From assembly GCF_000020525.1 (NCBI RefSeq), contig NC_011026.1:1842001-1906000 (forward strand): 64,000 bases of DNA, given 5' to 3'. This DNA comes from Chloroherpeton thalassium ATCC 35110 (lineage in GTDB: Bacteria; Bacteroidota; Chlorobiia; Chlorobiales; Chloroherpetonaceae). The first letter of the stretch is position 1; the number at the start of each line of letters is the position of its first letter. Below, piece after piece: positions 1 through 64,000 of this stretch. The notes beneath the pieces were generated by a model. It worked only from the letters and a program-made list of their open reading frames with translations, was not told the origin of the DNA and made no database searches. The position numbers and the translations under genes were made by a program.

Positions 1-1
1 C

Positions 2-511
2 ACCCGTTTTCCCGATTACGATGAAGGCAAGCTCACGAAATTGCGCTCGCAGCTTGTGAATGCGCGAACGCTGGCTTCTTTTGCTAGAAAAATTCACTTG
101 GGCAGTTTGCTGATTGTCAGCGAAGCGGCGGAAGCCATCGGGGTGCGCGATAGTGAAACCACGCTGGCCGATGCGTTCGAAGCGCTTGTCGGCGCAATTT
201 ATCTCGACAGCGATTATCTGCAAACCAAGCGTTTTCTTGAAAAAAAGATTTTGGAAGGGATCGATTTTCGTGAGTTAAGCTCCACCGATAACAATTTTAA
301 AAGCGTGCTCTTGGAATATGCACAAGCCCACCACTTGGAAATTCCAACCTATACCGTCATTGATGAAGAAGGGCCGTCGCACAAAAAAGTCTTCACCGTT
401 GCCGTTTATATCGGGGATGAAATGTTGGGAAAAGGCGTGGGGCGCAGTAAAAAAGCCGCCGAGCAGCTCGCCGCTCAACAAGCCGTAGCAAAACTCCGAA
501 TGTCGAAATAG
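2..511 (+). CDS. rnc: Ribonuclease III, C-terminal part (5' end outside window)
   Basis: RNase III cuts double-stranded RNA in rRNA and mRNA processing. The frame is open from base 2 with no start, so the gene begins upstream of the window. The visible part has the tail of the catalytic domain (FPDYDEGKLTKLRSQLVN, then DAFEALVGAIYLD with the metal-binding Glu) and a complete C-terminal double-stranded-RNA-binding domain from about base 295, with the family-typical GKGVGRSKKAAEQLAA helix near its end. The first part of the endonuclease domain, with the signature ERLEFLGD helix, is missing because of the window edge, not because of damage. Identification is firm; the partner gene upstream cannot be seen. 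Confidence 0.95.
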   Translation, partial: TRFPDYDEGKLTKLRSQLVNARTLASFARKIHLGSLLIVSEAAEAIGVRDSETTLADAFEALVGAIYLDSDYLQTKRFLEKKILEGIDFRELSSTDNNFKSVLLEYAQAHHLEIPTYTVIDEEGPSHKKVFTVAVYIGDEMLGKGVGRSKKAAEQLAAQQAVAKLRMSK

Positions 512-691
512 CGCGTCTCTCAAAAAAAAATCCGCCAAGTTTTGATCTCTGTTTAACGCGCAGAAAAGCGCGGGTTGATTTTCAAATCACAATGTTTGTG
601 GCTTTATAAATTGATACTATATTGCAACCCTTTAGCCAAAGGCCGCATAGCTTTAAGCTTTCAACAATTGGAAAACATTTGCGCAATAGAG

Positions 692-2173
692 ATGACCGAA
701 CCGTTAATATTTGAGAAATCCAAATCCGGTCGCAAAGGATATACGCTTCCGAAATGCGACGTTCCCGTTCAAGAAGTTTCTGAACTCATTCCAGCACAAT
801 TTTTACGTAAAGCGAAAGCCGATTTACCAGAAGTTCAAGAAAACGAAGTGGTTCGGCATTTTGTCAAGCTTTCCACGCTCAATCACCATGTTGATAAGGG
901 GATGTATCCGCTTGGCAGCTGCACGATGAAATATAACCCGAAGGTCAATGAAGTGACCTCCGCCTTGCCAGGTTTCAGCGCGCTTCATCCGCTTCAACCG
1001 CAAGAGAGTGTGCAAGGTGCGCTGAAATTGATGTACGAATTACAAGAATGGCTCAAGGAAATTTGTGGCATGAAAGCCGTTTCGCTTCAGCCGGTTGCCG
1101 GTGCACACGGCGAGCTGACCGGCATTTTGCTCATCCGAAAATATCACGAAAAGCAGGGCAAGCCGAGAAAGAAAATTTTAGTGCCGGATTCTGCGCATGG
1201 CACAAATCCAGCGTCATCGGCCATTGCTGGCTATATGACGGTCGGGGTTAAAACCAACGCTCGCGGCCTGACCGACATGGACGACCTTCGCGCGAAGTTG
1301 GACGAGGATGTCGCCGCGCTCATGCTTACCAATCCAAATACGCTCGGCATTTTCGAATCGCAAATTCTTGAAATTTCCGAACTCTTGCACGCCAATGGTA
1401 GCTTGCTCTACATGGACGGCGCAAACATGAACGCTTTGCTCGGCATCACGCGTCCAGGCGACATGGGCTTCGATGTGGTGCATTACAATTTGCATAAAAC
1501 TTTTTCCACTCCGCACGGCGGTGGCGGCCCAGGTTCAGGACCCGTTGGTGTGAGCGAAAAGCTCGTGGAGTTTCTCCCAACACCGGCTATCGAGAAAAAA
1601 GAATCCGGCGAGAAAACTTCTTATTGCCTCAACTACGACTTGCCCGATAGCATCGGCAAAATGAGTGGTTTTTATGGAAACTTTAGCATCATGGTGCGCG
1701 CTTACACATATCTTTTGATGCACGGCGCAAAAGGCTTGCGCGCGGTTTCCGAAAATGCCATTATCAACGCAACTTATCTGTTGAGCCGGCTGCGCGGCAA
1801 ATTTGATGTGCCGTATGACGAGCAAATCATGCACGAATTTTGCTTGTCGGGCGAACGCCAAAAAACAAATGGCGTCAAAACGCTTGATATGGCCAAACGC
1901 CTGCTGGATTTCGGCTTTCATGCGCCAACGATTTACTTCCCGCTGATCGTCAAAGAATGTATGATGATTGAGCCAACGGAAAGTGAAACGAAAGAAACGC
2001 TTGATGACTTTGCCGATGTTATGCTGAGAATTGCAGAAGAAGCGGAAAGCAATCCAGAAATGGTGTTAAACGCGCCGCACAATACGCCTGTCAAACGGCT
2101 CGATGATGCGTATGCTTCGCGCAATATCAACATAAAATATACACCAAAGGAAAAAGAAACCGTTGAAGCTTAA
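692..2173 (+). CDS. gcvPB: Glycine dehydrogenase (decarboxylating) subunit 2
   Basis: This is the PLP-binding P-protein subunit of the glycine cleavage system, which decarboxylates glycine and passes an aminomethyl group to GcvH. The ATG at 692 gives 493 residues, the usual size of the split GcvPB; the frame is open to 575, but the extra 39 residues match nothing in the family. Signatures are the N-terminal [11 protein letters not shown], a glycine-rich [11 protein letters not shown], and HYNLHKTF with the predicted PLP lysine at residue 269. Subunit 1 (gcvPA), gcvT and gcvH are not in the window, so the system is dispersed. No glycine riboswitch was recognised in the 180 bases upstream. A hairpin terminator follows at once. 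Confidence 0.95.
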
Positions 2174-2180
2174 GTTATGG

Positions 2181-2208
2181 GAAAGCTCGACTGTGGGCTT
2201 TTCTTCTT
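2181..2208 (+). terminator. Rho-independent terminator after gcvPB
   Basis: AAAGCTC (2182-2188) and GGGCTTT (2195-2201) pair with one G-U across a six-base loop, and a T-rich tract follows. It lies eight bases past the gcvPB stop. It also argues that the next gene starts at 2234 and not at the ATG at 2177, which would put the hairpin inside the coding sequence. Confidence 0.6.
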
Positions 2209-2233
2209 GCGTGTAAATGGTTTAACCGAGAAA

Positions 2234-3559
2234 ATGGACGATAGTTTAATAGAACTTTTAATTCTTTTCCTTCTCATACTTGGAAACGGGCTTTTTTCGA
2301 TGTCGGAAATCGCCCTGATTTCCTCACGCCGAGCGCGTCTCGAGCAGCAAGCGGCTGACGGCAATGAAAACGCCCGCATTGCTCTGGAACTCTCAAATCA
2401 TCCTGGAAAATTTCTTTCCACCATCCAAGTTGGCATCACGCTGGTTGGCGTTTTGACCGGTGCGTTTGGCGGCGCCACTTTAGCCGAGCCACTTTCCGTG
2501 TTTTTCAATACAATTCCTGCGATCGCTCCGTATAGCGAAGAACTCTCATTTGGGGTGGTGGTCATCGCGATTAGCTACCTGACCTTGATCGTTGGCGAGT
2601 TAGTTCCCAAGCAAATCGGGCTGCGCAATCCCGAAGCCATCGCGATACGGGTAGCTTCGCCCATGTCTGTTTTGCTGAAAATCACTTCACCGGTTGTCAA
2701 TTTGCTGAACGGTTCGGCAAACCTCGTTTTGCATTTAATCGGGATCAAAAATTCGAACGAGCCGGATGTCACCGAAGATGAAATTAAAATGCTCATCAAG
2801 CAGGGCACGCAGTTGGGCGTGTTTGAGGCGGTTGAGCACGATATGGTGCTTCGCATTTTTCGCTTAAGCGATCGGCGTGTGAGCGCCATCATGACGCCGC
2901 GTACCGACATTGAATGGATTGATCTGGAGGATTCCGAAGATGAAATCCGAAATCAGCTCATGCAAAAAACGCACTCGCGTTTTGTGGTGGCTCACGGCGA
3001 TTTGGACAATGTTGATGGCATCATTCGCGTAAAGGATGTGGCGATGACCGGGTTTAGCACGCCGATTGCCAATCTCAAAGTGCTCTTGAAAAGCCGCTTG
3101 CGCAAGCCACTTTATGTTCCTGAAACTCTGCCAGTTTTCAACTTGATGGAAAACTTCAAAAAAAAGCGCGAACAAATGGCGTTGATTATCGATGAGCATG
3201 GCAGCGTTCAAGGAATCGTGACGCTCAATGATATTTTGGAATCCATCGTTGGTGATTTGCCATTTGAAGACGAGCCCGAAGAACAAAGCATTTTGGAACG
3301 AGAAGATGGCTCTTGGCTGATTGACGGAATGTTGCCCATCGATGAATTTTGGGAGTTTTTCAACATAAAATCCTCACAAGAGGAGGAATGGGGCTATCAA
3401 ACGCTGGGCGGTTTTGTGATGACAAAATTGGGCCGCATTCCGGTTACTTCCGACACGTTCGACGCGCATCAAATGCGCTTTGAAGTGGTGGATATGGACG
3501 GCAAGCGCGTCGATAAAGTGCTCGTCTCTCGCCTGCCAAATGGCGAGTCGAGCAGCTAA
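2234..3559 (+). CDS. CorC/HlyC-family membrane protein (CNNM, CBS pair, CorC_HlyC domains)
   Basis: Inner-membrane protein of the hemolysin C / CorC family, linked in relatives to Mg2+/Co2+ efflux or homeostasis. Starting at the ATG at 2234 gives 441 residues. An N-terminal DUF21/CNNM region holds about four hydrophobic segments (LIELLILFLLILGNGLFSMSE, SNHPGKFLSTIQVGITLVGVL, the GELVPKQIGLRNPE signature). A cytosolic CBS pair follows (MTPRTDIEWIDL; IIDEHGSVQGIVTLNDILE), then a CorC_HlyC domain ending near residue 435 (YQTLGGFVMTKLGRIP). The start at 2177 is less likely because a terminator hairpin lies between the two ATGs. The exact transported ion cannot be read from sequence. Confidence 0.88.
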   Translation: MDDSLIELLILFLLILGNGLFSMSEIALISSRRARLEQQAADGNENARIALELSNHPGKFLSTIQVGITLVGVLTGAFGGATLAEPLSVFFNTIPAIAPYSEELSFGVVVIAISYLTLIVGELVPKQIGLRNPEAIAIRVASPMSVLLKITSPVVNLLNGSANLVLHLIGIKNSNEPDVTEDEIKMLIKQGTQLGVFEAVEHDMVLRIFRLSDRRVSAIMTPRTDIEWIDLEDSEDEIRNQLMQKTHSRFVVAHGDLDNVDGIIRVKDVAMTGFSTPIANLKVLLKSRLRKPLYVPETLPVFNLMENFKKKREQMALIIDEHGSVQGIVTLNDILESIVGDLPFEDEPEEQSILEREDGSWLIDGMLPIDEFWEFFNIKSSQEEEWGYQTLGGFVMTKLGRIPVTSDTFDAHQMRFEVVDMDGKRVDKVLVSRLPNGESSS

Positions 3560-3688
3560 TACTCTTGCCACAATTGCGCGCATTTTCCCTGATGATAAAT
3601 CCAGCGCGCGGCGTCTCGTTTCGGGAGAAGTCCAAGAAACTCACTATCTTTCCCTGAAATTTTGATAACCCGTCAGAGAGTGTTCCGC

Positions 3689-4723
3689 ATGAGTTCAATG
3701 GCAACGCAGAATGAATTTTTGCTTCAAGTAGAAGGATTAAAAAAGTGGTTTCCGATAAAAAAAGGCTTTTTTTCCCAAACGGTGGGACATGTGAAGGCCG
3801 TAGATGATGTGAATTTTAAGATTCGAAGCGGCGAAACGCTTGGGCTTGTCGGCGAATCGGGCTGTGGGAAAACGACAACCGGGCGCTCAATTTTGCGTTT
3901 GATTGAGCCTACCGCAGGCACGGTGTTGTTTGAAGGAAAAGATGTGCTGGCCATGAAAAAAAATGAGCTTCGCCGACTTCGAAAAGACATGCAGGTGATT
4001 TTTCAAGATCCGTATAGCTCGCTCAATCCACGCCTTACGGTTGGCCAAATGCTCGGCGAAGTGCTTTCGGTTCATAAAATTGCTGAAGGCAACGCTGCTG
4101 AAACAGAAGTCAAAAATTTATTGGAAGTGGTCGGTCTCAGGAAGCAATATTTCAATCGATATCCGCATGAATTTTCCGGTGGCCAACGCCAACGCATCGG
4201 CATTGCGAGGGCGCTGGCTGTGAAGCCCAAATTTATCGTTTGCGACGAACCCGTTTCTGCGCTTGATGTTTCCATTCAATCGCAAATTATCAACTTGCTT
4301 CAGGATTTGCAGAACGAATACGGCCTAACGTATCTTTTCATCGCGCACGACCTTGCCGTTGTCGAGCATATTTCCGATCGCGTAGCGGTGATGTATTTGG
4401 GCAAAGTGGTTGAAATCGCTTCCGCCGACGAGCTATATAAAAATCCGAAACATCCGTACACGCGCGCGTTGCTTTCGGCTGTGCCCGTGCCCGATCCAAA
4501 AAATAAATCTAAACGCATTATTTTAACTGGCGATATTCCAAGCCCGGCAAATGCGCCAAGCGGTTGCTACTTTCATCCGCGCTGCCCAGAAGCCAACCCC
4601 GAATGTAGCCAAATTGTCCCGCAGCTTGCGCCAATTGCGGAAAATGCAGGGCATGAAGTCAGTTGTATCTTTTATCCCTCAAGTTTGCCAAAAGTGCAAT
4701 CCAAAAATCAACAAGCAGCTTAA
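3689..4723 (+). CDS. Oligopeptide/dipeptide ABC transporter ATPase, OppF/DppF type
   Basis: ATP-binding subunit of a peptide importer. Starting at the ATG at 3689 (a TTG at 3662 would add nine residues) gives 344 residues. It has Walker [14 protein letters not shown], the Q-loop [13 protein letters not shown], signature [15 protein letters not shown], Walker [13 protein letters not shown], the H-loop FIAHDLAV, and the oligopeptide C-terminal domain ([12 protein letters not shown], then GCYFHPRCP with conserved cysteines). No permease, OppD or binding-protein gene is adjacent, so the rest of the transporter must lie elsewhere. sppA starts 13 bases downstream, probably on the same transcript. 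This is suggestive, because OppF imports peptides and SppA degrades signal peptides. Confidence 0.92.
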
Positions 4724-4735
4724 TCCACTTTTGTT

Positions 4736-6553
4736 ATGAGCGAAAACAAACACTCGCGAGGCCGCAAAATTTTCCTCACCATTTTGGTTTTGGTTTTCAT
4801 TTTAATCGGAATTGGGGTTTATCGTGTCCTTTCTCCTTCGGTCGCCATTCCCGAGCAGAGCGTTTTGATGCTGGATGTTCAAGGCGAGCTGCCGGAAGTT
4901 CGCGAAGATGAAGAGTTTCCCTTGTTTGCGGAAGCGCAGCCTCTGGCCTTGCAAGAACTTTTGGTCACACTGAAAAAAGCCAGCGTGGATGACCGGATTG
5001 ATTTAATTGTGGTTCGCATTCAATCCTTGAGCACGCAGATGGCCAAGTTGGATGAACTTCGCCAAGCCATTGCGGATTATCGAAAATCCGGCAAGGAAAT
5101 TTGGGCATTTCTGAGCTTTCCTGGCGATTCGGAATATTTGCTGGCCTCTGCCTGCAACCACATTTACCTGGAAAAGCACTCCATGATGATGCTCGACGGG
5201 CTGAAATCCGAGCGATTGTATTTCCGCACGCCGCTTGAAAAAATGGGCGTAAAAGTTCAGGTTGCAAAACGCGAGAACTATAAAAGTGCAGCTGAACCGC
5301 TTCTTCGCGATGCGCCTTCCGCTTTTGATCTCGAACAGCGAAATGCGCTGCTCGACGATTTTTATGAATCTTATGTGAATGCCGTAGCAGCAAGTCGACA
5401 AATGTCGCGTGCGGCATACGAGCGCGTTATCAACGACATCGCGTTTGTTTCGGATAAAGAAGCCAGCGAGCTCGGGCTGGTTGATAGCGTGATCTTTTTC
5501 CGTGATTTGAAGCGGCAACTCATTGCCAAATATGAAGTGAAAGCGTCGGACAAGGACGATTTTTTTGTCAGCGGCGAAACCTATCGCGGGGTGGATTTGG
5601 AATCGCTTCATTTGGATGGGGGTGAAAAGATTGCGGTGATCAATCTAACTGGCGTCATTGAAGGTGAAATGTCGTCAGCTTCTTCCGATGGAAAAGGAGG
5701 CACGGCTGCGTTGCTTCAATCCATTGAAGCGGTAGGAAAAGATGAGTCCATCAAAGCGATGATTTTGCGGGTCGATAGTCCCGGCGGCTCGGGGCTTGCG
5801 TCGGATAAAATTCTAAGCGAACTGATCCTGGCGCAAAAGCAAAAACCGCTGGTTGTTTCTATGTCGGGCACCGCAGCATCAGGCGGTTACTGGGTTTCGT
5901 TGAATGCAAATAAAATTGTTGCGGGCGAAAATACCGTTACGGGATCGATCGGCGTGTTGGCTGCAAAGCCTTACATCAAAGAACTGCAGGAGAAAATTGG
6001 ACTGGAGCGCAATGTGTTGGTGCGTGGCAAATTTGCCGACGCGTTCAATTTCTTTGATGAACTTTCTCCCGAAACCTATGCGAAATTTGATCGATTCATC
6101 GGTGATTTTTATGAGGAATTTGTGGAAAAGGTGGCGGAAGGCAGAAATATGACGCCGGAAGCGGTTCGCAAAATTGCGCAAGGCCGGGTTTGGACGGGAA
6201 AGCGTGCAAAAGAAATTGGGCTGGTGGATGAATTAGGCGGGTTGCAAACAGCGGTTGAGGTTGCCAAAAGCCTGGCTGGAATTGATTCGGCAAGCATGGT
6301 AACGCTTGTTCGCTACCCGCGCCCGAAAACATTTTGGAGCACGATTTGGGAAGACGAAAGTCTTGCTCGAGTTTCTGCGATGTTTGTGGCCGCGATCAAA
6401 AAAGATCTTTATCGCGAGCTGAGCTTGCAACTTGGATTAAGCCGTGACGCGTTGCAAACTTTTGGGCAGTTTGAGCATGTTCGGAAAATTCTGGCAAACG
6501 CAATGGCACTTCAGCCGCAGACCGTTTTGCCTTATGAAATAATTGTGCAGTAA
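4736..6553 (+). CDS. sppA: Signal peptide peptidase SppA, 67K (double-domain) type
   Basis: Membrane-anchored serine protease of family S49 that degrades cleaved signal peptides. The 605 residues match the long E. coli-type protein with two tandem S49 domains. One N-terminal transmembrane helix lies at about residues 10-30 (IFLTILVLVFILIGIGVYRVL). The catalytic dyad is split between the domains as expected: Lys183 in NYKSAAEP of the first and Ser382 in GTAASGGYWVS of the second. Between them is INLTGVIEGEMSS, which opens the second domain. It follows the OppF-type gene by 13 bases. The next gene is convergent, and no clear terminator was found in the 160-base gap. Confidence 0.93.
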   Translation: MSENKHSRGRKIFLTILVLVFILIGIGVYRVLSPSVAIPEQSVLMLDVQGELPEVREDEEFPLFAEAQPLALQELLVTLKKASVDDRIDLIVVRIQSLSTQMAKLDELRQAIADYRKSGKEIWAFLSFPGDSEYLLASACNHIYLEKHSMMMLDGLKSERLYFRTPLEKMGVKVQVAKRENYKSAAEPLLRDAPSAFDLEQRNALLDDFYESYVNAVAASRQMSRAAYERVINDIAFVSDKEASELGLVDSVIFFRDLKRQLIAKYEVKASDKDDFFVSGETYRGVDLESLHLDGGEKIAVINLTGVIEGEMSSASSDGKGGTAALLQSIEAVGKDESIKAMILRVDSPGGSGLASDKILSELILAQKQKPLVVSMSGTAASGGYWVSLNANKIVAGENTVTGSIGVLAAKPYIKELQEKIGLERNVLVRGKFADAFNFFDELSPETYAKFDRFIGDFYEEFVEKVAEGRNMTPEAVRKIAQGRVWTGKRAKEIGLVDELGGLQTAVEVAKSLAGIDSASMVTLVRYPRPKTFWSTIWEDESLARVSAMFVAAIKKDLYRELSLQLGLSRDALQTFGQFEHVRKILANAMALQPQTVLPYEIIVQ

Positions 6554-6714
6554 AAAAAATTCCAAAAATAATGATTTTTACTTGAAGTGAGGAAGTCGCC
6601 ACCAAGCTACTTCAGAAAGCGAATCGGCTTGTGCGTTGATGAAATGAGTTGGTATTTGAGAATTTAATTCAGCTGAGAGCGATTCACTTCGAAAGCACGC
6701 AGTCAAAGAAAAAA

Positions 6715-7668
6715 TCAATTATCTCCAACTTTGAAGTTGATCCAGCCTTTTCGTCTTGGCAAAGATACCGGCTTGCCATCCAAGAAGACTTCAACTGTTT
6801 CAGCGCGGCCAATGGTGATTTCAAACTCGTCAGAAGCTTCATATTGGCGATATTGTTCAGGTGGCACTAATCCTTCGCGCGTGCTCGAGCCTCCATCGGA
6901 AACGACTTTCACCCAGCTGGTGTCGGTAAGTGTTTTAACCAAAAGGGTTTTTGTTTTGCCTGTTGGCGCACTTTGTACAATTTCCGGTTTCGGCGATTCA
7001 ACTTTTACAGATTCGGGTTCCGGTTCCGGTTGCTTTACCGGCTCAGGTTTCGGCGGTTCTGTTTTCGCTACTTCTGGCTTTTTCGGCGGAACTTCCTTTA
7101 CGGGCTCTTTTTTTTCTGGTGGTTTTGGTTTGGTTTGCGGTGCAGGTTTTGCCTCAGTCGGTTTGTTTGGCTGAGTTGGCGTGACTGGCGGCGGCGCAGG
7201 TAAATTGGTTTCCGGCACTTTTTTGACAATCAGCTCAGGCTCGGGTGTCCCTGAAAAAAGGCTGATGATGATAAATAGTAAAATGAGCGCGCCAAATGCG
7301 GCTGCGCCAACGATTCCCCATTTTCGATATTCAGGATTTTCCAGAATGCTGGCAAAATCGTTTTTTTCTTCGTTGTTTGAGACGACCAATTTATTGAGTG
7401 CCTCGTCGGTTAGGATATTCAAATCGTGGCGGCATTGCTGGATCACTTTGGGGTCAATAGCCAAAAACGAGGCGTATTCCTTAAGCATGGCATACACATA
7501 AGGTGGCGGCAAAAACCCGAAATTCCCTTCCTCAAGTTTTAGCAGATACTCCGGTTTCACCTTAACTTTTTGGGTAACTTCTTCTATGCTTAAGCCTTTA
7601 TCTTTTCGAGCTGTGGCGAGTAACGAGGCAATATTTGATAGTGATGAGTTTGATTTCGATTCCTGCAT
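6715..7668 (-). CDS. RodZ-like protein: Xre-type HTH, one membrane helix, DUF4115
   Basis: Cell-shape or cytoskeleton-associated membrane protein related to RodZ, which links MreB to the cell-wall machinery. Starting at the ATG at 7668 (the frame is open 22 codons further) gives 317 residues. The order is an N-terminal helix-turn-helix (ARKDKGLSIEEVTQKVKVKPEYLLKLEEG), one transmembrane helix at about 120-140 (AFGALILLFIIISLF), a long Pro/Lys/Glu-rich linker with KPEP-type repeats, and a C-terminal DUF4115 domain (SWVKVVSDGG, VFLDGKPVSLPRRKGWINFKVG). The helix-turn-helix in RodZ binds MreB and not DNA. No mreB is nearby in the window. It is convergent with sppA. Confidence 0.85.
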   Translation of the reverse strand: MQESKSNSSLSNIASLLATARKDKGLSIEEVTQKVKVKPEYLLKLEEGNFGFLPPPYVYAMLKEYASFLAIDPKVIQQCRHDLNILTDEALNKLVVSNNEEKNDFASILENPEYRKWGIVGAAAFGALILLFIIISLFSGTPEPELIVKKVPETNLPAPPPVTPTQPNKPTEAKPAPQTKPKPPEKKEPVKEVPPKKPEVAKTEPPKPEPVKQPEPEPESVKVESPKPEIVQSAPTGKTKTLLVKTLTDTSWVKVVSDGGSSTREGLVPPEQYRQYEASDEFEITIGRAETVEVFLDGKPVSLPRRKGWINFKVGDN

Positions 7669-8491
7669 ATTTAAGCGATTCTTCCTAACATAGAGTGAGA
7701 CAACATGGTGAAAACCAGCGAAAGTCCTGGTCAAAATAGCGAAAAACCCCTATTTTGTCAAGATAAGAAAAGGACAGACATAATTACATCAGTTATTTTA
7801 ATTCCTAACAAATACATAACAGAATACAGGCTTGAGCGAGATTGAAGGTGGAAATGGACGCAGTCGCTGTGGTTACATTTCTGCAAATCTCCACAAAGTT
7901 GAAATTTCGTGGCATGTTATAGCGATGGGCTCTTTTCCTCCAAATCAACTTTTGGAAATCAATCCGCAATCGTGTTTATTCTTGCTTTAATTTAAAGCGG
8001 CGGCGGCTTTTGGCGTCGTACGCGAATCGATTTGATTCAAGGTGTGGCATTTTGGCGTGAACGGCGTTCGTATTTCTCCGAGCGGAAATTTTCACGTGTT
8101 GGAAAAAGAAAAAACGGTGAATGACAAACGCCGCATGGTCATGCTGAACGAAGTGAAGCATGCATACTTGCGGTTAAGTTGGAAGCTTCGGCTAAGCAGC
8201 CTTAGAATGGCAAGCTTCTTTTTTTGCCATTGGCAACCGGTTTTTTCACGTGTTGGAAAAAGAAAAAACGGTGAATGACAAACGCCGTATGGTCATGCTG
8301 AACGAAGTGAAGCATCCATACTTGCGGTTAAGTTGGAAGCTTCGGCTAAGCAGCCTTAGAATGGCAAGCTTCTTTTTTTGCCATTGGCAACGGGAAACGA
8401 AGTTAGATTTTGAACGCCGCTCATCCTAAAATTGCTATACATCAAATCGAAAAACGGAATTTCGCATCTATCAAATTCATCGGATTAAAAA
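7669..8491. other. Long intergenic gap between the rodZ-like gene and valS
   Basis: About 820 bases without a credible gene. The right half holds a direct repeat (listed separately). The left half, 7740-8040, is AT-rich and probably holds the promoter of the rodZ-like gene; nothing further was recognised. An open frame at 8042-8278 is made only of repeat sequence and is not considered coding. The valS start at 8492 has no strong ribosome binding site. Confidence 0.6.
8091..8391. repeat. Two direct copies of a 147-bp intergenic repeat
   Basis: Bases 8091-8237 and 8245-8391 are nearly identical direct copies with a 154-base period; they differ at a few positions (for example CGCATGG against CGTATGG). 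Each holds GTCATGCTGAACGAAGTGAA and a rightward CTTAGAATGGC, a decayed version of the inverted pair seen in the palindromic elements near 23.9 and 53.7 kb. The close match between the copies suggests a recent duplication. Confidence 0.85.
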
Positions 8492-11206
8492 ATGTCACAG
8501 ACCGACTTTTCCCATAAAAATCTTGAGAAAAACTTTGACCCGAAAACCGTAGAAACTCGCTGGAGTACGGATTATTGGAATCAATTCGGCATCTATCACG
8601 CCGAGCCGCACGAAGTTTTGGAGAGCGGCAAAAAGCCTTACACCGTTTTGATGCCCCCACCCAATGTGACCGGCAGCCTCACCATCGGCCATGTCTTGAA
8701 CCACACGTTGCAGGATATTTTCATTCGCTACCATCGCATGATGGGGCATGAGGCGCTTTGGCTGCCCGGCACTGACCACGCTGGCATCGCCACACAAACT
8801 GTCGTTGAAAGACGCCTTCGCAAGGAAAACGTCACGCGGCACGATTTGGGACGCGAAAAATTTTTGGAGCATGTGTGGCAATGGCGCGAAGAGTACGGCG
8901 GCCTCATTGTGAAGCAGCTTCAACGGCTCGGCGTTTCCTGCGATTGGCGGCGCAATCTTTTCACGATGGACGAAACGGCGTCGCGGGCGGTCGTGAATGT
9001 GTTTGTTAAACTTTACAACGACGGCCTTATTTATAAGGGCAAGCGCATCATCAACTGGTGTCCGGTTTCGCAAACCGCGCTTTCCGACGAAGAGGTCATT
9101 ATGAAGACGCAAAAAGACCCGTTCGTTCATGTTCGCTACCAGCTTGCTGATGATGCCGAAAAATTCATCACGATTGCGACCGTTCGCGCCGAAACGATTT
9201 TGGCCGACGTCGCCGTTGCCGTCAATCCGAACGACGAGCGATATAAAGATTTAATCGGCAAAGAAGTTCTCGTGCCGATTGCCGGGCGCAAAATTCCGAT
9301 TATCGCGGACGATTATGTTGAAATCGAATTCGGAACGGGCGCACTGAAAATTACGCCCGCGCACGACCCGAACGATTACGCCGTCGCGCAGCGCCACAAC
9401 TTGCCGATTATTTCCGTCATCGGCCAAGACGGCAAAATGACCGACGAGTTCGGCTACAAAGGCATGGACAGATTCGACGCGCGAAAGAAAATCATGGCCG
9501 ACCTTGAAGCGGCGGGCGCAATTGAAAAAGTGGAGGATTACGAACACAATGTCGGCTATTCCGAGCGGGCGGATGTTGTGGTTGAGCCGTTTCTTTCGGA
9601 GCAATGGTTTGTGAAAATGAAGCCGCTGGCCGAACCGGCGCTCAAAGCGGTAGAGGACGGCGAAATTCATTTCCACCCCGAACGCTGGATAAATACTTAT
9701 CGCCATTGGATGGAAAATATTCAGGATTGGTGCATCTCGCGCCAGCTTTGGTGGGGACACCGCATCCCGGCGTGGTACGACGAGGAAGGAAATATTTATG
9801 TCGCCCACAACGAGGAAGAGGCCGAAAAGCTTTCCGGCAAAAAGAATTTGCGTCAAGACGAGGATGTTTTGGACACTTGGTTTTCCTCATGGCTTTGGCC
9901 GCTCACGACGCTGCGTTGGGAAAAGCCGGGCGACGACGGCGAGGTGTTTGAGGCGTTTTATCCGACCAGCACGCTCGTTACCGGCCCCGACATTATTTTC
10001 TTCTGGGTTGCCCGCATGATTATGGCCGGGCTTTATTTCAAGGGCGATGTGCCGTTCCGCGATGTGTATTTCACGAGCATTATCCGCGACATGAAGGGGC
10101 GCAAACTTTCCAAGTCGCTCGGCAACTCGCCCGACCCGCTCGCCGTCATGGACGAGTACGGCACGGACGCCTTGCGCTTCACGGTGATTTATCTTGCGCC
10201 GCTCGGCCAAGATGTGCTTTTCGGCGCGGAAAAATGCGAGCAAGGCCGCAACTTCGCCACGAAGATTTGGAACGCCACGCGATTTTTATTTATGAATCGC
10301 AACGAGCTTTTTGAAAACGAAGCGGACTTTGCGAAAAAATATGCGGAAACCGATTTCGCGCCCGACCCGAACGACGAGGCCGAAAAATGGATTTTCTCGC
10401 GCCTGAATAGCACGCTGAAATCATATCACGGCGCGATGGCGCAATTCCGCATCAACGATTTGACCAAAATCCTTTACGATTTCATCTGGGGCGACTATTG
10501 CGATTGGTTCTTGGAAATGATGAAAGTTCGCCTGCAAAAAGCCGAGACGGCGGCGCAAAAACAAGCGATTTTGTGCAAAGCGATTTTCATTTTTGAATCC
10601 GCCGTGAAGGCGTTGCATCCGATTATGCCGTTCGTAACGGAAGAAATTTGGCAAAACATTTTGCAGCGAAACGAAGGCGAAAGCATCAGCGAGGTAAAAA
10701 TTCCCGAACCGCTGGAAAGTTGGTCGCAAGAGGCCGCCGAAGCGGACATCGAGTTTATCAAAAAAACGATTGATGAAATTCGCAGCGTGCGCAGTGTGTT
10801 GGGCTTGCCGCCGGCGACGGTCGCAAGTGCGAAGGCAAACGCGGTTTCGGAGGTCGCCCTTTCGCGACTGCAAAATAACGCAGAATATATCGAGCGACTT
10901 GCCCGCGTCACGCTCGAAATCGGCATGGGAATCGAGAAGCCGAAAGCGTCGGCAGGCGCGGTGGTTGAAGGCACGGAGATTTTCATTTTGCTCGAAGGCC
11001 TCGTCGATTTGGACAAGGAACGAGCGCGTTTGGAAAAAGAAATCAAGAAAGTGCAGGGCTATGTGAAGCAGCTTGAGGGCAAGCTGTCAAACGAAAAATT
11101 CGTGTCCAAAGCGCCGGCGGAAGTCGTCGCGGGCGAGCGCGAAAAGCTCTCCGCCGCCAAGCTCAACCTTGAAAAGCTCAACGAGAATTTGGCAAGTTTG
11201 AGCTGA
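8492..11206 (+). CDS. valS: Valyl-tRNA synthetase
   Basis: Class I aminoacyl-tRNA synthetase that charges tRNA-Val and edits threonine. The 904 residues are typical of the bacterial enzyme. It has the HIGH motif as TIGH (residues 64-67, in [15 protein letters not shown]), the KMSKS loop as KLSKS (about residue 538), the connective-peptide editing domain (residues 190-380, [15 protein letters not shown]), the anticodon-binding domain ([13 protein letters not shown] onward) and a C-terminal coiled-coil arm from about 830 ([26 protein letters not shown]). No leader or T-box-like structure was recognised. A strong terminator lies 17 bases after the stop, so it is probably monocistronic. Confidence 0.97.
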
Positions 11207-11222
11207 TTTGCAATCAAACGAC

Positions 11223-11252
11223 AAAGCCCGCGATTGACGCGGGCTTTTTTTT
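11223..11252 (+). terminator. Rho-independent terminator after valS
   Basis: GCCCGCG (11226-11232) pairs perfectly with CGCGGGC (11238-11244) over a five-base loop, followed by eight T residues. Confidence 0.9.
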
Positions 11253-11265
11253 GGTTTTCTAAAAA

Positions 11266-11763
11266 TCAGAAAGTCTCTTTCAATGCTCGGAACATTTCAA
11301 TCGTGTTCATATAATCAACGCCTAAGTCGCCTGCGCAGTCGGAAATTTTAACTTTTTTTCGTCCTTGAGACGAAACTTCATACGTTACGATTTTTCTATT
11401 TTCCCGATCAGCTAAGGTATAAGCAACCAAAAAGGCATCGGCTTCGTCATGTCGCAGAAATTCATCAATAGCCGCTTGCTTGTAGTGATTTTGTTTCTCG
11501 CTTATCCACCCGGACACTTTGATATAAGCCTCAATAACTTCGGTCGTATCTTTGAAAAATTCCGGCGGCAAATTCTCCATGCACCAAGTTTTTAAGCCGT
11601 CGCTATTTTTATACAGTTCATCTTTTACTTTATCAATGCTGATGATATGCCCTGATTGAGCTAACGCCCGTAGTTTTTTCCAAAAATTCGGAACAACATC
11701 TATCGGATAGGTCAGTCGCCATGCTTGAATAAAAACATTGCTATCTAAAATGAACAAAGCCAT
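11266..11763 (-). CDS. DUF4411 (PIN-like) protein, probable toxin
   Basis: A 165-residue protein of the DUF4411 family, a PIN-like fold proposed to act as an RNase toxin. It begins MALFILDSNVFIQAWR, with the first acidic residue (Asp8) in the PIN position, and has further acidic residues in ISIDKVKDEL and LRHDEADAFLVAYTL, as expected for a metal-binding pocket. The upstream gene on the same strand, ending five bases before this start, encodes an Xre/ImmA-type protein. This is the pairing commonly seen for DUF4411 in toxin-antitoxin-like modules. Function as a toxin is inferred from family and context. Confidence 0.8.
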   Translation of the reverse strand: MALFILDSNVFIQAWRLTYPIDVVPNFWKKLRALAQSGHIISIDKVKDELYKNSDGLKTWCMENLPPEFFKDTTEVIEAYIKVSGWISEKQNHYKQAAIDEFLRHDEADAFLVAYTLADRENRKIVTYEVSSQGRKKVKISDCAGDLGVDYMNTIEMFRALKETF

Positions 11764-11767
11764 GAAC

Positions 11768-12901
11768 TTAGAGTTTGTGGGTAAAAAGCTTTTCCAAATG
11801 ATCCCCTTTGATGTTCGTTAGTTTATAAGCATCACGATAAAGCAACCTGCCGGATTGAACGGCTTCACGAATATGTTTTGCAAATCGCGGGCTAATTCGT
11901 TTTCTCGCGGTCGCATAATAATCGCCGCCGCTTTTTTTAGTGGATTCTTTTTCCTTCCACCGTTTTTTATAGTCAGCGTAAAAGTTCAGAAATTCAGCTT
12001 TAGACCATTTGCCTAAATCCAATGCCCTTCGTGCAATGACGATTTCGCTGACTTTGAATTTTTTTGCAACGATTTTCGCATCATCGTATTCTTGCCAAAG
12101 TTTTTCAAAAGTTTTTTGCGGGACTAAGACTTCCGCTGCGACTTGGTCGCAAAGTTTTTCTATGGCGTTGTCTGCGGGTTGAAGATGTCGTAAATCAAAA
12201 CCGGCGTTGCGACCGATCCAAATGTGCGCCAATTCGTGGGCGAGGGTGAAAATTTTAGCCGCATCAAAGTCCGCATTGTTCACAAATAGGAACGGCGCAA
12301 AGTCATCGTTTAAAACAAAGCCTCTACATTCTTCAAGCGGGATTTTGCGATGCGTATTACTTTTGACATAGCCGCTAAAAACAACGATAATGCCGATGTT
12401 CTCTATCGCCTCTCCCAAATAATGCAGCGCGTCTTGGCGTGTAGTAAGAGTGCTTGCCCAATTTTCTTGAAAGTCTAATGTACTTCTTATATCACAGGCA
12501 ATTTCGTTTGCGTCCGAACGGTCTTTGAATTTTCCAACGAACGGCAGTTTTTCAGCGCCATTATCTTTTAAATAGTCGCGAAGCCAGTCTTGGCGATTTT
12601 GCAATTCCAAAATGGTCTCATAAACGGCCAGGCTGACTTGATGAGTTGGCGATTTCTCGCCGGTTCGGAAAAACGGAAACGGAATCGTTTCTTGTGGCGG
12701 TTTTGGAAAGAACAGATAGCCGAAAGGGACATTTACTTTTTGAGAGAATTTTTCCAACTGCTTAACAGTCGGGAGGCTTTTTCCGTCTATCCAATCTTGT
12801 AGATTGAGGTTAGGCTCTTTCTGTGTAAATGTGTTTATGTCCAAGCCGGCACGCTGAATCGCCCAAATCAACATTTCGCTATTGACGCCAACCCGTTTCA
12901 T
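11768..12901 (-). CDS. ImmA/IrrE-type metallopeptidase with N-terminal HTH, probable antitoxin
   Basis: A 377-residue protein with an Xre-like N-terminal helix-turn-helix (residues 1-60) and an M78-family domain whose zinc-site motif HELAH is visible in FTLAHELAHIWIG, with a downstream acidic region (EKLCDQVAAEVLVP) supplying the usual third ligand. Related proteins act as antitoxins and repressors that are sometimes relieved by proteolysis. The gene is four bases upstream of the DUF4411 gene, so the two are probably co-transcribed and the HTH protein may autoregulate the pair. The unit sits alone between valS and mlaE, as expected for a mobile defence or addiction module. Confidence 0.82.
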   Translation of the reverse strand: MKRVGVNSEMLIWAIQRAGLDINTFTQKEPNLNLQDWIDGKSLPTVKQLEKFSQKVNVPFGYLFFPKPPQETIPFPFFRTGEKSPTHQVSLAVYETILELQNRQDWLRDYLKDNGAEKLPFVGKFKDRSDANEIACDIRSTLDFQENWASTLTTRQDALHYLGEAIENIGIIVVFSGYVKSNTHRKIPLEECRGFVLNDDFAPFLFVNNADFDAAKIFTLAHELAHIWIGRNAGFDLRHLQPADNAIEKLCDQVAAEVLVPQKTFEKLWQEYDDAKIVAKKFKVSEIVIARRALDLGKWSKAEFLNFYADYKKRWKEKESTKKSGGDYYATARKRISPRFAKHIREAVQSGRLLYRDAYKLTNIKGDHLEKLFTHKL

Positions 12902-13116
12902 AAACCTATTGAATCCCCTTTTGTGTAGTTTTGGACTTGTCCTGCTTTGACTTTTAAAATACCGCGTTTTTTGCAGATTTTGTCATATGAAACTAAAGAA
13001 TACGCTGGGCTATCGGCTTTGTTGTTTTACCCAAAAATCAGCATGAATAGTTTTCCATGAAAAAGTGTATCTTTATGACCTTGTAATTCAGGGGTTGTTT
13101 TAAAGAATAAGGTTAA

Positions 13117-13914
13117 ATGTGGAAATTTGCACAAGCATACGCAGAACAGTTGAATGACCGGATTAAGTCGTTTTTTCTTGTGATGCAGGAATTTTTTCTC
13201 TTCTCTCTTCGCACGTTCACAACAATCGGCGCCATTAAAAAATATTGGCGCGACATTCTCAACCAAGCCTATATTAGCGGCACGGAGTCCATTCCCATTG
13301 TTCTCGTCAGTTCAATTTCGATCGGATCGCTTCTGACTATGGAAGTTGGCAATCAGCTTGAAGAGTTTGGCGCCAAGTTGATGACAGGCCGAACAACCGC
13401 TCTTTCCGTAATTCGCGAACTTGGACCGATGCTCACAGGACTCATGCTTTCCGCACGCGTGGGCGCACGGAATGGCTCGGAATTGGGCGCAATGAAAATT
13501 TCTGAGCAAATCGATGCTTTGCGTGCATTCGGCACAGACCCAATCGCGAAGCTCGTGATGCCGCGCCTCATTGCTTCGTTGCTGATGTTTTTACCACTTA
13601 CGGCGCTATCCGATTTCGCTGGCTTAACAAGCGGCGCTTTGATTGCGGAGCATTATCACCACATCGATCCAGGATTTTATTGGAATAGCGTGCTCAATTT
13701 GCTGATTGTGAAAGATTTTGTGGTTGGCTTTCTAAAGCCGCCGGTTTTTGCTGTGATTATCACGCTGGTGAGTTGCTTCAATGGGTTTGATGCAACCGGT
13801 GGAACGGCTGGTGTTGGGCGCTCTACCATCAAAGGAATTGTTGTTTCCTCTGGGCTTGTCTTAATTGCCAATTTTTACGTATCCAAACTCGTTCTTGAAA
13901 ATATGAACCGATAG
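13117..13914 (+). CDS. mlaE: MlaE-family ABC transporter permease
   Basis: Inner-membrane permease of the Mla/MCE phospholipid transporter that moves lipids between inner and outer membranes. The 265 residues contain about five to six hydrophobic helices and the family hallmark ALSVIRELGPMLTGLMLSARVG followed by GSELGAMKISEQIDALRAFGTDP. The N-terminal 40 residues are more polar than in most homologues (QAYAEQLNDRIKSFF), which occurs in some members. The ATPase gene starts five bases after its stop and the MCE protein follows, giving the order mlaE-mlaF-mlaD. MlaB and MlaC are not in the window. Confidence 0.92.
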   Translation: MWKFAQAYAEQLNDRIKSFFLVMQEFFLFSLRTFTTIGAIKKYWRDILNQAYISGTESIPIVLVSSISIGSLLTMEVGNQLEEFGAKLMTGRTTALSVIRELGPMLTGLMLSARVGARNGSELGAMKISEQIDALRAFGTDPIAKLVMPRLIASLLMFLPLTALSDFAGLTSGALIAEHYHHIDPGFYWNSVLNLLIVKDFVVGFLKPPVFAVIITLVSCFNGFDATGGTAGVGRSTIKGIVVSSGLVLIANFYVSKLVLENMNR

Positions 13915-13919
13915 CGAGC

Positions 13920-14654
13920 ATGATTGAACTGAAAGATGTGTATTTAAACTATGGCTCGCGAGAGATTTTAAAAGGCGTGTCTTTGACGGTTAAAGATGGT
14001 TGTATTCGTGCGATTCTTGGACCCAGCGGCGTAGGAAAAAGTACCATCATCAAGTTGATGTTAGGTTTAATTAAGCCCACGTCCGGTCAAATTTTTATCG
14101 ATGGCGTTGAAATTAGCAAGAAAAAGGAGGTCGAGCTGTTTCCCATTCGCCAAAAAATGGGCATCGTTTTTCAAGGCAATGCGCTGTTTGATTCGATGAC
14201 CATCAGCGAAAACATGAGCTTTTTCCTGCGAGAAAATTTAAAATTGCCGGAAGATGAAATCAAAAAACGGGTCGAAGACCAAATTAAATTTGCAGGACTC
14301 GAAGGGCTCGAGAATCATCTTCCAGAAAGTTTAAGCGGCGGCATGAAAAAAAGGGTCGCCATTGGGCGAGCGCTGATTTTTCATCCGCACATGATTTTAT
14401 TTGATGAGCCCACAGCCGGCCTCGATCCTGTGAGTTCAAAAAAAATCCTTGATTTGGTGCTGAAGTTGCAGAGTGAAATTGGACTTGGTGCGGTGATCGT
14501 TACGCATATTATCAGTGATGTGTTCACCGTTGCTGATTCGGTGGCGGTGTTATACCAAGGAAAAATCATTTTCGATGATGTGACGGAAAAACTTCACGAA
14601 TCAAATCATTCATTTATTACCTCATTCCTGGCAAATGAAGACGCCGAACTTTGA
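13920..14654 (+). CDS. mlaF: MlaF-family ABC transporter ATPase
   Basis: ATPase of the MCE lipid transporter, 244 residues. It has Walker A GPSGVGKSTIIKLMLG, the Q-loop GIVFQGNALFDSMT, signature LSGGMKKRVAIGRAL, Walker B MILFDEPTAGLDP, and the H-switch VIVTHIISDVFTVAD. GMKKR in place of the commoner GQQQR is characteristic of MlaF-type ATPases. It starts five bases after mlaE and is followed 61 bases later by the MCE protein, so the three are most likely one operon. Confidence 0.93.
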   Translation: MIELKDVYLNYGSREILKGVSLTVKDGCIRAILGPSGVGKSTIIKLMLGLIKPTSGQIFIDGVEISKKKEVELFPIRQKMGIVFQGNALFDSMTISENMSFFLRENLKLPEDEIKKRVEDQIKFAGLEGLENHLPESLSGGMKKRVAIGRALIFHPHMILFDEPTAGLDPVSSKKILDLVLKLQSEIGLGAVIVTHIISDVFTVADSVAVLYQGKIIFDDVTEKLHESNHSFITSFLANEDAEL

Positions 14655-14715
14655 TTTTTTCCATAGAAAACATGAGCTTTTATCTAACGAAACACTGATT
14701 ACGACAAACTGAAAA

Positions 14716-15654
14716 ATGGGAACATCATCTTCTATTGGTTGGAAAGATTTAAAAACAGGTATTTTATTTGTTTTTGGGATTGGGCTTTTTGCGGTATTAG
14801 GTCTTGTGATCGGAAAAAATACCAGTTTGCTGACAGGGCTCACGAAGGTCTACATCTTCGTTGAGGATTTGCAAAGCCTGGCGCAAAACAATTTTGTGGC
14901 GGTTTCTGGAAAAAAGGTTGGCACGGTCACCGATATGGGCTTTGAAACACGGAACGACAAACCCGGTGTGGTGGTGCAACTCTCCATCCGCACAGAATAC
15001 ATCGATATGATTTCCAAAAATTCCGAAGCGCGAATTAAATCGCTGGGCGTGCTGGGCGATAAGTACGTGGATATTCGCCCTGGTTCTGGAAGTCCGATTG
15101 AGGACGGCGATTTTCTTCAAGTGGTGCATGAACCTTCAATCGACGATCTTTCTGGTCAGGCACTAAGCATGATGACCAGCTTAAACCAGATTTTGCAGAA
15201 AATTAATCAAGGTGAAGGCACGATCGGCAAGCTTTTAACTACAACCGAGTTGCTTGATAAGCTCGATAGAACCGTAGCCAATCTGGAGCAAACCACCAAT
15301 ATGCTTACAAACGGAAATGGCCTGGTTTCCAAAATGCTGACCGACGGTCAAATGGCCGATAAAGTAAGCAATATGGTGACCAACTTAAACGATGTCTCGC
15401 TGGCGCTGAAAGATGGCAAAGGCTCGCTGGGTAAGTTGATGGTCGATGAATCGTTTTATAACAACCTCAATGCGGTAACGCAGCGCGCGGATGCTTTGAT
15501 TTCTCATCTCGATAATCCAAATGGGACGCTTGGCAAGCTCGCAAATGATCCGACGCTTTATGCAAATTTGAATCGCACAGTCAATTCGCTCGACTCGTTG
15601 CTTGTGGATTTAAAGCAAAATCCAAGCCGCTATGTGAAGCTCAGCCTTTTTTAA
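14716..15654 (+). CDS. mlaD: MlaD/MCE-domain protein
   Basis: Periplasmic, inner-membrane-anchored lipid-binding subunit of the MCE transporter. Of 312 residues, an N-terminal helix (about 14-34, TGILFVFGIGLFAVLGLVIG) is followed by one MCE domain (about 40-125: YIFVEDLQSLAQNNFVAVSGKKVGTV, ARIKSLGVLGDKYVDIRPGS). The long C-terminal part carries repeated heptad-like segments with the recurring GxGxxGKLxxD motif (GEGTIGKLLTT, GKGSLGKLMVDE, PNGTLGKLAND), typical of MCE proteins in this phylum. The mlaE-mlaF-mlaD order supports the call. Confidence 0.9.
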   Translation: MGTSSSIGWKDLKTGILFVFGIGLFAVLGLVIGKNTSLLTGLTKVYIFVEDLQSLAQNNFVAVSGKKVGTVTDMGFETRNDKPGVVVQLSIRTEYIDMISKNSEARIKSLGVLGDKYVDIRPGSGSPIEDGDFLQVVHEPSIDDLSGQALSMMTSLNQILQKINQGEGTIGKLLTTTELLDKLDRTVANLEQTTNMLTNGNGLVSKMLTDGQMADKVSNMVTNLNDVSLALKDGKGSLGKLMVDESFYNNLNAVTQRADALISHLDNPNGTLGKLANDPTLYANLNRTVNSLDSLLVDLKQNPSRYVKLSLF

Positions 15655-15718
15655 GTTTAGCTAATTATGTGGATAACTCGTCGCAGCTTGAAATCGCGCA
15701 TCAAAAAGTGAAGTCCAA

Positions 15719-16246
15719 ATGGCTCAAAATGTTGAAGTAAAAGCCAAGATCGATTCAATTGATACGTTCATAAAAAAGGCGTCTCAGCTATCGAATCAAG
15801 AGTCTGAAACGATAAGCCAGGAAGATATTTTCTTTAATTGCAGCAACGGGCGCTTGAAATTGCGAATGATCGATGAAAAAAAAGGGCAGTTAATTGCCTA
15901 CGAGCGCCCCGATTCTTCCGGCCCAAAAATTTCCTCCTATAAAATATATGAGACTCCAGCGCCGCATGTTTTGAAAGAAACCTTGACAAAATCATGCGGA
16001 ATTCTCGGTATCGTGAAAAAAACACGCTATTTCTTTTTAATCGGGCGCACAAGGGTGCACATCGATCAGGTCGATGGGCTTGGTGCTTATTTTGAGTTAG
16101 AAGTAGTCCTTTCAGCTGATGAAAATGAAGAATCGGGCGTCCATGAAGCGGAAGCATTGATGGAAAAGTTTGGCATTGATGAGCGGCAATTAGTCAAAGG
16201 TGCATATTTAGATCTCTTGCTGAGTCAATCAAGTGAAGCCGTTTAG
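15719..16246 (+). CDS. CYTH-domain protein (class IV adenylate cyclase-like)
   Basis: A 175-residue protein with a CYTH fold, the phosphate-binding tunnel shared by CyaB-type class IV adenylate cyclases and thiamine triphosphatases. The N-terminal strand has EVKAK (ExExK-type motif), followed by RLKLRMIDEKKGQLIAYER, the KKTRYFFLIGRTRVHIDQVDGLGAYFELEV strand pair and the ending VKGAYLDLL. Substrate is not predictable; a class IV cyclase or a triphosphatase are both possible. Its last two codons (GCC GTT TAG) lie in the half attC-like sequence at the left edge of the mobile cassette, so the insertion junction touches the end of this gene without visibly truncating it. Confidence 0.8.
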   Translation: MAQNVEVKAKIDSIDTFIKKASQLSNQESETISQEDIFFNCSNGRLKLRMIDEKKGQLIAYERPDSSGPKISSYKIYETPAPHVLKETLTKSCGILGIVKKTRYFFLIGRTRVHIDQVDGLGAYFELEVVLSADENEESGVHEAEALMEKFGIDERQLVKGAYLDLLLSQSSEAV

Positions 16247-16261
16247 CGCCATGTTATGTGC
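16238..16261 (+). repeat. Left junction half-site of the cassette
   Basis: GCCGTTTAGCGCCATGTT followed by ATGTGC. It matches the right part of the complete attC-like site at 17882-17950. No left half (R''/L'' boxes) is present upstream in the CYTH gene, so this is a half site, as expected where a cassette joins a resident attI, attC remnant or secondary G-TT target. It overlaps the CYTH stop codon. Confidence 0.65.
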
Positions 16262-16293
16262 TAGAAGAAATGGTCGCAGATAATAGGAAATAA

Positions 16294-17097
16294 ATGAATA
16301 GCAAAGAAAGAATGAAATATCCTGAAGATTTTCTGAATAAATTTATTTGTGGTAATGCTGTGGATGTAATGAAACAAATCCCTGATGGTAGCATTGAGCT
16401 AGTTGTTACTTCTCCACCTTACAATCTAAAAAACTCTACCGGTAATGGCATGAAGGACGGCAGAGGCGGTAAATGGTCAAATGCAGCCTTAATAAATGGT
16501 TACTCACATTACAATGATAATATGCCACACGATGAATATGTCGAATGGCAGCGGGAATGTTTAGCAGAGATGTTGCGAATAATTCCTGAAAACGGAGCCA
16601 TTTTTTATAATCATAAATGGAGAGTTCAAGCAGGACTGCTGCAAGATAGAAATGATATTGTTTCTGGTTTTCCGGTTCGCCAAATTATAATTTGGCGAAG
16701 GAAAGGGGGGATAAATTTCAATCCAGGGTACTTTTTACCTACATATGAGGTTATTTACTTAATAGCCAAGCCAAATTTCAAACTTGCCAAAAAAGCGAAT
16801 GCACATGGAGATATATGGGAATTTGGTCAAGAAAGTAAAAACAAACACCCTGCACCATTTCCAGTTGAACTAATAGAGAGAATCATTTTATCAACAGATG
16901 CCGATGTTGTTTTAGACCCTTTTATGGGGTCAGGAACTACTGCACTGGCAGCTAAGAATCTTGATAGACAATTTATTGGAATAGATATTTCTCCAGAATA
17001 TTGTGAAATGGCGGAAGAACGTCTTGCTAATCCTATGTCCGTTATTAAACAAATAACAACTAACAAAAAAGAAAAGCAAGCAAATCTATTTGATTAA
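16294..17097 (+). CDS. DNA methyltransferase, probably N4-cytosine type
   Basis: Site-specific DNA methyltransferase of 267 residues. The catalytic motif is TSPPYNL (residues about 41-47); SPPY is the form most often seen in N4-cytosine enzymes. The AdoMet-binding motif is DPFMGSGTTALAAKNLDRQFIGIDI near residue 210, so the order (catalytic motif before FxGxG) is that of the beta class. AGGAA lies seven bases before the ATG. The MvaI- and BcnI-type endonuclease families are classically paired with m4C methyltransferases, which agrees with the gene 12 bases downstream. No lesion was seen. Protein and DNA are AT-rich relative to flanking genes, consistent with transfer. Confidence 0.88.
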   Translation: MNSKERMKYPEDFLNKFICGNAVDVMKQIPDGSIELVVTSPPYNLKNSTGNGMKDGRGGKWSNAALINGYSHYNDNMPHDEYVEWQRECLAEMLRIIPENGAIFYNHKWRVQAGLLQDRNDIVSGFPVRQIIIWRRKGGINFNPGYFLPTYEVIYLIAKPNFKLAKKANAHGDIWEFGQESKNKHPAPFPVELIERIILSTDADVVLDPFMGSGTTALAAKNLDRQFIGIDISPEYCEMAEERLANPMSVIKQITTNKKEKQANLFD

Positions 17098-17108
17098 ATT
17101 GGAAGAAA

Positions 17109-17882
17109 ATGAAAACTTACACAAAAGAAAGCCTTATTGAAGCGTTAAAAGATATTCGTAACCAAGGCTGGATACCAACAGGTAGAGCAAACAATGATGG
17201 TGGCGTCGGAAATACACTTGAAGATTTATTAGGTATTGAAGAAAACAACCTGCCCTTACCCAATGCCGCTTAATGGGAGTTGAAAGTACAAAAGAAATAC
17301 ACGACTTCATTGGTAACGTTATTTCATATGGAACCATCACCAAGAGCATTCAATTTTATACCTGCAATTTTACTGCCTGAGTTTGGATGGAAACATCAAG
17401 AAGCAGGTAGGAAATATCCTGAATCTGAAAGAAGTTTTAGGCAAACCATTTCTGCAAGCAATTACAGCAATAGAGGGTTTACTGTAAAAGTAAACAGACA
17501 AGAACAAAAAATCACTGTTGATTTTGACGGCAATAAAATTGATACAAACGCACATCCAGACTGGTCTCGTTTTGTAGCAGGGAAATCTATTGAAAACCCA
17601 CCGTATTGGGGATTTGATGATCTATTTCATAAAGTAGGAACAAAATTACATAATTGCTTTTTTGTGCGAGCTGAGTCAAAAAGAATCAATGGCGAACTTC
17701 ATTTTCATTATCAGGACATTTTTATGCTGAAAGCCCTTGATAAAAACAATTTCATAGATGCTGTTGAAAATGGAGATATTTATATAGATTTTGATGCCAG
17801 AACAGGGCACAACCACGGAACGAAATTCCGACTAAGAAATCAATCTTTTATAAAGTTATACAAGGAAGCAATAGCATATTAG
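17109..17882 (+). pseudogene. MvaI/BcnI-family restriction endonuclease, interrupted by an in-frame stop
   Basis: Read from the ATG at 17109 (GGAAG just upstream), the frame gives MKTYTKESLIEALKDIRNQG, TLEDLLGIEENNLPLPNAA, then TAA at 17271-17273 (codon 55), and continues in the same frame with WELKVQKKYTTSLVTLFHME to 17882. With the stop read through, it would be 257 residues, close to MvaI and BcnI. The C-terminal half carries family motifs (GFDDLFHKVGTKLHNCFFVRAESK, DARTGHNHGTKFRL). The stop falls two codons before E-L-K (E57, K59), the predicted catalytic ExK. A single base change from GAA, CAA or AAA would explain it. A downstream TTG restart at 17280 would lose the active site, so the enzyme is probably dead. 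Confidence 0.8.
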
Positions 17883-17950
17883 CACATAACAAGGCGCTGC
17901 ACCGGACGGTAATTCCGCTGCGCTCCATTGCCGCCGTTTAGCACCATGTT
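17882..17950 (+). other. attC-like recombination site (59-base-element type)
   Basis: Imperfect palindrome with the attC order: R'' GCACATAAC (17882-17890), L'' GGCGCT (17893-17898), stem CGGACGGTAAT (17903-17913) pairing with ATTGCCGCCG (17927-17936) around a GC-rich loop and leaving one extra A, then L' AGCACC (17940-17945) and the G|TT crossover at 17948-17950. In the circular cassette, R' would be GTTATGTGC from the left edge, perfectly complementary to R''. The unpaired A in the stem is a hallmark of attC recognition as folded single strand. It begins at the endonuclease stop codon, the usual gene-attC spacing. Confidence 0.7.
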
Positions 17951-18016
17951 TTCATCTTGGCGCGTTTTGCGCGGCGCTCATTATTTCGTCAGCAACCTAA
18001 GCTTTAAAAGGTATTC

Positions 18017-19219
18017 ATGCTCGTGAAAAGCATTTTCCTCTCATACGTTGCGTTTTGGTTTGCATCAGGTTCGTTGTTTGGATGCCAAAAAAGCAAGTAT
18101 CACGAGTTTGAGAAAGTCGATGCAGTCATTGAGGCAGCCATTGCCGATGGCGCATTTCCTTCGGCGGTTGTTGGGGTACTTCGGGAAAACAAAATCCTCT
18201 TTCACAAAGCCTACGGGAAATTGACCTATGAAAAAAATTCCCCAAAAACGACACTGAGCACGATTTACGATTTGGCTTCGCTGACCAAAGCGCTGGCCAC
18301 AACACTCTCGTTAATGAAGCTCTACGAGGAAGGCCAGTTTCGCTTAACGGATAAAGTCTCGCGTTACTTGCCTGAGTTGAAAGGAAATCACAAAGAAGAA
18401 ATTACCATTCGCAACTTGCTCTTGCATAATGCGGGTTTTGTGCCGTTCCGTCCGTTTATTCGCACCTGCTTTTCCCCCGATGATGTGATGCGGGCTATTT
18501 ATCAAGATTCGCTGTGCTACCCCACAGGCACCAAGACCATTTATAGCGATATCGATTTCATTTTGCTTGGTGAGCTCGTCCATCGCCTGAGCGGCAAACC
18601 ACTTGATGAATATTTCCATGAAAATTTCGCCAAGCCGTTGGGTTTAGAATCCACTTTTTTTTTGCCGCCAGACTCACTGCGCTATCGCATTGCGCCAACT
18701 GAAATCGATACAACTTGGCATTTGCCGCGAGCCAGACCGCTGGTGCACGATCCAAACGCCGCTTTGCTTGGGGGCGTCGCTGGACATGCTGGGCTTTTTT
18801 CAACTTCCGGCGACATCTTGCGACTGATGAGCATGGTAATGAACGGCGGAAAATTTAACGGAAAAGAAATTCTGAAGCCCGAAATTGTGTGGCTGTTTAC
18901 AAAGCGCGACACGGTTTTGCGTCAGCGCGCGCTCGGTTGGGATATGAAATCTCCTGGGGCGCATTCTTCGGCTGGAAAATATTTTTCTTTAGCAACCTTT
19001 GGCCATCTTGGTTTTACGGGCACGAGCGTTTGGGTAGATCCTGCGCGTTCGCTTTGTGTGGTTTTTCTCACGAATCGCGTGTATCCAAGTGCCTCAAATA
19101 AACGCATTCGCGCTATTCGTCCCAAATTGCACGACGCCGTCATAGAAAGCATTGAGCCGAATGCGCAGCCGGATACCTCATTTGCTGCTCCAGACACCTC
19201 GCACGCGGCCAGCCAATAA
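18017..19219 (+). CDS. Serine hydrolase lipoprotein, class C beta-lactamase / DD-peptidase fold
   Basis: Secreted lipoprotein of 400 residues. A signal peptide ends in the lipobox LFGC with Cys23. The catalytic S-x-x-K is SLTK (Ser88, Lys91, in YDLASLTKALATT); the Tyr motif is YSDIDFILLGEL, and HLGFTGTS stands in for the third (KTG-like) motif near residue 335. Family members are carboxypeptidases, esterases or beta-lactamases; without a closer homologue, no choice can be made. The long distance from other wall genes gives no help. The upstream 130 bases hold the right end of the cassette, so it may use a promoter at 17951-18016. Confidence 0.82.
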   Translation: MLVKSIFLSYVAFWFASGSLFGCQKSKYHEFEKVDAVIEAAIADGAFPSAVVGVLRENKILFHKAYGKLTYEKNSPKTTLSTIYDLASLTKALATTLSLMKLYEEGQFRLTDKVSRYLPELKGNHKEEITIRNLLLHNAGFVPFRPFIRTCFSPDDVMRAIYQDSLCYPTGTKTIYSDIDFILLGELVHRLSGKPLDEYFHENFAKPLGLESTFFLPPDSLRYRIAPTEIDTTWHLPRARPLVHDPNAALLGGVAGHAGLFSTSGDILRLMSMVMNGGKFNGKEILKPEIVWLFTKRDTVLRQRALGWDMKSPGAHSSAGKYFSLATFGHLGFTGTSVWVDPARSLCVVFLTNRVYPSASNKRIRAIRPKLHDAVIESIEPNAQPDTSFAAPDTSHAASQ

Positions 19220-19436
19220 AATCGTGCGGATGATCTTTTTCGTGCAAGGCCTTGCCACCTGAAGCGGGGCGTCTCTCGTGCTCTGGCGTACTTCTTTTTG
19301 AAACTTTTTAGTATTTTTAGCTACATTGTTCAGAGATATTATCGCCACAGCAGGCTTAGCGAAGAAGTTTGCGTGCTTCGTAGCCACGAGCCACAACGCA
19401 TTTTTTAGGATTTAGAACGATTTATCCATTTTTCTG

Positions 19437-21560
19437 ATGCTGACAAAACCTCACCATAAAAGCGCCTCAAAAGCGAAAGTGTACTCAGAACGGGTCTCAA
19501 AGCAGCGCAAAGCACCCGCTTTGATTCAAATGGCCGAAATGATGGTTCTGCAAGGAAAGTATGATAAGGCACTTCAAGAGCTCGAGTCGCTTCAGTCTTT
19601 GTATGGCCAATCGTATCGGTTCAATTTGGTGTTGGCGCGGATTTATCGTGATGCAGGGGATTTGGCAAACGCGAAGCACTATTATGAAAAAGCTTGTCAA
19701 GCGGCGCCGCAAAATGAGGTTGCCATTCGGGAACTGATCGAACTGCTATCGGAGCAAAAAGATGCAGCAAATAGAGCCAATCAGTCTGATGATCCGTCTT
19801 TAGATCTTTTTCTGGAAGAAACCAGTCGTGGTCTTTTTACCGCAGAAGAAATGCGGCCTTCACACGAAGATGACTTCGCGGCTGCGCCAAGTCAAGCGCA
19901 AGCATTGCCGGAAAACGCATTTGAAAATAAAATAGAAACGGATGGCGCACAGGTTTCAGAAATCGCCTCAGGAGCTGAGCCGGCTGCGCAAACGTTATTT
20001 GATGAGTCCGAATTAAGCGCAAAGAATTTGCTCAGCCAAGACGATGCGATTGAGCCGGAAAGTTCGATGCAGAAGCGTGAGCTCACTGCGGATGAGCTTT
20101 TTGCATCAGAAAATTTTGCGCAAAGCATTCAGGATGAGCAAGAAAATATAGCGCTTTCGGATGATGAGCATGGCGTTATATCAGTTCGCAAAGCTGAGCC
20201 TGTCGCGCCGAAAGACGAACATTTGGAAATTGATTCATCCGATCTGCTTTCGGAAAATCCATCTGAGCAAACAGCGCAACCCCGCTTTGACACAAACGTG
20301 CCGGATAATTTACCACTTGAAACAGAGCACGACGCGCACGTTGCGGGTTCTGAGGACATGGCGGTTCCCGCTTTAGGAACGGATGAGGAATTGGACGCGA
20401 CCTATTTATTTACAGAAGACGAGGAGACAAAAGCGCAGCTCAACGAGCCAGGAAATTCGCCAAGCATTTTGCAAGAAGCAAAAACAGCGTATTCTGAAGA
20501 GGCGGATTTTCCGCAAGAAGAGCCCATTCCGTTCGCTATTTTGGGACAGAAAAAAGAGACCGAGTTGGCTGATAATAAGAGCAACGAAAATGTTGCTGAT
20601 CTCTTTTTGCCGGAAGATCAAGAAAGCCGCGATGCGTCGGCGTTAGATGTTTCGGATTTATCCCGTTCGACAATTAGCTCTGAAGCGCTTCAGCGAGAAG
20701 CCATTCGCATGCTTGAAGAGGAGCAAGGTAATATTTCTGATGATCCGTTCGTTGATTTTTATGGAAAGAAGCCTAAACTGACTTCGTCGTCTGAATTATT
20801 CGAAACGGGAACGAAAAATATGGATACCGTTGACGAGACGGAGCTCGAGGAAGATCAACGGTCGGGCGCGCTTCTATTTGATGAGCGTGAAGTTGATGAA
20901 AACGAAGTTTCGGAATCAACGAAAGCGCTTTTGTTTGATGAAAATGAAGTTTTGCAATCACCGGAAACACCTCAGGAGACTGTTGCGTCGTCGGCTGAAT
21001 TCACGGAAAAATCGCACGAGCCGGAACGCGCTGAGACGAATTCAACAGTGGAAGATTCAACTGAGCCTGCTACCGCGTCGGAGGATATCGATATTTTCTC
21101 AGATGACTTTGAGTTTACATTTGATAAGGACAAACTCGCAAAAGCCCTTTCGAATCTTCACAGTTCAGGCGAAAAGGCGAGTAAAAAAACGCCCGACACG
21201 AAAAACTCTGTGGCGAAAGTTGAGCCACCGGCGTCGGCTAAACCGCAACCTGCGCCGCCAAAAAGCGGTCAGCGCGAAGAACTGAATATTGATGAACTGG
21301 CGCAAAACTTATCGAAGCTAAACCTCCCGCCCATTGAGGAAACAAACGATCCAACGCCCATTTCAGAGCAGCGCCAGCCATTTTCTGATGATGAGGAAAT
21401 TAAAACCCCATCTAAAAGTTTAGCGGAAATTTTTGTTTCTCAAGGTGCTTACACCAAAGCGATTCGTGTGTATCAAGCGCTTAGCAAAAAAAATCCCAAT
21501 CAAGCGGCTGAATATGCGGCTGCAATGGAGGCGATTTTGCGAAAAATGAAGAAATCGTAA
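19437..21560 (+). CDS. TPR protein with a very long acidic, disordered middle
   Basis: A 707-residue protein with TPR-like helices at both ends and an unusual middle. The N-terminus (about 25-110: ALIQMAEMMVLQGKYDKALQELESLQSLYG, VLARIYRDAGDLANAKHYYEKACQAAPQN) has two to three TPRs, and the C-terminus has one more (about 660-700, SLAEIFVSQGAYTKAIRVYQALSKKNPNQAAEYA). Residues about 120-600 are low-complexity, rich in Glu, Asp, Ser and Ala, with recurrent DELF, LFDE and LLFDEREV-like pieces. There is no signal peptide. It looks like a scaffolding or adaptor protein of unknown function, standing alone between other single genes. A strong hairpin follows the stop. Confidence 0.75.
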   Translation: MLTKPHHKSASKAKVYSERVSKQRKAPALIQMAEMMVLQGKYDKALQELESLQSLYGQSYRFNLVLARIYRDAGDLANAKHYYEKACQAAPQNEVAIRELIELLSEQKDAANRANQSDDPSLDLFLEETSRGLFTAEEMRPSHEDDFAAAPSQAQALPENAFENKIETDGAQVSEIASGAEPAAQTLFDESELSAKNLLSQDDAIEPESSMQKRELTADELFASENFAQSIQDEQENIALSDDEHGVISVRKAEPVAPKDEHLEIDSSDLLSENPSEQTAQPRFDTNVPDNLPLETEHDAHVAGSEDMAVPALGTDEELDATYLFTEDEETKAQLNEPGNSPSILQEAKTAYSEEADFPQEEPIPFAILGQKKETELADNKSNENVADLFLPEDQESRDASALDVSDLSRSTISSEALQREAIRMLEEEQGNISDDPFVDFYGKKPKLTSSSELFETGTKNMDTVDETELEEDQRSGALLFDEREVDENEVSESTKALLFDENEVLQSPETPQETVASSAEFTEKSHEPERAETNSTVEDSTEPATASEDIDIFSDDFEFTFDKDKLAKALSNLHSSGEKASKKTPDTKNSVAKVEPPASAKPQPAPPKSGQREELNIDELAQNLSKLNLPPIEETNDPTPISEQRQPFSDDEEIKTPSKSLAEIFVSQGAYTKAIRVYQALSKKNPNQAAEYAAAMEAILRKMKKS

Positions 21561-21642
21561 AAAAATATTCAACACGGGTCTGTCTGAGCGGAGACGAAGA
21601 CGGGCTTTTACGTAGATAAAACGCATTTGACAACCTTTTATG

Positions 21643-21693
21643 AAAAAGGCTGTGCTTGACTGGCTTCAACGCAAATCAAGTTCAGCCTTTTTT
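21643..21693. terminator. Bidirectional hairpin terminator between convergent genes
   Basis: AAAAAGGCTGTGCTTGA and TCAAGTTCAGCCTTTTTT form a stem of about 17 pairs with two mismatches around a 16-base loop. It has A and T tracts on both sides and lies between the convergent TPR gene and the Rsm22-like gene. Confidence 0.75.
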
Positions 21694-21713
21694 CAATCGA
21701 CTTTGTGAGAAGT

Positions 21714-22715
21714 TTATGCCTTCTCGTTCAAGCTATTGCCATCGCTTAGCAAGTCAAGCTTTACGATATCCCCTTTTTCAAGAAACCAGCGCTGCATTGT
21801 CGGGAATTTTCCTTTTTTGAATGCCCGAAATGCTTGCGCATCGTAGCGCTTCATCAATCGTTTTTCTTCCACACCGGAGGCGGTGCAGCCTTGCACGAGC
21901 GCGTGAGCTTTGTATATGCGGGCGTTTCCAATCACTCGAACCAGATTTTCTGGCAACGCAGCTACCGGGCGCTTATCCAAAACCAAATAGCTTAAGGGCA
22001 AATGCCGAAGGTCGATGCCCATCAATTTGGCAAATTTTGACCAACCGCTTTCCGTGAAGGCTTCTTGCGGCGTTTCGGCAAAAAAGTGGCACCAGTGCAG
22101 CTCGTTTTCCGATCGGCGCATCCCGCAAGCCGCTTGGTGGGTGCAGGGCGCAACGAGGTTGAATGTATCGCTGAGTGCTTCGCGGACGGCAATCAATGAG
22201 CGGCTGGATTCATACGTGCCAGGTTCAACCCAAATAATCGTTTCAGCTTTTCCGGCCAATTCGAGCAAATTTCCTAACTGCCACTCCGAAAGTTCGGTAA
22301 TCACATGGCTGATAAGCAGCGTGCCGGTTTCGCCGTAAAAAGTCTCTTTTTTGCTAATCGGAAGATTGCCAAACGATGCTTCAATTTTGCGAGCCGCCAG
22401 TTGAATTGCGTGTGGCGAATGGTCCCAAAGTGTTACTCGGCTGGTGGCATCCGCGCCGAAGTGTTGAAGAAATCGCCGCGTGGCGATGCCGCTGCCACAG
22501 CCCCAATCCATCACCTCGCCTTTCGGCGGTTGCCAACCGAGCAACGACAGATCGTCCAAAACATGCTGCCACTTCCAACCAATGCGCTGCGCAAATGTGC
22601 GGTCGTAATGTTCTATGTCGCTCTCGGATTCCCAATAAACTTCGTGCGCCGAGCCTTCGAGAAAAATGCGTCTCAAACGCTCCAGCGACTGCCAATCTAA
22701 ATCTTCAATATTCAT
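21714..22715 (-). CDS. Rsm22/METTL17-like SAM-fold protein with four spaced cysteines
   Basis: A class I methyltransferase-fold protein of 333 residues. The AdoMet motif is VMDWGCGSGIATRRF. The later region has the Rsm22 family signature: IIWVEPGTYESSRSLIAVRE, then APCTHQAACG and HWCHFF. Four cysteines at residues 191, 197, 209 and 277 are spaced as in Rsm22 and mitochondrial METTL17, where they bind a [4Fe-4S] cluster (recent structural knowledge). These proteins act in small-ribosomal-subunit assembly, and whether they methylate is debated. The identity is confident from motifs; cluster binding here is inferred. It is upstream of and codirectional with no other gene, the MoxR gene starting 45 bases before. 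Confidence 0.75.
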   Translation of the reverse strand: MNIEDLDWQSLERLRRIFLEGSAHEVYWESESDIEHYDRTFAQRIGWKWQHVLDDLSLLGWQPPKGEVMDWGCGSGIATRRFLQHFGADATSRVTLWDHSPHAIQLAARKIEASFGNLPISKKETFYGETGTLLISHVITELSEWQLGNLLELAGKAETIIWVEPGTYESSRSLIAVREALSDTFNLVAPCTHQAACGMRRSENELHWCHFFAETPQEAFTESGWSKFAKLMGIDLRHLPLSYLVLDKRPVAALPENLVRVIGNARIYKAHALVQGCTASGVEEKRLMKRYDAQAFRAFKKGKFPTMQRWFLEKGDIVKLDLLSDGNSLNEKA

Positions 22716-22759
22716 GAATGAATGCGCGAACTGTTAAAAATTTATGAGCAATAAAAACT

Positions 22760-23743
22760 TTATTGCTTGATCAAATCGGTGATAATCGTTTCGGGTTTAA
22801 TCCCGTCGGCTTCAGCGCTGAAATTCGTAATCAAGCGATGGCGCAACACCGGCAGCGCGACGGCTTGAATGTCCGCGATTTCCGGCGTGAAGCGGCCTTG
22901 CAACAAGCAGCGTACTTTGGCCGCCAAAACTAAATATTGCGACGCACGAGGCCCCGCGCCCCATCCCACAAATTGCCGAACGAGTTCGTTTTTGGTCTGA
23001 TGCGGCCTTGTGTTCCCAACCAGCTTGACCGCATAATCGATCACATTGTCCGAAACCGGCACTTTGCGCACCACATCTTGATAGGCTAAAATCTTCTCGG
23101 CGCTTAGCACTTTTTTTAGCGTCGGTTTATGCGACGAGGTGGTCGCCTTCACGATTTCCTTTTCCTCCTCGTGTGTCGGATAATCGATTCTCAGGTTGAA
23201 CATGAACCGATCGAGCTGGGCTTCGGGCAACGGATAAGTTCCTTCCTGCTCGACGGGATTTTGCGTGGCCAGCACGAAAAATGGTTCGGGCAATTGGTGG
23301 CGTTTACCGGCGGAAGTGACTTGATGTTCCTGCATGGCCTCGAGCAGCGCGGCCTGCGTTTTCGGCGGCGTGCGGTTGATTTCGTCCGCCAGCACGATAT
23401 TTGCAAAAATCGGCCCTTGCACAAACTTGAAATATTTTCCCTTTGTCGTCGCGTCTTCCTCCAGAATTTCTGTTCCCGTAATGTCGGAGGGCATCAGGTC
23501 GGGTGTAAACTGGACGCGATTGAATTTGAACTGTAAGATTTCAGCTAACGTTGAAACCAGCAGGGTTTTGGCGAGTCCCGGCACACCGACAAGCAAGCAG
23601 TGCCCTTTGCCAAGAATGGAAATCATCAGTTCCTCAATCACCTTATCTTGGCCGATGATGACCTTATGAATTTCATGGCGAAAGGCTTTGTACGACTCCG
23701 CCATATCTTTTGCCAACGATAGCTCTTCGTCTGCACGATCCAT
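22760..23743 (-). CDS. MoxR-family AAA+ ATPase
   Basis: A 327-residue MoxR-type AAA+ ATPase, a family that helps mature or activate secreted and membrane protein complexes with VWA-domain partners. Walker A is GVPGLAKTLLVSTLAE; Walker B and sensor residues are in ADEINRTPPKTQAALLEAMQEHQVT; the arginine-bearing ATQNPVEQEGTYPLPEAQLDRF is the family hallmark. No VWA or DUF58 gene follows within the window, which is unusual because MoxR genes normally sit beside DUF58 and VWA genes. The next gene on this strand is the Rsm22-like protein, 45 bases downstream, so the two may be co-transcribed. Confidence 0.9.
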   Translation of the reverse strand: MDRADEELSLAKDMAESYKAFRHEIHKVIIGQDKVIEELMISILGKGHCLLVGVPGLAKTLLVSTLAEILQFKFNRVQFTPDLMPSDITGTEILEEDATTKGKYFKFVQGPIFANIVLADEINRTPPKTQAALLEAMQEHQVTSAGKRHQLPEPFFVLATQNPVEQEGTYPLPEAQLDRFMFNLRIDYPTHEEEKEIVKATTSSHKPTLKKVLSAEKILAYQDVVRKVPVSDNVIDYAVKLVGNTRPHQTKNELVRQFVGWGAGPRASQYLVLAAKVRCLLQGRFTPEIADIQAVALPVLRHRLITNFSAEADGIKPETIITDLIKQ

Positions 23744-23912
23744 GAATTTCTCGTTTGAAATGGTTTTCTGAAAAGCGAAGATATTTATTGAAACGCATTA
23801 AAAAATGCGTTATAGCTAAGCGCATCATTATTTAAAGCGCGTGTCAGGCTGGGAGACGAAGCCCCGTTATTTTAAGCCCTTCGTCTCCGTTACCGATGAC
23901 CAAAAAGGGAAC

Positions 23913-23991
23913 TGTCATTCTGAGGCTTCTTAGCTGAAGAATCCAACGTTGCCGGACACATGGATGCTTCGCCTAAGAGGCTCAGCATGAC
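23913..23991. repeat. Palindromic intergenic element (79 bp)
   Basis: GTCATTCTGAGGCTTCTTAG at the left and CTAAGAGGCTCAGCATGAC at the right are imperfect inverted copies flanking AACGTTGCCGGACA. The element is almost the same as 53701-53777 (GTCATTCTGAGGCTTCTTAG...CTCAGAATGA). Its right flank shares TTTGTCATCTTGGCCGTTTA (24001) with the inverted form at about 52212-52234. It sits in the gap between the MoxR and M16-like genes, where I otherwise see nothing. Confidence 0.75.
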
Positions 23992-24085
23992 AACACGCGG
24001 TTTGTCATCTTGGCCGTTTATATTTTTCCTTTTTAGAAAAATTACTGTTCCGTTCGTCTTTGCGTTTCGACCTGCCTATTTATTT

Positions 24086-25462
24086 TTAACCCTCAAATTT
24101 ATTTCCCATAGCGTCCAAGCAACTTACTTCGCCGAAGTCGGACAGCGAGGGCGCAACGGCTTTGGCGTCGCCCGAAAGCACAATGTAGGCATTGGCCGGA
24201 TGCAAATATTTTTGCGCGACGGCCAAAACATCGTCGCTTGTTACCGCACGCACTTTTTGGCTATATGTTTGATTGTAATCTTTCGGCAAATCGTAAAGCT
24301 CGGTAACGAGTAAGCGCGACGCAATGGCCGCCGGCGATTCGTTGCGAATCACAAACATGCCCGTCATATATTGCTTAACAGCCTCAAGTTCGGCTTCCGT
24401 GACTTTTTCGCTGCGAATTTTTTCCAGCTCCGTCATAATTTCCTGAATCGCCTCGCGCGTCACTTCATTTCGGACTTTTACCGTTACGTAAAAATCGCCC
24501 AGTTCTTTATTGCCTTCCAACGTGCTATGAATGCTGTATGTAAAGCCTTTTTGCTCGCGGATGTTCAAATTGAGGCGCGAACCGAAGTAGCCGCCCAAAA
24601 TCATGTTCATCACGCTAAACGCGATGTAATCGGGATGATTGCGCTTAAATCCCAAATGCCCGACATAAATCGTCGATTGCACCGCGCCGTCTTTATGCAC
24701 GACCGTGACTTTGTTGGCGTTGCTCTCGCTCGGTGTCGGATAAGAAACAGGCTCGACGGGTTTCGGCTGCCACGCGCCGAAACGCGCTTCCAATTTTTCT
24801 ACAATATCATCAATTCGGACATCGCCGGCGACGATCAAAAACGCATTGTTCGGCGCGGCATATTTTTCATAAAACGCCTTCACGTCGGCGGTTTGAATTG
24901 CCTGAAGCGAGGCCTCCGTGCCGGCGCTCGGATTGCCGTACGGATGCGATTGATAAACCGATTTGTTAAATGCGTCCGATGCCAGATGGTCGGCTTCGGC
25001 ATACGAGGCCTTCAAGCGGCTGAGGGCTTGCGCACGCACAAATTCCAGCTCGCTTTCCGGGAAAGTCGGATTCAAGACGACATCCGCCATCAAGTCCAAG
25101 CCTTCGTCCAAATATTTCGTCATCATGTTCAGCGAAACCGTGCCTTTATCAAAGCCCGCGCTTGAGGAGAGCGTTGCGCCGTAAAAATCAATTTCGTCGG
25201 CAATTTGCGTGGCTGAGCGCGAGGTTGTGCCGTGCGTGAGCAAGGTATAGGTAAAACCTGCAAGTTGGTATAAATCGTTATCGTGAATTGAACCGGTTTT
25301 CGTAATCAGTTTTAGCAAAACCGTTGGGATGCTATGCTCTTCGTAAATCAGGACTTTTAGGCCGTTTGAAAGCTGTGTTTCGTGCCACTCGGGAAATTGG
25401 ACGGGACTTTCCGGTTCGGGTGCGGGGGGTTTGGTGCGATTAAATAGCGTGTTGTTGCTCAT
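24086..25462 (-). CDS. M16-family peptidase-like protein lacking the zinc motif
   Basis: A 458-residue protein from the ATG at 25462 (an upstream TTG would add nine residues). It has the M16 two-lobed layout: HETQLSNGLKVLIYEEHSIPTVLLKLITKTGS, the region where the family has HxxEH but where this protein reads LAGFTYTLLTHGT, then GASLSSSAG-like LGATLSSSAG, and the C-terminal lobe with GFTYSIHSTL. The inverse zinc motif is therefore absent. This is the pattern of the non-catalytic partner in two-gene M16 pairs. No catalytic M16 gene lies next to it, so the partner must be elsewhere. No signal peptide is visible. Confidence 0.8.
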   Translation of the reverse strand: MSNNTLFNRTKPPAPEPESPVQFPEWHETQLSNGLKVLIYEEHSIPTVLLKLITKTGSIHDNDLYQLAGFTYTLLTHGTTSRSATQIADEIDFYGATLSSSAGFDKGTVSLNMMTKYLDEGLDLMADVVLNPTFPESELEFVRAQALSRLKASYAEADHLASDAFNKSVYQSHPYGNPSAGTEASLQAIQTADVKAFYEKYAAPNNAFLIVAGDVRIDDIVEKLEARFGAWQPKPVEPVSYPTPSESNANKVTVVHKDGAVQSTIYVGHLGFKRNHPDYIAFSVMNMILGGYFGSRLNLNIREQKGFTYSIHSTLEGNKELGDFYVTVKVRNEVTREAIQEIMTELEKIRSEKVTEAELEAVKQYMTGMFVIRNESPAAIASRLLVTELYDLPKDYNQTYSQKVRAVTSDDVLAVAQKYLHPANAYIVLSGDAKAVAPSLSDFGEVSCLDAMGNKFEG

Positions 25463-25640
25463 TGAGAAAATCAGCTTATCGTTTTTCAAAATACGAGTTC
25501 ATGGGTGAAATGCGTTGAATCGGCTGACGAAACTTGCGGCAATCGCTCGTTTTGGATCAGCCTATCGGAGATTTACAGCTAAGGCATCTGATAAAAATCA
25601 ACGAATTTCCCTGTGACAGAAGATACCGAAAGCCGAAAAC

Positions 25641-25667
25641 AAAAAAAGCCGCTTTTTAAAGCGGCTT
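25641..25667 (-). terminator. Terminator downstream of tRNA-Lys and tRNA-Leu
   Basis: On the minus strand, AAGCCGCTTT pairs with AAAGCGGCTT, followed by a T7 tract (the A7 at 25641-25647 on the plus strand). It lies 14 bases past the tRNA-Leu gene and ends the tRNA transcript. Confidence 0.8.
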
Positions 25668-25680
25668 ATCAATTTTTCTG

Positions 25681-25762
25681 TGCCCGAGAGGAGATTCGAA
25701 CTCCTACGCCTCGCGGCGCCACCCCCTCAAGATGGTGTGTCTACCAATTCCACCACTCGGGC
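25681..25762 (-). tRNA. tRNA-Leu (anticodon GAG)
   Basis: The reverse complement folds as a cloverleaf: acceptor GCCCGAG / CTCGGGC, D-arm TGGTGGAATTGGTAGACA, anticodon arm CCATC-TTGAGGG-GGTGG with anticodon GAG, a class II long variable arm, and T-arm with GTTCGAATC. CCA is not encoded. It lies 26 bases downstream of the tRNA-Lys gene on the same strand. Confidence 0.93.
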
Positions 25763-25788
25763 ATAAGAAGGTATTTCAAAATGGTATG

Positions 25789-25861
25789 TGAGAATAGGTG
25801 GACTCGAACCACCGACCCACTGCTTAAAAGGCAGTTGCTCTACCTACTGAGCTATATTCTC
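25789..25861 (-). tRNA. tRNA-Lys (anticodon TTT)
   Basis: The reverse complement gives acceptor GAGAATA / TATTCTC with discriminator A, D-arm AGCTCAGTAGGTAGAGC, anticodon arm ACTGC-CTTTTAA-GCAGT with anticodon TTT, and T-arm GGTGG-TTCGAGT-CCACC. CCA is not encoded. It is transcribed ahead of the tRNA-Leu gene. Confidence 0.95.
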
Positions 25862-25974
25862 AACCTGCGTGTAACGCGAACAAAAGGCAAAAATTTAAAA
25901 AACTCTTAAAAAATATCCAAAAAATTTATTCACAAATTTTTACTGATATTTACTCACAAAGCATCACAGAAAGC

Positions 25975-26082
25975 TTACTTGTTTCTGTATCTTAGACGCT
26001 TCTTATGACGATTCTTACGACGCTGTTTTTTCCGCTTATGAACCGCCATCTTATGACGCTTACGCTTTTTCCCACAAGGCAT
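25975..26082 (-). CDS. AURKAIP1/COX24-domain basic protein, 35 aa (ribosome-associated type)
   Basis: An unannotated-length small gene: ATG at 26082, TAA at 25977-25975, 35 residues. The product begins MPCGKKRKRHKMAVHKRKK and ends KKRLRYRNK; over half of the residues are Lys, Arg or His. It matches the short AURKAIP1/COX24 (DUF1713) proteins widely annotated in Bacteroidota and Chlorobiota, related to mitochondrial mS38 and considered small-subunit-associated. It lies just upstream of the tRNA pair on the same strand. No clear Shine-Dalgarno precedes the start, as is common in this group. Composition is against a chance ORF. Confidence 0.85.
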   Translation of the reverse strand: MPCGKKRKRHKMAVHKRKKQRRKNRHKKRLRYRNK

Positions 26083-26254
26083 CGGCAAAACCCAGGTTAA
26101 ATGATTAAAAAATCAACAAGAAATTTAATTTAACAAAAAGATATTTATCAGCCAAATCTTCTCTTGAATTTTTTCTGACTTTTTATAGAACAATAAAACG
26201 GACAAGTTTTTGAATTTGCCCTGAATGTTTCAAATGTTGGCAAAAATATTTGGG

Positions 26255-29200
26255 CTACTTCAAAAGGAGCATTTTCTTGACAGCCATGAACTTGCCGCTG
26301 GTAAGGCGATAGAAATAAATCCCAGTAGCCAGGCCACTCGCATTTAATTCGTAGGTATAGGTGCCCTGCTTTAAGTTCTCGTTCAATAAGGTTCTGACTT
26401 TTCGGCCAAGAATATCATATACTTCGAGAACCGTTTTTGCGTCTTTTGCCAGCACAAACTGAATGGTTGTGCTCGGGTTAAACGGGTTCGGATAGTTTTG
26501 ATTCAGCGCATAGGTTAGTGGGATGGTAACGGATACTTCACCATGAGATTCTATGTTGCCTTCGTAATCCACATCTACGAGGCGATAAACATAAGTTTTT
26601 CCCGCTGAAACATCCGCGTCTACGAATGAATAGATATTTCCAAACGCACTTGTGCCAAGCCCCTTAAGTGCATCGTTGGTTTGGTAGCTTGCAAGGGTTT
26701 CTTCATCTTGAGAAGTGCTTTGCCTTTTGAAAATCTTAAAGCCAGCGTTGTTAAGCTCCGTTGCCGTTTGCCAGCTGAGTTTGACCCGTGGCAAGGCGTT
26801 ATCCCCAGATGTCGTTACCGCTTCAAATGATACAAGCTCAACGGGTAGGCCATACTCAATCGGAGTAGACTGCAGCGTATCTACCGAAGTGAAAGCAGCA
26901 ACGCTTTGAGAATATTCTGCTGCATAAATTCCAGCAGCGGAGGAGATTACCACTTCTAATTGTTCGTCATTGTTTGCGGTCACCGTGCTTGGCAAAGTAA
27001 TTTCAACGATCTCCTGAATCGGATCAGACGTATTGACTGTGACTGCGGGAGCGGTTTCTCCATTTACCGTAACATAACTATTATTAATAGTGGATGGCAC
27101 GGATGCCGTAAGACGGGCAGCATTATATACCAAATACAATTTGCTTGTTCCTGCCACAAGGCCGCCAACACCGCTCACATTAAACGACCATGTCCATTCT
27201 ATCGGCGTATTCACCGATTCAGGAGAGCCAGAAACTTGCAAGTTGTAGATCGTGCGCCCTGACGCCTCGATGGTATAACTTCCGCTGGTTGCTGGTGCCG
27301 GTTGTCCGCTTGTCCATGCCCGCAGCGTATAGTCGCCATAAATGCGTGGATTATAAATGCCCGCAGAAGTGCTGAACACAACGGATGTTGATGTGCTCAC
27401 ATTGCTTGGCACGGTAATGGTTACCCGCCTCGTTCCAGCGTTGACTGAAACGCTATTTGCTGCCGCGCCGCCAACGCTTACGTCTGTGGTTGCAATCGAG
27501 ACAGGTAAAGCGGTTCCAGATGGAAATTCAATCGTAATTGTTCCGCTTCCAGAGGTCAAGGTCTGCGAAATGTTGCTAATATCAATCGTGTAGCTTCCAT
27601 ACATATTGACCGTGTCTGTTGCGGCGGCCAGTGTGACGGAAGAGACCGTCACGGGACTAATACTGGTAATCGGATAGGATGTACTTGTTACATCCGTCGT
27701 TTCGACTGAAGTTCGTGCCTTAAGCGTGTAGTTTGTTTCCGTTGTTGGGTTCACGAGGCTATCTACCGTAACGGTGACAGTTGATCCGTTTCCAATTGTA
27801 ACCGATGGTGGAACGGTCAGCACGAGTGTTTTTGTCGTGTTGTTCCCGCTAAGTGTGATCACGGAAGTGCCGTTTATGAGCGGTGCCGCGCCAGCTAAAG
27901 TGGTCGGGACGGTTGTCCCTGACGGTAAGGTCAGCGTAATTGTGCTTGACCCGCCGATCAGCGATCCGCTTGTACCGGTGCTAAAGGTGATTGTGTAAGT
28001 GCTTAGCGTACTTGGGTGGTAGTCGCTGAGGCTCACGTTTGGCTGAGAAATCGTAGTTGTGGCGCCGGTTGTGGTAAAGGACGGCGAATCGTCGCCGGTT
28101 GGCTCGGCGGTCGTGCTAACATTAAGCGTATTGCTTGTGGATGCCGTGCTCGAGTTTAAAATGCCTGCGCTTGAGCTGATGGAAACTGTAACTTCTGTTA
28201 AATCACCAATTGCTATGGGCGATTCGATAGTTAAGGTTTGTCCAACGGCGGTTGCATTGACCTTCAGCGCTGCTCCATTGACCAAAATCAAGCTTTTTGC
28301 GATTGAGCTCGGCACATAAGTGTTTCCTGCGCCGGAAAAGTCAATCGTGATGCTTTGGGCTGAATCTATTGCGCCGCTCGATCCGGTTCTGAAATCAATT
28401 TGAAAGGCGACTTGCGCATTGACAGTCGATGGGCTATTGGTGACGGCAGTAACGGCCAGCGAAGCCGAACTTGCAAGCGTTAAGTTGTTGGTTTGCGTGG
28501 ATTTTGCCGTGTCAACGGTCGTGTAGATCCGAACGGTGCTTGTGCCGGCGGTCGGCCCGTTTTGCAAGCCAGCTGCCGAATAAAAAAACATGATTGCTTC
28601 GGCGCTGCTCGGAAGCGTAATGCCGTCCGGTACAACCACGCCAACGACGCCGCCGGCTCCCGAACTTAGAACGGTAACATCCGAGCAAGCATAAGTATTC
28701 ACAGTCACGTTTCCTGCGGCAATGCTTGACGGCACAATGGTGGAAGTATTAAAATCCACAAAAATCGTGTCGGAGCCTGCGCCACTAATTCCGCCCGTTA
28801 GCCGCCCATATGCGCTCGGGGTAAACGGCACTTCATAAGACGCGCCGCTGAAGTTGATCACATTTGGCGTGGATGTCACCGTACCAGCCGTCACCGAAGA
28901 GTTATGCGGCGTGATGCTATAAACAGGCGAAGCGGCAAGGGGGGGCTGCTGCGATGTGGAAACATACACGTGATAATAGCTCGTGGATGGTACGGACGGG
29001 TTTTGAATCCCTGCCGCTGCGTTAATCACAATGTTGCTGAAATTCTTGTTGTTGCCACCGACATAAATATTAACCGCTCTTGTGGATTGGTCAACAGAAA
29101 CGGATGTAACCGATTGTCCGGTGAGCGTCACATTGCCGGAAGCAATACTCGATGGCAAGGTAACTCCTTCTGGAAATACGATGCGAACAAAATCACTAAC

Positions 29201-31006
29201 GTTATTACTGAGCTTCACTGAAGAGCTTGCAGTGATAGTGTAACCGGATGTTTTGTTAGAACCGTAATCCGTTAGCGTGATCGTTCCCATAGTCACTTTG
29301 GAGCCAATTCCGTAGGTGCTCGAAGACACTACATCGGTTTCCACCGTCGTAAAAACCCCGATGTCATAAGTGCCTGAAGTTCCTGGGTTTGTAATATTGG
29401 TGATTTGCACGTTCAGCGTATCGTTGTTCTTAACGCTTACTGCGCTGGGCAAGGTCACTTTTACGGTATCGCCACTTCGGGTAAAGGCTGTGGTGCTTGT
29501 GCCATTAATTTTTATGGAAGAAAGAGAGCCGTAGGCCGTTCCGCTTGGAAAAATAAAACCGATTTTGCTTGTGCCGCTCACCAACCGACCGTAATCGCCG
29601 ACAGCAAAGCGAAGCGTGTAAAGCCCGGTAGCGTTTGTCGCACTATTTTGAAGGCTCACCGCTGCAATTGTAACAGTTGATGTGGCAGGTGAAATGAAAA
29701 ATGGGTTTGAGATCACCTTGCTATCAACGGTAGCGCCGGAGGATTTTTTTGTTTCTACGCTCAAACGGTAGTTTGTGGAGATGGCTGGATTTCGAATGCT
29801 GGCCGTTTCAAGGAAGCGAATTTGCACCGTCGATGAGTTCGATATGGTCACTGGGGTCACAATTTTGACCGTTGTATCCGAAACAACAACCGCTTTGGCC
29901 GTCTGGCTAAACCCGCCTGAACTGACAACCACTTTGCTTGTGGAAATTGAGGAAGGCACTTGCGTTGTCTTTTGGAAGCGAACAATAATCGTATCGCTAT
30001 TGGCCGTAAGCGCGCCCGTGTTGCTCACAATAAAATCCAACGTGTATCCGCAAACCGTGTTTACCATATTGTCGGTTAGTCCAACGGCAGTGAAAGAAAG
30101 ATTTGCCGGAGAGGAAATACTATAGGTGTCCGAAGTGATTTCAGTGGTTTCCGAAGAAGTATAAACAGACAAGTGATAATCCCCAGCGCTTGACGGATTT
30201 TTCAGCCCGGAGCCAAGCGAAAAGTCGATTTCAACCGCTTCGCTATTTGCCACTTCGACCGGACAATTGATAATCACGCTATCGCCGCTTGCCGTGGCTG
30301 TGGCTGACGTGTTGTTAACCGTAACGCCAGCTACCGCGCCACTCGGGAGTGTGGTACTGGAAGGAAATTTAACCGTGATCGTCGACGAGGTGGTCAAGTA
30401 ACCGCCAGCGCCGACGCTAAAGCCGATTTTATAAGCAGCTGAATTGCTTGCTACAGAATTGTTCGGCGTAACTGCAGGACTTGAAATGGTGGTTGTGGTT
30501 TGGGTAATGTCATAAGTTTCCGAATCGGTTGCAGAGCCGCCTTTGGTAGGATAGGTTGTTACCGAAAGGCTATATGTCCCGCTACTGGCTGGATTTCGAA
30601 TTCCTGCTGAAGCGGCAATGACCACAGCCGCAGTATTTTCCTGAGCATTATTTCCGCCGATTTCCACAGGCGTGGTTATCGTAACAATTTGCCCTGAAAC
30701 GCTTACCGCTGTTGCTGCCACACTTCTTACGGTTATTTCAGACGTGCTTATACTTGATGGCACATAGGTGCCGGCAGGAAAAGTAATGGAGAAGTTACTT
30801 CCAGGTTTTACGGCTGAGTTATCGCCGTTGCCAACGGTGAAGGTAACGGTGTACTCCGCATTTTGGTTTGTCGCAGTTGGTGATACACTAACCCCGTTCC
30901 CATGAGCATCCGGTCCATTCACATCAACTGTTTGGGCCATCGCACCTCTAGGATGAACCAAGTTGATCAAAATCGCAAAAAGAAATAGTTTGAAGAAGTT
31001 TTTCAT
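26255..31006 (-). CDS. Giant secreted repeat protein with T9SS C-terminal sorting domain
   Basis: A 1583-residue secreted or surface protein. A signal peptide (MKNFFKLFLFAILINLV..., cleavage after AMAQ) is followed by about ten repeats of roughly 130-145 residues (about 25-1375). Each repeat has Y-x-V/I-x-F, then an S-x-I-x-V/I-x-F-P-S-G-T motif, VPSSI/LPSSI, an AGIxNP-type segment and Y-x-L-x-V-x-T-x. Then comes a fibronectin-III-like region (VKLSWQTATELNNAGFKIFKR, about 1385-1490) and a C-terminal type A sorting domain (NYPNPFNPSTTIQF, then GIYFYRLTSG) that directs export by the type IX system. The repeats resemble extracellular Ig-like adhesins; ligand unknown. It is a single gene. Confidence 0.88.
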   Translation of the reverse strand: MKNFFKLFLFAILINLVHPRGAMAQTVDVNGPDAHGNGVSVSPTATNQNAEYTVTFTVGNGDNSAVKPGSNFSITFPAGTYVPSSISTSEITVRSVAATAVSVSGQIVTITTPVEIGGNNAQENTAAVVIAASAGIRNPASSGTYSLSVTTYPTKGGSATDSETYDITQTTTTISSPAVTPNNSVASNSAAYKIGFSVGAGGYLTTSSTITVKFPSSTTLPSGAVAGVTVNNTSATATASGDSVIINCPVEVANSEAVEIDFSLGSGLKNPSSAGDYHLSVYTSSETTEITSDTYSISSPANLSFTAVGLTDNMVNTVCGYTLDFIVSNTGALTANSDTIIVRFQKTTQVPSSISTSKVVVSSGGFSQTAKAVVVSDTTVKIVTPVTISNSSTVQIRFLETASIRNPAISTNYRLSVETKKSSGATVDSKVISNPFFISPATSTVTIAAVSLQNSATNATGLYTLRFAVGDYGRLVSGTSKIGFIFPSGTAYGSLSSIKINGTSTTAFTRSGDTVKVTLPSAVSVKNNDTLNVQITNITNPGTSGTYDIGVFTTVETDVVSSSTYGIGSKVTMGTITLTDYGSNKTSGYTITASSSVKLSNNVSDFVRIVFPEGVTLPSSIASGNVTLTGQSVTSVSVDQSTRAVNIYVGGNNKNFSNIVINAAAGIQNPSVPSTSYYHVYVSTSQQPPLAASPVYSITPHNSSVTAGTVTSTPNVINFSGASYEVPFTPSAYGRLTGGISGAGSDTIFVDFNTSTIVPSSIAAGNVTVNTYACSDVTVLSSGAGGVVGVVVPDGITLPSSAEAIMFFYSAAGLQNGPTAGTSTVRIYTTVDTAKSTQTNNLTLASSASLAVTAVTNSPSTVNAQVAFQIDFRTGSSGAIDSAQSITIDFSGAGNTYVPSSIAKSLILVNGAALKVNATAVGQTLTIESPIAIGDLTEVTVSISSSAGILNSSTASTSNTLNVSTTAEPTGDDSPSFTTTGATTTISQPNVSLSDYHPSTLSTYTITFSTGTSGSLIGGSSTITLTLPSGTTVPTTLAGAAPLINGTSVITLSGNNTTKTLVLTVPPSVTIGNGSTVTVTVDSLVNPTTETNYTLKARTSVETTDVTSTSYPITSISPVTVSSVTLAAATDTVNMYGSYTIDISNISQTLTSGSGTITIEFPSGTALPVSIATTDVSVGGAAANSVSVNAGTRRVTITVPSNVSTSTSVVFSTSAGIYNPRIYGDYTLRAWTSGQPAPATSGSYTIEASGRTIYNLQVSGSPESVNTPIEWTWSFNVSGVGGLVAGTSKLYLVYNAARLTASVPSTINNSYVTVNGETAPAVTVNTSDPIQEIVEITLPSTVTANNDEQLEVVISSAAGIYAAEYSQSVAAFTSVDTLQSTPIEYGLPVELVSFEAVTTSGDNALPRVKLSWQTATELNNAGFKIFKRQSTSQDEETLASYQTNDALKGLGTSAFGNIYSFVDADVSAGKTYVYRLVDVDYEGNIESHGEVSVTIPLTYALNQNYPNPFNPSTTIQFVLAKDAKTVLEVYDILGRKVRTLLNENLKQGTYTYELNASGLATGIYFYRLTSGKFMAVKKMLLLK

Positions 31007-31575
31007 TTTTGTTAATAAAAATTATTAGTCGTGCCATTTCACAACAAAGGCGACCGTTATCTAAAAAAATGGGGATTTCTTTGCCAGGAAGACGTAAATG
31101 TGTCGTGCTGCTTGGCAAAGCAGGGGAATGGTAATGTTGGTTCGGAGTGATTTAGGCTAAAGTAGATAAGACATGTAGCACTGGCTCAATATACGCAGGA
31201 AGAAATAAATCCGCGATTACTTCAATCCTAAGATATTTTGATTCGCAGCTATTGTGATGCGGAGCACAATTTTATGAAAAATGCGGCGGTGATTTTGGGA
31301 AAAGTAGTTTCTTCGTGATCCATAAACCTTTCAAGAAAAGCAAGCTATTTGAAAAAGTAAAAATCCAGCTAATTCGTTTTAATCTTTTCTGTTATATGCC
31401 GGTTTTTTATGGCTAAAAACGATGAAAATCAGATTTGTAGAGCTTTTTTTGTTTTGGTTAAGCTTCTTGTTGGCTATTTCCAGAGCAGCGGCCTTTTCTT
31501 AACTTTCATCGCTGAAAGCTTCTTTGTGTAGCGTAGCAGCACGTTCCAACAAGGCCTATTTTTGAAAGGAATAAG
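31007..31575. other. Intergenic gap, divergent promoter region
   Basis: About 570 bases between the divergent T9SS-protein gene and the flavodoxin pair. AT-rich; no open frame, tRNA or hairpin of note was seen. It probably holds promoters for both sides. Before the ATG at 31576 there is a clear ribosome binding site, AAAGGA at 31565-31570, unusual for this window. Confidence 0.5.
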
Positions 31576-32151
31576 ATGAAAGCAAGGATTTTAAATGGTG
31601 CAAGGCAGCAGGAAAATGAACTTCATGGCGTGCAGTCGCTGCTTGCCGGAGAACTTGAAAGTTCCGGCTGGGAAGTTGCTTCTATGATTTTGCGAGAGCA
31701 CGAGATTTCGCACTGTGTGGGTTGCTTCAACTGCTGGATGCGTACGCCTGGCGTTTGTAAGAGTAGCGGCGAAGGGCAGCGCGTTGCCAAATCGGTTATT
31801 CAGAGTGAGTTGGCCGTGTTTCTAACGCCACTCACTTTTGGCGGCTACTCCTCGGAACTTAAAAAAGCACTTGATCATATTATCTGCTTGATTTCTCCAT
31901 TTTTTATAAAAATTGATGGGGAAACACATCATCAAAAGCGTTACGAAAAATATCCTTGCATTTTGGGGATTGCCGTCACGCCGAAAAGAGATAAAGTGAC
32001 TTCAAATATTTTTAGGACGCTGGTTCAGCGAAACGCGATTAATTTGCACGCGCCGGCGCATGTGGCAATGGTGGTGGAATATGACGAAGCCGAAACTGAA
32101 ATGAAAGCACAATTCGCGCAAGCACTAAAAGTAATCGGAGGTGCTCTATGA
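31576..32151 (+). CDS. Flavodoxin-fold NAD(P)H/FMN oxidoreductase, Cys-rich type
   Basis: A 191-residue flavodoxin-fold protein of the NADPH-dependent FMN-reductase family. After the first strand and helix comes CVGCFNCWMRTPGVC, a cysteine cluster like that of iron-sulfur flavoproteins or the FMN-binding loops of related oxidoreductases. Later parts include LAVFLTPLTFGGYSSELKKALDH, typical of the FMN-binding fold. The stop overlaps the next gene's start by four bases (ATGA), so the pair is translationally coupled. A ribosome binding site precedes the start. The partner gene is a diverged relative, so the two proteins may form a heterodimer or act in sequence. Confidence 0.8.
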   Translation: MKARILNGARQQENELHGVQSLLAGELESSGWEVASMILREHEISHCVGCFNCWMRTPGVCKSSGEGQRVAKSVIQSELAVFLTPLTFGGYSSELKKALDHIICLISPFFIKIDGETHHQKRYEKYPCILGIAVTPKRDKVTSNIFRTLVQRNAINLHAPAHVAMVVEYDEAETEMKAQFAQALKVIGGAL

Positions 32152-32840
32152 ATGAGCAAAAACAGGCGTTGCTGCTGATTGGCAGTGCTAAACATCCATC
32201 CAGCACATCGCATTCGCTTGGCAAGTATTTGCTTGAGCGGCTTGAAACGCAAGGCTTTCAAACGGAGACAATTTTTTTGCATAAAATCATTCATCACGCT
32301 CAGCAAACGTCTCTGTTGTTGCAGTCTGTTGAAAAAGCCTCTCATCTGATTTTTTCTTTTCCGCTTTATGTCGACTCGCAGCCCTACCAAGTCAGCCGCG
32401 CAATGGAACTCATTTTTGAGCACTATCAACATTCGCAAGGGGCGCAAGAAAAGCAGGCGGCTTTTATTGTGAATTGTGGTTTTCCAGAGGCCGCTCATAA
32501 TTGTACGGCGTTGGCCATTTGCGAAAGATTTGCCATTGAAACCGGATTTCAATGGGCTGGCGGCTTGAGTTTAGGCGGCGGAGAAGCCATTGGTGGTGAA
32601 TCGCTTGAAAAAAGAGGCGGCATGGTTCGAAATGTCATGCAAGCGCTGGACATAGCCGCTGATGCGTTAGCTGCCGGACAGAAGATTCCTGAAGAAGCCA
32701 TCAATTTAATGGCAAAGCCGTTTATTCCCGGCTGGATGTACACTTTATTTGGCAATATGAGCTGGCGGCGAGAAGCCAAACGGCACGGTGTGCTGCGTAA
32801 CATCAGCGATTGCCCATTCAATCAAGCACAATCGGAATAA
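32148..32840 (+). CDS. Flavodoxin-fold oxidoreductase, second of the pair
   Basis: A 230-residue NAD(P)H-dependent oxidoreductase-like protein, overlapping the upstream gene by ATGA. Motifs are LLIGSAKHPSSTSHSLGKYLLERLE (a GSxRxxS-like FMN-phosphate loop), LIFSFPLYVDSQPY and GFPEAAHNCTALAICERFA, as in flavodoxin-like reductases. A C-terminal tail of about 40 residues (FIPGWMYTLFGNMSWRREAKRHG) is an extension. Function is not certain; reduction of quinones or other electron acceptors is a general family possibility. A perfect 17-bp inverted repeat terminates the transcript. Confidence 0.75.
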   Translation: MNEQKQALLLIGSAKHPSSTSHSLGKYLLERLETQGFQTETIFLHKIIHHAQQTSLLLQSVEKASHLIFSFPLYVDSQPYQVSRAMELIFEHYQHSQGAQEKQAAFIVNCGFPEAAHNCTALAICERFAIETGFQWAGGLSLGGGEAIGGESLEKRGGMVRNVMQALDIAADALAAGQKIPEEAINLMAKPFIPGWMYTLFGNMSWRREAKRHGVLRNISDCPFNQAQSE

Positions 32841-32867
32841 AAGCGTACAGCGCATATTGCCACGATA

Positions 32868-32923
32868 GGAAAAGATGATGCCATGCAAAAGTCGAGCGAT
32901 ATGGCATCATCTTTTCCTTTTTT
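32868..32923. terminator. Strong bidirectional terminator hairpin
   Basis: GGAAAAGATGATGCCAT (32868-32884) and ATGGCATCATCTTTTCC (32901-32917) are perfect 17-bp inverted copies around a 16-base loop, with T-rich sequence on the right and A-rich on the left. It lies between the flavodoxin pair and the convergent response-regulator gene. Confidence 0.85.
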
Positions 32924-32954
32924 CATTCGTGGAAAGCAAACCCTGTGCGCTTGG

Positions 32955-33668
32955 TTAGTGTGTCTCGTCAATGTCCAGCATTTGAATCGTGTTGCCGTAA
33001 GATTTGACCTTATGGTCATTTCTGTTGCTTAATTTTTTAACGACTTCTCTGATTCTCTGGGCTTGTTCAAGGCAGCGGTTAATAGCAGCAAGCGTTTTGC
33101 TAATTTCTTCTTGAGTTAAAGTAGATTTTCTCTCAAGTCGAGCTTTGGTGAGTTGCAAAAATCCCGTTAAGCCTGTAAGCGGATTGTTAATTTCATGTGC
33201 CACAGTATTGCTCATTTGATTGAGCGCCTGAGTCCGTTCGAGAACCGCGATGCGTTCTTGCAGCGTGCAAATTCTATCTGCAATGTTGGCGCGAGCGCGC
33301 ATTTCTTGGTTTTCAAATGGCTTGATGATGTAATCATCTACGCCACTATTGAGGGCAAATATTTTTTGCTCGTGCAATCCCTGAGCGGTAAGCATGATAA
33401 AATAAACGCCTGAGGTTTTTGGGTTCTCGCGCAAATAGCGGCAAAAGCTTAGTCCATCCTCGCCTGGCATCATCCAATCGCAGATAATAACGCTCGGGGA
33501 AAGTTCATCAACAATTTTTTTTGCCTCTTTAACACTTTCGGCTTCAGCCACATGAAAGCCTTCCAATAAAAGCTGATGGGAGACTAATTTTAAAACGGCT
33601 TGGTTATCATCAACCACTAAAATAGTTCGCCTCTCAATTGATTGCTTTTGCTCATGAGTCGGTGTCAT
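32955..33668 (-). CDS. Response regulator fused to a HisKA domain without a kinase ATPase domain
   Basis: A 237-residue protein (ATG at 33668; an upstream TTG would add four residues). A receiver domain at about 14-125 has the acid pair D20-D21, the phosphoacceptor D64 (IICDWMMPG), MLTA and K116 (YIIKPF). A short helical linker follows, then a HisKA dimerisation-type domain with H158 in NTVAHEINNPLTG. The protein ends about 50 residues later (…MLDIDETH) without N, G1 or G2 boxes, so there is no HATPase domain. It could act as a phosphorelay intermediate or an inhibitor of a cognate kinase. No kinase gene is adjacent. Both domains are clear. Confidence 0.85.
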   Translation of the reverse strand: MTPTHEQKQSIERRTILVVDDNQAVLKLVSHQLLLEGFHVAEAESVKEAKKIVDELSPSVIICDWMMPGEDGLSFCRYLRENPKTSGVYFIMLTAQGLHEQKIFALNSGVDDYIIKPFENQEMRARANIADRICTLQERIAVLERTQALNQMSNTVAHEINNPLTGLTGFLQLTKARLERKSTLTQEEISKTLAAINRCLEQAQRIREVVKKLSNRNDHKVKSYGNTIQMLDIDETH

Positions 33669-33800
33669 CTTGCTATGCAATTAGGGTTTTCAATGGCTCA
33701 CAAACGCTACAAGAATTTGCAAAAAACAGAACATCATCATGACTTGCGATTTCACAAGTCATTTGTAGCGGGTTATCTCTTTTTTGATACTGTCAAGCAC

Positions 33801-33829
33801 TTGTAAGTGATTGCGAGTCCTAATAATAA
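33801..33829 (+). promoter_or_regulatory. Candidate sigma-70-type promoter for the small RNA
   Basis: TTGTAA (33801-33806), a 17-base spacer and TAATAA (33824-33829) on the plus strand, in a gap with no plus-strand gene between 32840 and 36813. Predicted transcription start near 33836. It is a fair but not perfect match to -35/-10 consensus. Confidence 0.35.
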
Positions 33830-33835
33830 ATGGCC

Positions 33836-33998
33836 AAAATAGATGCGTTGCTTTGTTCAAAATTGATTTTTCTTGATACCCTCTGAGGAGACAAGCGAGA
33901 AATATCAAGGTTGCTTCAAGCGGTTTTATCAATTGCTAAAACAGCGCGCTCTCTGCTGCAAGGCTACACCTAAACTAAATCAGCAGAGAGCTTTTTTT
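33836..33998 (+). ncRNA. Candidate small RNA (about 160 nt) in an empty gap
   Basis: A plus-strand terminator ends a stretch that holds no plus-strand gene, and a promoter-like pair lies just upstream. The predicted transcript has a 7-bp hairpin CTTGATA / TATCAAG (about 33871-33907) and ends with the 11-bp terminator stem. It contains a possible 18-codon ORF from the ATG near 33830, which is weak. It does not resemble SRP RNA, tmRNA or RNase P RNA; 6S RNA was considered but its closing stem is missing. The gap runs 33669-34085 between divergent-looking and lon genes. Confidence 0.35.
33948..33998 (+). terminator. Rho-independent terminator with no plus-strand gene upstream
   Basis: GCTCTCTGCTG (33948-33958) and CAGCAGAGAGC (33981-33991) are perfect inverted copies followed by T7. 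Its orientation does not fit lon (minus strand, upstream at 34086) or the response-regulator gene. Confidence 0.7.
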
Positions 33999-34085
33999 CA
34001 TCTCTTTTATTTTGGCGTGAAAAGAAACTACTGAAAAATAATATAATTAACGACTTATGATAAATATAACGATTAAAATTATTGA

Positions 34086-36596
34086 CTATTCGCTTTCGTT
34101 CCCAGTAGTTTCTGGTGTGTGATCTTTGTCTTCAACTTTAAATTGCGGTGCACCGTTTTCGGCAGGCTCAAGCACATAATCGATCAAATCGTCCATTTCG
34201 TGGAAATATTTGAAAGAAACATCACTAAAAGCGCCGCCGTTGGTTTCTAACGCTTCTTTGACGTCTTTCTCATTTTTTTCAGGCAATAAAATTTCGGTAA
34301 TGCCGGCACGTTTGGCTGCCAGAACTTTTTCTTTAATGCCGCCAACGGGCAAAATTCTACCGCGAAGGGTAATTTCTCCTGTCATCGCAATGCAAGGTTT
34401 CACTTTGCGCTGGGTATAAATCGACGCCAATGAAGTTAAAATCGTTACGCCGGCAGATGGGCCATCTTTCGGAATAGCGCCTTGCGGAACATGCACATGC
34501 ACATCCCAGTAGCGAAACGCTTCATCTGGAATTTTGAAATAATCAGCGCAAGATTTCAAGTAGCTAAGCGCTGCTTGTGCCGATTCTTTCATCACGTCGC
34601 CAAGCTGGCCAGTGAGAATCAAACGCCCGGTCCCTTTCATCACAGTGGATTCGATAAATAAAATGTCGCCACCAACGGGCGTCCAGGCAAGCCCAACCGC
34701 GACCCCTGAAAGCATCACCGGCTCAGAAACATCAGGATAGAATTGTTCCATGCCGAGGTATTTCTTCAAGTCAGCTGTAACAACGGTAATTGGCGTTTCG
34801 TCAGGCTGATCAGATTCGCGGCGAATCACAATATCCTTAGCGATCACTCGGCAAACATTTGCAATTTGGCGCTCAAGATTTCTAACGCCCGCTTCGCGCG
34901 TATAAGCATTGATAATTTTTTTTGTGGTAAGCGCGTCAAAAGAAACGTCTTCTGGACGAATGCCGTGCTCTTCCAATTGGCGCGGAATCAGATAGCGTTC
35001 GGCGATGTGAAGCTTTTCGTACTCCGTGTAGCCGCTGAGATTGATGATTTCCATGCGGTCGCGCAGTGGCACGGGAATGGGGTCAAGCGTATTGGCCGTC
35101 GCAATAAACATGACCTTAGAAAGGTCGTAAGGAATTTCAAGGTAATGATCGCTAAACGCGTTGTTTTGAGCCGGATCGAGCACTTCTAACAAGGCTGACG
35201 ACGGATTGCCTCTGAAGTCCGCGCCGATTTTATCGATTTCATCGAGCATGAAAACCGGATTGCTCGTTCCAGCCGTTTTGATGCCTTGAATAATTCTACC
35301 CGGCATCGAGCCGATGTAGGTTCTCCGATGGCCACGAATTTCTGCCTCATCGCGCACTCCGCCCAGCGAAATCCGAATAAATTTTCTGCCCAATGCACGC
35401 GCAATCGAGCGCCCAAGCGAGGTTTTTCCAACGCCCGGAGGGCCACAAAAACAGAGAATTGGCGCTTTCATGTTTGACTTTAATTTCAGCACCGCCAAAT
35501 ACTCTAAAATTCGATCTTTTACTTTTCCAAGTCCATAATGATCTTGGTTTAATATTTTTTCCGCTTCGTGCAAGTTGATAACGGTCTCGGAAAAATGTCC
35601 CCAAGGTAAGGCCAAAATAGTGTCGACATAATTGCGCGTGACAGAATAGTCCGGCGAGGCTTGCGGAATGCGTGAGAGTTTATCAATTTCCTTGCTAACC
35701 ACCGAAGTGACTTCCTCGGGCAGGTTTTTTTTCTCGACCGCTTCGCGCAATTTTTCCACATCTTGCATTTGCGCGTCTTGTTCGCCGAGTTCCTGCTGAA
35801 TGGTTTTGAGCTGCTGGCGCAAAATGAATTCGCGTTGCGAGCGGTCCATGTCCGTCTTAACCTTTGTCTGGATCTGCTTTGAAAGTTCCAGAACTTGCAC
35901 TTCCCGATTTAAAAAATGGATTAAGCGCTCGGCACGTGCTTTCATGCCTTCGGCTTCAATCATTTTTTGCTTTTCGGCAGCCGGCACGCTAATATTTGAA
36001 GCAATAAAGTGAATTAAAAACCGGGTGTTTTCTATGCTTTGGATGGCATAGCTGGCTTCGTTTGGCGAGTTCGGTGAAAGCTCAATGATTTTGGAAGCCA
36101 GTTGCTTGGTGGTCCGGGCATACGCGTCGAACTCAACGCCTTCAAGTTCCTCCTCATCTTTTGGGGTTACTTTTGCGGCCAAATAAGGTTCGGTTTGGGT
36201 GAACGCTTCTACAACCACGCGCTTGACTCCTTGAACAATAACACTCATAGAGTTGTCAGGCATTCTCAAGGTGCGCAAAACGAGCCCAACCGATCCGTTT
36301 TTGTGGAGCTCATCGGGCGTTGGGGCGTCGATGTCGGCGTCAGTTTGCATCAAAAAAACAACCGGGCTGTTAGGCGCAAGGCTTTCGAGCAGCGCAATAG
36401 AGCGTTGGCGAGCAACGCCAATCGGAACGATGACATCGGGGAACAAAACCGTGTTTCGCAATGGAAGCACGGGGAGCGCCCCATCAAATTTGATTTCCTC
36501 TTCAATCGCCTTCGGTTGTTGAGATATGGAGTTTACAAGACCATCTAAAAATCCCATCGAAGGTGTATTTTCATGCTCTTTCGTATGATCAGTCAT
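34086..36596 (-). CDS. lon: ATP-dependent protease Lon
   Basis: Cytosolic ATP-dependent serine protease, 836 residues. The N-terminal LON substrate-binding domain (about 40-240, [23 protein letters not shown]), a coiled coil, an AAA+ domain with Walker [16 protein letters not shown] and Walker [14 protein letters not shown], and the protease domain with the Ser/Lys dyad are all present: Ser714 in KDGPSAGVT and Lys757 in [14 protein letters not shown]. Its C-terminal tail is acidic. It is alone on its strand; the next gene upstream is divergent. The region 36597-36812 upstream is the likely promoter, but no heat-shock operator such as CIRCE was recognised. Confidence 0.96.
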
Positions 36597-36812
36597 AATG
36601 AAAAAATCGCATTTTTTATTTAACGATGCGCTTGAACCGGCAAAAAAAAGAAAGATTTCAATTGTAGTTAAGCCTGGAACAGCTGCTCCGAAAAAGAAGG
36701 CTGAATGTAAAAAAACTGTGCTAAAACACCTATAAGTTTAATCGTTGAACGCTAACTTGCATGGAAAGTTTTCGATTCACCTTGATTCCTTTTTTACCTT
36801 ACAAATGCGACT

Positions 36813-37442
36813 ATGAGTAAACCACAGCACAATTCCTCCGCGATTCAATTAATTGGAAAACATGTGCTTCCAAAACTGCTTTTATTGCTTTTTAAAAGCT
36901 TACGCAAAGACATCAAAAATTTGGATGCTTTAAAACTAAGCAGCACCGGCGCTATCTTCAGTTTTTGGCACGGGCACATGCTCACGGGATGGCTACTTAC
37001 GAAGCAATGTTTTCCAAGGCATCCTGCGTTTGCTATTGTTAGTTTATCTAAAGACGGAGAAATTTTAAGCAATGCGCTTCAGGCGTTGCATTTTAAACTG
37101 GTGCGAGGATCCAGCTCAAAGGGTAAAGAGCTGGTTAAAACTCAAAGCAAAGATGTGTTGGAAAAAGGATTTCTCTTATCCGTTACGCCCGATGGACCTC
37201 GCGGGCCCCGTTGCCAGTTCAAGTACGGGCTGGTTCGTTTGGCTTCCGATACGCGCACGCCAATTATTTTTGCGAAAATTCAGCACCACAGCAAATGGGT
37301 TTTCAGAAAAAGTTGGGATCAGTTCGAAGTGCCGAAGCCTTTTTCCAAAGTCAACATTGAGTTTCATCGCATTGATGTGCCTGAGTTTCAAGATGAAATG
37401 GCGCTTCAATTATTTACACATGAGCTTTCCGAAAAGCTCTGA
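36813..37442 (+). CDS. DUF374 lysophospholipid acyltransferase-like protein
   Basis: A 209-residue protein of the DUF374 family, related to lysophospholipid and LpxL-type acyltransferases. Hallmarks are FSFWHGHML (the H-x-x-x acceptor region), FAIVSLSKDGEIL, LVRGSSSKG and VTPDGPRGPRCQFKYG. It is followed 23 bases later by lpxK, a lipid A gene, and this pairing is common, so a role in lipid A acylation or modification is likely. It has no evident signal peptide. The catalytic H-x4-D pattern is not strict here, so the exact reaction is uncertain. Confidence 0.8.
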   Translation: MSKPQHNSSAIQLIGKHVLPKLLLLLFKSLRKDIKNLDALKLSSTGAIFSFWHGHMLTGWLLTKQCFPRHPAFAIVSLSKDGEILSNALQALHFKLVRGSSSKGKELVKTQSKDVLEKGFLLSVTPDGPRGPRCQFKYGLVRLASDTRTPIIFAKIQHHSKWVFRKSWDQFEVPKPFSKVNIEFHRIDVPEFQDEMALQLFTHELSEKL

Positions 37443-37465
37443 CACATAAAAACGGCACGAGTGTT

Positions 37466-38539
37466 TTGCGGTTGATTTTCTTTCCAATTTCGCGGCTTTA
37501 TGCAGCCATCATGTCGCTGAGAAACTTGTTATTTGATTGGCAAATTTTTCGTTCATGGCGAGCCCCGCTTCCGGTGCTTGCCGTTGGAAATATCTCGGCC
37601 GGCGGGACGGGAAAAACCCCGTTTGTTGATTGGATTGTCAAATTTTATCACGGAATGGGAATCCGTGTCGCGATTGTCTCGCGTGGATATAAGCGAAAAT
37701 CCAAAGGAACGCTCATTGTGTCGGAAGGCGCAGGCAAGCCGTGTGTCAGCAGTGCCGAAGCCGGCGATGAGCCCTTTATGCTCGCCATGAAAAATCCCTT
37801 TGCGATGGTTGTGGTTTCGGAAAAACGAAAAGACGGCATTGAAAAATTGCTGGCGTTGCCGAAAAACTTACAGCCGCAGCTTATTATTTTAGACGATGCG
37901 TTTCAACATCGGCAAGTGCATCGTGACTTAAACTTTCTTGTTATTCATGCGGCAAAATCGCCTTTCAAAGATGCGGTTTTGCCGCTTGGACGTTTGCGCG
38001 AATCGGTTTCAGGAATTTGCCGCGCCGACATGATTTTAATTTCCAAAATCCAATCGAAAAAGAATGTAGATACGCTTGAAAAAGATCTTTTTTTATATGA
38101 AAAGCCCATCTTAAAATCACGCATTAAAGTGTGTGGATTGCGGCATTTTTTTAGTGAAAAAATGATTTCGTTGGAGGAATTTTCTTCAAATTTACCTGCT
38201 TTTTTTGCCTTCTCTGGAATTGGGGATGCAGAAAATTTCATACAAACACTCCAAAAATCTGGACTTTCAGTTCAAGGCGAACGTCATTTTCCAGATCATT
38301 ATGATTTTCAGCATGAGGATATAACAAATCTTTTTTCAGAAGCAGCAAAAAATAAAATCGATTGGTTTGTTTCTACGGAAAAAGATTTTTATCGATTAAA
38401 ATCCGATGATGCACTTTTTCAATTGTTCCAAAATAAGGCGTGTTATTATTTGGAAATCGAGTTCGAAATTGATGAAGGACGCCTCGTTTTGGAGAAATCT
38501 TTAAAGGCGCTAACCCTTCCACGCCACGCGCAGCCTTAA
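37466..38539 (+). CDS. lpxK: Tetraacyldisaccharide 4'-kinase
   Basis: Phosphorylates the 4' position of the lipid A disaccharide precursor in the inner membrane. The 357 residues include an N-terminal hydrophobic anchor (SRLYAAIMSLRNLLFDWQIF), the Walker A AVGNISAGGTGKTPFVDW, and IILDDAFQHRQVHRDLN with the catalytic DDAFQ region. The start is a TTG at 37466: no in-frame ATG lies upstream, and the next ATG (37511) would remove conserved N-terminal residues. It is 23 bases after the DUF374 gene, so the two are probably co-transcribed. Confidence 0.92.
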   Translation: MRLIFFPISRLYAAIMSLRNLLFDWQIFRSWRAPLPVLAVGNISAGGTGKTPFVDWIVKFYHGMGIRVAIVSRGYKRKSKGTLIVSEGAGKPCVSSAEAGDEPFMLAMKNPFAMVVVSEKRKDGIEKLLALPKNLQPQLIILDDAFQHRQVHRDLNFLVIHAAKSPFKDAVLPLGRLRESVSGICRADMILISKIQSKKNVDTLEKDLFLYEKPILKSRIKVCGLRHFFSEKMISLEEFSSNLPAFFAFSGIGDAENFIQTLQKSGLSVQGERHFPDHYDFQHEDITNLFSEAAKNKIDWFVSTEKDFYRLKSDDALFQLFQNKACYYLEIEFEIDEGRLVLEKSLKALTLPRHAQP

Positions 38540-38678
38540 AATCCTTAACATAAGCTAACAGTAGTTTAATAGTTTAGAAATACGCCAATCATAGTTTATA
38601 GGCTCACAGGACTTTTGTATTCGAGCTACTTTTTAAAACAACCCAAAACATGTTGATCAAAAAGGGGAGTCTAAAACT

Positions 38679-40358
38679 ATGAAGCATGTGAAACTCGCAT
38701 TTTTAGCGTCTCTTGTCGCGCTGTTTAGCTTTTTCGTCGTTGGTTGCGATGATGATGATTCGCCGACAACAAGCGGTGAAAGCACAGCGGCGCTGACTTG
38801 CAGCATTGATTTGTCGGAAGCCTTCGCAAATGATTTCAACATCACGAAGGTCATTTTCATCGTGGAGAACGAAAGCGTGTCTGATTCGTTGGAGCTGACC
38901 ATTTCAGGCACAACAGCATCCGGCACCATTTCAAAACTTAAACCGGGTAGTTATGAAGTGACGATTCTGGCTTATGTCGGTACAGAACTTGTGGCAACGG
39001 CAACGGGAACGGGTGAAGCGACAACTGATCAGACCGTAACCGTAACCGTGACGATCACGTATGTTAAGGGAAACCTTGATATTGAAATTACTTTCCCAAC
39101 AACCGTTGACGAGTTAAAAATGGTTGTTTTCAGCGATCCGCATTTTTACGATGCCACATTGGGAACAGAAGGCAGCGATTTTGAAGAATACTTGGCAAGC
39201 GATAGAAAACTGATTGTTGAAAGTGAGCCCATTTTGCGTGAGGTGGTTGATGCCATTAAGGCCAGCGATGTGGATATCGTGTTGGTGCCTGGTGACCTGA
39301 CCAAAGATGGTGAAATGCAGTGCCATTCAAAATTTGCATCTTATATGGCTGAGCTTGAAGCTGATGGAAAGCGCGTTTACGTAATTCCAGGAAACCACGA
39401 CATTAATAATGAGTATGGTGCAAAAGGCTATACTTCAAGCGGTTCTTACTCCGTGCCAACCATTACCGCCAGCAATTTCACAACCATTTATTATGACTAT
39501 GGTTACAGCGAAGCCATCGCCCGAGATGAAAATTCATTAAGCTACATCGCTGAGCTTTCCGATGATGTTTGGTTGCTTGGCATTGATGCGTGCCGCTATA
39601 GCGAAAGCGCCGCTGATAATAACGTCACAGGTGGAAAAATTAGCGATGCAACAATGGAATGGATTAAAGCTGAGCTCCACGAGGCAAAAGAGCAAGGCAA
39701 AACCGTGCTTGGCATGATGCACCATGGCATTTTGGAGCATTACACAGGTCAAACCGATCTATTTTCCGAGTATGTTGTCGAAGATTGGCAAACGGTTTAC
39801 AAGACATTTGCGGACTCCGGCTTGAAAGTTGTCTTCACTGGGCATTTTCACTCGAATGACATTGTAAAAGGGACGGGTTCTTCATCCGATGCGTTCGTTT
39901 TTGATATTGAAACCGGTTCAACCGTAACGTATCCATGTCCATATCGGATGGTTACTTTAAGTTCTAATGCATTGCTTCAGATCGAAACCCGCCACGTCAC
40001 AGACCCAGATGTAAATTACAGTGGCGTTTCTTTTGTGGATTCAGCGAAAACATATTTGTCTGAAGGTTTGTACACTTTAGCTTTGGGCATGTTGGTTCAG
40101 AATTTTGGATTGACAGCCGATGCCGCCCAAACGCCAGCAACTTTATTAGCAGAAGCTTTTATGGCGCATTATGCGGGCGATGAGGACATTTCAAATATGA
40201 GTGCAACAAATTACTACATTCTTGAAAATGTATTGAGACCGAGCACAGATGCAACAACGCAAGTTTTAGTCAGCGTGCTCGATGCGCTTTGGACGGACAA
40301 CGCCCCGCTCGATAACAACATTACCATCAATTTGAATACGGGTGCTGTTGTAGAATAA
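38679..40358 (+). CDS. Metallophosphoesterase lipoprotein with N-terminal Ig-like part
   Basis: Secreted lipoprotein of 559 residues. The lipobox is VVGC with Cys23, followed by an Asp-rich stretch (DDDDSPTT). An N-terminal beta-rich domain (about 40-145) precedes a calcineurin-like metallophosphoesterase domain with all metal motifs: FSDPHFYD, LVPGDLTKDGE, VIPGNHDINNE, GMMHHG and FTGHFHSND. The C-terminal 100 residues are helical. AGGGGAG upstream of the ATG is a fair ribosome binding site. It probably hydrolyses phosphoesters at the cell surface or in the periplasm; the substrate is unknown. Confidence 0.85.
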   Translation: MKHVKLAFLASLVALFSFFVVGCDDDDSPTTSGESTAALTCSIDLSEAFANDFNITKVIFIVENESVSDSLELTISGTTASGTISKLKPGSYEVTILAYVGTELVATATGTGEATTDQTVTVTVTITYVKGNLDIEITFPTTVDELKMVVFSDPHFYDATLGTEGSDFEEYLASDRKLIVESEPILREVVDAIKASDVDIVLVPGDLTKDGEMQCHSKFASYMAELEADGKRVYVIPGNHDINNEYGAKGYTSSGSYSVPTITASNFTTIYYDYGYSEAIARDENSLSYIAELSDDVWLLGIDACRYSESAADNNVTGGKISDATMEWIKAELHEAKEQGKTVLGMMHHGILEHYTGQTDLFSEYVVEDWQTVYKTFADSGLKVVFTGHFHSNDIVKGTGSSSDAFVFDIETGSTVTYPCPYRMVTLSSNALLQIETRHVTDPDVNYSGVSFVDSAKTYLSEGLYTLALGMLVQNFGLTADAAQTPATLLAEAFMAHYAGDEDISNMSATNYYILENVLRPSTDATTQVLVSVLDALWTDNAPLDNNITINLNTGAVVE

Positions 40359-40382
40359 CGATTTCGTCACCCCACTCACCGG

Positions 40383-40419
40383 AAAGGCCATCTTGCAAAA
40401 TGATGGCCTTTTCTTTTTT
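40383..40419 (+). terminator. Rho-independent terminator after the phosphoesterase gene
   Basis: AAAGGCCATC (40383-40392) pairs with GATGGCCTTT (40402-40411), followed by a T-rich tail. Confidence 0.85.
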
Positions 40420-40539
40420 CCTTCGGACAAAAGCATTGTGCTCATCTCAACTCTCATACTTTTTTCTTACTTTCTGTTTCATGCACAACACTATGTTTTG
40501 CTGCATTTTATGGGGTTTTTAACTTAATCATTCGGATAT

Positions 40540-41469
40540 ATGTCATCTCATCATCACGACTCGCATGAACATCACCATCACCATCATCATCATCATCATC
40601 ATGAACATTTGACTGGTAAAAATCTCAAGTGGGCGTTTGCCTTGAACTTTGCCTTCACGATTATAGAATTTGTGGGCGGGCTGCTCACCAACTCCATGGC
40701 AATTTTGTCGGATGCCGTGCACGACTTGGGCGATTCACTGGCCATTGGGCTTTCGCTTTTCTTTGAGCGATACGCGCAGAAAAAAAGTGATACGCGCTAC
40801 ACTTATGGCTACAAGCGCTTTGCGCTGGTTTCTGCCTTGCTCAATTCCATGATATTGCTAACCGGTTCGCTTTTTGTGATTTATGAAACTGTGCCACGAC
40901 TTTTTTCACCCGAGAAAGTCCAAGCAGAAGGAATGGTATGGCTCGCGGTTTTTGGCGTTTTGGTAAATGGCGCTGCCGTTTTGCGACTCAAAGGTGGGCA
41001 TTCGGCCAATGAAAAAGTGGTGATGTTACATCTTTTGGAAGATGTGCTGGGTTGGTTTGCCGTGCTGATCGGAAGTCTTGTGATGCTATTTTTTGATGTG
41101 CCAATCATAGATCCAATGCTTTCTATTGCCATTTCCCTTTTTATTCTTTGGAACGTGTTCAAAAATCTGGAATCGTTTGTTTCCACCTTTTTGCAAGGTG
41201 TTCCTGAGAGTGTCGATTTGAACGAGGTGTTGCTCAAAATACAATCTTTGCAGGATGTCATTTCTGTGCATGATCTTCATGCGTGGTCGATAGATGGAAC
41301 GGAAAATGTGGCTTCGGTGCATGTGGTTGTCAAGAGCACGCTTTCTCATGAGGAAATGGCGATGCTTAAGCTGCAAGTTCGTGAGATGTTCAAAGCGCAT
41401 GGGATGAATCACCTAACAGTGGAAGTTGAGTTTGAAACGGAGCATTGCCAATATTTGCACTGCTGCTGA
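40540..41469 (+). CDS. Cation diffusion facilitator (zinc efflux) transporter
   Basis: CDF-family exporter, probably for Zn2+, 309 residues. The N-terminus has a His-rich run (MSSHHHDSHEHHHHHHHH…; 16 His in the first 22 residues), a metal-chelating tail. Six helices follow. The second TM helix carries SDAVHDLGDSLAIG (metal-site H-x-x-x-D), and TM5 has LLEDVLGWFAV. The C-terminal cytosolic domain (residues about 225-309) ends in EHCQYLHCC with further ligands. Closest to ZitB/CzcD types by motif. The MATE gene follows after 73 bases on the same strand. Confidence 0.93.
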   Translation: MSSHHHDSHEHHHHHHHHHHHEHLTGKNLKWAFALNFAFTIIEFVGGLLTNSMAILSDAVHDLGDSLAIGLSLFFERYAQKKSDTRYTYGYKRFALVSALLNSMILLTGSLFVIYETVPRLFSPEKVQAEGMVWLAVFGVLVNGAAVLRLKGGHSANEKVVMLHLLEDVLGWFAVLIGSLVMLFFDVPIIDPMLSIAISLFILWNVFKNLESFVSTFLQGVPESVDLNEVLLKIQSLQDVISVHDLHAWSIDGTENVASVHVVVKSTLSHEEMAMLKLQVREMFKAHGMNHLTVEVEFETEHCQYLHCC

Positions 41470-41542
41470 AACGGGCATATTTTTGCCGATTTTTTACAAC
41501 AAAAAAGATAACAGATCTAAATCAAGGAAAAGCGTTTTTGAT

Positions 41543-42943
41543 ATGAAAGAACAAGAGGTCGTGACAAATCAGATTCTGAATGACAATATTTGGCAGTTGA
41601 TGGTCAAATTTTCCGTGCCAGGAATTCTCGGTATGCTTTTAATTGGATTGAACACCTTTGTGGATGCGCTCTACGTCGGGCAACTGCTCGGTGAAGATGC
41701 GCTCGCGGGAATTTCACTGGCGTTTCCACTGACTTACATCATAACAGGAGTTTCTTCAATGCTTGGGGTTGGCTCGGCTTCGGTTTTGAGCCGTGCTATT
41801 GGCGCGGGCGACATGGAAACGCAGAAGAAAATTTTCGGTAACCTCACCATGATGTCTCTTCTGTTTGCGGTAGTATTAACCGCGCTGGGGTTTTTCTTCT
41901 CGCAAGAGCTTATTGCCTTTATGGGTGGCAGCGAACGCGTGTTGAACATCGGCACCGATTATTTCAAAATGCTCATGCTCGGCTCAGTTTTTAATGTGTT
42001 TGCAATTTCAACGAGCATGATTATTCGCGCTGAAGGAAAAATCAAACAAGCGATGGTTTATACGGGCGCCAGCATGATTTTCAACATGATTTTAAATCCG
42101 ATATTTATTGTCACATTGGGTTTGGGCGTGAAAGGGGCGGCGCTGGCAACGGTGCTTTCAACGATGATTTATGCCGTCTTGAACTTCAGATTTTTCACAT
42201 CGGAAAAAAGCAGCATTCCAGTTGACAAAACGCACTATGCGTTAGCGCCGGAGTTAATTCCGCAGATCCTTGCGATTGGTTCAGCCACGTTTATGATGCA
42301 GTTGATGACCTTGATTCAGCAAGTGTTGATTTTCAAATCCCTCTCGATTTATGGCACGCATTCCGACATCGCGTTCATGGGCGCAACCACGAGAATTTTC
42401 ATGCTCACTGTTATTCCCGTTTTTGGCATGATGCAGGCGCTCCAGCCTATTATTGGAATAAATTATGGCTTCGGTAATATTGAACGGGTCAAGCAAGCCG
42501 CGAAGGTGTTTCTTATTAGCGGAACAACTTTCGTGGTCTTGCTTTGGTTGCCGATGCAAATTTTCTCGGAAAACACCCTATCGCTTTTGCTTCCTGACGT
42601 TACATTCACGCCAAACGACATCAAGAATTTCCGAATTGTCATGCTGGTTATGCCAGGCTTGCCGCTCATTATGGTTGGCGTCACGATGTATCAAGCGATT
42701 GGGAACGCGAAAATGGCGGGAATTTTGACGATTATGCGGCAGATAGTGTTGTTTATTCCGGCTATCATTTTTGTGCCAACTTTCCTAGGCGTCGATGGCA
42801 TATATTTGAGCATGACGGGCGTGGATATTATCATTGTGGCGGCGGTCGCCATTTTTATGCTATTCGAATTTGATAAATTTGGGCAAAAACAAGTTCAACC
42901 AAATGCTGAGCTCGAGCCTTTGGAAGAAGTGGCCGAAGGATAA
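41543..42943 (+). CDS. MATE-family multidrug/organic-cation efflux pump
   Basis: Multidrug and toxin extrusion transporter with 12 predicted helices, 466 residues from the ATG at 41543. The frame is open 39 codons upstream, but those overlap the CDF gene and give a hydrophilic extension, so they are not used. Family motifs are QLMVKFSVPGILGMLLIGLNTFVDALYVG at the start, GVGSASVLSRAIGAGD near the first half and MQALQPIIGINYG at the start of the second half. Substrate cannot be told from sequence. A hairpin terminator is located 50 bases after the stop. Confidence 0.92.
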   Translation: MKEQEVVTNQILNDNIWQLMVKFSVPGILGMLLIGLNTFVDALYVGQLLGEDALAGISLAFPLTYIITGVSSMLGVGSASVLSRAIGAGDMETQKKIFGNLTMMSLLFAVVLTALGFFFSQELIAFMGGSERVLNIGTDYFKMLMLGSVFNVFAISTSMIIRAEGKIKQAMVYTGASMIFNMILNPIFIVTLGLGVKGAALATVLSTMIYAVLNFRFFTSEKSSIPVDKTHYALAPELIPQILAIGSATFMMQLMTLIQQVLIFKSLSIYGTHSDIAFMGATTRIFMLTVIPVFGMMQALQPIIGINYGFGNIERVKQAAKVFLISGTTFVVLLWLPMQIFSENTLSLLLPDVTFTPNDIKNFRIVMLVMPGLPLIMVGVTMYQAIGNAKMAGILTIMRQIVLFIPAIIFVPTFLGVDGIYLSMTGVDIIIVAAVAIFMLFEFDKFGQKQVQPNAELEPLEEVAEG

Positions 42944-42993
42944 TTTTTTGCCCTAAAAATTCGTCTCGTTTAAAACAAAAGTGTTGCTAATGT

Positions 42994-43025
42994 AAAAAGC
43001 CTTTCCTTTAGAGGAAGGGCTTTTT
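42994..43025. terminator. Bidirectional terminator between convergent genes
   Basis: AAAAAGCCTTTCCT and AGGAAGGGCTTTTT pair over a four-base TTAG loop, with A and T tracts on both sides. It separates the MATE gene from the membrane protein gene on the other strand. Confidence 0.85.
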
Positions 43026-43042
43026 GCTGAAGTTCAGCGTCG

Positions 43043-43696
43043 TTAATTTCCTGCATGCTTTTTAGGACGAATCAGGCCTGTTTCGAATGTGGGCAAAGTG
43101 ATTGTTCCCTGAAGCGCTGCGTCCAAATCTAATTTTCTAAAAGATCTCGGATATACCCAACCAGTTTGAAAGTTCGATTCTGTATCCTCTAAAAAAGTTC
43201 CAAGTGTTTTTCCATCGGCGCTATGCACAAGAAACGCATGGTAACCGTATGAACTTAAGGCAACCACAAGAAAGGCGCTGGCAGCCAGTCTTTTACAAGT
43301 ATCACAGTTGTTTTCCATAAAAAAGAAAGCTGTTCCCGAGATGGCCAGCAAAGAAACCAACCGTACTCCTGGATAGACGATCCCGCTTGTGTAGAGCGGC
43401 AGAAGTAGCATTAAAATGCCACTGGCGAGCATGGTTAAGCCTTGTTCGGAAAATGTGTGTCTTCGGAGCATCGTGTAGATTCCCCATCCGATTAATGTCA
43501 AATAAAAAAGAACTATCACATAACCGATGATTTTTACCGGGACAATCATGGATTGGTTGATTCCAACGTACGTCATAAAAGGCGACAGGCCTTTTCCAAT
43601 AAACGACGCGCGGTAATAAATCTCGTCAAATAGACTGTATTGCGGTGCATGTTCAGGCGGTAAATCAAAATCAACATATCGTTTTTTTACCATCAC
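43043..43696 (-). CDS. Membrane protein, C-terminal part of a split gene
   Basis: 217 residues from a GTG at 43696 (ATG at 43693), with about four hydrophobic helices (IKIIGYVIVLFYLTLIGWGIYTML, MLASGILMLLLPLYTSGIVY, ...). It overlaps the upstream gene by four bases, and its frame is the -1 frame of that gene past a T7 run (43706-43712). One extra T would join the two into a single protein of about 430 residues resembling GT-C-type or similar polytopic membrane proteins. As separate proteins, they would be coupled by the ATGTGATG overlap. Function unknown. The run of DNA from here to 45293 is AT-rich. Confidence 0.6.
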   Translation of the reverse strand: MMVKKRYVDFDLPPEHAPQYSLFDEIYYRASFIGKGLSPFMTYVGINQSMIVPVKIIGYVIVLFYLTLIGWGIYTMLRRHTFSEQGLTMLASGILMLLLPLYTSGIVYPGVRLVSLLAISGTAFFFMENNCDTCKRLAASAFLVVALSSYGYHAFLVHSADGKTLGTFLEDTESNFQTGWVYPRSFRKLDLDAALQGTITLPTFETGLIRPKKHAGN

Positions 43697-44352
43697 ATAA
43701 TACGCAAAAAAATAGTTACAGGTAGCGCTGCAATTCCCATGGGAATGAGCGCACGATATGATTTTTGGCGAAAAACATGAATAACTAATAAAAGTCCAAG
43801 AATGGCAATGGAAAAAAAATGGCTCGCATATGAGATCAAAAATAAAATCGAAAGAATGAACACATTAAGAATTTTAAGTGGTGATTTATTTAAAAGATCA
43901 TTTTTGCGAATGATATAGTAAGCCAGAAATGCGACACCAAAGCCAAAATAATAATTCATATTGCCCATGAAAAACGTGTAATTCAAAGTAAATGCGAAGG
44001 CTACAGCTGCGTTTGTTCGCGATTGCTGAGGTGAGCTTAGTTTCATGTAGAAATATATTCCAGAGAAGACAAGAAGTACGGCAATTAAAATAAGCAATTG
44101 CGCCGCTTGAAACGGATGAATGATAACACTCATCAATGCGATGAAAATTTGCGAAAAAGCATTTGGTGGAAAGTATGGATTTATCGTGTAAGTATTGTGA
44201 AATGCACCATGAAGCCAATACTCATTTAGAATAAAACCTTCGGAGACCCAAAAAAAATAGTCATTCATGCCTATATCAGACGAAGAGGCAATAAATAAAA
44301 GTATTAATATTGAAAATAATAAGTAATAAAAATGATGTTGGTTTTGAAACAT
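43693..44352 (-). CDS. Membrane protein, N-terminal part of a split gene
   Basis: 219 residues with about five to six hydrophobic segments (FYYLLFSILILLFIASS, AAQLLILIAVLLVFSGIYFY, VFILSILFLISYASHFFS). It stops at 43693 with LPVTIFLRIM, where the -1 frame would continue FFAYYVMVKKRY into the next gene. A conserved-looking loop, GMNDYFFWVSEGFILNEYW, near the N-terminus recalls the acidic first loop of GT-C glycosyltransferases, but no certain motif was found. It is upstream of and near the FkbM methyltransferase, and the locus may be cell-surface glycan related. Confidence 0.6.
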   Translation of the reverse strand: MFQNQHHFYYLLFSILILLFIASSSDIGMNDYFFWVSEGFILNEYWLHGAFHNTYTINPYFPPNAFSQIFIALMSVIIHPFQAAQLLILIAVLLVFSGIYFYMKLSSPQQSRTNAAVAFAFTLNYTFFMGNMNYYFGFGVAFLAYYIIRKNDLLNKSPLKILNVFILSILFLISYASHFFSIAILGLLLVIHVFRQKSYRALIPMGIAALPVTIFLRIM

Positions 44353-44426
44353 ACTTTTTTGATATAATCCAAGTTTCTTCGTACTTCATACCACGAGTAT
44401 AGAACGCATTTTCTATAATAAAGCGA

Positions 44427-45293
44427 TCACATGCTGCTTTTTGAAAGAGAAAATAAGAAATTTGTACAAATGGAATGAGGGGATGTTTGTTTATTCATTA
44501 TTGAATGAAATAAATTTTTTTTCTTGCCAATAGGCTGAAAACCATAACTCAAAATTGAGTTTGCTAAATATGTAAAATCTTCATAGCTCATAAAGCAAAA
44601 TTCGGAAAAAAGTATTTTTATCATGCCTTCTTGTAACGCATTTTCAGCGCCTTTCATAAATAGGTGCTCAGCACCTTCAACATCAATTTTCAAAACATCT
44701 ACGCGAGAAATATTGTTTTTTAAGATGAAGTCGTCAAATTTGATAATATCAACATCGATAACTTGGTCGGTGCTATCTTTTTTTAGACGAATATTTCCCC
44801 ACCCGCTATTATCCGATTTGCTCTTATAAAAAGACACTTTCCCAGTCGTATCACCCACAGCCGATTGGTGAGTAGAAAGACTTGTTCCAAAAAGGTTCAA
44901 ATCTTTGTTTTTATTCAGAATCGCATATAATTCAGAATCTGGTTCAAATGCGTAGACTTTGCCAGCATCGCCGATATGATTTGCAAAATGAAGTGCGTAG
45001 AATCCAACGTTTGCCCCAATGTCAACACAAATGGAATCTTTTTTAACATACGTTAAAATTTCAGCAATATCTTCCGACTCGTAAGCGTTAAAAAAAATCC
45101 CGCGCTGCACATCATCTCTCAAATTCAAATGAAACTTAACTCCGTTATTTTCAGATATTAACTTTTCACTTATTGGCGGGACAAAGCTAAGGATTCTATT
45201 TTTTCCTTTAAAGGAAAAAAATTTTAAAAGATTTCTTGCAATTCCTTGTTTAGTACAGCTGTTTGCAATTTGCTTTGCAAAAAAATTTACCAT
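44427..45293 (-). CDS. FkbM-family SAM methyltransferase
   Basis: A 288-residue class I methyltransferase of the FkbM family, which O-methylates sugars or natural products. The AdoMet motif is CVDIGANVGFYALHFANHIG, with YAFEPDSELYAIL and VDVLKIDVEGAEHLFMKGAENAL as the later family signatures. It is visibly AT-rich, unlike the genes on either side. Its neighbours (membrane protein halves downstream, DprE2-like gene upstream with seven bases between) suggest modification of a surface glycan. It ends in the AT-rich island between 43.0 and 45.3 kb. Substrate unknown. Confidence 0.85.
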   Translation of the reverse strand: MVNFFAKQIANSCTKQGIARNLLKFFSFKGKNRILSFVPPISEKLISENNGVKFHLNLRDDVQRGIFFNAYESEDIAEILTYVKKDSICVDIGANVGFYALHFANHIGDAGKVYAFEPDSELYAILNKNKDLNLFGTSLSTHQSAVGDTTGKVSFYKSKSDNSGWGNIRLKKDSTDQVIDVDIIKFDDFILKNNISRVDVLKIDVEGAEHLFMKGAENALQEGMIKILFSEFCFMSYEDFTYLANSILSYGFQPIGKKKNLFHSIMNKQTSPHSICTNFLFSLSKSSM

Positions 45294-45299
45294 TTTAAT

Positions 45300-46037
45300 T
45301 TAAAGTGAAAGTTTCTTGAAAATTTTCTCAGGCACGTGAATAATAATCAACATAATCAATTTCCAAAAGCTCGGCAAATAGACATTGTCGCCGCCTTTTT
45401 CTATCGCTTGTAAGATGCCTTTTGCAATTTGCTCCGGTTTTGCCCAAAGTGCGCCTTTCTGAAATTCGGCGGTCATCGGCGTGTCGACAAAGCCCGGCTT
45501 GATGGAAATCACCGAAACGCCGTGCTTGAACATCCGATTGCGCAGGCCTTCCAAAAATGTGCTAAGTCCGCCCTTCGCCGCGCCGTAAATGTAATTTGAT
45601 TGGCGGCCTCTATCGCCCGCGACGGACGAGATGACCGCAATTGCGCCTTGTTTTTGCGCTTCAAATTCATTCGCCCACAAGTTGAGCAGCGAGACGGGAC
45701 TGAGGAAATTGACCGCCATAGAATCCAGCATTTTTTCCGTGCTTGCTTGGCATTCGTCCTGATTCGGCAAAATGCCGTGCGCGATAAGCAACACATCGGT
45801 TTGCGGAAAAACCGCTTTCACCGAATCTATAAGTTCTTGGTGGCGTGTCAAGTCGGCGAGGTCGAGCGCGAGCGTGTGCGTGGCAGCAGCGCCACGAACT
45901 TTCAAATCGCTGGCCAAGCTTTCCAAGCGCTGGCTGTTTCGCGAAACTAAAAAAAGCGCGTCACCTCGCTCGGCGAAAAGCCGTCCGCAAGCTTCTGCAA
46001 TTGCTGAATTTGCCCCGATAATGAGCACGTTTTTCAT
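45300..46037 (-). CDS. DprE2-like short-chain reductase
   Basis: NAD(P)H-dependent SDR, 245 residues, with the Rossmann motif IIGANSAIAEACGRLFAERG, catalytic Ser in ISSVAGDRGRQSN, and YIYGAAKGGLSTFLEGLRNR carrying Tyr-x-x-x-Lys. It resembles decaprenylphospho-ribofuranosid-2-ulose reductase (DprE2), which with DprE1 epimerises the C2 of decaprenylphosphoryl-ribose to the arabinose form. It begins just after the DprE1-like gene ends, with a four-base gap. Identity as DprE2 rests strongly on the neighbours, because SDRs are hard to tell apart. Confidence 0.8.
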   Translation of the reverse strand: MKNVLIIGANSAIAEACGRLFAERGDALFLVSRNSQRLESLASDLKVRGAAATHTLALDLADLTRHQELIDSVKAVFPQTDVLLIAHGILPNQDECQASTEKMLDSMAVNFLSPVSLLNLWANEFEAQKQGAIAVISSVAGDRGRQSNYIYGAAKGGLSTFLEGLRNRMFKHGVSVISIKPGFVDTPMTAEFQKGALWAKPEQIAKGILQAIEKGGDNVYLPSFWKLIMLIIIHVPEKIFKKLSL

Positions 46038-46041
46038 AGCG

Positions 46042-47340
46042 TTAAAGTCCCAGTCTTTGTGATTGTATGGAGTTTAAAATTTCCTTTGCGCCAAGCTCTG
46101 CCCTTAGCTCGTCAAACTTTTTCCAATTCGGATACCCTTTTTTAAAAGTCTCTTCGCTCATGCGAACGTCTTTGGTCAGATAAAGCCGTCCGCCGTGTTC
46201 CAACACGAGTTCGTCAAGCCGGTTCAAGACATCCAAAACGCCCGGGCGAATCGCAAAATCAAGCGCAAGCGTGTAGCCTTCCATCGGGAAGGAAAGATAA
46301 TTTTCATTGCCCTCGCCGAAAAGCTTCAGCACGGCCAAAAACGATCCCATCCGCGCTTTGGCAATTTCCGACAAAATCTTTTTCAGCCCTCGCGCCGTCT
46401 CGGATTTCGGTATCACAAATTGATATTGCGTAAAACCGCTTCCGCCGTACATCCGATTCCACTGAAGAATCGCGTCCAACGGATGGAAAAACGCTTCATA
46501 CGGCGCTTTGCCGGTAGATTTTTTCTCAAAAACCTTGTTGAAATAAAGGCTGTTAAAAAGCGAAACACTGAGCGGATTCAGGGCAAATTCGGGAAAATCT
46601 ATCGGGATGGCAAGTTCGGTTGCAGGCGGAACGACTAAATTTCCGTCGGTGCTGTGTTCTCCGAGCATGATGAGCGAACGCCCCATTTTTCGCCCGCTTG
46701 CCAGCGTGTCGATCCACGCCACCGAATAAGTGATATGTTTATATTTTTCAAACAGCGCGAGCGCCTCTTCCAAATTTTCCGCCTTGATGGTCATGGTGTC
46801 GACATACGCGCTGGAAATCGGTTTCAGGCGAATCGTCGCATCCAAAATAAATCCGGTGAGTCCCATGCCGCCGGCGGTTGCGCGAAAGAGTTCCGGCGTT
46901 TTTTCAGGGCTGCACGCGCAAAGGCTGCCGTCCGGCAAAAGCAAAGTCATTTCATCAACGAAATCGCTGAACGAGCCTTCTTTGTGATGATTTTTTCCAT
47001 GCACATCACTTGCAATCGCGCCGCCGACCGTGACATATTGCGTGCCGGGCGTGACCGGCAAAAACCAGCCTTTCGGCACAAAAGTGTCTATGAGTTCCTT
47101 GAGCGTTACGCCGGCTTGCGTGCGAACGACGCCGGTTTCAGGATTGAAATCAAGCAGATGGTTTAAATTTCTAAACGCGAGGACTTCTTCAGAGAGGGCG
47201 CTGTCGCCGTAGCTGCGTCCCATGCCGTAAGCAATGCCGCGAAACCCGTTCTCAAGCGAACGCTTCGGCGACGAGGCATTTTTGACAACATGAATGTTGG
47301 CATCAACAATCGGATAGCGTCCCCAACCGTGTAATTTCAT
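46042..47340 (-). CDS. DprE1-like FAD-dependent oxidase
   Basis: FAD-linked oxidoreductase of 432 residues, related to decaprenylphosphoryl-beta-D-ribose 2'-oxidase. The FAD-binding loop FRGIAYGMGRSYGDSAL and PVTPGTQYVTVGGAIASDVHGKNHH are classic for the family. YLTKDVRMS near residue 400 has the active-site Lys region. Aligned by eye to M. tuberculosis DprE1, the segment YTLALDF has Ala where Cys387 lies in NICVDF (the benzothiazinone target). It sits between the PAP2-like and DprE2-like genes, which supports the pathway call. Confidence 0.85.
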   Translation of the reverse strand: MKLHGWGRYPIVDANIHVVKNASSPKRSLENGFRGIAYGMGRSYGDSALSEEVLAFRNLNHLLDFNPETGVVRTQAGVTLKELIDTFVPKGWFLPVTPGTQYVTVGGAIASDVHGKNHHKEGSFSDFVDEMTLLLPDGSLCACSPEKTPELFRATAGGMGLTGFILDATIRLKPISSAYVDTMTIKAENLEEALALFEKYKHITYSVAWIDTLASGRKMGRSLIMLGEHSTDGNLVVPPATELAIPIDFPEFALNPLSVSLFNSLYFNKVFEKKSTGKAPYEAFFHPLDAILQWNRMYGGSGFTQYQFVIPKSETARGLKKILSEIAKARMGSFLAVLKLFGEGNENYLSFPMEGYTLALDFAIRPGVLDVLNRLDELVLEHGGRLYLTKDVRMSEETFKKGYPNWKKFDELRAELGAKEILNSIQSQRLGL

Positions 47341-47354
47341 AAAAGAAAATCTTG

Positions 47355-47771
47355 CTAAAGTTTCGTTACTAAATCTATCGCAAACGCGCAGAGCGTGCCA
47401 GTCACAACGCCCGCACCGATTTCCACCGGCGAATGTCCCATTTTTTCTCGCAGCTCGGGCAAATCCGTTTTTTCGGCAAGCTTATTAATTGCTGCGGCTT
47501 GTTTGCCGATTTTGCGCCGCAAATCCATCGCATCGATGACGACGATGAACGCGAGCGTGAGCGCCACCAAAAACGCGCTGCTCTCCACGCCTTCGCGCAA
47601 GGCCACCATCGCGGCGCCAGCGGTGACGATGGTCGTGTGCGTGCTGGGCAGGCCGCCGTAGCCCATCTGTTTCCACGCAAGCTCTTTTGCTTTCACCGTG
47701 TTAATCAAAAATTTCAATCCGCCAGCCACGACCCACGCGATAAACGGCGTCAAAATATAAATGAACTGCAT
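47355..47771 (-). CDS. Divergent PAP2-family membrane phosphatase
   Basis: A small membrane protein of 138 residues (ATG at 47771; a frame-open GTG/ATG upstream adds five) from the divergent PAP2 (YuiD-like) family. It has GGLPSTHTTIVTAGAAM, matching the family's PSTH motif, and VVIDAMDLRRKIGKQA. Its ATG overlaps the UbiA stop (TAATG), so the two are coupled. In mycobacteria, a PAP2 phosphatase next to the UbiA-type gene dephosphorylates decaprenylphosphoryl-5-phosphoribose. By context, it could play that role here; by itself the family is of unknown substrate. Confidence 0.8.
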   Translation of the reverse strand: MQFIYILTPFIAWVVAGGLKFLINTVKAKELAWKQMGYGGLPSTHTTIVTAGAAMVALREGVESSAFLVALTLAFIVVIDAMDLRRKIGKQAAAINKLAEKTDLPELREKMGHSPVEIGAGVVTGTLCAFAIDLVTKL

Positions 47772-48625
47772 TATCCTTTCGGCCAAAGTTCAACTAAAAT
47801 AAAAACGATCCACGCGATCAAGGTAATCTGCATCGGAATGTCGGTATAAACCACATCCACCGGCGACTCGCCCTGACTTTCCTGATCGACCAAAAACCAA
47901 TAGCGAAACATGCCGAAGAGCGCGAGCGGAATCGTTAGGATAAGTCCTTCATGCTCCGTGAGGCAATAGAGGCTATAAAAAACAAGGGCGCTAATCGCGG
48001 AGAATTCTGCGTAGCGCTCAACAAGACGCGGCGAGTAGTTGCTGAGCACATCGCGGCCTTTCGTTCCTTGCAAGCGAATTTCTTGCAATCGCTTCACGGA
48101 TGCTAAATAAAGCGACAGTGAAAGCGCCGTGATAAGCATCCAAGATGAAAGCGGCACATCGATGGCCTGTGCGCCGGCATAAATTCTGAGCATAAATCCA
48201 GCAGCGACGGTGAAAATATCCAAAATGGGTTGATGCTTGAGATAAAAGCTATACGCGAGATTTAGTGCCATGTAGCCGAGAATGGCGATCATGAATTTCA
48301 TCGAAAAAAAGTAGCTCAGACCAACAAAAATGTATAGCACAACCAAAATGGCAATTGCCGTAGGAGGGGAAATAATCCCCGCTGCAATGGGGCGCTTTTG
48401 CCGTTTAATCGGGTGCTGGCGATCCCGCTCAACATCGACTAAATCATTCACCACATAAACCGATGAGGCTGACAGTGAAAAAAAGATAAAGCCGAGCAGC
48501 GCGTCCAGCACTGCAGATCGATCCAAAAACGAGCTGCTAAAAAAAAGTGGCAGCAAAACAACAACATTTTTTATCCAATGTTTGGGGCGCAAAAGCGCAA
48601 TGAATCCATGAATCTGAGATGTCAT
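47771..48625 (-). CDS. UbiA-family decaprenyl-phosphate phosphoribosyltransferase-like protein
   Basis: Polyprenyl-transferase-fold membrane protein, 284 residues, about eight to nine helices. The first acidic motif, NDLVDVERDRQHPIKRQKRPIAAG, closely resembles that of the M. tuberculosis decaprenyl-phosphate phosphoribosyltransferase (Rv3806c type), which attaches 5-phosphoribose to decaprenyl phosphate. The second, YSFYLKHQPILD, is also family-like. It begins the order UbiA-PAP2-DprE1-DprE2 on one strand. The alternative, a quinone or chlorophyll prenyltransferase, is less likely because of that context. Confidence 0.85.
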   Translation of the reverse strand: MTSQIHGFIALLRPKHWIKNVVVLLPLFFSSSFLDRSAVLDALLGFIFFSLSASSVYVVNDLVDVERDRQHPIKRQKRPIAAGIISPPTAIAILVVLYIFVGLSYFFSMKFMIAILGYMALNLAYSFYLKHQPILDIFTVAAGFMLRIYAGAQAIDVPLSSWMLITALSLSLYLASVKRLQEIRLQGTKGRDVLSNYSPRLVERYAEFSAISALVFYSLYCLTEHEGLILTIPLALFGMFRYWFLVDQESQGESPVDVVYTDIPMQITLIAWIVFILVELWPKG

Positions 48626-49065
48626 ATCAATTCGAATTACAAGTAAAACTCAATTTTTGAAGGTAACTATCATGCAAGATAGCGCATGTTGAGCGACAAT
48701 TTCTGCAAGTGATATGGCTGTGCGAAGATAGCGAACACAGAACGAATAAAAAACCCATCCTATAATGTAAATAAAAAGGATGGCTTGTGCAGCGAGTTGA
48801 AAATGGCGATCATGCGAAACTTTCGAAACAGATTTAAATGAATGATTTTTCTAAAAAAAAGATGTTTTAACGTTAGAAAGTTTCAAAAACTAATGTAACT
48901 TGCAATCGAAAAGTGTACCTGTCGTCTTTAGTTGCCACACAGATACCCCTTTTTTAGAAATTTAAGAAATTAGCTTCCTTTAGCTGGTCCTTTCCATGTA
49001 ATTGGTGTTGGTTATGTGGAGAAGGCGTTCGGATCAACACACATCAATCGAAATAGAAGAAATAA
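48626..49065. other. Divergent intergenic region with a long possible leader
   Basis: About 440 bases between the divergent UbiA-like gene and the RRM gene. AT-rich. A hairpin CCATCC...GGATGG lies at 48752-48786; otherwise, nothing definite. A long 5' leader to the RNA-binding protein is possible, as in cold-shock genes. No promoter is confidently placed. Confidence 0.4.
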
Positions 49066-49380
49066 ATGAATATTTATGTAGGCAATCTGTCTTACACATT
49101 GACAGAAAATGAACTAAGGGATGTTTTTTCAGAATATGGTGAAGTAGCAAGCGCGAATATCATCGTAGATAAATATTCCGGGAAATCAAGAGGATTTGGC
49201 TTTGTAGATATGCCAAACGAAGCAGACGCTGAACAAGCAATTGAAGCACTGAATGGAAGTCAACTGGATGGAAGAAGTCTTAAGGTAAACGAAGCACGCC
49301 CTCGTAGCAACGATCGCTCTGAACGCCCAAGAGGTGGAGCAGGTGGAGGTCGTCCGCCGCGCAACAACTTCAGATATTGA
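49066..49380 (+). CDS. RRM-domain RNA-binding protein
   Basis: A 104-residue protein with a single RNA-recognition motif and a short glycine/arginine-rich tail. RNP2 is IYVGNLSY and RNP1 is KSRGFGFVDM. The tail is RPRSNDRSERPRGGAGGGRP. Such small RRM proteins are common in cyanobacteria and Bacteroidota, where they are linked to cold adaptation or post-transcriptional control. The gene stands alone and has its own terminator right after the stop. Confidence 0.92.
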   Translation: MNIYVGNLSYTLTENELRDVFSEYGEVASANIIVDKYSGKSRGFGFVDMPNEADAEQAIEALNGSQLDGRSLKVNEARPRSNDRSERPRGGAGGGRPPRNNFRY

Positions 49381-49404
49381 TTACATATCACAACAAAATC
49401 TATT

Positions 49405-49435
49405 GCCGCCGGCCTTAAACCGGCGGTTTTTTTTT
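49405..49435 (+). terminator. Rho-independent terminator after the RRM gene
   Basis: GCCGCCGG (49405-49412) pairs with CCGGCGG (49420-49426) around CCTTAAA, followed by nine T residues. Confidence 0.92.
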
Positions 49436-49571
49436 GCCCTCATCACGTTTGCGAATTTATACCTAAAAGAATCCTCCAATAGTTGTGTCAGTCGTTGATT
49501 TTTGGTGGACTTTTTGGAAAAGGAGAAAAATCTAAATGCAATAAGCCATAAATAATTCGACAAGTGATGTG

Positions 49572-50639
49572 CTAAAATCCAAATTGGATGCAAGCATACG
49601 GAATGAATTCGCCGGTGACAGGATGGCAACGGACTTCCATATTGGTTGAAAATCTGTCGTTGTAGGCCGATGTTGCTAAAACGGCATCCGCGATGCTGAG
49701 CGCGTGGTTTAGCACGATGAGTGAAAGCACCGTTGACGCATCTTTCAAAAGGCCGTTAGCGTCGCCGCGCATAGCCGCATATTCCAAAAAAGACGAACTT
49801 TTGTACGAAAAAGACTTGCTTAAATACGTAGCGTCAAAGTCGTACCAGCCGATAGTGTAAGTGCTGTATTTTCCAATCAATTCATAATATTGCTGCTCGC
49901 CATACGAAGGAAGCACATGCGAAAATGTACTGCCATTTGAAAAGGTCGCATATTGTTCCACAAGGTTTAGCTGACTGTAATCGCCAGCCTCAATTTGTGT
50001 CAGCCCGTCATCCGTGCCAATAAATGCGACACTGTTGTTCGCCGCGTCATTTCCAAGATCTGTATCGCTGTATAACTTTGAAAGTCCTTGTGCATAGCGC
50101 CGCGCGTCCCAACGGCGCTTGCCGTCATCAGAAATTGTGTTCGCATAATTTACAAAGTCGTGTTCGGCTTGGTGTCCGTCGTTTAATTTGTTGATATAAA
50201 CGACCCAGCCGACGATTTCCACCGCCAAAAAAATCGCGCCACGAACATAGCTTTCCGCGTAAAATTCGCCAGCGCCAGGCAAAATAGCCGAAAGCGCGGC
50301 TGCTAAAATCGGCGAACGCCGGCCTTTTGGAAGTGTCACGGCATCATACGGATCATCAAAAAGCGTATCCAATGTCGCGTTCATCAAAAATCGACTGTTT
50401 GTTGAAGCGCTGAGCGCCAGCGGCTGAGATTTTTCAATAGAAAAATTCAGCATCTCTTCAAAAGAATCATTCGCAGGCTGAGCGTCGACAAAAAAGTGCG
50501 TTTTGTATGGAATTGCTGACTTGGGGAAGTCATTTGCGAATTCTTCGCTGGTTTCCTTTGCGCCAGCAATGGCTGACGCAAAGATTGCCCAACTCAAAAA
50601 AACGACGATGAAAGAAATCAATTTTAAAGAGACATTCAT
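49572..50639 (-). CDS. Exported protein with a DUF5683-like membrane segment
   Basis: A 355-residue protein. An N-terminal signal peptide (ISFIVVFLSWAIFASAIAGA) is followed by a soluble section and then SPILAAALSAILPGAGEFYAESYVRGAIFLAVEIVGWVVY, a hydrophobic pair with a PGxGxxY turn typical of DUF5683 proteins and other outer-membrane or envelope proteins of Bacteroidota. The rest is rich in Tyr, Asn, Asp and Ser. Function unknown. It is 25 bases downstream of the phosphomutase gene on the same strand, so may be its operon partner. Confidence 0.65.
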   Translation of the reverse strand: MNVSLKLISFIVVFLSWAIFASAIAGAKETSEEFANDFPKSAIPYKTHFFVDAQPANDSFEEMLNFSIEKSQPLALSASTNSRFLMNATLDTLFDDPYDAVTLPKGRRSPILAAALSAILPGAGEFYAESYVRGAIFLAVEIVGWVVYINKLNDGHQAEHDFVNYANTISDDGKRRWDARRYAQGLSKLYSDTDLGNDAANNSVAFIGTDDGLTQIEAGDYSQLNLVEQYATFSNGSTFSHVLPSYGEQQYYELIGKYSTYTIGWYDFDATYLSKSFSYKSSSFLEYAAMRGDANGLLKDASTVLSLIVLNHALSIADAVLATSAYNDRFSTNMEVRCHPVTGEFIPYACIQFGF

Positions 50640-50664
50640 AGCAGGTCAAGATCTAATTTTTGGC

Positions 50665-52050
50665 TTATTTCGCTAAGCTTGCTGCGAAACGCAAGGCCTT
50701 TTCAACTTTTTCTTTGGAATCAGCTTCGGAGTAGAGGCGCAAGACCGGCTCCGTGCCCGACGGACGAATCAGTACCCAGCCGCCTTCAAAGAAATATTTA
50801 TAACCGTCTAAATTCTCAAAGCGCAGCACCTTCATGCCGTCGATCTCTTTGAACTCGCCTTTTGAGGCGCGAGACATAGCAAGTTGTTTTTCGGCTTCAG
50901 TTAAATGCGCGTCGTTGCGGTCGTAATAAAAAAAGCCGAACTCGTCGTAAAGCTCCTGAACGAGCGCGGAGAGTTTTTTCCCGCGTCGCGCCATGATTTC
51001 CAAAACGAGCAGGCCGATGAAAACGCCATCGCGTTCGGCGAGATGCGAGGTGATGCCGATGCCGCCGGACTCTTCGCCGCCCATCAAAATGTCGTTCGTC
51101 GTCATCAATTTGCCGACATGTTTGAAGCCGATCGGCAGTTTATGCAAAACAAGCTTGTGCTTTTCGCAAAGTTTATTGATGACTTCCGTCAGCGCGTAGG
51201 TTTTGGCCACTTCGCCGCGCAGGCCTTTGACCTCGACAAGATATTTTAAAATTAAGGCAAAAAGTTTGTGTGAATCAACAAATTCGCCGTTTTCGTCCGT
51301 CATGCCGATTCGGTCGGCATCGCCGTCGTTCAAAATGCCGACATCCAATTTTTGCTCGATGGAAAACGCCTTAAAATCTTCGGTGTAGCGCGGAATCGGT
51401 TCGGGATTAATGCCTTGAAAAGTTGGGTCTAAGGTACAATGATATTCCACGATGGCGTCTTCGCCCAAAAGCGCTTTCACGACGCCTTGCCCCGCGCCGT
51501 ACATCGCATTGTGGCCGATTTTAAAACCCGATTGTTTTATCAATTCAAGGTCGAGCCGCTCGCTCAAATAATCTTGATAATAGCCTTTGATGTCCGTCAT
51601 CTCGATGAAATCGTCGTTCCGCACGATCTTATAATTTGCGTCTGCATCGGGCAACGCGGCTTCGATTTCGGCGATAATTTCGGGATGTGCCGAGCCGCCG
51701 TAATCGGCCTTGACCTTGAAGCCGTTATAAAGCGGCGGATTGTGCGACGCGGTAATCATCACGCCGCCCGCCAACGCTTTGTCGCGGACGAATAAAGAAA
51801 CCGCAGGCGTCGGCACAAAATCGTCCGAAAGCATAACTTTTATGCCGAGCGAAGAATAAATTTCGGCAACAAATGTTGCGAATTGCTGCGACATGAACCG
51901 CGTGTCGTAACCGACACAGACGCCATTCTTAAAGTTGGGGTGACTTTGAAAATACTTGGCCGCTGCAAGCGCGGCGAGCTTTAGATTTGCGAATGTATAA
52001 TCGCGCGCAATCAGCCCGCGCCAGCCATCTGTTCCGAATTTGATTTCCAT
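50665..52050 (-). CDS. Phosphoglucomutase/phosphomannomutase-family protein
   Basis: Alpha-D-phosphohexomutase, 461 residues, which interconverts hexose 1- and 6-phosphates. The phosphoserine loop is TASHNPPLYNGFKVK, the metal-binding loop DGDADRIG (Asp ligands), the sugar-binding loop GGEESGGIGI, and the phosphate-binding loop RPSGTEPVLRLYSE. Substrate could be glucose or mannose phosphate; family assignment alone does not decide, though it supplies activated sugars for envelope glycans. The downstream gene on this strand is the exported DUF5683-like protein. Confidence 0.92.
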   Translation of the reverse strand: MEIKFGTDGWRGLIARDYTFANLKLAALAAAKYFQSHPNFKNGVCVGYDTRFMSQQFATFVAEIYSSLGIKVMLSDDFVPTPAVSLFVRDKALAGGVMITASHNPPLYNGFKVKADYGGSAHPEIIAEIEAALPDADANYKIVRNDDFIEMTDIKGYYQDYLSERLDLELIKQSGFKIGHNAMYGAGQGVVKALLGEDAIVEYHCTLDPTFQGINPEPIPRYTEDFKAFSIEQKLDVGILNDGDADRIGMTDENGEFVDSHKLFALILKYLVEVKGLRGEVAKTYALTEVINKLCEKHKLVLHKLPIGFKHVGKLMTTNDILMGGEESGGIGITSHLAERDGVFIGLLVLEIMARRGKKLSALVQELYDEFGFFYYDRNDAHLTEAEKQLAMSRASKGEFKEIDGMKVLRFENLDGYKYFFEGGWVLIRPSGTEPVLRLYSEADSKEKVEKALRFAASLAK

Positions 52051-52167
52051 CCTGTTTGCTAAAGTTTTTTTAACGATCGTGATTCGGCGTAAATTCTCTA
52101 ATTAAATTCAGCTTATTTTTTTGATAAGTACCCGGACCGAATTATATCCGATTTTTTGAAAGATAAC

Positions 52168-52354
52168 CCGTGTCGCACTGAGCCGGTAATTTTTCCGCAG
52201 CGGAAAAAGATAAACGGCCAAGATGACAAATAAAAACCATGTCGTGTTGAGCCGAGACGAAACACGGCAGTCCCGCGGCCTTCGTTTCAGTTCCGATTAA
52301 AAGTTGTCATCGGATTAAAGAAGCCGCACTTCGTCTCCGCTCAGTGCGACACGG
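52168..52354. repeat. MITE-like element with perfect 16-bp terminal inverted repeats
   Basis: CCGTGTCGCACTGAGC (52168-52183) and GCTCAGTGCGACACGG (52339-52354) are perfect inverted copies bounding 187 bp. It has no ORF. The interior shares AAACGGCCAAGATGACAAA (about 52216) with the reverse complement of the sequence at 24001. No target-site duplication was recognised beside it. It lies between the divergent phosphomutase and lpxB genes. Confidence 0.75.
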
Positions 52355-52436
52355 CTAAACTGTTATCGGCAGCCCGGATACGAATTAATTATGAATATTT
52401 ATTTTTTATTCCGATTCAATCCGCGTACTTGTTTTT

Positions 52437-53639
52437 TTGATAGCCGTGAATATAAAAAACTTCAAAACCGATTTTGGTAGAACATTGCAGACCTTGAACA
52501 AAAAACTTTTTATTCTCGCCGGTGAAGCTTCCGGCGATTTGCACGCTTCGGGCGCCGTTGCCGAGCTAAAAAAAAAGCAGCCCGACATTGATATTTTCGG
52601 CATCGGCGGCGCAAAGCTCCAAGCGCTCGGCGTCCGACTGATTTATCACGCCGAAGAGGTGAATTTCATGGGCTTTGCCGAAGTCATTAAGCATTATCCG
52701 TTTTTGCGCAAAGTCTTTGAAAAAATCAAAGCGACGATTCTTGAGGAAAAACCCGCCGCCGCGCTCCTCGTTGATTATCCCGGCATGAATTTGATGCTCG
52801 CCGAATTTTTGCACAAAGAGGGCATTCCGGTGATTTATTACATCGCGCCGCAAGTTTGGGCATGGAAGGAAGGGCGCGTCAAAAAAATCAAGCAGTTTGT
52901 CACGCGCCTGCTCGTCGTGTTCGACTTTGAGGTCGACTTTTTCAAAAAACACGGCGTGAAGGCCGAGTTTGTCGGCCATCCGATTATCGAGGAATTGGCG
53001 GAGGTGAATTTGCCGCAAAAAGCAGAGTTTCTTCTGGAAAAAGGCATTTCGCCCGAGAAAAAGTTAATCGGCCTGCTGCCCGGCAGTCGCCGGCAAGAGC
53101 TTGAGCGAATTTTGCCCGAAATGCTTTCCGCTGCGAAATTGCTTCGGCAAAAACACGACGCCGTATTTTTGCTCGGAAAAGCGCCGAACCTTCCGGCGGA
53201 GTTTTATCAAAAATTTCTCGAGCAAAGCGGCGTGACGCCGACATTTGTGACCGCTTACGAGGTCATGCAATTTAGCGACGCAGCGATGGTAACTTCCGGC
53301 ACGGTCACACTGGAAAGTCTTTGTTTCGGCCTGCCGATGGTTGTGGTTTATAGAACCGGCACGCTGAACTATCAAATTGGAAAACGGCTGGTCAAAATTC
53401 AGAACTTTTCGCTGGCAAATATCGTCTCCAAAGGGCTCTATTCGACAACGCAAACCGTGCCGGAGCTTTTGCAAGAAAATATGACGGGCGAAAAAATTGC
53501 GGCTGAGATTGATAAATTGCTGACTAACGAAAATTATCGCAACACCATGCGCTCGTCGCTTTTGGACGCGCGTGCCAATTTGGGAAGCCTGCTGCCATCG
53601 AAAGAAGTGGCCGATGCGATTTTGGAAACCGTTTCTTGA
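52437..53639 (+). CDS. lpxB: Lipid-A-disaccharide synthase
   Basis: LpxB joins UDP-diacylglucosamine and lipid X to form the lipid A disaccharide at the inner membrane. Motifs are AGEASGDLHASG near the N-terminus, FMGFAEVIKHYPFL, YYIAPQVWAWKEGRVKKI, VGHPIIEE and LLPGSRRQELERILPEM; the C-terminal TSGTVTLE is also typical. The start is unclear: TTG at 52437 gives 400 residues, while the TTG at 52494 gives MNKKLFILAGEASGD, closer to the family N-terminus. Both lack a good ribosome binding site. It complements lpxK at 37.5 kb in lipid A synthesis. Confidence 0.95.
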   Translation: MIAVNIKNFKTDFGRTLQTLNKKLFILAGEASGDLHASGAVAELKKKQPDIDIFGIGGAKLQALGVRLIYHAEEVNFMGFAEVIKHYPFLRKVFEKIKATILEEKPAAALLVDYPGMNLMLAEFLHKEGIPVIYYIAPQVWAWKEGRVKKIKQFVTRLLVVFDFEVDFFKKHGVKAEFVGHPIIEELAEVNLPQKAEFLLEKGISPEKKLIGLLPGSRRQELERILPEMLSAAKLLRQKHDAVFLLGKAPNLPAEFYQKFLEQSGVTPTFVTAYEVMQFSDAAMVTSGTVTLESLCFGLPMVVVYRTGTLNYQIGKRLVKIQNFSLANIVSKGLYSTTQTVPELLQENMTGEKIAAEIDKLLTNENYRNTMRSSLLDARANLGSLLPSKEVADAILETVS

Positions 53640-53700
53640 AAAACACTTTAAGAAAGAGCCTTTTCGCCTTCGTCCCCGCTGCTTGCGACAGCGATCCGAT

Positions 53701-53960
53701 GTCATTCTGAGGCTTCTTAGCCGAAGAATCCAACGTAACCGGACAAATGGATTCTTCGCCTGGCGGCTCAGAATGATAGATTTGTTTTCTTGTCATGCTG
53801 AACGGCTCGTTCCGAGTCAGTGACGCATCCGCGTGTCGATGGATTCTTCGCCTGGCGGCTCAGAATGACAGATTTTTTTCATGTTATGCTGAACAGCTCG
53901 TTCCGAGTCAGTGACGCATCTGCGTGTCGATGGATTCTTCGCCTGGCGGCTCAGAATGAC
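53701..53960. repeat. Three tandem copies of a 77-78-bp palindromic element
   Basis: Copies are at 53701-53777, 53792-53869 and 53883-53960. Each ends with the right arm TGGATTCTTCGCCTGGCGGC plus TCAGAATGA. Copy 1 has the left arm GTCATTCTGAGGCTTCTTAG, giving a full hairpin. Copies 2 and 3 are nearly identical to one another (91-base spacing) with a different left arm, GT(C/T)ATGCTGAACGGCTCGTT. Same family as 23913-23991. They fill the gap between lpxB and the proline dehydrogenase gene. Confidence 0.85.
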
Positions 53961-54015
53961 CACGCGCTTTTTGTCAGTTTTACAGCCTTAACCTTTTAAC
54001 CAAACAGGATGAATC

Positions 54016-55245
54016 ATGACAGCGTCAAAATCCTACAACGCCCCCTATTCGTATTCGCCCGTTGCCGACGAAATTTTGGACAGCTTCGAAAACACGCAAA
54101 TCGCTTATGAGCAAAAATCCGACCTTGAGCTAAATTGGAGCTACTTTTTGTTCCGCATGATGAACAACGATTTGCTCACGAAACTCGGGACAACGCTCAC
54201 CGATATGGCCTTTCAATTCGAGTTGCCGGTCGACGGTTTTATCAAATTCACGCTTTTTCAACAATTTTGCGGCGGAGAAACGCTTTCGGAATGCCGAACG
54301 GCGGTGCGCAAGCTCGGGCATTTCAATGTGAAATCGATTTTGGATTACTCTTCGGAAGGCGACGGCGACGAGGAAAGTTTCGATTGGGCGGTTGAAAAAA
54401 TCTTGGAGACGCTGGAAGTGGCTCAAGAAGACTGCAATGTGCCGTTCATCGTGTTCAAGCCGTCGGGCCTTGCGCCGACGGATATTTTGGAGGCGGTCAG
54501 CGACGGCGAAACGCTTTCGGGCAAGGAGCAGGCCGCGTATGAGCGCGTGAAAGCGCGGTTTTATCGGCTCGGCAAATCGGCCTACGATGCGGGCATTCCG
54601 GTGATGATTGACGCCGAAGAATCGTGGCTTCAAGCGGCGATTGACGACTTGGCAACCGAAATGATGCGCGAGTTTAACCGCGAAAAGTGCATCGTGATTA
54701 ACACGGTTCAAATGTATCGGAAAGACCGTCATGACTTTTTGCAAAAGCAATTTGAGCAGGCCGAAAAGGAAAATTATTTCTTGGGGGTGAAGCTCGTGAG
54801 AGGCGCATACATGGAAAAAGAGCGGGCAAGCGCCGACGAACTCGGCTACGAGTCGCCGATTCACGACACGAAAGAGGATACGGATAGAAATTTCAACGCC
54901 GCGCTGGATTTCATCATCTCGCACATCGACCGGATTTTGCTTTGCAGCGGCTCGCACAACGAGGAAAGCAACGCACACCTTGCGCAACTCATGGCCAGCC
55001 ACAACATTCCTAAGGAACATCCGCATGTGCTTTTTTCCCAGCTTTTCGGCATGGGCGACCATATTTCGTTTAATTTGGCCGATAAAGGCTATCAAGTCTC
55101 CAAGTATGTGCCGTATGGTCCGGTAAAAGCGGTCTTGGCCTACCTTTTTCGCCGCGCCGAAGAAAATAGTTCGATTTCAGGCTATGTAAGCCGCGAACTC
55201 CGCCTGCTCGATAAGGAAATGAGCCGAAGACATCTTCCTCATTAG
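54016..55245 (+). CDS. Proline dehydrogenase
   Basis: FAD-dependent proline dehydrogenase, 409 residues, oxidising proline to delta-1-pyrroline-5-carboxylate, the first step of proline catabolism. Its TIM-barrel motifs are PFIVFKPSGLAP, VMIDAEESWLQAAID, VINTVQMYRKDRHDFL, and GVKLVRGAYMEKERA. Later AYLFRRAEENSS holds the conserved Arg pair that binds the proline carboxylate. It is the single-domain type, without the P5C dehydrogenase domain of PutA. No P5C dehydrogenase gene is in the window, so it may be elsewhere. The start is the ATG at 54016, preceded by an unremarkable AGGATGAATC. Confidence 0.93.
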   Translation: MTASKSYNAPYSYSPVADEILDSFENTQIAYEQKSDLELNWSYFLFRMMNNDLLTKLGTTLTDMAFQFELPVDGFIKFTLFQQFCGGETLSECRTAVRKLGHFNVKSILDYSSEGDGDEESFDWAVEKILETLEVAQEDCNVPFIVFKPSGLAPTDILEAVSDGETLSGKEQAAYERVKARFYRLGKSAYDAGIPVMIDAEESWLQAAIDDLATEMMREFNREKCIVINTVQMYRKDRHDFLQKQFEQAEKENYFLGVKLVRGAYMEKERASADELGYESPIHDTKEDTDRNFNAALDFIISHIDRILLCSGSHNEESNAHLAQLMASHNIPKEHPHVLFSQLFGMGDHISFNLADKGYQVSKYVPYGPVKAVLAYLFRRAEENSSISGYVSRELRLLDKEMSRRHLPH

Positions 55246-55283
55246 GAGGATGTCAATTCGCCCACTTTGAAATGCTGGCCATG

Positions 55284-56492
55284 CTACACGGTGTGATGCC
55301 CTATGATTTTATGTTTTCCTTGAAGAAGGAATTCTATGGCGCGGCTTAAATCTTCGGTTTTGACTACTTGCTCACTTTTCTGGCGCATGGTGGCGTAGGA
55401 AGCCGCAAGCAAGATCGCGTTTTGGATATCGCCGCCAGCCGCGCCAGCCGAATCGTCAGCGAGTTTTTGAAAATCTAAGTTCTCTTCGGTGGGCATTTCT
55501 GGCGGAATGTGGCATTTCCAAATGGCCACGCGCTGGTCAGTGCTTGGCAGATGAAACTCGATGTGGGCAAGCATTCGGCGCAAAAAGGCCGTGTCGTAGT
55601 TGCCGACAAGGTTCGAGGCGAAAATGACGATGCCGTCAAAATTATCCAATTCGATGAGCGTGGTGCTTCTCGCCACATTGATGCTGTTGTCGGCAGATTG
55701 GGAAATGTTCGTCAAGCGTTTGCCGAGCACCGAATCGGCTTCATCAAAAAACAAAACAGCGCCGGTTTTGGCTGCTTTTTGAAACGCCGCGCGGATATTT
55801 TTTGGCGTTTCGCCCACGTATTTCGACTCCAATTCAGCATAACTGACAATCAAAATTTCCTTGCCGAGATAGTTTGCAATCGCATCTGCGGCAAGTGTTT
55901 TTCCCGTGCCCGGAGGTCCATAGAAATTGAGCGCGACGCGGCGACCTGTTCGCGCCACCGATTTCAAATTCCACGAATCATAAATTAATTCTTGCGAAAC
56001 CAGCACATTCACCGCCTCGCGAAGCCTGCTCATGGTTTCCGGCTCTAAAATCAATTGATCGAAGCTGTGCTTTGGGTTTCTGGTTTCGAAGTTTTCAAGC
56101 CGCGTATCTTCCGAGTCGTCCTCATTTTCTTTTGGACCGCGTCGCCAAACGTGTTTTCCATTCGCTTCAAGAATTTTTCCGCTCTGGCCGGATTCCTCCA
56201 GCGCAGTCTTAAACGGATTAAAATTCACGGTAATTTTAGGCTTGGAAAGCTGTCCTGGAAAATCAGCTTTCTCGAGCAATTTCCTCAAGTCGCGCAAAAA
56301 CTTGTTCGTTGCGCCGGCTTCCACCTCAAGCGACGTGTCTTTTCCTTCATCAAAACATTTTGGGCAATAAAGCATCGGCAATCCCAAGACTTCAATCAAA
56401 GGAAAATCAGGAATGCTTTTTTTTCCGCGATGCGCAATTTCTAACTCAATTCCATGAAACGGACATTTTTTCTTGCTACCTAAAAGCGACAT
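55284..56492 (-). CDS. AAA+ ATPase with an N-terminal Cys/His metal-site-like domain
   Basis: A 402-residue AAA+ ATPase. The N-terminus has CPFHGIELEIAHRG and LPMLYCPKCFDEG, a likely zinc ribbon. A central linker leads to an AAA module: FYGPPGTGKTLAADAIANYLG (Walker A), AKTGAVLFFDEADSVLGKR (Walker B), ASNLVGNYDTAFLRRM (sensor and Arg finger region) and SAGAAGGDIQNAILLAAS. This belongs to the FtsH/spastin-like ATPase type without a protease domain. No partner is adjacent: an Rpn-type nuclease gene is upstream on the same strand, 150 bases away. It could be a segregase or chaperone for an unknown substrate. Confidence 0.82.
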   Translation of the reverse strand: MSLLGSKKKCPFHGIELEIAHRGKKSIPDFPLIEVLGLPMLYCPKCFDEGKDTSLEVEAGATNKFLRDLRKLLEKADFPGQLSKPKITVNFNPFKTALEESGQSGKILEANGKHVWRRGPKENEDDSEDTRLENFETRNPKHSFDQLILEPETMSRLREAVNVLVSQELIYDSWNLKSVARTGRRVALNFYGPPGTGKTLAADAIANYLGKEILIVSYAELESKYVGETPKNIRAAFQKAAKTGAVLFFDEADSVLGKRLTNISQSADNSINVARSTTLIELDNFDGIVIFASNLVGNYDTAFLRRMLAHIEFHLPSTDQRVAIWKCHIPPEMPTEENLDFQKLADDSAGAAGGDIQNAILLAASYATMRQKSEQVVKTEDLSRAIEFLLQGKHKIIGHHTV

Positions 56493-56642
56493 GTTTTTTT
56501 ACAGCTTGAAATTCCAAGAATTAATTAGGGTGAGTACATAACAAATTTTCGGGTTAGAAAAAAAATTTTCAAGCCCAAAAAAGCAAAGTGGTATGGCGAA
56601 ATGTGTGGGGAAAAGTCGGAGTGAAATGGCGCAAAATAGAGG

Positions 56643-57518
56643 CTATTGCGCATGCTGTTTTCTCAAGTTCATTATTTGTTCTGCGTTCAAGCCAGTGAAT
56701 TGTATGATTTTATCGTCAGGTTCGCGTGCTTTTATCATCTCAATTGCCACTTTCTCTATCCCTTTTTCAATGCCTTCCTCAATGCCTTCGGCTTTGGCTG
56801 TATCAAGCGAATTTTTCAAGTCTCGGTAGTATTTCAAGCTATCCTCGTAGGAGCGTACCTGGTCCGGGGTGAATTTTGCAATTTCAGCCACTTCAAATAC
56901 TTTCTCGAAAATTTTCTCCTTCAGCTTTTCCGGGATTCTCTCCAGTCGATTGAGATTGCGTATCACAAATAGCCATTTTTCAAAACGCGTTTCCAACTCT
57001 TCAACAGCCTTGTTGAACTTTGGCATTTCCAAGTAAATGAAAGTTAGCTTGTTGTAGAATACCTTTTTGGTTTCAACATCCGTGAGTTTCACATCGTATC
57101 TGAATTTTTCGGGTGAGGCTTTGTCCGCATCGAATACGAAATCTAAAATGGCAATTGTATAAACGGCGTTCAACTCATAATCCCAATCGGCTCGTTTGGC
57201 TTGTTCTCTTATCGGAAATGTCGAATAATACACCGTTCTATCTTTGAAAAAATTCTGCTTTGACTTTTGCAGCTCGACGATGAATTTTTCGCCTCTTTCA
57301 TTTTCGCAGTACAAATCGAAGATGGCTTTTCGGTCAATATCTGACGCGCCGAGTTGTTCATTTTTCAAATAGTTCAGCTCGGTGATTTGCCCTTGTTCCT
57401 CTTTGAGCAACTCGTTGAGAAAATCAAGCAGCAAATCCTTGTTCATTTCCTCGCCAAATAAGCGCTTAAATCCATAATCGGTAAATGGGTTGATATATTT
57501 TTCTGCAAACGCGTGCAT
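56643..57518 (-). CDS. Rpn-family PD-(D/E)xK nuclease / putative transposase
   Basis: A 291-residue protein of the Rpn (recombination-promoting nuclease, PDDEXK_2) family, previously grouped with transposases. It opens with the family signature INPFTDYGFKRLFGEEMNKDLLLDFLNELL. The nuclease core is IDRKAIFDLYCENERGEKFIVELQKSKQ, with Asp and Glu in place and Gln in the usual Lys position (E-x-Q, common in Rpn). The C-terminus carries short iterated units, GIEEGIEKGIEK. Rpn proteins promote recA-independent recombination and have phage-defence roles in some species. It is a single gene; the terminator of tatD lies just upstream. Confidence 0.85.
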   Translation of the reverse strand: MHAFAEKYINPFTDYGFKRLFGEEMNKDLLLDFLNELLKEEQGQITELNYLKNEQLGASDIDRKAIFDLYCENERGEKFIVELQKSKQNFFKDRTVYYSTFPIREQAKRADWDYELNAVYTIAILDFVFDADKASPEKFRYDVKLTDVETKKVFYNKLTFIYLEMPKFNKAVEELETRFEKWLFVIRNLNRLERIPEKLKEKIFEKVFEVAEIAKFTPDQVRSYEDSLKYYRDLKNSLDTAKAEGIEEGIEKGIEKVAIEMIKAREPDDKIIQFTGLNAEQIMNLRKQHAQ

Positions 57519-57636
57519 GGTATTCCTTTCCAGAAAAATGCTTGTAGATGTTTTCTTGTGATGTTTTACGCGGCGAAGAAAAATTCGCTTTTTCGAAAAG
57601 CTAAGGAAACAGTCGAAGGTATGAATTTTTGGGGGT

Positions 57637-57667
57637 AAAAAAATAGAAGCATCTTGATAGATGCTTC
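57637..57667 (-). terminator. Terminator downstream of tatD (minus strand)
   Basis: GAAGCATC and GATGCTTC (57646-57653 and 57660-57667) pair across a six-base loop, and the minus strand then has TATTTTTTT. It ends the aroE-transglutaminase-lspA-tatD transcript. Confidence 0.85.
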
Positions 57668-57705
57668 AACATGCAGGTTCTCGTCTTTTTTCGAAAAAAC
57701 GGAAG

Positions 57706-58488
57706 TTAGTTTGCTTTCACTTTTTCCTCGATCCGAAAAAGCTTGATCGTGTTTTCATAAACCGTCTGTTCCACACTTTCCAGCGGCACATTTTTTATCT
57801 CAGCAATTTTCTTTGCCACTTCCACCACATACGCCGGCTCGTTGCGCTTGCCTCGATACGGAACGGGCGCAAGATATGGGCAATCGGTTTCTGTCAGCAA
57901 GTCGCTTAACGCAAGCGCTTCAACAACTTCGGGCAACAACGATTTTTTGAATGTCACGACGCCAGGAATGGAAATTTTAAACCCAAGCTTTAAGCAGCGT
58001 TTTGCTTCTGCAACGCCGCCGGAAAAACAGTGCATCATGCCGGTCAAACCAGACGAGGCTTCTTCTTCAAGAATGCGAAATGTGTCTGGCCAAGCGTCGC
58101 GCGTGTGAATGACAACCGGAAAGTCGAGGCGTTTGGCCATTCGCAGCATTTCTCGGAAGCATTCCTGTTGCTTCGCTTTATCGATGTTGGGGTAATGATA
58201 ATCCAAGCCGATTTCGCCGATGGCCACATTTTTTTTGTGTTTGGCAAGCTGTTCCAGTTCGAGAAATGTCTCATCGGTGACTTCATCAATGTCGCCTGGA
58301 TGTAAGCCAACATTTGCGAATGCAAAATCAGACGTTTCGCAAAATTGAATTGCGTCTTTGCTCGTTTCTACGCCCGTTCCTGGATGCAAAAGCAACCCGA
58401 CGCGATTGGCTTTCATTCGGTCAATAACGTCGCCCAAATCTTGTGCAAATTGAGGAAAAGCAAGGTGGCAATGTGCGTCTACAAACAT
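57706..58488 (-). CDS. tatD: TatD-family metal-dependent DNase
   Basis: TatD-type metal-dependent hydrolase, a 3'-5' nuclease of the amidohydrolase fold, 260 residues. It has VDAHCHLAFPQF near the start (HxH metal motif), GEIGLDYHYPNIDKAKQQECF, VIHTRDAWPDTF, MHCFSGGVAEAKRCL, and TETDCPYLAPVPYRGKRNEP. These match the whole family pattern. It is 24 bases downstream of lspA on the same strand and is the last gene of its likely operon. Confidence 0.93.
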   Translation of the reverse strand: MFVDAHCHLAFPQFAQDLGDVIDRMKANRVGLLLHPGTGVETSKDAIQFCETSDFAFANVGLHPGDIDEVTDETFLELEQLAKHKKNVAIGEIGLDYHYPNIDKAKQQECFREMLRMAKRLDFPVVIHTRDAWPDTFRILEEEASSGLTGMMHCFSGGVAEAKRCLKLGFKISIPGVVTFKKSLLPEVVEALALSDLLTETDCPYLAPVPYRGKRNEPAYVVEVAKKIAEIKNVPLESVEQTVYENTIKLFRIEEKVKAN

Positions 58489-58512
58489 TCAAACTCCTTT
58501 TTCGGCGCGAAG

Positions 58513-59028
58513 CTAAACTGATTGATGATCTTGATCCAGTTCTGTTGGCGCAGGTTCTTCAAAAATGTGATTGTACCAAATGAGCATCACGCAAACGCCA
58601 ATCGTAATTGCCGAATCGGCAATGTTAAAAATCGGCCAGAGTGCCAGATAATTTCCGAAAATGTAGCCGCGATACAAATCGAAGTGAATAAAATCGATGA
58701 CTTGGCCGTAAGCGAAGCGATCGATGAGGTTGCCGATAGCGCCGCCAAGAATCAGGCCAAACGCGGTTGTGTAGTAAATATTATCGCGGCGAGAAATGTA
58801 CAAATAGTAGCAAATACCGATAGTGGCCGCAATGGCAAAACCCGTGACAAAAAGAGGACCTCCCATTTCAAGTCCAAATGCGATGCCTCTATTTTCTGTG
58901 TAAGTCAGTTTTAGCCAGTCGCCGATAAGCGGTACAACGCCCGGCCCATGAAATAAAAGCTCTTTTGCCAGAAATTTTGTGACCTGATCTACGACAATTA
59001 CCGCAATGGCAATCAAAAAAATCTTCAT
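58513..59028 (-). CDS. lspA: Lipoprotein signal peptidase (signal peptidase II)
   Basis: Membrane aspartic protease that cleaves the signal peptides of prolipoproteins at the lipobox. The 171 residues have four helices. The two catalytic aspartates lie in GGAIGNLIDRFAYGQVIDFI (D of NLIDR) and PIFNIADSAITIG (D of IADS); LKLTYTENRGIAFG is the other family box. It serves the lipoproteins found in this window. It lies between the transglutaminase-like and tatD genes, with 43 and 24 bases, in one transcription unit. Confidence 0.95.
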   Translation of the reverse strand: MKIFLIAIAVIVVDQVTKFLAKELLFHGPGVVPLIGDWLKLTYTENRGIAFGLEMGGPLFVTGFAIAATIGICYYLYISRRDNIYYTTAFGLILGGAIGNLIDRFAYGQVIDFIHFDLYRGYIFGNYLALWPIFNIADSAITIGVCVMLIWYNHIFEEPAPTELDQDHQSV

Positions 59029-59071
59029 ATTTGAATTATTGTTTCATCATTAATTTAAAAGACGCCAAAAG

Positions 59072-60376
59072 TTAATTGACAATCTCAAGCTTTCCAACCT
59101 CGATAATTTTGGGAAGTGTGTTTTTTAGTTCCGGCTGCGTGTCTCCAAACGAGCAGCCAATAAACGACGGATCGGCTTCCATGTAGAGTTTCCCGCGATA
59201 TTCATAACCGGTGCCGGGTATTTTTTCATCGGGAGCATGTATGGCTAAAGAAATATGTTCAGGATATTCCAGGCCAACAACCTCATAGCCCAAAAGCCCG
59301 CGAATCAGGGCGGCAAGCAAAACCGATTGATCTTCACAATCGGAAGTGGTGTCGTAGAGCGTTTCTTCCACGAAATTATGATGTTCGCCGCGAGCCGTTT
59401 CTCGGTCATCTTTGTGCTCAAACGCGCCATGGCAAAACGCCAAAAGAAAATTCACGGCGTTTTTCCCGCTTAATTTTTCTTCGATCAAGATTTTTTTCAG
59501 CGGTAAAAGCACCGCTTGCAAAAGCGAACGATTGAGCGGATGCGCGAAATAGTATCGGATTTCCATTTGCGGATAGGACTGAAAATACGCCACCAGATTT
59601 TGATTGAGCGAAAAGCGAAGCGAATACTTTTTTTGGTTGTAAGTCCAGGTTTTCATTTTCACCGTTTCCTTAAACGGAAGCAACGGATAAAACGATGGCG
59701 TGATAACCAGACTGTTTTTCATCTCGGAAAGTTCTTGATTGATATCTACAAAATAGCCCAATTTGTTGTCTGAAAGTGTGGAAAGAAAGCTTCCTGTTTC
59801 CACATTTAGCACGCCAAAAAGCTTCCCATGATTATCATTAAATACGACGCTATTGAAAAGTGGCTGATTAATTTCCACAGCCAAATTAAAGCTGGCATGT
59901 TCGTCTTTTCCGGTTTGAATGATCAGTGCGTTGTAATTCATGCTGCGCAAAAGCAGCATCAACCCCAACTTTTGGCGACGATTTTCAGGATAAATCTGCT
60001 TAATAATTCGCAAAGCGAGTTGCAATTTCAGCCAATCATTCAAACGATATTTTTCTGAAAATTGCATTATTTCCTGAGCCAAAGGTTGAAATTTTGGCGC
60101 ATTTATTCTCACTGCATCAGCAGCACCTTCATAGAAAAAAGCGTGAGTGATATCTATGGTTTGAAGCTTTTGAGGGAAAGAAAATGTAGGCGTTAAACCA
60201 AATAATTCAACGCGAATTTCCGGCTGTGCGGGAAGATTTTTTGCAAAAAAAAGAGAAAAGAAAAGAAGAATTAGATAACGCAAAAAATGAACATGTGGCT
60301 TCTTACCACATGTTCCATTTCTGTTGTTGCCGTTTGAAAGAGAAAACGCGGCTGTTCTCATGTTGAATCTGCTCAC
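59072..60376 (-). CDS. Transglutaminase-fold exported protein
   Basis: A 434-residue protein with a single N-terminal hydrophobic anchor or signal (LRYLILLFFSLFFAKNLPAQ). A later transglutaminase-type cysteine peptidase motif, YDTTSDCEDQSVLLAALIRGLLGYEVVGLEY, holds the active Cys region (DCEDQ), with the His in PEHISLAIHAP. The central part is unlike any family that I can name. It may be an envelope protease or cross-linking enzyme. It starts three bases after aroE, with which it is probably co-transcribed. The first ATG (60376) is used; an ATG five codons in is equally possible. Confidence 0.75.
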   Translation of the reverse strand: MSRFNMRTAAFSLSNGNNRNGTCGKKPHVHFLRYLILLFFSLFFAKNLPAQPEIRVELFGLTPTFSFPQKLQTIDITHAFFYEGAADAVRINAPKFQPLAQEIMQFSEKYRLNDWLKLQLALRIIKQIYPENRRQKLGLMLLLRSMNYNALIIQTGKDEHASFNLAVEINQPLFNSVVFNDNHGKLFGVLNVETGSFLSTLSDNKLGYFVDINQELSEMKNSLVITPSFYPLLPFKETVKMKTWTYNQKKYSLRFSLNQNLVAYFQSYPQMEIRYYFAHPLNRSLLQAVLLPLKKILIEEKLSGKNAVNFLLAFCHGAFEHKDDRETARGEHHNFVEETLYDTTSDCEDQSVLLAALIRGLLGYEVVGLEYPEHISLAIHAPDEKIPGTGYEYRGKLYMEADPSFIGCSFGDTQPELKNTLPKIIEVGKLEIVN

Positions 60377-60379
60377 AGT

Positions 60380-61270
60380 TCAGTCGGATGAGGCAGCAAT
60401 TTTTTTCATGACAGCGGCTTTGACGATGTCCAACGGCATATCTTTTCCCGTCCAAAGCTGAAACGCGCGTGCGGCCTGCCCAATGAGCATATCAATACCG
60501 GAAATCACCGTTGCGCCATGGTTCTTTGCATCTTCAAGAAACGCAGTCATGGGCGGGCTATAAACCAAGTCGTAAGCAATATGCTGGTCATTCCAAATGT
60601 AGCTCGATCCGGGCAAAAGCGGTTCTGATTTTGTGCCGGGTTCGGCGTTGGCATACACGGTTCCAATAGGCGTGGCGTTTACGATTAGGCGACAGGTTTT
60701 TAACAGTTCAAGCGTTGCTGGCTCATCGGTTTCGTGCACGGAAATTTTCAAGTACATGCTTCTTCGAACCAGATCTTGTTTCAGCTCCTCGCCTTTTCTC
60801 ATATTGCGCACGATCAAGTGTATGGATGAAGGTTCAAAGAGGTTTTTTAGCGCTTCAACCGTTGCTCTTGCTGCGCCGCCGTTTCCAAAAATTGCCACCG
60901 ACTGATGTTTGAGTTGCGCTTGAAATGGCAGAAGTGGTTCGGCAAAGCCTTCTACATCAGTATTGTAGCCGATTAAAAGCCCATCTTGATTAACAATCGT
61001 ATTGACCGCTTGGACTACGGACGCCGAAGGTGCAAGCTGATCGAGATATTTTACCACGCGTTCCTTATAGGGAATCGTCACATTGAAGCCCGCAATACCA
61101 AGAGCGCGCATTCCTTCGATCGCCGCCGGAATGCTTTCTGCCGAATGAATATTAAAAATGGTATAGTAATAATCTAGACCGAGATGCTCTGCTGCGGTGT
61201 TGTGAATTAGTGGAGAAAGCGAGTAGTCGATTTTGTGGCCAAGAATGCCAAGTATTTTCTTTGGTTTCAT
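60380..61270 (-). CDS. aroE: Shikimate dehydrogenase
   Basis: NADP-dependent shikimate dehydrogenase of aromatic amino acid synthesis, 296 residues. It has GHKIDYSLSPLIHN, GFNVTIPYKERV with the catalytic Lys, NTDVEGFAEPL, and the nucleotide-binding IFGNGGAARATVEAL. The C-terminal GIDMLIGQAARAFQLWTG is also typical. It begins the aroE-transglutaminase-lspA-tatD cluster. A terminator separates it from the upstream TPR gene, so a promoter at 61271-61288 or upstream is likely. Confidence 0.95.
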   Translation of the reverse strand: MKPKKILGILGHKIDYSLSPLIHNTAAEHLGLDYYYTIFNIHSAESIPAAIEGMRALGIAGFNVTIPYKERVVKYLDQLAPSASVVQAVNTIVNQDGLLIGYNTDVEGFAEPLLPFQAQLKHQSVAIFGNGGAARATVEALKNLFEPSSIHLIVRNMRKGEELKQDLVRRSMYLKISVHETDEPATLELLKTCRLIVNATPIGTVYANAEPGTKSEPLLPGSSYIWNDQHIAYDLVYSPPMTAFLEDAKNHGATVISGIDMLIGQAARAFQLWTGKDMPLDIVKAAVMKKIAASSD

Positions 61271-61278
61271 CCTTATTT

Positions 61279-61313
61279 TAAAATAAAATGCCCCGTATGG
61301 GAAGAACGGGGCA
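61279..61313 (-). terminator. Terminator after the TPR gene (minus strand)
   Basis: TGCCCCGT (61289-61296) and ACGGGGCA (61306-61313) pair over nine bases; reading the minus strand, TTTTATTTT follows. It separates the TPR gene from aroE. Confidence 0.8.
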
Positions 61314-61333
61314 AAAGATTTTGATCGTCAAAT

Positions 61334-62743
61334 CTATATAATGCCCAACTTACGACGAATGACCTCATTGCTAAAAAACTTTGGGAAAGTATCTTTTACC
61401 ATATCTTTTTTCCCTGAATCTAATTTAATGGCTTTAACAAGCAGGTCGAGCGCTTGGGCTTTTTGCCCATTTAAGTAATAAGCCGTAGCCAGTTCAAAGT
61501 GTGCATCCGCATGAGTCGGGTCGAGCTCAAGAACTTTCTGAAATGATGGAATGGCTTTATTTGGCTTGTTTAACTCCAAATAAAGCGAAGCGGTATCGTA
61601 CCAAACCATTGCGTTGAGCTCATCCAACTCCAAAATGCGCTGATAGGTTTTCAGCGCCGCTAAAAAATCGGCCAGGTTGTATTCGATATCGGCTTTTGCT
61701 TGCAAATACTCGATGCAGTCGGGAATTAATTTCACGGAATGCTCGATGGCATAAAGCGCAAAGTCGTGCTTGTTGATCATATCGTAGCAGCAAGCAAGCG
61801 CATACCAGGCGTCTGCATAGTCAGCATCGCTGGCAACCGCTTTTTCGTAGAACGTAATCGCCTCTTTATAATTGCCAAGTTCTTCGTAGGCCGTAGCAAT
61901 GTTGAAAAGCGTATCGGTGTCGTCCGGCTCAAGGTCGATGGTTTTCAAATAGCTGTCGATCGCTTCTTGCAAATTTCCGATATTGGCCAAAACATTTCCG
62001 CGATTATACCAAGCCGAAGAGAAGTTTTCGCGAATCGCGACGGCCATATCGTAGCTTTGAACCGATTCGTTGAAGCGTTTGAGCTTGCTAAGCACAATCC
62101 CGCGATTGTACCAAGTGTTGCTGCTGTAAGGGTCAAGGTCGATATGTTTATTATAGCAGTCGAGGCTTTCGTCCAATTTTCCCAACATATCTTTACAATA
62201 GCCGAGTTCATACCAGGCTTCGCGGTGCTCAGGATTAATGCGCAAGCATTCTTGAAGTGCCTGTTCAGCTTCTACAAAGCGTTCCAGACGCTGCAACGAA
62301 ATGGCTTTGCTAAAAAACAATTCATCATCGACCGGTGATATGGCAATGGCTCGCTCAAAAATTGAAACGGATTCTTCAGGGCGACCAATATTATCTAATG
62401 CGAGACCTAAATTGAGAAGCGTTTCCGTATCGGAAGGATTTAGCGCAATGGCTTTTTCGAAAGACAAGACAGATTCTTCGTAGAATCCATTATTATTGAG
62501 GGCTATTCCACGTTTAAACCAACTATCACCGCTATAAGGAAAAATTTGCACCAAGCGCTCCGCGACTTTAAGCGCATCTTCAAACTCAGAATTATCAAGA
62601 AAGTTGTGAAAAATATCTTCTAAAACATCAGAGTCGTAGATAGTGTTGATGTCTCGTTCTTCCAGAATGGACTTTTCCATGTCGCTCTTTCCAGAATGCC
62701 AAGTATTTTCAGCACCATCGTCAAAGAAATCATAATCATTCAT
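61334..62743 (-). CDS. Tetratricopeptide-repeat protein
   Basis: A 469-residue protein made of about eleven to twelve TPRs from residue 35 to 455, for example DSWFKRGIALNNNGFYEESVLSFEKAIALNPSD and NTWYNRGIVLSKLKRFNESVQSYDMAVAI. The N-terminus is acidic (MNDYDFFDDGAENTW). It has no signal peptide or other domain. TPR arrays of this type are scaffolds for protein complexes; no specific partner is evident. It is a single transcription unit ended by its own terminator. The upstream 140 bases to the YkvA gene probably hold its promoter. Confidence 0.88.
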   Translation of the reverse strand: MNDYDFFDDGAENTWHSGKSDMEKSILEERDINTIYDSDVLEDIFHNFLDNSEFEDALKVAERLVQIFPYSGDSWFKRGIALNNNGFYEESVLSFEKAIALNPSDTETLLNLGLALDNIGRPEESVSIFERAIAISPVDDELFFSKAISLQRLERFVEAEQALQECLRINPEHREAWYELGYCKDMLGKLDESLDCYNKHIDLDPYSSNTWYNRGIVLSKLKRFNESVQSYDMAVAIRENFSSAWYNRGNVLANIGNLQEAIDSYLKTIDLEPDDTDTLFNIATAYEELGNYKEAITFYEKAVASDADYADAWYALACCYDMINKHDFALYAIEHSVKLIPDCIEYLQAKADIEYNLADFLAALKTYQRILELDELNAMVWYDTASLYLELNKPNKAIPSFQKVLELDPTHADAHFELATAYYLNGQKAQALDLLVKAIKLDSGKKDMVKDTFPKFFSNEVIRRKLGII

Positions 62744-62890
62744 AGCGGAAAATAGGCTTTATGCATTATTTTTAGGCAACAGACCTCCGTCAATCAAGAA
62801 CGAAAATAAAAACAATTCGCTGAATAAAAAATAACTGCTTTGTGAATCGTTGGGGATTAAAATGGCTTTCAGCGAAAAACTCTCATCCGT

Positions 62891-63103
62891 ATGCTTTTCG
62901 AAACGATTAAATTAATCTGGCGTGCAGCCACAAAGAGTGAGCGAGTGCTTTTGGTTGTTTGTATTCTTTATATCCTCTGGCCACTCGACCTGTTCCCTGA
63001 AGCGGTTTTTGGATTTTTTGGATTGATCGACGATGCGGCGGCTTTGGCCACGCTTGTGGCCGTAATCAAGCGCATTCGTTCCAGAATAAGCCCTGAAGAA
63101 TAA
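62891..63103 (+). CDS. DUF1232 (YkvA-type) small membrane protein
   Basis: A 70-residue protein with the DUF1232 motif ILWPLDLFPEAVFGFFGLIDDAAALATLV, which forms a hydrophobic helical hairpin. Function is unknown in the family. It is a single short gene between the divergent TPR gene and tRNA-Arg, without a recognisable partner. Confidence 0.8.
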   Translation: MLFETIKLIWRAATKSERVLLVVCILYILWPLDLFPEAVFGFFGLIDDAAALATLVAVIKRIRSRISPEE

Positions 63104-63151
63104 TTTTTGGAAAGCTAAAGTAAAGCTTCTATCTTTATTGCTTTCAAAGTT

Positions 63152-63225
<74 letters not shown>

Positions 63226-63226
63226 C

Positions 63227-63256
63227 AAAAAAAGCCGCATAAATTGCGGCTTTTTT
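63227..63256 (+). terminator. Terminator after tRNA-Arg
   Basis: AAGCCGCA (63232-63239) and TGCGGCTT (63245-63252) pair over a five-base loop, followed by T residues. Confidence 0.9.
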
Positions 63257-63286
63257 ACTTTCTAACATGCAGGCGATTCACGCCAA

Positions 63287-63529
63287 TTATTCATCATCCA
63301 CATCGTCGTCATCGCCATCCTCAAAGTCATCCTCTTCCCAGTCCTCAAGTTCATCATCCATCATTTGGTCATTTTTGGCCATGGTTAGCGTTTGGTAAGC
63401 ATCCGAAATGTTTTTGACGAGAGTTGAATATTGAAGGCGTTCTTCAAGATTCGTGGATTTTTTCATTTCCGCCATTGCTCGCGTTAACTCGTCCATTACC
63501 GCTGCGATGTTTGCCTCGAGGTCTGACAT
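63287..63529 (-). CDS. Small acidic-tailed protein of unknown function
   Basis: An 80-residue protein: a helical N-terminal 55 residues (ANIAAVMDELTRAMAEMKKSTNLEERLQYSTLV) and a very acidic tail from about 58 (DDELEDWEEDDFEDGDDDDVDDE). No domain recognised. It is transcribed towards the tRNA-Arg terminator. The composition of the tail suggests a nucleic-acid mimic or a chaperone-like acidic tail, but this is speculative. The gene lies just downstream of pgi on the same strand, with about 145 bases between. Confidence 0.55.
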   Translation of the reverse strand: MSDLEANIAAVMDELTRAMAEMKKSTNLEERLQYSTLVKNISDAYQTLTMAKNDQMMDDELEDWEEDDFEDGDDDDVDDE

Positions 63530-63673
63530 AATTTTTGCCCTTTGTAATTAAAGTGTGAATGGAAAATTTAATTGCCGAAACGCTTTTCTGGTGAGCCTTA
63601 CAGCCAACAATATAACGATAAAAGCTGCGTGAATGATGAGCTCCTTTTTGGTATCAGCAAACGTAATTGTTTG

Positions 63674-64000
<327 letters not shown>

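Follow-up and report, generated by a model that had tools for sequence, protein, structure and literature searches.

A premature stop codon beside the active-site motif of an MvaI/BcnI-family endonuclease paired with an intact methyltransferase in an integron gene cassette

In the chromosome of Chloroherpeton thalassium ATCC 35110, an intact DNA methyltransferase gene is followed by the frame of an MvaI/BcnI-family restriction endonuclease that is interrupted by a single stop codon (Table 1). The window, i.e., the whole stretch of 64,000 nucleotides that was analysed (G000:C1:1842001-1906000), belongs to a genome represented by one contig of 3,293,456 bases and 99.86% complete. From the ATG at 17109 the frame reads MKTYTKESLIEAL...LPLPNAA, meets TAA as codon 55, continues with WELKVQKK... 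and stays open until the TAG at 17880-17882. A profile search placed the N-terminal piece on columns 1-43 of PF15515 (E 2.9e-13) and the C-terminal piece on columns 46-227 (E 6.5e-43), both in register with the family on either side of the TAA. With X at the stop, the frame matches columns 1-227 with E 4.6e-63 and 213.7 bits against a curated cut-off of 25, which is far beyond chance, and a separate genome search returned the same single PF15515 match with '1 TAA' inside. The first-pass annotation of this DNA had described a lone in-frame TAA beside the E-x-K motif, with the N- and C-terminal segments sharing one frame, and both observations are borne out by the reading of the frame and by the match that runs across the two pieces. 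The catalytic E-x-K corresponds to codons 57-59 (GAG 17277, TTG 17280 and AAA 17283, encoding Glu57, Leu58 and Lys59), the TAA being two codons ahead of the catalytic Glu. With the uninterrupted frame of the family lost at codon 55, the window endonuclease is a broken member of PF15515.

Table 1. Features of the methyltransferase-endonuclease locus, in positions of the window
Feature	Position	Strand	Evidence
Half-attC-like stretch bordering the cassette on its 5' side; overlaps the stop codon of the CYTH gene	16238..16253	+	Direct repeat D2; 15/16 bases shared with the attC of the cassette
Integron gene cassette, 1695 bp, with both genes	16254..17948	+	Complementary ends, rejoined attC, GC
DNA methyltransferase, PF01555 (N6_N4_Mtase), 267 aa, intact	16294..17097	+	Profile match, motifs, conservation
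N-terminal part of MvaI/BcnI-family endonuclease, 54 codons + stop	17109..17273	+	PF15515 columns 1-43
Premature TAA, codon 55; a Glu codon in all aligned relatives	17271..17273	+	Alignment of relatives
Endonuclease remainder, 202 codons + natural stop, starting WELK	17274..17882	+	PF15515 columns 46-227
Catalytic E-x-K codons Glu57, Leu58, Lys59	17277..17285	+	Alignment with R.MvaI and R.BcnI; Glu57 and Lys59 invariant
attC (R''-L''...L'), last base the G of G/TT	17882..17948	+	Complementary ends, matches elsewhere, fold

A scan of the species-genome collection yielded 78 relatives of the endonuclease from many phyla, 68 of which could be aligned by position at codon 55, and all 68 have Glu there (GAA in 57, GAG in 11). 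Their context, NLP(I/L)PNA(A/S/T)E-WE(L/I)K, has the same length as in the window, and this identical spacing rules out an indel as the lesion. Since the spacing is unchanged and Glu is present in 68 of 68 relatives, the lesion amounts to a single substitution, which has hit an acidic codon under strict conservation. The expectation of the first-pass annotation that the family carries a sense codon at this site was thus correct, and the segment 17109-17270 does align with the PF15515 family, with the relatives and with R.MvaI and R.BcnI, as that annotation had required of a true family N-terminus. In an alignment of 31 sequences, E55, E57 and K59 are all invariant; the column of codon 55 holds Asp in R.MvaI and Glu in R.BcnI. 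A stop at codon 55 was found in none of the 68 aligned relatives. About 9 of the 78, mostly on draft contigs, have stops or frame breaks in the endonuclease gene, all at other sites, so loss of the endonuclease is not rare.

The read-through protein was modelled with a pLDDT of 87 and a pTM of 0.84, and in this model the stop falls directly ahead of the strand 56-62 that bears E57 and K59. When the model was searched with Foldseek, the good matches among solved structures were MvaI/BcnI enzymes only (2oaa, 2odh, 2odi and 2oa9; E <= 1e-14). Both residues of the E-x-K of PF15515, Glu57 and Lys59, are encoded in the window, yet downstream of the stop, and the position of the first catalytic Asp, i.e., the column of MvaI Asp50, is occupied by Asn52. 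Within the subfamily, 63 of 64 members have Asn in this column, and Glu55, three residues on, is conserved. Codons 52 and 55 (17262-17264 and 17271-17273) could therefore mark a variant active site of this PF15515 subfamily, and, to judge from the conservation pattern, Glu55, the residue hit by the stop, may stand in for the first catalytic Asp in metal binding. A second MvaI/BcnI-like subfamily was observed in same-order genomes (L038-L043), where it is common in one genus; its members of about 470 aa have an extra N-terminal domain and carry a classical PD-x4-EVK motif. The possibility that these long Chlorobi relatives are methyltransferase fusions was rejected, as they form a different subfamily with an N-terminal domain of its own.

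The decay of both genes was assessed against 64 intact relatives in a leave-one-out scheme, with columns at least 97% conserved taken as near-invariant. The endonuclease departs in 1 of 66 such columns, namely at the stop. The other 65 conserved codons show no change at approximately 156 nonsynonymous sites, which limits neutral divergence after the loss to about 0.019 substitutions per site (95% upper bound). An old pseudogene is ruled out by this bound of about 2% neutral divergence. With no near-invariant column altered except that of the stop, the lesion is either a recent nonsense change or else a base-call error. The methyltransferase matches PF01555 (E 1.5e-44), has, in conserved form, the catalytic (D/S)PPY-type motif (TSPPYN) and the SAM-binding motif (DPFMGSGTT) of beta-class N4/N6 enzymes and shows 0 departures in 104 near-invariant columns, in agreement with the earlier description of the upstream gene as intact. 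Approximately half of the endonuclease relatives adjoin methyltransferases that are 65-82% identical to that of the window.

Both genes form one integron gene cassette ending in an attC site, a setting that was absent from the first-pass annotation. The sequence GCACATAACAAGGCGCTGCACCGGACGGTAATTCCGCTGCGCTCCATTGCCGCCGTTTAGCACCATG/TT lies directly 3' of the endonuclease stop, and TTATGTGC at 16254-16261, the first bases past the upstream junction, is complementary to the start of GCACATAACAAGGCGCTGCACCGGACGGTAATTCCGCTGCGCTCCATTGCCGCCGTTTAGCACCATG and completes the R' of the free cassette. Complementarity between the ends extends over a 19-nt inverted repeat (16245-16263 with 17880-17898, 95%), and when the ends are rejoined, a 75-nt attC results whose outer stem measures 10 bp. 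The bottom strand of this attC folds at -22.2 kcal/mol, while shuffled sequences have a mean of -8.5 (sd 2.3) and 0 of 300 shuffles fold as low; complementary R''/R' across the ends and a single-strand fold of the attC kind are thus both present. The GC content of the cassette is 36.6% versus 44.6% in the genome sample. Rfam models gave nothing close to threshold in 16000-18200. At the 5' boundary, the half-attC-like stretch may be what was left when a deletion removed an adjacent cassette. The sister genus (G001) allows no direct empty-site comparison, as its CYTH gene has other neighbours.

Closely similar attC sites occur elsewhere with unrelated genes. Sites 93-95% identical over 58-60 bases were found in a same-order genome (L175) and in IMG/VR contigs (L199, L233 and L238); in L199 and L238 the attC comes after a HindIII-type endonuclease and a methyltransferase, and the sequence past G/TT differs between the contigs. 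A 91% match on the Geoalkalibacter plasmid pGSUB1 (L248) comes after genes for a NERD protein and a methyltransferase, and in two same-order genomes matches of 86-91% follow putative genes that we read as FkbM-like. The half-site spelling GCCGTTTAGCRCCATGTTA was not found in viral contigs. A strict script applied to the surroundings of the intI genes of the genome detected no further attC; it also misses the attC of the window because the R' bases at the 3' end of this site belong to the target. The best integron-integrase gene of the genome, at about 1210232-1211332 (L141 6233-7333), scores 429 bits to TIGR02249 and lies approximately 650 kb from the cassette. Its match shifts frame near the end, covering columns 1-294 and then columns 292-313 in another frame, and in our reading of the sequence the change probably precedes the expected catalytic tyrosine. 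Like the endonuclease gene, the integrase gene thus belongs to this mobile system and carries a single lesion. Further integron-integrase remnants are present at 1688646-1689526 and 1077219-1077368 of the chromosome, one with many stops and one a short fragment.

MvaI cuts CCWGG and BcnI cuts CCSGG (PMC7337904), and by homology the target of the window system is predicted to belong to the CCNGG class. In a genome sample of 464 kb (L249-L268 and the window), CCNGG occurs at 0.70 of expectation, W and S alike, and is the second most depleted interrupted 5-bp palindrome after GGNCC (0.34). The depletion is consistent with a CCNGG-class enzyme having acted on this genome in the past and does not point to the enzyme of the window in particular. 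Strong avoidance was seen in the same sample for CTAG (0.07 of expectation) as well as for GGNCC, a sign that the genome may host further restriction or repair activities.

The best explanation of the locus, to which we assign a probability of about 0.8, is that a Type II system lost restriction through one nonsense change, while its intact methyltransferase can still modify the host. The methyltransferase and the MvaI/BcnI-family endonuclease would have entered the chromosome as a pair in one integron gene cassette, a later single-base change at codon 55 would have abolished the endonuclease, and the untouched methyltransferase would still be able to modify the genome. Loss of restriction with retention of modification had been proposed for this DNA before, and it is the reading best favoured by the stop, the Glu in 68 of 68 relatives and the intact methyltransferase. 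The stop is probably real in the living strain, as judged from one sequence of it; no active endonuclease is then likely to be made, and the methyltransferase is presumably expressed.

The main competitor is a sequencing or assembly error at the TAA, in which case the living strain would make a complete, working endonuclease. The lesion comprises one base, the rest of the gene is intact, as a base-call error would also leave it, and the integrase gene elsewhere likewise carries a single lesion. However, the genome is a single contig of high completeness, so the base quality is probably high, and the proportion of relatives with an endonuclease gene broken elsewhere makes real loss common enough to be expected; we regard an error as distinctly improbable, though worth bearing in mind. 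Much less probable still is a leaky or reversible stop that keeps the cassette system in a modification-only form, with rare read-through or reversion restoring some restriction. Such read-through, if it occurs, would fit the perfectly conserved downstream frame, for which a recent loss accounts equally well; the lack of a stop at codon 55 in any of the aligned relatives gives no sign of selection for it, and the 64-kb window has no unusual tRNA. Finally, split-enzyme subunits or a restart giving an active C-terminal enzyme are very unlikely, the least probable of all: both pieces are open frames and TTG 17280 is a possible start, but this first in-frame canonical start past the stop lies beyond the catalytic Glu codon at 17277 and so cannot yield an active enzyme, the ATG at 17273 that overlaps the TAA sits in another frame, and the product ending at residue 54 consists, in the model, of two helices without a catalytic residue.

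The arrangement is already known in kind and represents an ordinary, probably recent loss of restriction, not a new type of system. The window enzyme belongs to the same family as R.MvaI and R.BcnI (PF15515; PDB 2oaa and 2odi) over its whole length by sequence, and its model resembles theirs (Foldseek E 2.2e-19 and 2.0e-15) with the E-x-K in the same place; it differs by the stop at a position held by Asp in MvaI and by Glu in BcnI and by the Asn of its subfamily at the first catalytic Asp column, and its specificity is predicted. Methyltransferases accompanied by endonuclease pseudogenes have been reported, e.g., in Mycoplasma agalactiae (PMC9465063). The locus shares with such solitary-methyltransferase Type II systems an intact methyltransferase beside a broken endonuclease, and it differs in its single nonsense codon, the absence of further decay and carriage by an integron cassette. 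Methyltransferase cassettes are known from phages (PMC9892861) and restriction-modification from Xanthomonas integron arrays (PMC12444791); these likewise consist of genes closed by an attC, whereas the window cassette is solitary, remote from the best intI gene and carries a broken endonuclease.

No new mechanism is needed for the window cassette. Closely similar attC sites terminate cassettes that carry at least three kinds of restriction or nuclease-methyltransferase pair, and a systematic count would therefore be worthwhile. The locus offers a clear and probably very young case in which Type II restriction was lost and the methyltransferase stayed intact inside an integron cassette, and it is a small data point on the origin of solitary methyltransferases and on integrons as carriers of restriction-modification pairs.
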